Of a DNA stretch of 24,526 bases, positions 1-24,526 are shown in pieces; within the stretch, counting starts at the first letter, position 1, and each line of letters starts with the position of its first letter. A model generated the notes under the pieces. The model had not been told where the DNA came from. It did no database searches and was given only the letters and a program-made list of their open reading frames with translations. The stretch comes from a virus. The translations under genes and the position numbers were made by a program. The stretch covers positions 1 to 24,526 of IMG/VR virus record IMGVR_UViG_3300047310_000225. One strand, 5' to 3'.

Positions 1-299
1 CCGGCACCACCGGCCTCGCGCGCCGCCTCAACCCGTTCATTCACTACATCGCGTGCCGGTGGGACTACGACGTGCAGACCAAGGACCTGCTGCTGTCGCA
101 GGTCGCCATCGTGCATGCCATCAGGACCGGCCTGTCGATGCGCGCGTTCCCGGCGGATTGGGGTCCGCATCAGGACACCGGCAGGGTGGCCGACATCAGT
201 TCTGGACTGATGGAGGACCTTGGCATCACCACCGACGACGAGGTCGAGGTGATCTTCCCATACGAAAACACCCGCACCTATGAGGGCGCGGGTGTATAG
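1..299 (+). CDS. C-terminal fragment, double-psi beta-barrel-like protein
   Basis: The reading frame is open from base 3 to a TAG at 297-299, so the window holds about 98 C-terminal residues and the start lies upstream. The last 50 residues contain WGPHQDTGRVADIS, then a GLMEDLGITTDDEVEV stretch. This resembles the double-psi beta-barrel end of RlpA-like and phage cell-wall-associated proteins (W-G-P, G-R-V-x-D-[IL]-S, L-G-[IL]-x-x-D-D-x-V). By inference it is a peptidoglycan-related or lysis-region protein; no catalytic residues can be assigned from this part. It converges with the leftward gene at 307-726, and a hairpin covers its last codons. Residue 24 (GTG at 72) could be read as a start, but the open frame upstream argues against that. 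Confidence 0.55.
   Translation, partial: GTTGLARRLNPFIHYIACRWDYDVQTKDLLLSQVAIVHAIRTGLSMRAFPADWGPHQDTGRVADISSGLMEDLGITTDDEVEVIFPYENTRTYEGAGV
264..295 (-). terminator. Rho-independent terminator at the end of the leftward block
   Basis: Perfect 8-bp stem (ACACCCGC at 268-275 with GCGGGTGT at 288-295). On the minus strand it is followed by TTTTCG. It lies just past the stop of the leftward gene at 307 and overlaps the 3' end of the converging plus-strand gene. The T-tract is short. Confidence 0.55.
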
Positions 300-306
300 T
301 CGCGTT

Positions 307-726
307 CTACTTCTTGGACTTGATCTTCGCCAGCGCGGCCTTGCCTGTCAGTGGCATGGCCTTACGGGCGTCGGCTTCCTTGGCCTTGCGGGCCTTGGTC
401 ATTTCCTCCGCGACCACCGGGTCGCGCCGGTCGAGGAAGGCGGGGACGGTCAGTTCATCGACCGCTGCCTGTGCCGCGCGCCCGCGCTGGAAGAAGGCGT
501 CCAGTTCCGGCAGCGGGATGGTGTCGGGGATCGGCGGCGTCTTACTGATCGTGCCGCTGATGCCCTTGTCGTTGCGCGGTGACCTGTCGGCCAACGTCTT
601 CGGTCGGGTCGGCCCACTCAGCCGCCGCCGCTTTGCTTCCAGTTTCCTGATCGCGTTGGTAGCGCGGGTCAGGCGGGTGTGCCATCGGCGTAGTGACGCC
701 TCGACCTGTTGCAGGTTCTGCTGCAT
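307..726 (-). CDS. Hypothetical phage protein with N-terminal coiled coil
   Basis: 139 residues from an ATG at 726 preceded by AAGGAG at good spacing. Residues 1-35 (LQQVEASLRRWHTRLTRATN and following) form a basic amphipathic helix with heptad-like spacing and are probably a coiled coil. The middle is Pro/Thr-rich and likely disordered. The C-terminus is Lys/Ala-rich. Proteins starting with an 'LRRW.TRLTRA..AI.KLE..R' helix are common unknowns in rhizobial phages and prophages (recall, not searched). It is the last gene of the leftward block and is separated from the next gene upstream by 328 bp and a terminator, so it may have its own promoter. No function is claimed. Confidence 0.75.
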   Translation of the reverse strand: MQQNLQQVEASLRRWHTRLTRATNAIRKLEAKRRRLSGPTRPKTLADRSPRNDKGISGTISKTPPIPDTIPLPELDAFFQRGRAAQAAVDELTVPAFLDRRDPVVAEEMTKARKAKEADARKAMPLTGKAALAKIKSKK

Positions 727-1054
727 AAGTTCTCCTTCACAATGTCAAACAACTGGCCGGGACCATTCCCGACCCAACACAGACATTTTAGCATAAAGCG
801 AACACACGTGCGGGTTGAGTTGGCGAGGTCAATGGGTTAGCGGGAGTGTTCGACCGAAATCATTGGAGAACTTTTTTTCAAAAGCATGAATTTCCAAAAA
901 GGTCCGCCCTCCGGCTTTGCAACCGGAGGGCGGTGGGTCTTCACGTTCTCTGGTGCCGAAAGGTTAAGGCACCCGAACGCTGCGGGTGTTGTTCTCTACC
1001 GCCGGACACCGCCCGCTGGTCCGACCTGCGTGGGATGACTGAACCACGCAGACC
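727..1054. other. 328-bp intergenic stretch in the leftward block
   Basis: No convincing gene on either strand. It holds the terminator of the upstream leftward genes (896-933). Reading leftward, it then has an A/T-richer stretch with a possible -10 (TAAAAT, minus strand, 785-790) for the gene at 307-726. I could not find a well-spaced -35 partner (a TTGACC at 827-832 is too far away). Bases 935-1054 are ordinary GC-rich sequence. Confidence 0.5.
896..933 (-). terminator. Strong Rho-independent terminator
   Basis: Perfect 11-bp stem (CCGCCCTCCGG at 904-914 with CCGGAGGGCGG at 923-933) and an 8-nt loop. On the minus strand it is followed by ACCTTTTTGG. It lies about 120 bp past the stop of the leftward gene 1055-1450 and should end that transcript. 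Confidence 0.85.
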
Positions 1055-1450
1055 CTAGTTCGTTGCGCCGCCGTTCTGCGGCAGCTTGCTGATCAGGTGT
1101 TCGAGTTGAGCAAGGTCCTCCGCCGGGAGGTCGGCCTGTGTCGGCGGCGGCGGTGCCAGCGAGGGCTTGTAGGCCGCGTGGCCCGCTTCCTCGATGCACG
1201 ACACGATCAGCGTTTGGATGTTGTTGAGCCGCGCCACCAGTTCGACGGTGTGGCGCATGTAGTGGTCACGCTCCGCCGTTGCCGTCGACAGACGGCTGCT
1301 CAACTGGTCGATCTTCTCGCGCATCAGCGCGATGTCGCTCGACATGCGATCATTGGCAACGCGCAGATCATCGCGTTCGGTGACGATGGCGTGGATCGCC
1401 TCGACGCCGCGCGCGGCTGTTTCATGTAGGCTTTCGCTGGTGGTCCTCAC
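1055..1450 (-). CDS. Hypothetical coiled-coil protein
   Basis: 131 residues from a GTG at 1450 that overlaps the TGA of the upstream gene (GTGA), so translation is probably coupled. Residues 8-75 form a long acidic/basic heptad-like helix (for example RMSSDIALMREKIDQLSSRL) predicted by eye as coiled coil. After it come a Pro stretch near residue 100 (LAPPPPTQ) and a short amphipathic C-terminal helix (LAQLEHLISKL). There is one Cys and no enzyme motif. The layout (coiled coil, flexible linker, short helix) suits a small scaffolding or regulatory partner protein, but no family is recognised. Confidence 0.75.
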   Translation of the reverse strand: MRTTSESLHETAARGVEAIHAIVTERDDLRVANDRMSSDIALMREKIDQLSSRLSTATAERDHYMRHTVELVARLNNIQTLIVSCIEEAGHAAYKPSLAPPPPTQADLPAEDLAQLEHLISKLPQNGGATN

Positions 1451-1698
1451 GGTGTTCCCCCCTGTGGTGTTACTGCTGGCCTTCCAAAAAATGCGATCAG
1501 CCGGTTCTGCTCGCCCAATGACAGGGCTGGCACCTCGTTGTTACAGGCGCGTTCCCACAAGGCATCGAACAGCGGCACCTCCGGCGTGGTCAGCGTGGCG
1601 CGGACGGCATCGTGCGAAGGCGCGTAGGGCGCAAGCCAGTCCGGCACCTCCCCGGCGACGATGCGGCCCTCCTTCATCGGCTCGACTGAGTGCTCCAT
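1447..1698 (-). CDS. Hypothetical phage protein
   Basis: 83 residues. The chosen start is the ATG at 1698, one base past the TAG of the upstream HNH gene, with GGGGGA about 7 bases before it. The frame is open further upstream, but that part would overlap the HNH gene and has no better ribosome site. The sequence is acidic and mostly helical, with WLAPYAPSHDAVRATL near residues 20-35 and LSLGEQNRLIAFFGRP near the end. No known motif was seen. It is coupled to the downstream gene by a GTGA overlap. Confidence 0.7.
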   Translation of the reverse strand: MEHSVEPMKEGRIVAGEVPDWLAPYAPSHDAVRATLTTPEVPLFDALWERACNNEVPALSLGEQNRLIAFFGRPAVTPQGGTP

Positions 1699-1699
1699 G

Positions 1700-2041
1700 C
1701 TACATCCCCCGTACTGGTGTTCCGTCGAACTTGCGCCAGCCCATACGGCGACGAGGGCGTGAAGCAATGCCACGATGACGGTCGCTGACACGTCTGCACT
1801 TCGCAATCACCGGAAGGTCCTGCGTTGCGGTCTTGGCCTTCCAGCAGGTCCGGTTTAACACGGCGCAGTTGTCGAGCGAACCGTCGCCGCCGACCTCGCA
1901 CTGGATGACGTGCTCGTAGTAGGTCGGGAACGCCAGCGGCTGCCCGCACGGCACAAGGCCGGGGCAGCGATGGCACTCGCACAGGCCTCCGCTACGAGCG
2001 TGGGCCGCCCGCTTTGTCGTCTTGCTGAACTCGGCTCTCAT
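1700..2041 (-). CDS. HNH-endonuclease-family protein, metal-site His replaced
   Basis: 113 residues from an ATG at 2041 with AAGGAC upstream. HNH nucleases cut DNA with a beta-beta-alpha-metal fold; phage versions often act in packaging or as homing-type nucleases. A Cys-rich N-terminus (C21, C23, C26, C32) may bind structural zinc. The catalytic region then reads YYEHVIQ (H44), G51-G52, N58, and RTCWKAKTA. In most relatives the last motif is C-H-x-x-K-T; here the His is Trp67, so the third H of HNH is missing. The tail is basic. It overlaps the small gene upstream by 50 bp and ends one base before the next start. It may bind DNA without cutting, or a nearby residue may replace the His. Confidence 0.75.
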   Translation of the reverse strand: MRAEFSKTTKRAAHARSGGLCECHRCPGLVPCGQPLAFPTYYEHVIQCEVGGDGSLDNCAVLNRTCWKAKTATQDLPVIAKCRRVSDRHRGIASRPRRRMGWRKFDGTPVRGM

Positions 2042-2162
2042 AGTCGTCCTTCTGCGGCAAATGGCTGAGTGCCACGGTGGCGTAGTATTTCACTTCCTTG
2101 CTGGCGTTCGGCAGGTTCAGGATGCTTTGGATGGCGCGCCGCGCACTTTCGATGTCGGCCAT
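1992..2162 (-). CDS. Small hypothetical protein, 56 aa
   Basis: A short frame from an ATG at 2162, one base after the TGA of the DUF1367-like gene, to a TAG at 1992-1994. The product begins MADIESARRAIQSILNLP and continues with an amphipathic helix (KEVKYYATVALSHLPQ). It fills an otherwise empty gap in a packed operon, and its last 50 bp overlap the HNH gene in another frame. A helical, charged 56-residue protein with stop/start proximity on both sides is likely real. Function unknown. Confidence 0.6.
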   Translation of the reverse strand: MADIESARRAIQSILNLPNASKEVKYYATVALSHLPQKDDYESRVQQDDKAGGPRS

Positions 2163-2163
2163 G

Positions 2164-2565
2164 TCAGCAGTCCTTACGTTTCCCGGTCAGCACGTCGACG
2201 ATCTGCTGGTATGTCTCTGACGGTACGCCCCCCAGCAGCTTCTCGTAAATCACCGGCAGGGCGTCGGTCCAAAAGGCCCTGAAGTCTTCCTCCGACATGG
2301 CGCTGAAGGCGATGCTGTGGCGCAGCCGGGTGTACTCGCCGTTCGGCATCTTCACCAGATCGAAGCGGCCGGTCTGCTCCTTCAGGTAGGCCTTGACCGC
2401 GTCCATCGGCACGCCAAGGCCATCGGCCAGCTTGGAGAACACCACATGCGCCATCGCGGAGAACTCGGGATTGCGCGCGGTTCGCACCGTGAAGAACACC
2501 GGCTTGCCGTCGTTGCGCTTGAGCAGGATGCGGTGCATGTCGCGCGCGCGCTCGTCGCGCGGCAC
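2164..2565 (-). CDS. DUF1367-like phage protein
   Basis: 133 residues from a GTG at 2565. The core RNPEFSAMAHVVFSKLADGL, then RHSIAFSAMSEEDFRAFWTD and a following VIYEKLLGG stretch, match the layout of DUF1367 phage proteins (R-N-P-x-F-H-x-x-x-F, then K-S-I-S-F-A-x-M-[DE]-E-x-E-F). That family sits with recombination and NinB-like genes in lambdoid phages and its biochemistry is unknown. The true N-terminus may be 14 codons further upstream. The frame stays open to an ATC at 2607 with a perfect GGAGG 5 bases before it, and the extra residues (GLFVVSPDGFVPRDE) look family-like. See the finding on this start. Confidence 0.65.
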   Translation of the reverse strand: MPRDERARDMHRILLKRNDGKPVFFTVRTARNPEFSAMAHVVFSKLADGLGVPMDAVKAYLKEQTGRFDLVKMPNGEYTRLRHSIAFSAMSEEDFRAFWTDALPVIYEKLLGGVPSETYQQIVDVLTGKRKDC

Positions 2566-2620
2566 GAAGCCGTCCGGGGATACGACAAAAAGGCCTTTGT
2601 TGTTGATAGCAACCTCCTGA

Positions 2621-2654
2621 AAAAGGCCCCGCCACCGGATGATGGCGGGGTTTT
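2621..2654 (-). terminator. Hairpin terminator just before a ribosome site
   Basis: Perfect 8-bp stem (CCCCGCCA at 2627-2634 with TGGCGGGG at 2643-2650). On the minus strand it is followed by CCTTTTTCAGGAGG, so the T-tract runs directly into the Shine-Dalgarno of the next leftward gene. It would also work on the plus strand (TTTT at 2651-2654). In the leftward operon it splits the recombination genes from the DUF1367/HNH group. It may act as an attenuator or need antitermination. Confidence 0.75.
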
Positions 2655-2657
2655 AGA

Positions 2658-2891
2658 TCACGCAACCCTGCGGATTTTTGTTTTTTCCACACGGTCTGAT
2701 GCGTGGTACGCTACTGGCCCGAACGACGAACCAAGGCGCACGGCCTCCATTTCGGCTTTGAGGCTTTCCAACTCAAAGCGTGCCGCCAAGATGATCGAGC
2801 GCGCGACGGAGTTGCTGATCTTTCCCTCACGCAGATGCTCACGAAGGGTGGCAATTTCGTCGCGCAACTTTTCAGTGTCTCTAGTATCCAT
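2658..2891 (-). CDS. Small coiled-coil hypothetical protein
   Basis: 77 residues from an ATG at 2891 with AAGGAG 6 bases upstream, 2 bases after the TGA of the Cys-cluster gene. Residues 3-52 form two charged amphipathic helices (KLRDEIATLREHLREG, then ARSIILAARFELESLKAEME), a likely helical hairpin or dimeric coiled coil. The tail is basic (DRVEKTKIRRVA). It is the last gene before the hairpin at 2621-2654. No family recognised. Confidence 0.75.
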   Translation of the reverse strand: MDTRDTEKLRDEIATLREHLREGKISNSVARSIILAARFELESLKAEMEAVRLGSSFGPVAYHASDRVEKTKIRRVA

Positions 2892-2893
2892 AG

Positions 2894-3490
2894 TCACTCC
2901 TTGGCATCGAGTTTGTGTTCGGCCTCCAGTCGCGCGATGCCTCGCAACAGGACACCTATCTGGTGGTGGGGGTCCGCGAAACGCCGGGCGCGTTCGCGGG
3001 CTTTGGTTGGACCGCCCGACCGGCACCGGCGGCTGCACAGTTGCCGGTCAACGCGGTTCTGCACAAAAGTACGGCCGCAGCATTTGCATGCTTTGGTTAG
3101 CAGAGGGCGTTTGCTAATAACATTCACGATATGCCAGTGCTTTTTGTAACAGGCATAGCTGCAAAATTGTCTTGTGCGCCCGTGCGAACATATAAAAGCA
3201 GAACCGCAGCCCGTGCATTTTACTTTAAGATTGTGGATGCCTCTGGCGATGCGACGCTTTCCGTGTTCAATCACTCGGCTGCAAGCCCTGCTGCAATACT
3301 TGCGGCTGTTGCTCACAAAGCCGGTGCCGCAGACAAGGCAGCGGCGTTTTTTTCTCGGCCACATTCCGCGATGCCATGCAGCCGTTTTTTTTCTGCATTG
3401 GGCGGAGCAGAAGATTGCTTTGCGCTGCCGCCATGAGGCGGCAAATGGCGCGGCACAAATTACGCAGCGTTTTTTTAGAGGCGGCTTCAC
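2894..3490 (-). CDS. Protein with four tandem Cys-cluster (zinc) units
   Basis: 198 residues from a GTG at 3490 whose GTGA overlaps the exonuclease stop. Four consecutive units each follow C-x2-C, an aromatic, then C-x3-C: CVICAAPF..FCSAQC, CLVCGTGF..YCSRAC, CTGCGSAF..FCSYAC and CKCCGRTF..LCSRRC. Each unit has four Cys, enough for one zinc, so four zinc knuckles are expected. Between units the chain is strongly basic, which fits nucleic-acid binding. The C-terminus (about residues 165-198) is a charged helix. The DNA is richer in A/T runs than its neighbours, a possible sign of separate origin. It sits in the ERF/exonuclease operon, so a recombination or transcription accessory role is inferred only. 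Confidence 0.75.
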   Translation of the reverse strand: MKPPLKKRCVICAAPFAASWRQRKAIFCSAQCRKKTAAWHRGMWPRKKRRCLVCGTGFVSNSRKYCSRACSRVIEHGKRRIARGIHNLKVKCTGCGSAFICSHGRTRQFCSYACYKKHWHIVNVISKRPLLTKACKCCGRTFVQNRVDRQLCSRRCRSGGPTKARERARRFADPHHQIGVLLRGIARLEAEHKLDAKE

Positions 3491-4152
3491 GACGGAAACT
3501 TCTCGCGCAGCAGCCCCACCTTCTCCGCCAGTTCGGCCTGAAACTTCCTGACCTCGGCCTCCATTTCGCTGATCATGTCCACGTCGCGGGGGCAGCGGAT
3601 GATCGCCACCCGCATGTTCTCCGGCAGGTCGGCGTTGAAGCTGACGTAGTCGCACCACTTGCGCTTGCAGCAAGCCATTTGAAATTGCATTTGTTTTAGA
3701 TACTCAGCCGGGATGACCTCGCGCAGCAGCGTGTCGTAATGCGCCGTGAGTTCGGGGCATTTAATTTCGACCAGCCCGTCACCGTTCACCAGCCCGTCCG
3801 GCGAGCAGCCGCAGTTCGGGATGTCGTTGTGATCGACGAACGGCACCTGATGTACGTGGTTGTCGGACTTGAAGGCGTAGGCCGCGCGGGCAATCGGTTC
3901 CCATTCGTGCGCTTCCAGCATGGTCTTCGACTGGTAGGTCTTCATCGGCAGCCCGGTCAGCCGTTCGGTCGCAAGCTGCCATAGATAATTGACCCGCATG
4001 CCCGCACCCGGCACGCGCGGCTTTGCCATCACGTCGGCAATGCGGGATGCCGTCACCTTGCCAAGGCGCATGGCGAACCACTCGGGGCTGCCCTGTAGTA
4101 TCGGTTGCGCCTCAGCGTCGGCCAGCCATCTGGCCTCGTCGAGCGTGTTCAC
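3487..4152 (-). CDS. YqaJ/lambda-exonuclease-family recombination nuclease
   Basis: 221 residues from a GTG at 4152, with GGAGG 7 bases upstream and overlapping the ERF stop (GTGA). The family degrades one strand of double-stranded DNA to make single-strand tails for annealing. Family motifs visible: GSPEWFAMRLGKVTASRI (21-38), HEWEP (82-86), CSPDGL (116-121) and GLVEIKCP (126-133), followed by QMQFQMACC (154-162). D119, E129 and K131 form the PD-(D/E)XK active site and E83/E85 is the likely upstream acid, so it looks intact. Next to the ERF annealase this is a classic phage two-component recombination pair. Length is normal for the family. Confidence 0.93.
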   Translation of the reverse strand: MNTLDEARWLADAEAQPILQGSPEWFAMRLGKVTASRIADVMAKPRVPGAGMRVNYLWQLATERLTGLPMKTYQSKTMLEAHEWEPIARAAYAFKSDNHVHQVPFVDHNDIPNCGCSPDGLVNGDGLVEIKCPELTAHYDTLLREVIPAEYLKQMQFQMACCKRKWCDYVSFNADLPENMRVAIIRCPRDVDMISEMEAEVRKFQAELAEKVGLLREKFPS

Positions 4153-4901
4153 TTGGTGGCCTCCTTCTGTTTTCTCTCTTTCGCTTCGAGCGCCGCCTTG
4201 GCGTCCGTAAACTTCGACACCGGCAGGTTCACCAGCGCATCGACCTGCATGTAGCCGCAGAAATCCGCCACGTTGGTGTTCGTCTTTTTAATCAACTCGC
4301 CCAAGGCCCACAGTTGCTCGTCGCTGATTGGGCCGCCGTTCATGGTGATGGCGGCGTCGTTCTCCGACGTGATGATGTTGAAGATCATCAGCAGCAGGTA
4401 GCGGCGGCCGAACGAGACAGCCGCGCCCTCACCCTGCGTCTGCGTCATCACCTCGCTGCCCTTCGGCCCCTTGGTGCTGACCGTGATCGGCACGGAGTAC
4501 ACCTGCTCGTGGCCGCCCCGGTGCATCACCGTGCAACTGATCAGCAGCCGGTTCAGGCTGCCCTCGATGGGTGCGGAGTTGTACGACAGCGCGAACCCGG
4601 CCTTCGAGTAGATGCCGCGCAGGGCATCGTCGAGGGCTTCGAGGCTGGCGTAGCGGAAGCGGTCGGCTTGCATGTTCTTCTTGATCGGCCGCATGCCGTC
4701 CTGACACTCGACCATCGCGATGCTGAAGGCTTGCTTGGCAAGCCGCTGCTGCTCATCGTTCCGCATCGCCAGCAGTTCACGCATCTTGCCGATGTCGACA
4801 TGCGGGTCGCGCGCGGCCCGGTCGATCATGGCGAGGAAGGCCTGTGCGTCGGTCATCGGCGGCACTACGGCGAGCGCGCGTTTAGCTTTCGGCTTGGTCA
4901 C
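4149..4901 (-). CDS. erf: ERF-family single-strand annealing protein
   Basis: 250 residues. I chose the GTG at 4901 (VTKPKAKRAL), which has AAGGA 6 bases upstream and a GTGA overlap with the preceding stop; the frame is open further but would run into the upstream gene. ERF proteins (P22 Erf relatives) bind single-stranded DNA as rings and anneal homologous strands. Family signatures: FRYASLEALDDALRGIYSKA near 80-100, ISCTVMHRGGHE near 120-130, and the core Q-T-Q-G-E-G-A-A-V-S-F-G-R-R-Y-L-L near 155-172, then IFNIIT. It works with the exonuclease encoded immediately downstream. The C-terminus is a charged Lys/Glu helix, often the partner-binding tail in this family. Confidence 0.93.
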   Translation of the reverse strand: MTKPKAKRALAVVPPMTDAQAFLAMIDRAARDPHVDIGKMRELLAMRNDEQQRLAKQAFSIAMVECQDGMRPIKKNMQADRFRYASLEALDDALRGIYSKAGFALSYNSAPIEGSLNRLLISCTVMHRGGHEQVYSVPITVSTKGPKGSEVMTQTQGEGAAVSFGRRYLLLMIFNIITSENDAAITMNGGPISDEQLWALGELIKKTNTNVADFCGYMQVDALVNLPVSKFTDAKAALEAKERKQKEATK

Positions 4902-5098
4902 GGTGTTTCCTTTCGCGCAATGTGCGCTTGCCAGATGCTGAGGTTGGTGTAGCCAATGTTGCGGTATCGGCGCAGCCGGTTCACGGCTTTGAGTTCGGTG
5001 CTGGCAATGGTGAGGACGATTGTCGGGCCGTCTTTCTTCCTGCCCAACACAAGCCAATCAGGCTTGACGATCTGCTTTTTACTGAAATCAAAAGCCAT
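4898..5098 (-). CDS. Small basic hypothetical protein
   Basis: 66 residues from an ATG at 5098 with GGGGA 6 bases upstream. It has a beta-rich middle (PDWLVLGRKKDGPTIVLTIA) and a basic, aromatic second half (RLRRYRNIGYTNLSIWQ). It is coupled to ERF by a GTGA overlap, so it belongs to the recombination operon. A nucleic-acid-binding accessory role is possible from charge and position only. Confidence 0.75.
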   Translation of the reverse strand: MAFDFSKKQIVKPDWLVLGRKKDGPTIVLTIASTELKAVNRLRRYRNIGYTNLSIWQAHIARKETP

Positions 5099-5151
5099 TG
5101 GTGTTCCCCTTTATTAAAAGTCGCCGGGGCATTTGCGCCCCGGCAAGTTGG

Positions 5152-5640
5152 TCAAACGACGCTTGAAAAGCCCTCCACCCGTTTTCGTAGGCTAGGATAG
5201 TTACGCTTGTGTTCGTTGCCACCGCCCTTAATGCGACGGTCACGCGCCTTGTTGATCTGCTCCTGACGTTCAGCCGAAATCGGGACTACCTTTGTGGTGC
5301 GGTGTGCCCGCAACTTGTACGGACGCACATAGACTTGATCGTAGTATCCTCGGTCGAACAGCATTAGCGAACGCTTGACATGTCGCGGCGTGTCGCAGCG
5401 ATAGCGCCATCCCTTGAATTTAAATCGGACGTGCCCCGCATCGACGGCAACGCGCGGGTTATCCTCGCCCATTTTATGCAACACGCCCGTGATGGCGACC
5501 TTGTGCCAACAGCGTTGCGGGTCACACTTTCCGTTTTGTGCGATGGCGCTTTGCAGGTCTTCTCTCGAGGGCAAGATTGACAGAGGGAAGCCTTTTGCCC
5601 CGGAAGCCGGGGCGTCCTTTAATGCTTTTGCTTTCATCAT
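5152..5640 (-). CDS. Hypothetical phage protein, basic
   Basis: 162 residues from ATG-ATG at 5640; the first ATG is used. The ribosome site is weak (GGAC about 10 bases upstream). Starting here gives a 119-bp overlap with the end of the upstream gene in another frame, which is unusual for this operon. From residue 20 the sequence looks well folded: LSILPSREDLQSAIAQ, CDPQRCWHKVAI, then beta-type HVRFKFKGWRYRC and a basic region (YVRPYKLRAHRTTKVVPIS). The last 40 residues are Lys/Arg-rich. C39 and C44 are the only close Cys pair. No recognised family; a DNA/RNA-binding role is plausible from charge. Confidence 0.7.
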   Translation of the reverse strand: MMKAKALKDAPASGAKGFPLSILPSREDLQSAIAQNGKCDPQRCWHKVAITGVLHKMGEDNPRVAVDAGHVRFKFKGWRYRCDTPRHVKRSLMLFDRGYYDQVYVRPYKLRAHRTTKVVPISAERQEQINKARDRRIKGGGNEHKRNYPSLRKRVEGFSSVV

Positions 5641-5998
5641 TTTTAATGTCCGTCGTATAGGCGTGGAACCACTTGGTGAACCGCCGCCTCGTTGGGCTTG
5701 CCATCTGTTCCACGAGCAAGCATGCGTGGTAGTAAATGTCGGCCTGTGAACTGGCCTCTGCCTCGGCCTCGGTCGGCATGTCGTCGTCTGTAACGTTACG
5801 CAGTTGTTGATTTTGCTCGGCTTTTTCCTTTTCTCTTGCTCGATGAACTCGCACGCGCTGACGCCCATCTTCTCTAATCTGCGCCAGCCGCTCGACCGCT
5901 GGCGCATTGCAATCGCAGCCACGGTCAGCACCGCAGGACGAACAAACAAACTGGGTCTCGGCCTTTGGCTGAAATTTAATGATTGTTGCTTCAGTCAT
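5522..5998 (-). CDS. Hypothetical protein with N-terminal Cys cluster
   Basis: 158 residues from an ATG at 5998 directly after the TAA of the upstream gene, with AAGGAGG 5 bases before the start. Residues 19-31 (CSSCGADRGCDCN) carry four Cys, probably a zinc site. A long charged helix (about 36-66) follows, then an acidic linker and a helical region (ADIYYHACLLVEQM, RRRFTKWFHAYTT). CxxCGAxxxCDCNAP-type starts occur in many alphaproteobacterial phage proteins (recall). The last 39 residues are basic and overlap the next gene in a different frame; the folded part could end before that. Confidence 0.7.
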   Translation of the reverse strand: MTEATIIKFQPKAETQFVCSSCGADRGCDCNAPAVERLAQIREDGRQRVRVHRAREKEKAEQNQQLRNVTDDDMPTEAEAEASSQADIYYHACLLVEQMASPTRRRFTKWFHAYTTDIKNDESKSIKGRPGFRGKRLPSVNLALERRPAKRHRTKRKV

Positions 5999-6211
5999 TT
6001 ATCCCTCCTTGACGTAACCGCGCGACAGCCACTCGTTGCCTTGGCGGTAGGGGTTCCTGAACTCTGCGATGCCGCCGCTGTTGCTGATGCGGTTCATGAT
6101 GCGGGTGATGGTGACTTGCACTTCGGCGGCGGTGGGAGCGGTGATCTGGTAGGCCACAAGCCCCGGCATGCCGGGTATGTCTTTCAGTTCCAGCTTGGTT
6201 GACGTGTCCAT
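5999..6211 (-). CDS. Small hypothetical protein, first gene of leftward operon
   Basis: 70 residues from an ATG at 6211 with GGAGG 4 bases upstream. The sequence alternates beta and alpha (VAYQITAPTAAEVQVTITRI, then GGIAEFRNPYRQGNEWLSRG), and no motif is recognised. It is the first gene after the divergent promoter region and is followed with no gap by the next gene (TAA then ATG). Confidence 0.75.
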   Translation of the reverse strand: MDTSTKLELKDIPGMPGLVAYQITAPTAAEVQVTITRIMNRISNSGGIAEFRNPYRQGNEWLSRGYVKEG

Positions 6212-6235
6212 TGGTCCTCCGGTTTTGATGCCACA

Positions 6236-6265
6236 ATTATACGCCTACGGCCAAGGGTATTACAA
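6236..6265 (-). promoter_or_regulatory. Leftward sigma70-like promoter
   Basis: On the minus strand, TTGTAA (6260-6265) is 18 bases before TATAAT (6236-6241), a perfect -10 box. Transcription would start about 20 bases before the ATG at 6211, with the GGAGG in between. It drives the leftward recombination operon. Confidence 0.75.
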
Positions 6266-6269
6266 GCCC

Positions 6270-6278
6270 TGTGGATAA
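6270..6278 (-). promoter_or_regulatory. DnaA-box match
   Basis: The minus strand reads TTATCCACA, the consensus bacterial DnaA box, placed between two divergent promoters. DnaA bound here would sit just upstream of both -35 boxes, so regulation by host DnaA is possible. A single box may be chance. Confidence 0.45.
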
Positions 6279-6283
6279 ATCCC

Positions 6284-6313
6284 TTGCAAAAGAAATCAGC
6301 CGTGGGCTATAAT
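6284..6313 (+). promoter_or_regulatory. Rightward sigma70-like promoter
   Basis: TTGCAA (6284-6289), an 18-base spacer, then TATAAT (6308-6313). It starts an approximately 80-nt leader before the DUF932 gene. The leader has two imperfect copies of a CAGGCCG...CGGGCTG segment (from about 6319 and 6366), so it is probably structured. AGGAG lies 6 bases before the ATG at 6402. Confidence 0.75.
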
Positions 6314-6401
6314 GCGCTCAGGCCGGTCGGGCTGCGCCTCCATGCTGAGGGGAGCGGTCCAGAGACAGGCCGAACCGGGCTGACGCCCACAGGAGTACGC
6401 T

Positions 6402-7493
6402 ATGAAGGCAGGAATACATTCCATCCAAGAGTTCGCCGCCGAAATCGCACGGCGCGCGGAGACAAAAAAGGACTTCATCGCCAACACCAAGAACGTCGAA
6501 ATGCAGCCGCTGGCCGAACCAACGGTCACGGTTGGCGACATGGAGTTCGGGGTGAACAAGATCGGTCACGCGCAGATCGCGGAGGTGACCAAAATCCCGA
6601 AGGCCTACTACGACAAGATGCTGGCGGAAGACCCCTCGCTGCTGGCCGACAACGTCAACACGTGGTTCCGCAAGAACGCCACCAAGCAACTGTTCCGCAC
6701 GCAGGATAGCAAGCTGCGCGCGGTGCGCTCCGACAAGTTCAGGACCGACATGGAGTACGAGGACATGGCCGCCAGTCTGCTGCCGGTCCTGCTCGACCTC
6801 GACGTCGATGTCATGTCCTGCCAAGTGACCGACACGCGCATGTACATCAAGTGCGTGGACAAGAAGGTCACGCGCGAACTGGCTGCCATCGGTGGCAAGT
6901 TCGGTGACGGCAAGCACAACATCGTGCGCTGCCTCTCACCGGCCATCACCATCAGCGACAGCGAAGTCGGCTACGGCGGAGCGAACGTGCTCACGGGCGT
7001 GTTCGACAGCTTCTGCTCGAACCTCGCCAGCTTCAGCGAGCGCAGCGTGCGGAAGTACCATGTCGGTGCAAGGCACGAACTGGTGAGCGAGGCGCACTAC
7101 ACGATGCTCACCGACGACACCAAGCGCAAGACGCAGATCGCGTCGATGGCGCAGCTTGTCGACGTGACGCGGGCGGCCTTCGACCGGGTCCAGTTCGACG
7201 CGCTGGCGTGCAAGATCGAGGGCACGCAGTCCGACAAGATCGAGAGTGACGATCTGGTCAAGGTGGTGTCGATGGCTGGCAAGCAGTTCGGCCTCAGCGA
7301 GGTCGAGGGCAAGTCGGTCCTGAAGGAACTGGCGAGCGGCGGAGACCTGTCGCGGTTCGGCCTCTACAACGCGATCACGGCCGCCTCGCAGTCGGTCGAG
7401 GACTACGACCGGGCGACCGATCTGGAACGCATCGGCGCGCAGGTGATCGAACTGGCACCCAGCCAGTGGCGGCAGATCGCACAGGCCGCCTAG
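6402..7493 (+). CDS. DUF932-family protein
   Basis: 363 residues. The phage/plasmid DUF932 family is shown by IPKAYYDKMLAEDPSLLADN (about 65-84), NTWFRK, the RTQDSKLRAVRSDKFRTDM segment (about 100-118), the LLPVLLDLDVDVMSCQVTDT region (about 126-145), then VGYGGANVLTGVFDSFCSN in the middle. The family is common on plasmids and phages and has no proven activity; roles near replication or defence evasion have been proposed. Length is typical. It is a single-gene unit between its own promoter and a strong terminator, divergent from the recombination operon. Its C-terminal half is helical and rich in Lys/Glu. Confidence 0.88.
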   Translation: MKAGIHSIQEFAAEIARRAETKKDFIANTKNVEMQPLAEPTVTVGDMEFGVNKIGHAQIAEVTKIPKAYYDKMLAEDPSLLADNVNTWFRKNATKQLFRTQDSKLRAVRSDKFRTDMEYEDMAASLLPVLLDLDVDVMSCQVTDTRMYIKCVDKKVTRELAAIGGKFGDGKHNIVRCLSPAITISDSEVGYGGANVLTGVFDSFCSNLASFSERSVRKYHVGARHELVSEAHYTMLTDDTKRKTQIASMAQLVDVTRAAFDRVQFDALACKIEGTQSDKIESDDLVKVVSMAGKQFGLSEVEGKSVLKELASGGDLSRFGLYNAITAASQSVEDYDRATDLERIGAQVIELAPSQWRQIAQAA

Positions 7494-7515
7494 TCGAGCG
7501 TAGGCCTGAACGAGG

Positions 7516-7545
7516 AAAGCCGGGGGTTTTGCCCCCGGCTTTTTT
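7516..7545 (+). terminator. Strong Rho-independent terminator
   Basis: GCCGGGGG (7519-7526), a 5-nt loop, CCCCCGGC (7532-7539), then six T. Flanking AAA pairs with TTT. It lies 25 bp after the DUF932 stop. On the minus strand only three T follow, so it is mainly a rightward terminator. Confidence 0.93.
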
Positions 7546-7608
7546 CATGGCACCCCGCACCGTTGTCTCTGGGGTGGGGAACACCGCCCTCTCCGACGAT
7601 GCGAGGTG

Positions 7609-7685
7609 CCCGGTGCCGTGGGTGTGGCGCTTTGTCGGTTGGGAGTGTTTGGGACTTCCTATGACTTGGCGACCACGGCACCGGG
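7609..7685. repeat. 13-bp perfect inverted repeat, 51-bp spacer
   Basis: CCCGGTGCCGTGG at 7609-7621 and CCACGGCACCGGG at 7673-7685. It lies in the 145-bp non-coding stretch between the DUF932 terminator and the end of the leftward secreted-protein gene. No T-tract follows either arm, so it is not a simple terminator. It could fold as a long stem in the 3' end of the leftward mRNA, be a small RNA, or be a protein-binding site. Confidence 0.65.
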
Positions 7686-7690
7686 TTAGG

Positions 7691-8473
7691 TTACGCCGCG
7701 CGGGGCGAAATGTCCCACGCAGATTTTGCCTTGCGAGTGCGGCGTGTCACCATACCGAAGGCAGCAAGCGCGCTGCCGAACAGCCAGATGGCACCCGGTA
7801 TCGGCGTGGTGTCGACAAGCTGCGGCGTGACCACGAGGTCATTGGATGCCGCCGTGCCGACGAAACCGCCGGGGTTCGGTCCCGACAGTTCCTCGAAGAA
7901 GCCGACGATCACGCTTCCGGCCGGAAGATTGGCACCGAACAGGAACTCGTTGAGCAGCGTCGAGCCACCGCCCTGACCATCGAGCGTGATGTTCGGAATG
8001 GTGATCTTGAAGCCCTCGTAGTTCCCGGTGAAGCCGGGGTCTTGCAGCGGCGTGCCGACAGACAAGTTCGCGAAGTTGTCGGTCGGTGAGTAGCTGCCCG
8101 CGTTCGGCAGACCCAGATAAGTCGCGATGCTCGCGCCGTCTGCGGCGTTGAGCAAAGCTGCGATCTTGAGCGCCAGCAACAGCGAGCCGCCGTTGTCGGT
8201 CAGTCCCGGCAGCACGAACGTCGGCAGGTTAATTTCATTGGTCGGCACGAACACGCCAATGGTCAGATTGCCGGTCGCTGGACCGGGCGCGATCTTCCAG
8301 CCGAAGCCAAGGTTTGACAGCGGCGTGAAGGTGCCGTTGTCATTCTGCGCGCAGCCACCGGATGTCCCGGTGCAGGAGTAGCTGATCAACGGGTCGAGCG
8401 GGTCGAAGGTGTCAGCTTGCGCGAACCCCACGCCCGCAAGCAGGGCAAGCCCCGCCAGTACAGTTCTTTTCAT
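7691..8473 (-). CDS. Secreted protein with PEP-CTERM-like sorting tail (moron)
   Basis: 260 residues from an ATG at 8473 with AAGGAGA upstream. A signal peptide is clear (MKRTVLAGLALLAGVGFAQA, cleavage after AQA). The mature part has few charges, is Gly/Asn/Thr-rich and beta-type, with one Cys pair near residues 34-41. The end reads TPIPGAIWLFGSALAAFG, then RRTRK. This is the layout of PEP-CTERM/VPLPxxxWLFGSAL tails: a short motif, one membrane helix, and an Arg cluster that exosortase systems recognise. It is the only leftward gene in a rightward region and has no virion-type neighbour, so it looks like a lysogenic-conversion gene or a recent acquisition. An extra 12 residues follow the Arg cluster. 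Confidence 0.8.
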   Translation of the reverse strand: MKRTVLAGLALLAGVGFAQADTFDPLDPLISYSCTGTSGGCAQNDNGTFTPLSNLGFGWKIAPGPATGNLTIGVFVPTNEINLPTFVLPGLTDNGGSLLLALKIAALLNAADGASIATYLGLPNAGSYSPTDNFANLSVGTPLQDPGFTGNYEGFKITIPNITLDGQGGGSTLLNEFLFGANLPAGSVIVGFFEELSGPNPGGFVGTAASNDLVVTPQLVDTTPIPGAIWLFGSALAAFGMVTRRTRKAKSAWDISPRAA

Positions 8474-8560
8474 GGTTTCTCCTTGCAAAGAGTGTAAGCC
8501 GGAGGTTATTGCACGGCGATGGTATCAGGGTCAAGCCCCCCTGCATAGCAGTCATGCAAT

Positions 8561-8576
8561 TAGCCCCTTGCTAATA
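8561..8576 (+). repeat. Repeated 16-mer upstream of a gene (copy 1)
   Basis: TAGCCCCTTGCTAATA occurs here and again at 9611-9626, both shortly before rightward genes. A related TAGCCCCATGCTTA lies at the terminase start. TTGCTA could serve as a -35 (8568-8573), but the matching -10 here is poor (TATTCA, 18 bases on). It may be an operator or promoter element. Confidence 0.6.
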
Positions 8577-8624
8577 TCGTTCGCACGTGCATATTCAATA
8601 CGTGGCCAACAGAAAGGACGACAG

Positions 8625-8849
8625 ATGAAGAAAGCGAAAAAGACCAACGTACAGGTGGTGAAGCAGATCATGGAGTACGGCAGCCCCATGAAGCAGGTCT
8701 GGATCATGGACGTGCTGTGCAAGGCCTCCAAGGCACAGGCCTTCGCCCCGGCCCCGGACTTCGGAGAGAACGCCTTCATCAACGGCGAGGCTTGGAAGGC
8801 GGCTGCGGTCGACATCTACAACGAACTCAAAGCGGCCGGGTACATCTGA
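8625..8849 (+). CDS. Small basic hypothetical phage protein
   Basis: 74 residues from an ATG at 8625 with AAAGGA 6 bases upstream; the longer frame has no better start. It begins with a Lys-rich segment (MKKAKKTNVQVVKQIM), then a helical part (WIMDVLCKASKAQAF) and a C-terminal INGEAWKAAAVDIYNELKAA helix. First gene of a rightward run in which each stop overlaps the next start. Function unknown. Confidence 0.8.
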   Translation: MKKAKKTNVQVVKQIMEYGSPMKQVWIMDVLCKASKAQAFAPAPDFGENAFINGEAWKAAAVDIYNELKAAGYI

Positions 8850-9010
8850 TGACAGGACCCGGAGAAACCCGATTGAAGCAGACGCTCAAGACGGTGCGCG
8901 CCTTGGGCGAGAACGACTTCGACGGGTGGGACATCGGTGCCGACGACTACGGCTCCGACCCCGACTACGACTTCCCGCAACGCGAACAGGAGGACGCTGA
9001 ATGTCTGTGA
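8849..9010 (+). CDS. Small acidic hypothetical protein, 53 aa
   Basis: ATG at 8849 overlaps the previous TGA (TGATG). The product has a short helix (LKQTLKTVRALGEN) followed by a very acidic, aromatic tail (Asp/Tyr/Gly-rich from about residue 22 on). Such DNA-like acidic tails are found in phage mimic proteins, but nothing more supports that here. The last 10 bp overlap the next gene, whose AGGAGG lies inside this one. Confidence 0.65.
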   Translation: MTGPGETRLKQTLKTVRALGENDFDGWDIGADDYGSDPDYDFPQREQEDAECL

Positions 9011-9237
9011 TCAAGGGCCGGATTTACGACTACCAGCCCGCCGGGTGGGAGCGGTTCGATCCGAAGAACGCCCCCAAAATCCCGCGCGGCACGCTGGTGC
9101 GGGTGATGAAGAAGTCGCCCTACGGCTGCCCCAAGCAAGGCACGATGGGGCACTACTTCCTCGAAACCCCCGACACCGGGGTGTTCATCGGGCTGGTCAG
9201 TGCCGCCAGCCTCCAACCCGAAAAGGTGACCGCATGA
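9001..9237 (+). CDS. Hypothetical phage protein, 78 aa
   Basis: ATG at 9001 with AGGAGG 7 bases upstream. The sequence looks like a small beta-barrel: VIKGRIYDYQP, IPRGTLVRVMKKSPYGC, MGHYFLETPDTGVFIGLV. No known family. It is coupled to the next gene by an ATGA overlap. Confidence 0.75.
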   Translation: MSVIKGRIYDYQPAGWERFDPKNAPKIPRGTLVRVMKKSPYGCPKQGTMGHYFLETPDTGVFIGLVSAASLQPEKVTA

Positions 9238-9431
9238 CAGAGACACCGCTGCAAGCATGGGCCGCCTTGGTGTGGCCGACGATGGACGACAACGAGAAGG
9301 CCGGGGTCCGCTTCGGCCTGTTCCCTGCGGGGCGCATGCAGGAGGCCGAGAAGGCCTTCGGCTGGACGCCGCGCGAACTGGCGGTCGCCCTGATGGACGA
9401 GGCCAAGAAGGACGGAGGCATGATCGCATGA
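9234..9431 (+). CDS. Hypothetical phage protein, 65 aa
   Basis: ATG at 9234 in an ATGA overlap; the product is helical (PLQAWAALVWPTMDDNEKAG, QEAEKAFGWTPRELAVALMD). A W-T-P-R-E-L segment could be part of a small helix-turn-helix-like fold, but this is weak. Flanked by overlapping genes on both sides. Function unknown. Confidence 0.7.
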   Translation: MTETPLQAWAALVWPTMDDNEKAGVRFGLFPAGRMQEAEKAFGWTPRELAVALMDEAKKDGGMIA

Positions 9432-9613
9432 CAAAGTTGGCAGTTGTCTTCCTGATAGGCCTGATGGCTGGCGCGGCGCTCGTCGCCGCGCAGCCAAGCG
9501 GCCGGTCTGACTTCATTTCGCAATGCCAGAAGGCGGGTGGGTCGCCGTATGGCTGCGGACAGGAGTGGGACAGGTTCGGCGGCGGTGTGCTTCTGGGTCG
9601 CTACCGCAAGTAG
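9428..9613 (+). CDS. Small secreted or membrane-anchored protein, 61 aa
   Basis: ATG at 9428 in an ATGA overlap. Residues 1-21 (MTKLAVVFLIGLMAGAALVA) are a hydrophobic signal or membrane anchor. The remaining 40 residues have two Cys about ten residues apart (SQCQKAGG and YGCGQEW) that could form a disulphide in the periplasm, and end in a basic GRYRK. There is no lipobox. The stop codon TAG is the first three bases of the repeated 16-mer at 9611-9626, so the gene end and the next promoter overlap. Confidence 0.7.
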   Translation: MTKLAVVFLIGLMAGAALVAAQPSGRSDFISQCQKAGGSPYGCGQEWDRFGGGVLLGRYRK

Positions 9614-9646
9614 CCCCTTGCTAATACCCTACGCAGTTGGTAGAAT
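9611..9646 (+). promoter_or_regulatory. Promoter built on the repeated 16-mer (copy 2)
   Basis: TAGCCCCTTGCTAATA at 9611-9626 is identical to 8561-8576. TTGCTA (9618-9623) is 17 bases before TAGAAT (9641-9646), a good sigma70 pair. The predicted start falls almost at the ATG at 9653, giving a very short or absent leader for the HD gene; no Shine-Dalgarno is seen. Confidence 0.65.
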
Positions 9647-9652
9647 AGGACG

Positions 9653-10168
9653 ATGAAAAAGAACCTCAGCAACATCCTGATCAACCGGGCACGCGACTTC
9701 GCCCGGTTGAAGCACGCCGACCAGAAGCGCGACTACACGGGCGCACCCTACTGGCTGCACACCGCACAGGTGGCGCGGCTGGTGTCGATGGCGACCGGCG
9801 ACCCCATCGTGATCGCGGCCGCCCACCTGCACGACATCCTCGAGGACACCGACGTCACCTACGGCCAACTGATCAACCAGTTCGGCACGGGCGTGGCTGA
9901 ACTGGTGCGGCAGGTCACCAACCCCTCGACCGACATCGACCGCGCCAAAAGATGGGCGCTCAACAGCGCGCACTTGGCGAAGGCCTCACCGGCCGCCATG
10001 ACCATCAAGCTGGCCGACATCATCGACAACACCTCGACCATCGAGTTCTACGACCCCGACTTCGCCAAGGTGTACTTGGCCGAGAAGCGCCCGCTGCTCG
10101 ACATCCTGAAGGCGGGCGACCCGACACTGTGGAAGATCGCACTCGAACAGATCACGGAGAACGCATGA
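9653..10168 (+). CDS. HD-domain (p)ppGpp hydrolase-like protein
   Basis: 171 residues. The fold is that of the SpoT/MESH1 hydrolase domain: ARDFARLKHADQKRDYTG, H36 in YWLHTAQVA, AAAHLHDILEDT (H60-D61 and E64-D65) and TIKLADIIDNTSTI (D122, N126). These match the metal-binding HD pair, the E-D pair and the late Asp/Asn of Mn-dependent alarmone hydrolases. There is no synthetase, TGS or ACT domain, so it is a stand-alone small hydrolase. By inference it removes (p)ppGpp (or a related nucleotide) during infection and keeps host growth and transcription favourable. All key residues are present. Other HD phosphohydrolase substrates cannot be ruled out. Confidence 0.85.
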   Translation: MKKNLSNILINRARDFARLKHADQKRDYTGAPYWLHTAQVARLVSMATGDPIVIAAAHLHDILEDTDVTYGQLINQFGTGVAELVRQVTNPSTDIDRAKRWALNSAHLAKASPAAMTIKLADIIDNTSTIEFYDPDFAKVYLAEKRPLLDILKAGDPTLWKIALEQITENA

Positions 10169-10213
10169 ACATAGACGCCTGACCTCTCGCCCAGAGGGCG
10201 GGGCACAGGCGAC

Positions 10214-10242
10214 GGGGCCGCTTCCTTGAACGGGGGCGGCCC
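10214..10242 (+). terminator. Hairpin after the HD gene, weak terminator
   Basis: GGGCCGC (10215-10221) pairs with GCGGCCC (10236-10242), followed only by TTCTGCT. It lies 46 bp after the HD stop. A weak Rho-independent terminator or an mRNA-stabilising stem. GCTAAATACGTTTGCA at 10247-10262, just past it, resembles other upstream motifs in this region. Confidence 0.45.
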
Positions 10243-10277
10243 TTCTGCTAAATACGTTTGCACAAGGAGACTGAAAC

Positions 10278-10505
10278 ATGGCGAAGAAGAAACCTATTCA
10301 CCCGCTGACGCGCTGGCGCTTCGAGAACGGCCGCATGTCGCTGGCCGCCTTGGGCAAGAAGGTGAAGGCCTCAGCGCCGCACCTGAGTGACATCGAGAAC
10401 CGCAGCAAGAACCCGTCCGTGGGGCTGCTCACCCGGCTGGCCGACACCACCAAGCTGTCGATGGAAACAATCGCCCATGCCACGGTCCAAGCCCCGCCTA
10501 CCTAA
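10278..10505 (+). CDS. Cro/CI-type helix-turn-helix regulator
   Basis: 75 residues from an ATG at 10278 with AAGGAG upstream. The DNA-binding domain runs about residues 10-65: TRWRFENG, SLAALGKKVKASAPHLSDIE (helix 2, turn, recognition helix 3), then NPSVGLLTRLADTTKLSMET. It has no dimerisation or peptidase domain, so it resembles a Cro-like or small antirepressor-type regulator. It overlaps the gcrA homologue downstream by 29 bp, so the two are expressed together. Its targets are not visible; the repeated 16-mers at 8561 and 9611 are candidates. Confidence 0.88.
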   Translation: MAKKKPIHPLTRWRFENGRMSLAALGKKVKASAPHLSDIENRSKNPSVGLLTRLADTTKLSMETIAHATVQAPPT

Positions 10506-10983
10506 GAAGGCTTGGACGCCAGAGGAGGACGCGATGATCGCCAAGTGGCTGCGCAAGCTGTCCACCGGGCTGATTGCTGACCGCCTTGGCCGCACCAAGA
10601 ACTCCGTGATCGGCCGCATCTGGCGGCTGAAGCTGTCGAGCCATCGGTCTTGGCAGCCCGCCAAGTGCCGACCGCGCCCGCAAAAGCCGCTCGCGTCCAA
10701 ACCGGAGGCCCCGCCCATGCCGCCACGCCGCAAGGAGAAATCCGCCCCGAAGCCGCCACAGGCACCGCCGCCCGAGGCGATCTGGAACGCGCTCGAGGGC
10801 ATCGCCCCGGTCACCTTCATGGACCTCGAAACAGAGCATTGCCGTTGGCCTGTGACGGGCGGCTTCTGCGGCTGCCAGAAGGACGACGACAGCAGCTACT
10901 GCTCGACCCACAGGGCGCTTGCCAGCCACCCGGCCGCGCCTTTAAGATTGCTGAACCCGCACCGGACTAGCCTCAGCACCTAG
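10477..10983 (+). CDS. gcrA: GcrA-family cell cycle regulator
   Basis: 168 residues from an ATG at 10477 inside the end of the HTH gene. Residues 13-55 (WTPEEDAMIAKWLRKLSTGL, IADRLGRTKNSVIGRIWRL) are the GcrA DNA-binding helix-turn-helix. A Pro/Lys-rich linker follows (about 56-103). Residues 120-145 carry the conserved end: EHCRWP, FCGCQ, YCSTH. In Caulobacter, GcrA binds sigma70 and activates promoters carrying methylated GANTC; the C-terminal part contacts sigma70. GcrA is essentially restricted to alphaproteobacteria and their phages, which supports the host call. Length is near that of chromosomal GcrA. The phage copy may redirect host RNA polymerase. I see no GANTC in this window, so its targets must lie elsewhere or differ. 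Confidence 0.92.
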   Translation: MPRSKPRLPKKAWTPEEDAMIAKWLRKLSTGLIADRLGRTKNSVIGRIWRLKLSSHRSWQPAKCRPRPQKPLASKPEAPPMPPRRKEKSAPKPPQAPPPEAIWNALEGIAPVTFMDLETEHCRWPVTGGFCGCQKDDDSSYCSTHRALASHPAAPLRLLNPHRTSLST

Positions 10984-11012
10984 CTTCATGCGTGGCTGTT
11001 GAGAGTAGGAAG

Positions 11013-11049
11013 CGCCCGCCCGTCCCGCTAACAACGGAGCGGGCGTTTT
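11013..11049 (+). terminator. Rho-independent terminator after gcrA
   Basis: CCCGCT (11024-11029) pairs with AGCGGG (11038-11043), with further pairing outside possible, then CGTTTTCTG. It lies between the converging gcrA homologue and the leftward gene at 11066. Confidence 0.7.
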
Positions 11050-11065
11050 CTGTTTGTCCATGCCC

Positions 11066-11317
11066 TCAGAGGGTGCCAGCCTCGCGCATGCGGGCCTCGA
11101 TGGCCGCGCGCTCGTCAGCAGACAGGGTTCTACCGGCTGAAGCTGGCCCCATCTTTGAACCTTTGAAGCCGCGCTGCCGTGTCATCATCTGGTGAGAAAG
11201 GCCGCGTATCAGCTTGGCGTCGAACTCGTTTGAGGTCACTTTCTTTCGGCTGAGTGGCCGCAGCTTGGCTGCCTCTCGCTTGATCGCAGCGAGTGTAGCG
11301 CGGGAAGTCTTGGTCAT
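11066..11317 (-). CDS. Small basic hypothetical protein near the parS region
   Basis: 83 residues from an ATG at 11317 with AAGGAGA upstream; the longer frame is not supported by a better site. It is strongly basic (TKTSRATLAAIKREAAKLRP, LSRKKVTSNEFDAKLIRGLS) with a helical end (SADERAAIEARMREAG). It is a single leftward gene transcribed away from the parS/DnaA-box intergenic region. A possible promoter is TTGACC (minus strand, about 11447-11452) with a poor -10. Charge and position suggest a DNA-binding protein, but no family is recognised. Confidence 0.65.
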   Translation of the reverse strand: MTKTSRATLAAIKREAAKLRPLSRKKVTSNEFDAKLIRGLSHQMMTRQRGFKGSKMGPASAGRTLSADERAAIEARMREAGTL

Positions 11318-11458
11318 CGAAAGTCTCCTTGCTGACTGACCGCGCGCACTGGCGCTGTGGGATGCGCGTGCGCGCTCCGAACTCCACCTGAACCGCGCGC
11401 AGCACCTATACCCACTCCGCAAGATAAAACTGCCTTAATGCCGTAGGTCAAGCCAGCC

Positions 11459-11520
11459 TGTGGATTGTCTATTGGTAGTGGCATCGTCAGCGATGCTGAC
11501 CTGCTTATCCACAGATTTAT
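11459..11520. other. Origin-like segment: DnaA box and hairpin
   Basis: A consensus DnaA box TTATCCACA lies at 11505-11513, and a weaker inverted CAATCCACA (minus strand) at 11459-11467. Between them GCATCG-TCAG-CGATGC (11481-11496) forms a hairpin, and TCAGC-GAT-GCTGA overlaps it. The segment directly precedes the parS palindrome and lies between divergent genes. Replication origin, segregation or regulatory use is inferred from content only. Confidence 0.45.
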
Positions 11521-11536
11521 TGTTTCACGTGAAACA
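11521..11536. promoter_or_regulatory. parS: parS site, perfect 16-bp palindrome
   Basis: TGTTTCACGTGAAACA is a perfect palindrome and matches the chromosomal ParB-binding parS consensus known from Bacillus, Caulobacter and many other bacteria. ParB loads at such sites and spreads by CTP-dependent clamping. One copy is seen; no parA or parB gene is in the window, so host ParB would have to act on it. It lies 36 bp before the ATG of the 11573 gene, so ParB binding could also repress that gene. Confidence 0.85.
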
Positions 11537-11550
11537 TTCACAAGCCGCCC

Positions 11551-11566
11551 GCTAATATGCTACGCA
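11551..11566 (+). promoter_or_regulatory. Upstream motif of the 11573 gene
   Basis: GCTAATATGCTACGCA resembles the stretch GCTAATACCCTACGCA at 9620-9635. It could hold an extended -10 (GCTAATAT). The ATG follows 6 bases after the motif with no Shine-Dalgarno, so the leader would be very short. Confidence 0.45.
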
Positions 11567-11572
11567 ACCAGA

Positions 11573-12106
11573 ATGAGCATCTTCTTCCCCGAGCGTTACG
11601 TGCGGCCCTATATCGTGCTCGACGAGGCGCAGATCGCGCTGGCCGAACACGCGCACCAGATGCGGCGCGCCAACGCCAGAAGGCACGGCTGGAAGGACGG
11701 CAACAACGGCAAGGTGACGGAGGCGCAGGAGCGGCGCGGGGTACAGGCCGAACTGGCGGCGCAGCAGTATTATCACATGGCGAAGTGGGACGACTTCCGC
11801 GACATCGCGGTGCCGGACGACGCGCCCGATCTGCTGGCGGGCGGCTATGCCATCGACGTCAAGAGCATCGTGAACCCCGACCACCGGCTGATCAGCTACA
11901 AGATCAAGGACAAGCGGGCATACTTGCAGGTGGACGCCTCGCGCAGTCCTGAGTTCTGGATCAATGGCTGGCTGTGGGGGCACGAACTGGCCGCCATCCC
12001 GTTACGAGAACTGCAACCCGGAAGGCCCTGTCACGCCGCAGATCAGGACACGCTGCGCGACCCGGCCGAATTGAGGAACATGATCTATGCCGCTGACAGT
12101 GCTTGA
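11573..12106 (+). CDS. PD-(D/E)XK nuclease-like phage protein
   Basis: 177 residues from an ATG at 11573; no clear ribosome site. The segment E58-x(n)-VPDDAPDLLAGGYAIDVKSI carries the D-x(n)-D-x-K spacing of PD-(D/E)XK nucleases (D84 or D87, then D95-x-K97), with an upstream acidic helix (EAQERRGVQAELAAQQYY) as the usual first helix. The rest alternates beta strands (HRLISYKIKDKRAYLQVD) and aromatic helices (FWINGWLWGHELAAIPL). A structure-specific or restriction-like nuclease is the best guess; activity is not proven. It is the first gene right of the parS region and overlaps the next gene by 20 bp. Confidence 0.6.
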   Translation: MSIFFPERYVRPYIVLDEAQIALAEHAHQMRRANARRHGWKDGNNGKVTEAQERRGVQAELAAQQYYHMAKWDDFRDIAVPDDAPDLLAGGYAIDVKSIVNPDHRLISYKIKDKRAYLQVDASRSPEFWINGWLWGHELAAIPLRELQPGRPCHAADQDTLRDPAELRNMIYAADSA

Positions 12107-12377
12107 CCGGAAACTCGACCGCATGGTGAAGCGGACCATCGACGGCATGGCCTTTTGGGCTGGCACAGGTCCCAAGGGCAAGGCCTGTGGAGACTGTGAA
12201 CATCTTCAGCCGCGCGGCAGTATTGGCTACGGCTGCAAGCAGTTCTCGCGTATGATGGACGGCTATCAGCCTGTGAATAATATCCCACGCAGCACGCCAA
12301 GCTGCAAATACTTCGAGGCGCGCCATACACCTGACAAGCAGCAACCATCCAACCCGGAGCGCACAGGTGCCGTATAA
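12087..12377 (+). CDS. Small Cys-rich phage protein
   Basis: 96 residues from an ATG at 12087, GAGGAA 8 bases upstream. A C-x2-C (C34, C37), C50 and C73 could hold one zinc: KACGDCEHLQ, YGCKQFSRMM, SCKYFEA. The tail is hydrophilic. It overlaps both neighbours. Similar small 'CGDC...C...C.yF' proteins are frequent in phages (recall), with no known function. Confidence 0.75.
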   Translation: MPLTVLDRKLDRMVKRTIDGMAFWAGTGPKGKACGDCEHLQPRGSIGYGCKQFSRMMDGYQPVNNIPRSTPSCKYFEARHTPDKQQPSNPERTGAV

Positions 12378-12588
12378 ATCGAAAGCGCAGCAAGGCCTGT
12401 TTCACTCACCGAACTCGCCCGTAGGTCCGGCCGAGGTGGCTAAGTGGGATGCTGCATCGAAGGGCCGGACTGGACTGCCCGAGCACGTCAAGCATCCAAA
12501 AGGCAATGCCGCACCGATGCAGTACGGCGAGAAGGCTGTCCACATGCAGCATCCTATTCACGCTGAAGCCTACCTGCGGAAACCCTGA
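12367..12588 (+). CDS. Small hypothetical phage protein (KAQQGLFHS type)
   Basis: 73 residues from a GTG at 12367 overlapping the previous gene. It starts MPYKSKAQQGLFHSPNSPVG and continues VAKWDAASKGRTGLPEHVKH, a layout found in many small phage proteins (KSKAQQRLFHA...V.EWD..TKG..LP). The last third is His/Met-rich. No function is known to me for the family. Its last base is the A of the next ATG. Confidence 0.75.
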   Translation: MPYKSKAQQGLFHSPNSPVGPAEVAKWDAASKGRTGLPEHVKHPKGNAAPMQYGEKAVHMQHPIHAEAYLRKP

Positions 12589-12929
12589 TGCACACCGTGA
12601 GGTTCTTGCCGGTCGATCCGCCGACCACGCCAGCGACATCGCTGTATTACGTGGGTTTCACCGACGCGGCAGCCGCGTGGACCCCATTCGTGTCCTGCGC
12701 TTCGCTGCACGAAGCCATGCAGGTGGTGTCGTTTCTCAACGGCGGCCAGCGTCCTTCGAGCCTGACCCCGTGGACCAACTGCATGGACACAAGCGGCGCA
12801 CCCGTCAGCAACGACTTCAGGCAGCAAAAGCATGACAGAACAGCAGATCGAATACGCGGCACGGCTGTGGAACCAGCGCATGGACACCTGCGGGATAGCG
12901 ACGGTGGTGATGCTCGACCCGAAGGCTGA
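12588..12929 (+). CDS. Hypothetical protein, 113 aa
   Basis: ATG at 12588 in a TGATG overlap. The first 80 residues look folded: VRFLPVDPP, SLYYVGFTDAAAAWTPFVSC, LHEAMQVVSFLNG. The last 33 are charged, low in hydrophobics, and overlap the next gene in another frame, so the folded part may end near residue 80. No family recognised. Confidence 0.6.
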   Translation: MHTVRFLPVDPPTTPATSLYYVGFTDAAAAWTPFVSCASLHEAMQVVSFLNGGQRPSSLTPWTNCMDTSGAPVSNDFRQQKHDRTADRIRGTAVEPAHGHLRDSDGGDARPEG

Positions 12930-13005
12930 ACCACTGGTTTACCGGATGCTCTGGCGCGGTATCATTCCGAAGGCGATAGCCATGCGCCAGTTCGCCAGAG
13001 GCTAA
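12832..13005 (+). CDS. Small hypothetical protein, 57 aa
   Basis: ATG at 12832 to a TAA at 13003-13005, overlapping the previous frame by 98 bp. The sequence looks protein-like: QQIEYAARLWNQRM, ATVVMLDPKAEPLVYRMLWR, then a basic end. No ribosome site is obvious, which lowers confidence. The following promoter begins at the base after its stop. Confidence 0.5.
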   Translation: MTEQQIEYAARLWNQRMDTCGIATVVMLDPKAEPLVYRMLWRGIIPKAIAMRQFARG

Positions 13006-13034
13006 TGGACTGACCACGCACCAGCGAGTACAAT
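13006..13034 (+). promoter_or_regulatory. Sigma70-like promoter for the packaging genes
   Basis: TGGACT (13006-13011), a 17-base spacer, then TACAAT (13029-13034). Both boxes match four and five of six consensus bases and the spacing is ideal. It would start transcription about 30 bases before the GTG at 13071. Confidence 0.55.
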
Positions 13035-13070
13035 CGACCAGCACCCACAATCGCTTAGGCCTTACATCAA

Positions 13071-13427
13071 GTGACATTCCAAGCCGGTCAGTCAGGCAAT
13101 CCACTCGGTCGCAACCTAGAACGCATTGCGACACAGATGTTGCGATCAGTGCTTGGCGAAGTCATTGCCAAAGGCAGACATGCTGGCAAGAGCAAGCTGA
13201 AGCGCGTTTGCGAAGTTGTCTCAGCCAATGCGATCAAAGGCGAGCCGTGGGCTGTGCAGATCGTGTTCGACAGGCTCGACGGCAAGGCAATTCAGGCTGT
13301 TGATACGACAGTCACGCACGAAGCTGGCGCTGTGTTCGTGGAGTTATTGCGTGCAATCAACGATGCGCGACAGGACGGATTGAAGCCTTTGCCGCTGATT
13401 GAAGCGGTGCGCGAGCCAGCGGAATGA
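13071..13427 (+). CDS. DUF5681-like protein, probable small terminase
   Basis: 118 residues from a GTG at 13071. It opens FQAGQSGNPLGR, the F-x-P-G-Q-S-G-N-P-x-G-R start of DUF5681 proteins. A basic helical region follows, then KGEPWAVQIVFDRLDGKAIQ, the G-D-x-x-A-x-x-x-x-x-D-R-L-x-G-K-P-x-Q element. Proteins of this kind sit just before large terminases and are inferred to act as small, DNA-recognising terminase subunits. Its position three genes before TerL, with its own promoter, agrees. The DNA is a little less GC-rich than its neighbours. Direct proof of the small-subunit role is lacking. Confidence 0.7.
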   Translation: MTFQAGQSGNPLGRNLERIATQMLRSVLGEVIAKGRHAGKSKLKRVCEVVSANAIKGEPWAVQIVFDRLDGKAIQAVDTTVTHEAGAVFVELLRAINDARQDGLKPLPLIEAVREPAE

Positions 13428-13723
13428 TGGACTTCTTCGACTGTCCCAACTGCATTTATCGGCATCCTTGGCTGGTCACCGACGAGCGTCCGTGCCCGAA
13501 TATCAGGCTGTCGGAGGCACAATGCCAGCGCGTATTCTTTAAGCCCTTGGCTAAGGTGCTGCGGCATTACGTGCCACCGAAGCCAGTGCCAACCGTGGCA
13601 CCAGTGCCATCGTTAGGTCTAACAGTGCCAAGTGCCAGTGCCACCAGTGCCACGCCTTGGCTGGACGCAGGTGTCAGTCGGCGGACGTGGTTCAGGCAGC
13701 GCGCTCGCGCCAAGGGAGCATGA
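13424..13723 (+). CDS. Cys-rich protein with C-terminal HTH-like segment
   Basis: 99 residues from the first of two ATGs (13424), overlapping the previous stop (ATGA). C7 and C10 (CPNC), C24 and C34 may bind one zinc. The centre is low complexity (VPTVAPVPS, then SASATSAT) and is encoded by clustered AGTGCCA repeats. The end PWLDAGVSRRTWFRQRARAK is a short basic element seen at the end of many alphaproteobacterial phage and plasmid proteins ('GISRRTWYRRR', recall) and resembles a recognition helix. Position suggests a packaging or regulatory role; this is inference. Confidence 0.65.
   Translation: MMDFFDCPNCIYRHPWLVTDERPCPNIRLSEAQCQRVFFKPLAKVLRHYVPPKPVPTVAPVPSLGLTVPSASATSATPWLDAGVSRRTWFRQRARAKGA
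13585..13652. repeat. Six clustered AGTGCCA heptamers
   Basis: AGTGCCA starts at 13585, 13603, 13624, 13631, 13637 and 13646, with an inverted TGGCAC-CA-GTGCCA around 13596-13609. They lie inside the coding region just before the terminase gene. This could be codon-level low complexity or an iteron-like binding site such as a packaging recognition site. Confidence 0.6.
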
Positions 13724-13872
13724 CCATCCGGCCGACATGGGCAGCAGCGCCAACCTCGCGCGCTCACTCAAGGAGGGCCGGGGTGTGCCGACCCCGCTTC
13801 AGCGACGTAGGCCAGTCGTGGCGGGCACTCCCCCCCCCTCCGAAAAAATTTTATAATCTGGCGGACCATTAG
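13720..13872 (+). CDS. Possible 50-aa basic protein before terminase
   Basis: ATG at 13720 overlapping the previous TGA, with AGGGAG just upstream, to a TAG at 13870-13872. The product is Arg/Ala-rich (MTIRPTWAAAPTSRAHSRRA) and ends APPPPKKFYNLADH. It reads through a run of nine C followed by A and T runs, which is unusual for a real gene. The good stop/start overlap favours it, the odd composition argues against it. Confidence 0.35.
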   Translation: MTIRPTWAAAPTSRAHSRRAGVCRPRFSDVGQSWRALPPPPKKFYNLADH

Positions 13873-13883
13873 CCCCATGCTTA
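13830..13883 (+). promoter_or_regulatory. C9/A6 tract, -10 box and repeat at terminase start
   Basis: A run of nine C (about 13830-13838) is followed by CTCCGAAAAAATTTTATAAT. TATAAT (13852-13857) is a perfect -10 but there is no -35; the A/T tract may act instead. TAGCCCCATGCTTA (13870-13883) matches the repeated 16-mer at 8561 and 9611 in 12 of 14 positions and spans the terminase ATG. No Shine-Dalgarno is seen, so the leader would be about 12 nt. Confidence 0.5.
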
Positions 13884-15331
13884 CAGACGCGCAGAGGATG
13901 GAGAACTGGAAGGCGTGCGCCATCGCCTCCGACCCGCTGCTGTTCGTGACCGGCGTCCTGTGCGCTTCCCCCGAACCGCATCAGGTCGAGGCCCTGACCG
14001 CGCTGAAGGAGCACCGCCACGTCGCCATCCGGGCGGCGCACGATCAGGGCAAGACGGCGCTGCTGGCGTGGGTGGCGTGGTTCTTCATGACCACCCGCAT
14101 CCCCTGCAAGATACCCGTGGCCGCCAACACGCAGGACCAGTTGCGCGACGTCACGTGGGCCGAACTGATGAAGTGGGGGAGGATGCTGCCGCCGCTGTTG
14201 CGCGAGCAGTACGACATCGGCTTGGAGAGGATCACCCTTCGCTCGATGCCGGAAGACTGCTTCATGGTGGCGCGCACCGCCTCAAAGAGCAACCCGGAAG
14301 CGCTACAGGGTTTTCACAGCGAGAACCTGCTGTTCCTGCTGGAAGAAGCCTCCGGCATGGAGGACGTCATCTTTGAAATCGCCTCCGGCGCGATGTCCTC
14401 GAAGGGCGCGTCGGCGCTGATGATCGGCAACCCCAACAAGTCGACGGGGTACTTCGCGCGCGCGTTCAAAGAAGGACGCTGGCTCTGGCACTGTCTGCAC
14501 TGGCCGTGGCGGCAGAACCCGTGGTCCTCGGAAAGCTACCCGGCGCAGATGGCGCAGGAGTACGGCGAGCACAGTAACGTCTATCGCATCCGCGTGCTCG
14601 GGGAGTTTCCCACCTCGGAGGACAACGCCGTCATCCCGCTCGACATCATCGAGGCCGCCACAAAACGCGACGTCGAGGTCATCCACAATCGCTCGGTGGT
14701 CTGGGGCCTCGATGTCGCCCGCTTCGGGGACGACAGGTGCGCCCTCGTCAAACGTAAAGGCAACGTCATCACCCACCTCACCAAGGTCTGGAAGCACCGC
14801 GACACGATGGAAACCTGTGGGCTAGTCATGCGCGACTGGTACGAGACCCCCGACCGCGACAAGCCCTCGGCCATCAACTGCGACGTCATCGGTATCGGCG
14901 CGGGCGTGGTCGACCGGCTGCACGAACTGGGCGTGCCGGTCTTTGGAGTGAACGTCGCGGAACTCTCGTCTGAGCCTGACCGTTACCTGAGACTGCGCGA
15001 CGAGTTGTGGTGGAAGGCGCGCGAGTGGTTTTTGGCCCGCGACTGCAAGATACCGAACGATCCGGCTTTGATCAGCGACTTGGTCGGGCCGACCTACAAG
15101 CCGCTGTCGACCGGCAAGCTGCAAGTCGAGAGCAAGGATGATATGAAAAAGCGAGGCGTGCGCTCGCCCGACGCTGGCGATGCGTTCTGCCTCACATTCG
15201 CGGGAGGCGAATATGCGGTCGACTACCGCACGCACACGAAAGCACTCGACGAAGGCTACGACCCGCTTGCGCCCGACCAAGCGCGTCGGCACTATGCCTA
15301 CGGCGAACAGGTCGAAGCGATTGACAACTAA
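13877..15331 (+). CDS. terL: Terminase large subunit
   Basis: 484 residues, the packaging ATPase and headful or end-cutting nuclease that fills the prohead through the portal. ATPase part: P-loop RAAHDQGKT (52-60), Walker B LLFLLEEA (151-158), coupling motif IGNPNKS (183-189). Nuclease part (RNase H-like, Terminase_6C type): D279 in VVWGLDVARFGDD, D336 in NCDVIGIGAGV, and D432/D435 in RSPDAGDAF. All three acidic positions are present. The Walker A is divergent, as in many phage terminases. The start ATG at 13877 has no ribosome site; no better start lies nearby. The portal (connector) gene follows about 3.6 kb later, with accessory genes between. Confidence 0.96.
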   Translation: MLTDAQRMENWKACAIASDPLLFVTGVLCASPEPHQVEALTALKEHRHVAIRAAHDQGKTALLAWVAWFFMTTRIPCKIPVAANTQDQLRDVTWAELMKWGRMLPPLLREQYDIGLERITLRSMPEDCFMVARTASKSNPEALQGFHSENLLFLLEEASGMEDVIFEIASGAMSSKGASALMIGNPNKSTGYFARAFKEGRWLWHCLHWPWRQNPWSSESYPAQMAQEYGEHSNVYRIRVLGEFPTSEDNAVIPLDIIEAATKRDVEVIHNRSVVWGLDVARFGDDRCALVKRKGNVITHLTKVWKHRDTMETCGLVMRDWYETPDRDKPSAINCDVIGIGAGVVDRLHELGVPVFGVNVAELSSEPDRYLRLRDELWWKAREWFLARDCKIPNDPALISDLVGPTYKPLSTGKLQVESKDDMKKRGVRSPDAGDAFCLTFAGGEYAVDYRTHTKALDEGYDPLAPDQARRHYAYGEQVEAIDN

Positions 15332-15371
15332 GCGCGCGAAACCCAAACGCCAACCCAGAACGAGGCAACAG

Positions 15372-15839
15372 ATGAGCAAGCACGATGAAGAAAAAGGCCA
15401 AGCGACTTCTCAAAACCATCAAGCGTCGAAAACAGGCACGGGCCAAACGCAGCGCCACGTCGCAGGTACTCAAGCCGCAGCCGACCAGCCCGTAGTGCCG
15501 ATGGACGTCGGGGCCGAAGGCGTGCGCGCCGAAGGCATCGAGACACCCACGGTCACGGCGCTCGTACCCGACACGGCGGTGGCTGGCGAGGGCGAGCAGA
15601 TCACGATGGTGGTCGAGGGCACCGGCTTTCACCCGAAGTCCGTGATCATGTTCGGCGGCAACGACGAGCCGACGACCTTCATCAGTTCGACCAAGCTGTC
15701 GACCGGGGTGAAGCCGTCGCTGTTCGTGCCGGATGCGGTGCCGGTCGCGGTCCGCAACGCCGGTTTCCCGGCCAGTAACGAAATGCCGTTCACCTTCACG
15801 GACGCCGACGCGCCAGCGACGATGTCAAAAAAGCGGTAG
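15372..15839 (+). CDS. IPT/TIG immunoglobulin-like domain protein
   Basis: 155 residues from an ATG at 15372 with GAGG 6 bases upstream. The first 45 residues are polar and disordered. Residues about 54-148 form an IPT/TIG-type beta sandwich: TPTVTALVPDTAVAGE, ITMVVEGTGFHPKSVIMFGG, then SSTKLSTGVKPSLFVP and VPVAVRNAGFPASNEM. This is the P-x-V-x-x-[IL]-x-P ... G-x-G-F-x-x-x-S-x-[IV]-x-[FW] layout. In phages such domains usually decorate virions or help adhere to surfaces. It has no signal peptide and lies among head genes, so capsid decoration is likely. A later start at ATG 15501 is possible. Confidence 0.75.
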   Translation: MSKHDEEKGQATSQNHQASKTGTGQTQRHVAGTQAAADQPVVPMDVGAEGVRAEGIETPTVTALVPDTAVAGEGEQITMVVEGTGFHPKSVIMFGGNDEPTTFISSTKLSTGVKPSLFVPDAVPVAVRNAGFPASNEMPFTFTDADAPATMSKKR

Positions 15840-15843
15840 GAGA

Positions 15844-16110
15844 ATGGCTCTCCACAAGGATGCGTTCTCGTATCTGAGGCCGACCGACCGGCAGGTCGAC
15901 ATGATGGATGAACTGCGCGGCGGTGCCGCGCAGTACGCCAAACTCATTGACATCGCCGTGCCGGACGGTCCCGACAAGACCTACGCGCTGCGCCATTTGC
16001 GCGAGACCGCCATGTGGGTGAACACGGCAATCACGCGCTTTGCCGACGGCACCGCAAGGACCGACGCATGGAGCGAGGGTCTGGTGACCGACGAGGAGGT
16101 CAGCAAATGA
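15844..16110 (+). CDS. acb2: Acb2/Tad1-hairpin-like protein, probable anti-CBASS sponge
   Basis: 88 residues from an ATG at 15844, right after GTAGGAGA. Residues 26-65 read GGAAQYAKLIDIAVPDGPDK, TYALRHLRETAMWVNTAITR. This follows the Acb2 pattern: a helix with A-x-x-[LY]-A-x-x-I, the V-P-x-G-x-x-K-x-x-A-L turn, then a helix L-x-E-x-x-M-W-x-N-x-A-I-x-R. Acb2 proteins form hexamers that bind cyclic di- and trinucleotides made by CBASS and so block host defence. Position between capsid-module genes is common for this family. No biochemical proof here. The exact nucleotide-contacting residues could not be checked by alignment. Confidence 0.78.
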   Translation: MALHKDAFSYLRPTDRQVDMMDELRGGAAQYAKLIDIAVPDGPDKTYALRHLRETAMWVNTAITRFADGTARTDAWSEGLVTDEEVSK

Positions 16111-16337
16111 TCGAAAGCATCATCACGCTGCTCATTTACATTTGCGTTCTCGCCATCGTCGTGTACCTGATCATCTGGGTGCTCGGCATCATCGGCGTCC
16201 CCATTCCGCCCAAGGTGGTGCAAATCCTCTGGGTGATCGTGGCGCTGGTGGCGATCCTGCTGCTGGTGCGCATGCTGCCGCTCAAGATGGGCGCTGCTGA
16301 TCCGCACGGCAACACGGTGGTCTATGCGAATAGATAA
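16107..16337 (+). CDS. Small two-helix membrane protein (Thivi_2564-like)
   Basis: 76 residues from an ATG at 16107 (ATGA overlap) with GAGGAGG 7 bases upstream. Two hydrophobic helices are clear: about residues 4-30 (IITLLIYICVLAIVVYLIIW) and about 38-58 (VVQILWVIVALVAILLLVRM), with a short V-P-I-P-P-K turn between. The C-terminal 17 residues are polar. The layout resembles the Thivi_2564 family of small membrane proteins found in many phages and bacteria. A holin-like role is possible from size, but it is in the head module with no lysis gene beside it. Confidence 0.7.
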   Translation: MIESIITLLIYICVLAIVVYLIIWVLGIIGVPIPPKVVQILWVIVALVAILLLVRMLPLKMGAADPHGNTVVYANR

Positions 16338-16512
16338 CCCGGCGGCGATGCCGTGCGACAACGTCGACAAGGGGCCGGAGCACAACTGGATACGCCGCGC
16401 CGATGGCACCTCCGAGTGCCTGAACTGCGGCACCCGGCTTGACGTGAAGCAGACCAGCGATGCCTTCCCCTCGAGCGGCAACGAAATCAAGAAGAAGGCG
16501 GGCGCGAAATAA
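16324..16512 (+). CDS. Small zinc-ribbon-like protein
   Basis: 62 residues from an ATG at 16324 overlapping the previous gene by 14 bp. Cys at 11, 32 and 35 (MPCDN, ECLNCG) and H20 (PEHNWI) make a plausible Cys/His zinc site. The tail is polar and ends in a Lys/Ala cluster. Small H-x-W ... C-x2-C-G proteins of this kind are frequent in phage head modules (recall); function unknown. Confidence 0.7.
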   Translation: MRIDNPAAMPCDNVDKGPEHNWIRRADGTSECLNCGTRLDVKQTSDAFPSSGNEIKKKAGAK

Positions 16513-16513
16513 G

Positions 16514-17059
16514 GTGACCGCATCCGGCGGGAAGACTTGGCTCGATGGTGTCACCGGCTTTGGGCGCATCACCACCGAACCGCTGGAATGGCTGCCGTTG
16601 GAGTTCCTGTGCTTCAACATGCGCGCCTCCGACCGCGAAGAAATCACCGCCATGCTGCCGACCGACAACCCGCTCGAGTGGGCGGCGATGCTGCATCAGG
16701 CCTTGGCGAAAGACGGCTGCGGCTGGATCGCCCGCTTCAACGGCCGACCGGCGGCGTGCATGGGCGTGTTCGCCAACTTCCCCGGCAACTGGCAGGTGTT
16801 CTCGTTCGGCACCGACCTCTATCCGCGCGTCATGGTGGTGTTCAAGGATCGCATCGAGCGCATGGTGGCGTTCGCGCGCGCGCGCGGCATGCACCGCTTG
16901 GAGTGTAGAAGCATCGCCAGCCACGGGCTGGCGCATGCGTGCATCCGGCTGGTGGAGTTGAAGCCGGAGGTGACCATGAAGCAGTACGGCCGCCACGGCG
17001 AGGACTTCATCCTGTTCGCGCGCACGTGGCCTATCGAAGAAAAAAAGGCCGTCGAGTGA
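16514..17059 (+). CDS. GNAT-like acetyltransferase fold protein
   Basis: 181 residues from a GTG at 16514. The family is phage-type GNAT/internal-virion-like: DNPLEWAAMLHQALAKDG, GWIARFNGRPAACMGVFANF, VFKDRIERMVAFARARGMHR, RLECRSIASHGLAHACIRLV and MKQYGRHGEDFILFART. The last two parts match the G-x-[KR]-R-[LA]-E ... H-x-x-[AG]-x-x-x-[IL] ... Y-G-x-[DH]-G-E-D-[FY] pattern of podoviral proteins of this kind, some packaged in virions. The usual GNAT Q/R-x-x-G-x-G/A loop is not clear, so acetyl-CoA use is uncertain. The stop codon is inside a hairpin. Confidence 0.72.
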   Translation: MTASGGKTWLDGVTGFGRITTEPLEWLPLEFLCFNMRASDREEITAMLPTDNPLEWAAMLHQALAKDGCGWIARFNGRPAACMGVFANFPGNWQVFSFGTDLYPRVMVVFKDRIERMVAFARARGMHRLECRSIASHGLAHACIRLVELKPEVTMKQYGRHGEDFILFARTWPIEEKKAVE

Positions 17060-17064
17060 CGGCC
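17040..17064 (-). terminator. Terminator facing leftward at the end of a rightward gene
   Basis: Perfect stem GGCCGTC (17047-17053) and GACGGCC (17058-17064) with loop GAGT. On the minus strand it is followed by seven T; on the plus strand no T-tract follows. It overlaps the stop codon of the GNAT-like gene. There is no leftward gene nearby, so it would stop antisense transcripts. Confidence 0.65.
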
Positions 17065-17179
17065 CAAGTCTTGGGGTGACCGGCAATATATACCGCCGGA
17101 CGTGACGGTTGTAGGCCAGTGGTGTGAAGTTTTTGTTCGTGTTATTGCTGACGCTTCCCTTCCCGTGCGGAGGCGACCC

Positions 17180-17356
17180 ATGTCCTACAACAACGAACAT
17201 CCCGAAAAAGGCACCTCGTCCAACCCGACGCCGCGCGAACTTCCGGCGGTGACCCCGCGCGTCACCCCGCGCGTCACGCCCGTGGGCAAGGCGGCGCAGT
17301 ACCAGACCGAGGCGAGCGAAGCGCGCAACGCCGACGAACGCGCCGAAGGAGAATAG
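17180..17356 (+). CDS. Small Pro/Thr-rich hypothetical protein
   Basis: 58 residues from an ATG at 17180 with GGAGG 6 bases upstream; a longer frame upstream has no such site. The product is disordered: a hydrophilic start, then VTPRVTPRVTP (three copies of a V-T-P-R unit) and an acidic, Ala-rich end. It follows 115 bp of non-coding sequence after the GNAT-like gene. Function unknown. Confidence 0.65.
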   Translation: MSYNNEHPEKGTSSNPTPRELPAVTPRVTPRVTPVGKAAQYQTEASEARNADERAEGE

Positions 17357-17358
17357 CC

Positions 17359-17664
17359 GTGGCAACCGCCAATACATTGGCGTGCCGCAAGTGGCGGGAA
17401 AAGAACCGCGAGCGCGAGCGTGAACGTCATTGTGCCTACCGTGCAGAAAATCCCGATTGGTGGCGCAAGTATGCCGCGCCGGATGAAAAGAAGCGGGCGA
17501 AGTGGCGGGTGCGGCACGCAAAGGACACCGGCAGACTGATCGAGCAGCCGTGTCATTGCGGGGCCAAGGCACAGGCCCACCATCCCGACTACAGCCGACC
17601 GCTCGACGTGGTATGGCTGTGCAGCGTCCATCATGGAGAAGCCCATCATGCGCCGACCGGGTGA
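17359..17664 (+). CDS. HNH-like zinc protein
   Basis: 101 residues from a GTG at 17359 with AAGGAG 7 bases upstream. Residues 5-55 are Arg/Glu/Lys-rich and helical (a DNA-binding arm). Residues 65-97 read CHCGAKAQAHHPDYSRPLDV, VWLCSVHHGEAHH: C65, C67, H74-H75, D77, C88, H91-H92, H96-H97. That matches the small phage HNH-like family 'C.CG...AHH.DY..PL.V.WLC..HH...H'. It could cut DNA or be a structural zinc protein. Position in the head module suggests a packaging-linked role. Confidence 0.75.
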   Translation: MATANTLACRKWREKNRERERERHCAYRAENPDWWRKYAAPDEKKRAKWRVRHAKDTGRLIEQPCHCGAKAQAHHPDYSRPLDVVWLCSVHHGEAHHAPTG

Positions 17665-17896
17665 AATTCAGATCGCGTGGTGTTTTGGCGGCGGCGGTTC
17701 ATCGGCACCTGCGCCTACTCCTGCGGCCCCGCCGCCGCCGCCGTCCAAGATGGACGAAGGCGCGGCCGGACGACAGGCTTCGGTCGACCAGATCAGGGCG
17801 TCACAGGCCTCGGGTTTTCAGTCGACGGTCGGACCCAGCGGGCTGGGCGGCCTCGACAGTTCAACGCGGACCACCAAGACTTTGCTCGGAGCGTAG
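17648..17896 (+). CDS. Cys-Gly-headed Pro-rich protein, copy 1
   Basis: 82 residues. The start at 17648 is preferred (GGAGAAG 6 bases upstream); another ATG at 17633 would add five residues. After 10 residues comes AWCFGGGGSSAPAPTPAAPP, a disordered polar middle, and the end STRTTKTLLGA. The C-x-G-G-G head, Pro/Ala linker and K-T-L-L-G tail recur in copies 1 and 4 here, and small proteins with these features occur near portal genes of many podoviruses (recall). Function unknown. Confidence 0.72.
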   Translation: MRRPGEIQIAWCFGGGGSSAPAPTPAAPPPPPSKMDEGAAGRQASVDQIRASQASGFQSTVGPSGLGGLDSSTRTTKTLLGA

Positions 17897-17899
17897 CCA

Positions 17900-18235
17900 A
17901 TGTGCTTCGCTGGCGGCGGACAACAGCAGAACCAGAACACAATGGGCATCGGCGGACCAATCAGCGGAGCAGGAACGGGACAGTACGGCCCGCCGCCGAC
18001 CGCCACGCCCGCCCCGCCGCCGGTCGCTGGCGCAGCGCCAGCACAGGCGGGCGGCCCGCAACCGGCGCAAAACGCAGGGCCGCAGTTCGTGGTCAAGAGC
18101 ATCGAGCCGCAGAAGCCCGACAGTCCCGTCGACCCGGAGGCGATGGGCTACAAAGGCGGCACCGTGGCGGCGCTCGACAAAGTGAGTGCCAACCAGATGA
18201 AACGCAAACGCGACCAGTCGCTGGTGGACAACTGA
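17900..18235 (+). CDS. Cys-Gly-headed Pro-rich protein, copy 2
   Basis: 111 residues. It starts MCFAGGGQQQNQNTMGIGG, so Cys becomes residue 1 if Met is removed. A long Ala/Pro/Gly linker follows, then a more ordered tail (QFVVKSIEPQKPDSPVDPEA, KVSANQMKRKRDQSLVDN). No T-L-L-G tail in this copy. It has one Cys and a basic end. It lies between copies 1 and 3 and is probably expressed with them. Function unknown. Confidence 0.7.
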   Translation: MCFAGGGQQQNQNTMGIGGPISGAGTGQYGPPPTATPAPPPVAGAAPAQAGGPQPAQNAGPQFVVKSIEPQKPDSPVDPEAMGYKGGTVAALDKVSANQMKRKRDQSLVDN

Positions 18236-18236
18236 C

Positions 18237-18479
18237 ATGTTCGAGTATCGTGACAGGTTCATCTGCTACTGCTTCGGCGGCGGCAACAACTCTCCACCCC
18301 CTCCACCGGCCGCGCCCAATGTCGGCGTCATCGACGTCAACAAGGTCGCGCCCGACCCGTCACAGGCGGGACCGTGGCGCGGCGGACAGGCCGCCCCCAA
18401 CGACACCGGCCGCGTCGGCGGCGGGCTGCTGGTCGATGCCGCGCTCAAAGCACCCAAGACTTCATTAGGAGGATTGTGA
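18237..18479 (+). CDS. Cys-Gly-headed Pro-rich protein, copy 3
   Basis: 80 residues from an ATG at 18237, 1 base after the previous stop. FICYCFGGGNNSPPPPPAAP gives the same C-F-G-G-G then Pro-rich head as copy 1, preceded by a short basic/aromatic segment. The rest is Gly/Pro/Asp-rich, ends with KAPKTSLGGL, a relaxed form of the K-T-L-L-G tail. Disordered, unknown function. Confidence 0.7.
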   Translation: MFEYRDRFICYCFGGGNNSPPPPPAAPNVGVIDVNKVAPDPSQAGPWRGGQAAPNDTGRVGGGLLVDAALKAPKTSLGGL

Positions 18480-18480
18480 C

Positions 18481-18687
18481 ATGTGTGGCGGCTCCGCTCC
18501 CCAGCAACCGGCCCCGACCCCGCCGCCCATCGGCACCCCCGGCAATCCTGCGGCGGGACCGCAAGCCGCCCCGGTGGCGGAAGGCGCGGCGGCCGCAGCG
18601 GCGCGTGCCGCTGGCGGTGCGCAACAGGCGGGCACGCTCGGGCAGTCGCAGCAGAACATCACCTCGAAGACGCTGCTTGGGCAATGA
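18481..18687 (+). CDS. Cys-Gly-headed Pro-rich protein, copy 4
   Basis: 68 residues starting MCGGSAPQQPAPTPPPIG, Ala-rich helix in the middle (VAEGAAAAAARAAGGA), end SQQNITSKTLLGQ. GGAGG precedes the start (TTAGGAGGATTGTGAC). The head and the S-K-T-L-L-G tail match copy 1. It is the closest copy to the connector. Function unknown; linker or small virion protein is possible. Confidence 0.72.
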   Translation: MCGGSAPQQPAPTPPPIGTPGNPAAGPQAAPVAEGAAAAAARAAGGAQQAGTLGQSQQNITSKTLLGQ

Positions 18688-18688
18688 C

Positions 18689-18976
18689 ATGCTCAAGGGC
18701 ATCCTTCCCAAGATCAGGAAGGCGGGTCCGTTCTGGGGCACGTTCCTGTGGGCGTTCGGCTTCAACGGCGTGTACACGCCGTGGGGCATCTTCCTCACCC
18801 CGAAATACTTCAACAACCGCGCGCTGCGCCGTCACGAAATCTGCCACTGGCTGCAACGCCGCCGCGACGGGTTTATTCCGTATTGGGTCAAGACCTTCTG
18901 GTATCTGGCGCGCTACGGCTACTGGAACTCGCCTTACGAGGTCGAGGCGCGCAAGGCCATGAACCATGCCGGTTGA
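18689..18976 (+). CDS. Small HEXXH putative metallopeptidase
   Basis: 95 residues from an ATG at 18689, one base after the previous stop. Residues 46-53 (LRRHEICH) contain HEXXH (H49, E50, H53), the zinc and catalytic motif of metallopeptidases. YEVEARKAM (83-91) gives E84 or E86 as a likely third ligand. The N-terminus (FWGTFLWAFGFNGVYTPWGI) is hydrophobic and aromatic. The motif order H-E-x-x-H-W ... Y-W-N-x-P-Y-E-V-E-A-R recurs in other phage proteins (recall). It lies directly before the connector, so prohead protease or host-wall protease are both possible; no evidence decides. Confidence 0.65.
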   Translation: MLKGILPKIRKAGPFWGTFLWAFGFNGVYTPWGIFLTPKYFNNRALRRHEICHWLQRRRDGFIPYWVKTFWYLARYGYWNSPYEVEARKAMNHAG

Positions 18977-20831
18977 CACAGAACAACTGATCGGGCGCTA
19001 CCACAAACTCGACAGCGACCGCGCCAACTGGCGCAACATGTGGGAAGACTGCGCGCGCTACGGCGCGCCGCGCCGGATGGGTGCGATAGGCCCGCGCGCG
19101 GACGGCGACCGCCGCATCAGCCCGCAAATCTACAACCCGATAGGAATACAGTGCGTGCAGACGCTGGCCGCTGCCATGCACGGCATGCTGATGAACCCGG
19201 CCACCAACTGGCTCAACATCAGGCTGGCGGACGAGGCGCTTGACGAGCAGGAGAGTTCAAAGCACTGGACCGGCAGCGTGTCGAAGGGGATCAGCAACGC
19301 GCTAAGTTCGCCGCATACTGCGTTTCATAGCCAAGCCAACCAGTTGCTCGAGGACATGTCGAGCCTCGGCACCGCCGTCATGTACATCGGCCAGCAGAAG
19401 ACCGGCCACCTGTTCACGCGCACCTATCCGATCTTCGAGTGCTGCATCGCGGAGAACGAGTACGGCTTCGTCGACACCGTCATGCGCGACAGCATGTACA
19501 CGGTGCGCCAGATGGTTCAAATCTGGGGCGAGAAAGTTTCGCCCAAGGTGAAGGCGCTGTACGACAAGGGCAAGTACGACGACAAGTTCAAGGTGCTCAA
19601 CGTCTGCACCCCGCGCTCCGACGAGCAGCGCGACCGCAGCAACAAGACCCCGCAGCACATGCCCATCGCGGTCTGCTACATCGAGGAAAACGAGCAGAAC
19701 GTGGTGGAGGAAAGCGGCGTCGAGGAAATGCCCTACGTGGTGCCGCGCTGGTGGGTGATCAGCGGCGAGGTGCATGGGCGTTCGCCGCTGATGACGGCAT
19801 TGCCGCAGGTGAAGGTCGCGAACGCTGCAACGCGCACCGTGATGCGGGCGGCAGAGAAGGCCGTGGACCCGCCGTTGACCGTGCCGCACGAAGGGCTTGT
19901 CGGCCCGGTCAGACAATATCCCGGCTCGCTCACTTACTTGCGCAACAAAAGTGAAATCGGCCAGATGCCAACCTCGTCGCAACTTCCCTACGCGGGCGAG
20001 TACATCATGAAGCTGGACAACGCCATCCGCACCACCATGTTTGTCGACCAAGTGCAGTTTGTTGGCGACTTCAAGATGACGGCGACCGAAGTTATCCAGC
20101 GGCAGACGGAACGCATGCGGCTGCTGGGGCCGGTCTTGGGCCGCTTGGAGAACGAGTTTCTGAACCCGCTGGTCGAGCGCGTGTTCGGCATCATGTCGCG
20201 GCTCAATGCGTTCCAGCCGCCGCCGCAGGAAATACAGGGCGCGGACATGCGGATCGAGTACCAGTCGCCGCTCGCCCGCGCGCAGAAGTCGCAGATCGCG
20301 CAAGGCTTCGAGCAGGTCATTGCCGTGCTCGAGCCGCTGGCGAAGTTAGGCCCCGACATCGCGCAGCAACTGTTCGGCCCCATCGACATGGGCAAGGTTA
20401 CGCCCATGCTGTTCGACTGGTTCGGCGTCGACGAAGCCATGCTCAAGACCGACGACCAGCACGCGGCGGCCGCGCAACAGGCCAACCAGAAGAACATGAT
20501 GGCGATGGTGCCGATGCTGGCGAAGGCGTTCAAGGACGGCGGCATGGGCATGGACAGCATCGCGTCGGCTGGCAAGCAGTCGGTCGAGACCATCGGCAAC
20601 GCGCAGCAGATGCCGACGCCGCAGATGCCGACGCCCGCGCCCGGATCACCTGCCGCAGGGCCGCCATCGGCGCAGCCGCCGCTCGCCCCCGCCCCCGGTC
20701 AGGGCGCACCCGGCGGACCCGGCGGCATTGACCTGAGCAAGATCATCGGCTCGATTGCAGGTGGTGCCGCCAAGATGATACCGGGCGCGGTCGGCTCGGT
20801 GGCGGGCGCACAACAGGCCTACAGGCAGTAG
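18966..20831 (+). CDS. Head-to-tail connector (portal) protein
   Basis: 621 residues. The T7/BPP-1-type connector forms the dodecameric ring through which DNA enters and leaves the capsid. Family features: the WRNMWEDCARYGAP segment near 22-35, LAAAMHGMLMNPATNWLNIR (about 67-86), SSLGTAVMYIGQ (about 131-142), VPRWWVISGEVHGRSPLMTA near 260-280, then VGDFKMTATEVIQRQTERMR (about 365-384), LLGPVLGRLENEFLNPLVER (about 385-404) and RAQKSQIAQGFEQV. The last 100 residues are Gln/Pro/Gly-rich and disordered, then a Gly/Ala end. It overlaps the HEXXH gene by 11 bp. Length is longer than T7 gp8 (536) because of that tail. Confidence 0.95.
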   Translation: MPVDTEQLIGRYHKLDSDRANWRNMWEDCARYGAPRRMGAIGPRADGDRRISPQIYNPIGIQCVQTLAAAMHGMLMNPATNWLNIRLADEALDEQESSKHWTGSVSKGISNALSSPHTAFHSQANQLLEDMSSLGTAVMYIGQQKTGHLFTRTYPIFECCIAENEYGFVDTVMRDSMYTVRQMVQIWGEKVSPKVKALYDKGKYDDKFKVLNVCTPRSDEQRDRSNKTPQHMPIAVCYIEENEQNVVEESGVEEMPYVVPRWWVISGEVHGRSPLMTALPQVKVANAATRTVMRAAEKAVDPPLTVPHEGLVGPVRQYPGSLTYLRNKSEIGQMPTSSQLPYAGEYIMKLDNAIRTTMFVDQVQFVGDFKMTATEVIQRQTERMRLLGPVLGRLENEFLNPLVERVFGIMSRLNAFQPPPQEIQGADMRIEYQSPLARAQKSQIAQGFEQVIAVLEPLAKLGPDIAQQLFGPIDMGKVTPMLFDWFGVDEAMLKTDDQHAAAAQQANQKNMMAMVPMLAKAFKDGGMGMDSIASAGKQSVETIGNAQQMPTPQMPTPAPGSPAAGPPSAQPPLAPAPGQGAPGGPGGIDLSKIIGSIAGGAAKMIPGAVGSVAGAQQAYRQ

Positions 20832-21119
20832 ATGGTCGAGAAGAAGACGCAGCGGTACGACGACCGCATGCGGTTACAGGACTACCGCATCGTGTTTGGG
20901 TCGCCGGAGGGCAAGCGCGTTCTCCACGATTTAATCGCGCGGCACTACGTTCTTGGTTCGACATTTAGCAGCGAGGCAACTATCATGGCGCATGCCGAAG
21001 GCCAGCGCGACGTGGTCCTTCAGGTCCTGCGCTTCATGCAGATGCGGCCAGCCGACATACCGGAGGCGCGCACCACCATGTTGCAGCAGTTTGAACTCGA
21101 ACCAACGGACGAAGAATGA
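20832..21119 (+). CDS. Bbp19-like phage protein
   Basis: 95 residues, ATG directly after the connector stop (TAGATG). DYRIVFGSPEGKRVLHDLIA and AEGQRDVVLQVLRFMQM match the Bbp19 family named after Bordetella phage BPP-1 (D-Y-x-x-V-F-x-[ST]-P-x-G-x-x-V-L-x-D-L ... G-x-R-x-x-V-L). The family is always near connector and capsid genes; its exact role is unknown. Coupled to the next gene by ATGA. Confidence 0.82.
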   Translation: MVEKKTQRYDDRMRLQDYRIVFGSPEGKRVLHDLIARHYVLGSTFSSEATIMAHAEGQRDVVLQVLRFMQMRPADIPEARTTMLQQFELEPTDEE

Positions 21120-21370
21120 CGCTCGAACTTGTAAGACAACTGACCCTGCAACAGCGCCTCGACGACCTCGCCGCCGAACTGCTGGCGCGCGCGGTCGCGC
21201 TCGACAACCTCGCCGCCGACATCGAACACACCATGAAGCAGGTGCGGCAGCGCGAGAAGACCTTGCGCGAGCGCGAGCGCGACGTGCTCAACGCCTCGGC
21301 TGAAATCGTCGTCATGCGCGACAAACTTCAACGCGGAGAAATCGACTATGCCCGACGACCTGCTCAGTGA
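21116..21370 (+). CDS. Coiled-coil protein in head module
   Basis: 84 residues from an ATG at 21116 (ATGA overlap). The whole protein is one or two charged amphipathic helices (QRLDDLAAELLARAVALDNL, then EKTLRERERDVLNASAEIVV) and should form a coiled coil. It overlaps the scaffold gene by 23 bp. Small helical proteins at this place may help assembly; not recognised as a named family. Confidence 0.7.
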   Translation: MTLELVRQLTLQQRLDDLAAELLARAVALDNLAADIEHTMKQVRQREKTLRERERDVLNASAEIVVMRDKLQRGEIDYARRPAQ

Positions 21371-22265
21371 TGCGCCCGCCCCCGCCGCCCCGGCCGCCGC
21401 CGCGCCAGCCCCTGCTGGTGCTGCTGCGCCGCCTCCGGCTGCTGTCCCTGCTGCAACAACGCCGCCCAACGTGGCGGCGCTCGCCCCCGACCCAACCAAG
21501 GAGTTCATGAAGACGCTGCCGCAGGACCTTCAGCAGAACGCCTCGCTGTCGCGCTACACCACCACCGAAAGCCTCGCGCGCGCCTATGTGAACCTCGAAC
21601 GCACGCTCGGCTCGGAGAAGGTGCCGATCCCGAAGGACCCCAACGATCAGGAGGCATGGGACCGCTACTACGTCGCCGGAGGACGGCCGCCGGAACCGAA
21701 GGCCTACCAGTTCCAGAAACCCGACCGCATGCCGGAAGGCATGGTCTGGGACGACAACATGGAGGGCTGGTGGCGGCAAGCCGCCTTTGAAAGCGGGCTG
21801 TCACAACGGCAAGCGCAGAAGCTGGTCGACCAGTACCGCGACCGCTACGCCGCGCAGATCGACTTGGGCAACAAGCAGGTCACCAGCGAAATCATGAACG
21901 GCAAGGCGGTGCTGCAACGCGACTGGGGCAGCGAGTACGAGACACGCCGCGCCATCGCGCGCGCCGCCTTCCTCGACCTTCCGGCGGTGGTGCAGCAGCG
22001 CGCACGCGACAGCGGGCTGGCGCGCGACCCGGAGTACATCAAGAGCCTGTACGCGCAGCGGGTGGCGCTGACCGGCGAACGGCAGCCGCGCCCGCCCGGT
22101 GAAAGCGCGGAAGGGTCACCCGACGCGCTGCGCGGCCGCATCGCCTCGTTCCGCTCGCAGCACGATGCCGCGCTCAAGGACGTGTCGCACCCGGAGCATG
22201 ACCTGCGGCTGAAGGAACTGACCGACATGCACAACCGGCTGTTTGTCGAACAGCCAGCGGCGTGA
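21348..22265 (+). CDS. Capsid scaffold/assembly protein
   Basis: 305 residues from an ATG at 21348. N-terminus is Ala/Pro-rich (about 8-45) and disordered. Then PTKEFMKTLPQDLQQNASLS, SRYTTTESLARAYVNLERTL, GSEKVPIPKDPNDQEAWDRY and GRPPEPKAYQFQKPD, the usual order in podoviral scaffold proteins. The C-terminal half is highly charged and helical (QRQAQKLVDQYRDRYAAQID), and ends with PEHDLRLKELTDMHNRLFVE. Scaffolds guide capsid assembly and are lost before DNA packaging. Position just before the capsid gene and the acidic/helical nature both agree. No protease site is obvious. Confidence 0.85.
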   Translation: MPDDLLSDAPAPAAPAAAAPAPAGAAAPPPAAVPAATTPPNVAALAPDPTKEFMKTLPQDLQQNASLSRYTTTESLARAYVNLERTLGSEKVPIPKDPNDQEAWDRYYVAGGRPPEPKAYQFQKPDRMPEGMVWDDNMEGWWRQAAFESGLSQRQAQKLVDQYRDRYAAQIDLGNKQVTSEIMNGKAVLQRDWGSEYETRRAIARAAFLDLPAVVQQRARDSGLARDPEYIKSLYAQRVALTGERQPRPPGESAEGSPDALRGRIASFRSQHDAALKDVSHPEHDLRLKELTDMHNRLFVEQPAA

Positions 22266-22395
22266 TACAGAAGGAGTGCTAGCGGGCACTCGTAACCGAT
22301 CCGCAGCACTCCCTGTAAGCCGGGATCGCCCTAAACAGGCGGCACTCCCAAAAACGTGTTGAACCGTTTCAACCCATTTTTGTGGAGGCACAGCC
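22266..22395 (+). promoter_or_regulatory. Structured leader of the major capsid gene
   Basis: 130-bp gap. GGAGTGCT (22273-22280) pairs with AGCACTCC (22305-22312), and the same region can form GAGTGC with GCACTC instead, so two folds compete. A second inverted repeat GTTGAA-CCGT-TTCAAC lies at 22358-22373, followed by CCATTTTTGTGGAGG, with the capsid Shine-Dalgarno directly behind. Candidate translational control or attenuation for high capsid output. Confidence 0.55.
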
Positions 22396-23301
22396 GTGTC
22401 CATCTTCATCACCACCGCCTTTGTCGAACAGTACAAGGGCAACGTCGCGCACCTCGCGCAGCAAAAGGGCAGCCGTCTTCGGATGGGTGTCGAGAGTGAA
22501 AGCGTGGTCGGCAAGACCGCGTACTTCGAGCAGATCGGGCAGGTCGCGGCGCAGATCAGGACCACGCGCCACTCCGACACGCCGCGCATGGATACCCCGC
22601 ACGCCCGTAGGCGCGTGGCGCTCGTCGACTACGACTGGGCCGACCTCGTCGACCAAGAAGACAAAGTCAGGATGCTGATTGACCCGGCCTCGCAATACGC
22701 GCAAGCGGCGGCATGGGCGATGGGACGCGCGATGGACGACGCCCTGATCGTGGCGGCAACCGCCGTGGCATCGACCGGCGTCGACGGCTCGACGCAGACC
22801 CCCTACGACACCACCATGACCATCCCGATCACGGTGAAGGACCCGGCGGCGGCGGCAGGATCATGGGGCCTCAACGTGCAGAAGCTGCTCGCTGCAAAAG
22901 AAATGCTCGACAGCCACGATGTCGATGCCGACGAGGAACGCTACATCGCGTTACCGGCGCGGCAGGTGACGTCGATCCTGTCGACCACCAAGACCACGTC
23001 GGCCGACTACAACACGGTCAAGGCGCTGGTCGAGGGCAAGATCGACACCTTCTGCGGCTTCAAGTTCATCCGCACGCAGCGCACGCTGCTCGACGGCTCC
23101 GCCAACGACAACGTGCTGTACTGGGCCAAGTCCGGCCTCAAGCTGGGCATCGGCAAGGACGCCTCCGCCCGCATCAGCGAGCGCGCCGACAAGAACTACG
23201 CCACCCAAGTGTTCTACTCCATGATCATCGGGGCGACCCGCATGGAAGAAAGCAAGGTCGGCATCATCACCTGTGCCCCGACAGCGGGACCGGGCATCTG
23301 A
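22396..23301 (+). CDS. Major capsid protein
   Basis: 301 residues from a GTG at 22396 with GGAGG 7 bases upstream. The order agrees with the podoviral capsid type of BPP-1 relatives (HK97-like fold): FVEQYKGNVAHLAQQKGSRL, SVVGKTAYFEQIGQVAAQIR, HSDTPRMDTPHARRRVALVD, YDWADLVDQEDKVRMLIDPA (about 78-97), AWAMGRAMDDALIVAATAVA (about 106-125), then LDSHDVDADEERYIALPARQ (about 170-190), VKALVEGKIDTFCGFKFIRT and ARISERADKNYATQVFYSMI. It lies after scaffold and before the cement protein, exactly where it belongs. No frameshifted long form is seen. Confidence 0.93.
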   Translation: MSIFITTAFVEQYKGNVAHLAQQKGSRLRMGVESESVVGKTAYFEQIGQVAAQIRTTRHSDTPRMDTPHARRRVALVDYDWADLVDQEDKVRMLIDPASQYAQAAAWAMGRAMDDALIVAATAVASTGVDGSTQTPYDTTMTIPITVKDPAAAAGSWGLNVQKLLAAKEMLDSHDVDADEERYIALPARQVTSILSTTKTTSADYNTVKALVEGKIDTFCGFKFIRTQRTLLDGSANDNVLYWAKSGLKLGIGKDASARISERADKNYATQVFYSMIIGATRMEESKVGIITCAPTAGPGI

Positions 23302-23307
23302 TCGAAA

Positions 23308-23339
23308 GGGGCGCGACGGTTTCCACCCCGTTGCGCCCC
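23308..23339. terminator. Strong hairpin after the major capsid gene
   Basis: GGGGCGC (23308-23314) with GCGCCCC (23333-23339), extended by GACGG/CCGTT with one G-T pair, loop about 8 nt, 7 bp past the capsid stop. No T-tract follows, so it is more likely to stabilise or partially terminate the capsid mRNA than end it outright. Confidence 0.6.
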
Positions 23340-23395
23340 TAGCACATTGAGGACGCTCGTCATTCCGGCGGGCGACACCACAACAGGAGGGCCAC

Positions 23396-23896
23396 ATGGC
23401 CGTCGTCAATGCCAAGTCACCGGGCGTCGCCAACGCCGACGCAGCGGTGCAGACGCTTTCACCCAACGCCACGTCGGAAGGCAAGGCCGCCCACATGGTC
23501 GGTTCCGTTACCAAGGCCGCATCCGACAATGACGGCTCGACCTATCGCATCGCGCGGGTCCACTCGTCATGGCGCATCCTTTCCATTTTGATGTTCAACG
23601 ACGCGCTGGCGGCGGCGGCGGGCTGGACGGTCGGCCTCTACCGCACGGCGGCGGACGGCGGCGCGGCGGTATCTGCGGCCTGTTACACCAGCGCGCTGGC
23701 ACCGACAGCGGCCAACCAAGCCGGTTCGGAAATAGCCTTCGGCACCGGGCGGCTCGGTTCAAAGATCGGCCAAGCGGTGTGGCAGGACGCTGGCCTCTCG
23801 GCTGACCCCAACCTCTGGTACGACGTGGTGGTTGTGGCGACGACCGCAGGGGCGGCGGCGGGCGCAATTTCTTGGAATATGGAATACGTGAAATAA
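23396..23896 (+). CDS. Bbp16-like capsid cement protein
   Basis: 166 residues from an ATG at 23396 with GGAGG 5 bases upstream. DNDGSTYRIARVHSSWRILS, DALAAAAGWTVGLYRTAADG, GSKIGQAVWQDAGLSADPNL and WYDVVVVATTAGAAAGAISW match the Bbp16 family (YR-[VI]-x-R-V-x-S-S-x-R ... D-x-G-L-Y ... G-L-S-x-D-P ... Y-D-[VL]-x-x-T). In BPP-1 this protein is the cement that trims and strengthens the capsid shell. It follows the major capsid gene, as in BPP-1. Mostly beta; no Cys clusters. Confidence 0.85.
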   Translation: MAVVNAKSPGVANADAAVQTLSPNATSEGKAAHMVGSVTKAASDNDGSTYRIARVHSSWRILSILMFNDALAAAAGWTVGLYRTAADGGAAVSAACYTSALAPTAANQAGSEIAFGTGRLGSKIGQAVWQDAGLSADPNLWYDVVVVATTAGAAAGAISWNMEYVK

Positions 23897-23943
23897 GGCT
23901 GAAGACCCCTCCGGCCTTCAGTCGCATCGAGCGAGGTTCTGCA

Positions 23944-24526
23944 ATGCCTATGACAGACTTGGGGATTGCGAACCTCGCTTTGATTGACTTGGGCCAGCCG
24001 GTGCTGGCGGTAGCGGACAGCACCTCGAAGGCTGGCCGCCTTTTCCTGACCTCCTACGAACCGACCGTGCTGGAAATCCTGCGCGACCACCCGTGGCGCT
24101 GCTGCCGCAATCAGGCGCTGATGGCCTCGGACCCGAACGCCACGCCGCTGTTCGGCTACAGCCTCGCGTTCCGGGTGCCGCCGAACTTCGTCAAGGTGGT
24201 GTACGTCGAGGGGTCGAGCGACTTCACCGACAGCGCCACCGGCAACATCGAGCCGTTCGCGCGCCACGGCGACTACATCCATTGCAACATCGAGGGCTTC
24301 CGCCTGACCTACGTCGAACGCAAGCCGTCCTCTGAGTTCGACCCCGGCCTTGTCGCAACAATCGCGGCGCGGCTGGCGTGGCGCTGGTGCAAGCCGTTCA
24401 CCGACAGTTCAAACGACATCAAGATGTACATGCAAGCCTACACGCAGATCAGCGCCGACGCGAAGTTCAACGACGCGCTCGACGGTTCGCCCGACATCCA
24501 GCCAATGAGCACGTGGGAACAGCATC
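23944..24526 (+). CDS. Tail tubular protein A-like, N-terminal part
   Basis: ATG at 23944, open to the end of the window (194 residues seen), so the gene continues to the right. GIANLALIDLGQPVLAVADS, then YEPTVLEILRDHPWRCCRNQ and GYSLAFRVPPNFVKVVYVEG are like T7 gp11 (tail tubular protein A), the ring of gatekeeper subunits between connector and tail. EPFARHGDYIHCNIEGFRLT and GLVATIAARLAWRWCKPFTD continue the family pattern (x-L-x-x-Y-[IV]-x-[RK] ... A-L-A-[AW]-x-[LW]-A). A second ATG at 23950 is possible. Typical full length is near 200 residues, so little is missing. Confidence 0.88.
   Translation, partial: MPMTDLGIANLALIDLGQPVLAVADSTSKAGRLFLTSYEPTVLEILRDHPWRCCRNQALMASDPNATPLFGYSLAFRVPPNFVKVVYVEGSSDFTDSATGNIEPFARHGDYIHCNIEGFRLTYVERKPSSEFDPGLVATIAARLAWRWCKPFTDSSNDIKMYMQAYTQISADAKFNDALDGSPDIQPMSTWEQH

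What the first reader, a model, noticed from the sequence alone, without database searches (positions are those of the whole stretch)
18689..18976. Tiny HEXXH protein before the connector
HEICH plus a downstream E-V-E-A-R in only 95 residues would be a very small zinc peptidase. Its place in the head genes raises the possibility of a minimal prohead protease or an entry enzyme.
Basis: partly seen in the sequence, partly recalled or inferred. Interest (0 to 1): 0.5.

Follow-up and report, generated by a model that had tools for sequence, protein, structure and literature searches.

The report
Tiny zinc-protease-like phage protein
A 95-residue phage protein carries a conserved zinc-protease-type active site and belongs to an unnamed family found in several unrelated phages, often beside lysis genes, so it is more likely a small late-acting accessory enzyme than the protease that matures the phage head.

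Summary
The ORF is real: 18689-18976 (+), 95 aa, HEICH at 49-53, EVEAR at 84-88, its end overlapping the portal start by 11 nt. The motif alone is not beyond chance, but relatives keep it: HExxH in 60 of 60 relatives read; in a 41-row alignment H49, E50, H53 and Q56 are invariant and E84 stands in 40. AlphaFold (pLDDT 90) predicts a minimal zincin with E84 on the last helix as likely third zinc ligand. All 41 match phrog_37302 (function unknown); the link to DUF4157 is weak.

A prohead protease is unlikely. None of 42 viral loci with a 58-62% identical capsid protein but a distant portal carries the gene, although 12 of 12 contigs of the window's own clade do. Elsewhere it lies after tail-fibre genes and before holin/endolysin genes (14 of 33 clusters), before capsid genes, or near terminase.

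Best reading: a late accessory mini-gluzincin acting at the host envelope, probably helping lysis. Gene reality, conserved site and changing position are shown; the fold is predicted; zinc binding, proteolysis, location and role are inferred. No lysis gene was identified in the window's own clade, so the lysis reading is untested there.

The parts
18689..18976 (+). gene of the 95-aa mini-gluzincin-like protein (phrog_37302)
   Evidence: phrog_37302 E 2.5e-13; dN below dS
18833..18847 (+). HEICH, residues 49-53: predicted zinc ligands H49 and H53, general base E50
   Evidence: invariant in 41 of 41 aligned rows
18872..18916 (+). predicted helix 62-76, basic and amphipathic, between the HEXXH helix and the Glu helix; possible membrane-surface helix (inference)
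   Evidence: model; hydrophobic moment above 95% of shuffles in 9 of 16 members, the window's included
18938..18952 (+). EVEAR, residues 84-88; E84 is the likely third zinc ligand
   Evidence: E84 in 40 of 41 rows, E86 in 38 of 41; E at position 84 in 12 of 12 Bacteroidota homologues read, position 86 in 10 of 12
18966..18976 (+). 11-nt overlap with the portal start; translational coupling inferred
18966..20831 (+). connector/portal protein, downstream neighbour (context, not part of the enzyme)
   Evidence: PF12236 E 7.4e-116; phrog_332 E 4.1e-116

Best explanation
The gene encodes a minimal stand-alone gluzincin-type zinc metallopeptidase. A beta-hairpin and three helices hold one zinc through H49, H53 and E84, with E50 as general base. 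It is a late accessory gene that sits in different places in different phages. Most likely it is made late and cleaves a host (or phage) protein at the inner membrane or in the periplasm, weakening the envelope and helping holin and endolysin to lyse the cell; without a signal peptide it could act at the membrane face or be let out by the holin as endolysins are. It is not a head-maturation protease. Shown by computation: a real gene, conserved active-site residues, purifying selection, changing position, frequent place just before lysis genes. Predicted: the zincin fold. Inferred: zinc binding, proteolysis, membrane location, lysis role. My odds: about 0.8 for a zincin-type metal site, about 0.35 for an envelope/lysis role.
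For: H49, E50, H53, Q56 invariant in 41 of 41, E84 in 40 of 41. Twelve Bacteroidota loci read (one, L075, is the L065 genome already in the alignment) all keep HExxH and the Glu at 84, while position 86 is Ala in two, so E84 fits the ligand better than E86. Model pLDDT 90, five models 79.6-90.0; H14-23, E27-30, E33-36, H44-60, H62-76, H82-92. BFVD match A0A6J5LHG8, an 81-aa phage protein named DUF4157, E 1.8e-7, TM 0.73/0.85. Place: 14 of 33 clusters (clusters) have a recognised holin or endolysin relative within 2.4 kb downstream, none of the 60 loci upstream (the queries were taken from downstream genes, so this is biased). Less biased: of 25 families shown for 72 downstream genes 10 are holin/endolysin, of 25 shown for 55 upstream genes none (25 of 111 and 25 of 116 families shown). 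In L017 and L033 the next gene starts 1-2 bases after it, and an endolysin follows. Precedents: the VgrG2b C-terminal zinc domain is toxic in the periplasm and causes midcell blebbing and lysis (PMC6899460, passages); a phage-derived Listeria metzincin pair increases sensitivity to phage lysis (PMC8235301, abstract).
Against: No zinc, activity or localisation data. No lysis gene was identified in the window or its clade; I looked at ORFs by eye and ran no dedicated search, so the lysis reading is untested there. 19 of 33 clusters show no lysis match, the window's clade among them, and some of these have short flanks. Tail-fibre genes next to lysis genes is a common phage layout, so a gene inserted between them will lie near lysis genes by chance; the many 'KTAP..' loci are one lineage. 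Foldseek found no solved structure at E up to 0.001 and its top rows were methyltransferases; VIA best Z is 5.0, below what the tool calls meaningful. Helix 62-76 is not significantly amphipathic in 7 of 16 members. No signal peptide or clear transmembrane helix is apparent: highest 17-residue hydropathy 0.96 in the window's protein. L061 has Gly at 84 and L063 a stop at Q56, so the gene is damaged or altered in some phages.
Confidence: 0.4

Rival explanations
1. Minimal prohead protease: it trims scaffold or capsid protein during head maturation.
For: In the window's clade it is directly before the portal in 12 of 12 distinct contigs with upstream DNA (18 loci, six contigs fetched twice), with overlapping genes. 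Downstream genes of the family include head scaffolding and major head protein families, two members each, presumably L058 and L042.
Against: 0 of 42 viral loci with a 58-62% identical capsid protein but a portal under 45% identical have it, while L157, whose capsid protein is 59% identical, does (best 80 of 504 capsid relatives kept). 0 of 8 annotated records by profile, and none of the 38 records is among the 4 records. Capsid proteins in records without the gene mostly align from residue 1, so no extra propeptide is seen. In BPP-1 the two capsid proteins appear uncleaved (PMC3863775, passages); BPP-1 is a weak precedent: Bordetella records share the portal family but none is in the capsid list. 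Elsewhere the gene is away from head genes.
Confidence: 0.07
2. Virion or entry enzyme: it is packaged in head or tail and cuts an envelope protein during DNA entry.
For: Coupled to the portal in the window's clade; follows tail-fibre genes in many others; in Pseudoalteromonas phage J2-1 a baseplate wedge gene lies about 4 kb downstream. A conserved HExxH lies in the ejected N4 vRNAP (PMC12633501, passages).
Against: No virion evidence; no fusion to a structural protein noticed in the loci read; lysis-side neighbours in 14 clusters.
Confidence: 0.2
3. Cytosolic host-takeover or anti-defence protease, in the manner of PprI/ImmA-type regulators.
For: PprI is among the structural matches (Z 4.6); small and accessory; an Acb2/Tad1-type gene lies nearby.
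Against: Late-gene positions; no defence or regulator neighbour seen as a pattern.
Confidence: 0.15
4. Metal-binding or inactive zincin fold used as a structural or chaperone part.
For: Small size; some copies lack the full site (L061, L063).
Against: The general base E50 is kept in 41 of 41, which a purely structural role would not require.
Confidence: 0.12

Closest known systems
phrog_37302
   Same: 41 of 41 aligned members match it; window protein E 2.5e-13.
   Different: The family has no named function; the metallopeptidase reading is mine.
DUF4157 / eCIS_core (PF13699)
   Same: HExxHxxQ helix; profile-profile probability 72.5, E 3.3e-5 over 36 columns; a 144-aa and a 179-aa Bacteroidota ORF match both this family's profile and PF13699 over its cut-off.
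   Different: Window protein has no Pfam hit; only 14 of 41 members match weakly, best E 0.011. The eCIS_core domains read end near HELTHxxQQ with no evident conserved Glu helix; the phage family has one.
VgrG2b C-terminal metallopeptidase
   Same: Gluzincin core of helices and strands, Glu as third ligand, often annotated DUF4157 (PMC6899460, passages).
   Different: A domain of a secreted spike protein with an immunity partner; the phage protein is stand-alone. Not fetched or aligned here.
M56/M48 membrane gluzincins (BlaR1/MecR1, BepA)
   Same: Z 3.3 and 3.1; MecR1 has a membrane helix between HEXXH and its E-K-V-C-D motif (PMC6925264, passages), as the phage protein has a basic helix between HEXXH and E84.
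   Different: Far larger, with transmembrane helices; Z too low to claim kinship.
Minigluzincins (abylysin type)
   Same: Small soluble gluzincin-like scaffolds (PMC4559962, passages; size about 100 residues recalled).
   Different: Their third ligand is His (PMC6925264, passages); here it is a conserved Glu.

Membership tests
Gluzincin-type zincin, clan MA(E) | HEXXH with both His and the Glu conserved | tested here: met
   41 of 41 rows
Gluzincin-type zincin, clan MA(E) | Glu third ligand on a helix after the HEXXH helix | tested here: met
   conserved E84 (40 of 41) on predicted helix 82-92; zinc geometry itself not tested
Gluzincin-type zincin, clan MA(E) | zincin fold | tested here: inconclusive
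   confident model, viral match E 1.8e-7, but no PDB match at E up to 0.001 and best Z 5.0
Gluzincin-type zincin, clan MA(E) | zinc binding and proteolysis | not testable with these tools
   needs purified protein
phrog_37302 | profile match | tested here: met
   E 2.5e-13; 41 of 41 members
DUF4157 / eCIS_core PF13699 | match over the curated cut-off | tested here: not met
   0 Pfam families for the window protein at E up to 1
DUF4157 / eCIS_core PF13699 | distant homology by profile comparison | tested here: inconclusive
   probability 72.5 over 36 columns
Prohead maturation protease | accompanies the same capsid protein wherever it occurs | tested here: not met
   absent in 42 of 42 loci and 8 of 8 records
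Prohead maturation protease | cleaved capsid or scaffold protein in virions | not testable with these tools
   needs virion mass spectrometry
Minigluzincins (abylysin type) | third His ligand | tested here: not met
   no third invariant His; conserved Glu instead; definition from passages of PMC6925264
Lysis protein | gene within the lysis cassette | tested here: inconclusive
   14 of 33 clusters, not the window's clade

The most novel reading that the evidence does not exclude
Phages carry a previously unnamed protein-cutting lysis component: a minimal, membrane-associated gluzincin of about 90 residues, released or activated with the holin, that cuts envelope proteins as a companion to holin, endolysin and spanin, and that is related to the metallopeptidase domains bacteria inject with phage-tail-like weapons.
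Probability: 0.2. Interest if true: 0.7.

Novelty: new member of a known kind. Interest (0 to 1): 0.38.

Why it matters
If active, it is among the smallest natural proteins with a complete gluzincin site and puts a mechanism on a phage family without a name. If it acts in lysis, it would add a protein-cutting step to a process described mainly through holins, endolysins and spanins. It also offers a small relative for studying what DUF4157-type domains do, whose role is still open (PMC8213781, passages).

Tried and rejected
Prohead protease: rejected on distribution and position. Direct PDB sequence search: no hit for the single protein, two chance-like hits for the profile (E 0.11 and 0.27). 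NCBIfam: none. Recoding of the stop at Q56 in L063: under table 15 the long + strand ORFs barely change against table 11, so a damaged copy is more likely than a TAG=Q phage. A frameshift explanation for L061 was not resolved. The two lysis-neighbour tests are limited: one search used queries taken from downstream genes; searches show only the 25 commonest families, and I gave them 55 of 73 upstream and 72 of 91 downstream genes of 31 of 33 clusters (list), leaving out ORFs that looked misframed or were uninformative to me. Some cellular zincin families may be missing, which saw only 108 chains. Literature: no paper on a phage HEXXH prohead protease or on phrog_37302 appeared in the listings (open-licence library, titles and abstract starts only); this does not show that none exists. 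No dedicated endolysin search was run in the window's relatives.

Full report
Observation. The reading frame 18689-18976 (+) is as described: 95 aa, HEICH at 49-53, EVEAR at 84-88, ending 11 nt inside the portal gene. The window is an IMG/VR virus record of 24,526 bases with a terminase large subunit, portal, Bbp19-like protein, scaffold-like protein and capsid protein of the PF19821 type. The motif is the only HExxH in six frames, but 1.5 are expected after base shuffling, so the case rests on relatives.

Relatives. A one-sequence scan of viral contigs gave 6 loci, an alignment scan 57. All 60 relatives read (57 viral, L065 from a Bacteroidetes genome, phages J2-1 and C48C1) have HExxH; 59 have the Q at +7; 58 fit the fuller pattern with the downstream Glu, the two exceptions being L061 and L063. 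In the 41-row alignment H49, E50, H53, Q56, G61, G77, Y78 and P82 are invariant, E84 is 40 of 41, E86 38 of 41, A87 and R88 40 of 41. Selection is purifying in the 5 pairs where dS could be computed. All 41 match phrog_37302, of unknown function. Beyond phages, 26 of 296 sampled genomes of the phylum of G006 (the L065 genome) have a match at E up to 0.001; in the 12 loci read, all keep HExxHxxQ and a Glu at position 84, while position 86 is Ala in two. E84 is therefore the better candidate for third ligand.

Structure. AlphaFold2 on the alignment gives mean pLDDT 90 and pTM 0.80: helix 14-23, hairpin 27-36, HEXXH helix 44-60, helix 62-76 and helix 82-92 carrying E84. The best viral match is an 81-residue phage protein named DUF4157 (E 1.8e-7, TM 0.73/0.85), followed by an unnamed 113-residue protein (E 1.0e-5) and SprT-like proteins (E 6.9e-3 and 2.3e-2). 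Against solved structures Foldseek has nothing at E up to 0.001, and its top rows are methyltransferases. The second look lists gluzincins with low Z: lethal factor catalytic region 5.0, PprI 4.6, BlaR1 3.3, BepA 3.1, leukotriene A4 hydrolase 3.0; that these are zincins is recalled. The fold is thus predicted, not established. The window protein is very basic (net +11) and rich in aromatic residues (23%), with no strong transmembrane stretch. Helix 62-76 is amphipathic beyond 95% of shuffles in 9 of 16 members tested and not in 7. In MecR1 a membrane-associated helix lies between the HEXXH and the E-K-V-C-D motif (PMC6925264, passages), which suggests, but does not show, a membrane-facing role here.

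Family. Pfam gives no hit for the window protein; 14 of 41 members touch eCIS_core/DUF4157 weakly, best E 0.011. Profile comparison with 12 eCIS_core stretches gives probability 72.5 over 36 columns; with a second HEXXH stretch in one such locus 26.2 over 56 columns. Two Bacteroidota ORFs match both this family's profile and PF13699 over its cut-off (G078 and G186). I take it as a distant relation, not membership.

Place in genomes. In the window's own clade (portal 49-100% identical) the gene is before the portal in 12 of 12 distinct contigs with DNA there (18 loci), so it matters to that clade. But 42 of 42 loci with a capsid protein 58-62% identical and a more distant portal lack it in the stretch fetched (each with at least 400 bases before the portal; 80 of 504 capsid relatives were kept). 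Eight annotated records with a homologous capsid protein, searched whole by profile, have none, while J2-1 and C48C1 do. Elsewhere it lies about 0.6 kb before a terminase ORF (L016), before what look like scaffold and capsid genes (L058, L042), or between tail-fibre-type genes and lysis genes. Fourteen of 33 clusters have a holin or endolysin relative within 2.4 kb downstream and none of the 60 loci upstream, with the bias stated above; of the 25 families shown, ten for downstream genes are lysis families and none for upstream genes. L063 has a stop at the invariant Q56 and a changed C-terminus, suggesting the gene can be lost.

Mechanism. The most likely chemistry is that of other gluzincins: zinc held by H49, H53 and E84, water activated by E50, a peptide bond cut (established for the class; inferred here). 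The substrate is unknown. I commit to a host envelope target late in infection because of the lysis-side position in several backgrounds, the basic amphipathic helix in many members, and two precedents: VgrG2b's zinc domain kills from the periplasm with midcell blebbing and lysis, its substrate also unknown (PMC6899460, passages), and a phage-derived Listeria metzincin pair increases phage lysis (PMC8235301, abstract). Against it: no lysis gene was identified in the window's clade (none seen by eye; no dedicated search), the gene is coupled to the portal there, and tail-fibre/lysis junctions are common insertion places (recalled). Entry from the virion is the main rival; an HExxH domain in the ejected N4 polymerase (PMC12633501, passages) shows that such motifs do occur in ejected proteins.

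Verdict. A real, conserved, unnamed family of tiny gluzincin-like proteins; the enzyme idea is well supported by sequence and prediction, the prohead idea is not.

Noticed in passing
window 15733-16110 (+), domain about 15871-16038: Acb2/Tad1 hairpin domain (PF24729, E 1.5e-10, over cut-off): a likely anti-CBASS/Thoeris sponge (function recalled).
   Followed up: partly
window 17633-17896, 17900-18235, 18237-18479, 18481-18687: Four small Pro/Gly-rich ORFs in a row with a Cys-Gly-Gly-type start; two end in K-T-L-L-G. No clear family (first one phrog_831 E 4e-4; last one none). Possibly repeats of one virion or tail-assembly protein.
   Followed up: no
window 16014-16337 (+): ORF with two hydrophobic stretches, holin-like by eye; only weak PHROG hits (spanin 0.0077, holin 0.37).
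   Followed up: no
window 16460-17059 (+): ORF with weak hits to phrog_4177 (1.2e-4) and to an internal virion protein family (phrog_308, 0.0026); GNAT-like by recall; relatives have an annotated acetyltransferase at the same place.
   Followed up: partly
window 9653-10168 (+): HD-domain phosphohydrolase (PF13328, E 1.7e-13; phrog_990, E 2.7e-36).
   Followed up: no
window 21348-22265 (+): Scaffold-like protein whose counterparts are annotated 'putative protease' in some relatives; weak protease PHROG hits (1.8e-4, 2.6e-4).
   Followed up: no
L063 5974-6240: Family member with TAG at the invariant Q56 and a changed C-terminus; the contig does not look recoded.
   Followed up: yes
L016 6907-9480: Terminase ORF of 857 aa that by eye carries an intein-like insertion right after a P-loop-like GHGVGK.
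   Followed up: no
L017 523-1539, L020 4639-5730: Reverse-transcriptase-like ORFs (phrog_1423, two upstream members) just upstream of the family member, as in diversity-generating retroelements (recalled).
   Followed up: no
L071 17551-19371 (-): Internal-virion-like protein of a relative ending in an L,D-transpeptidase-like H...GC motif, by eye.
   Followed up: no
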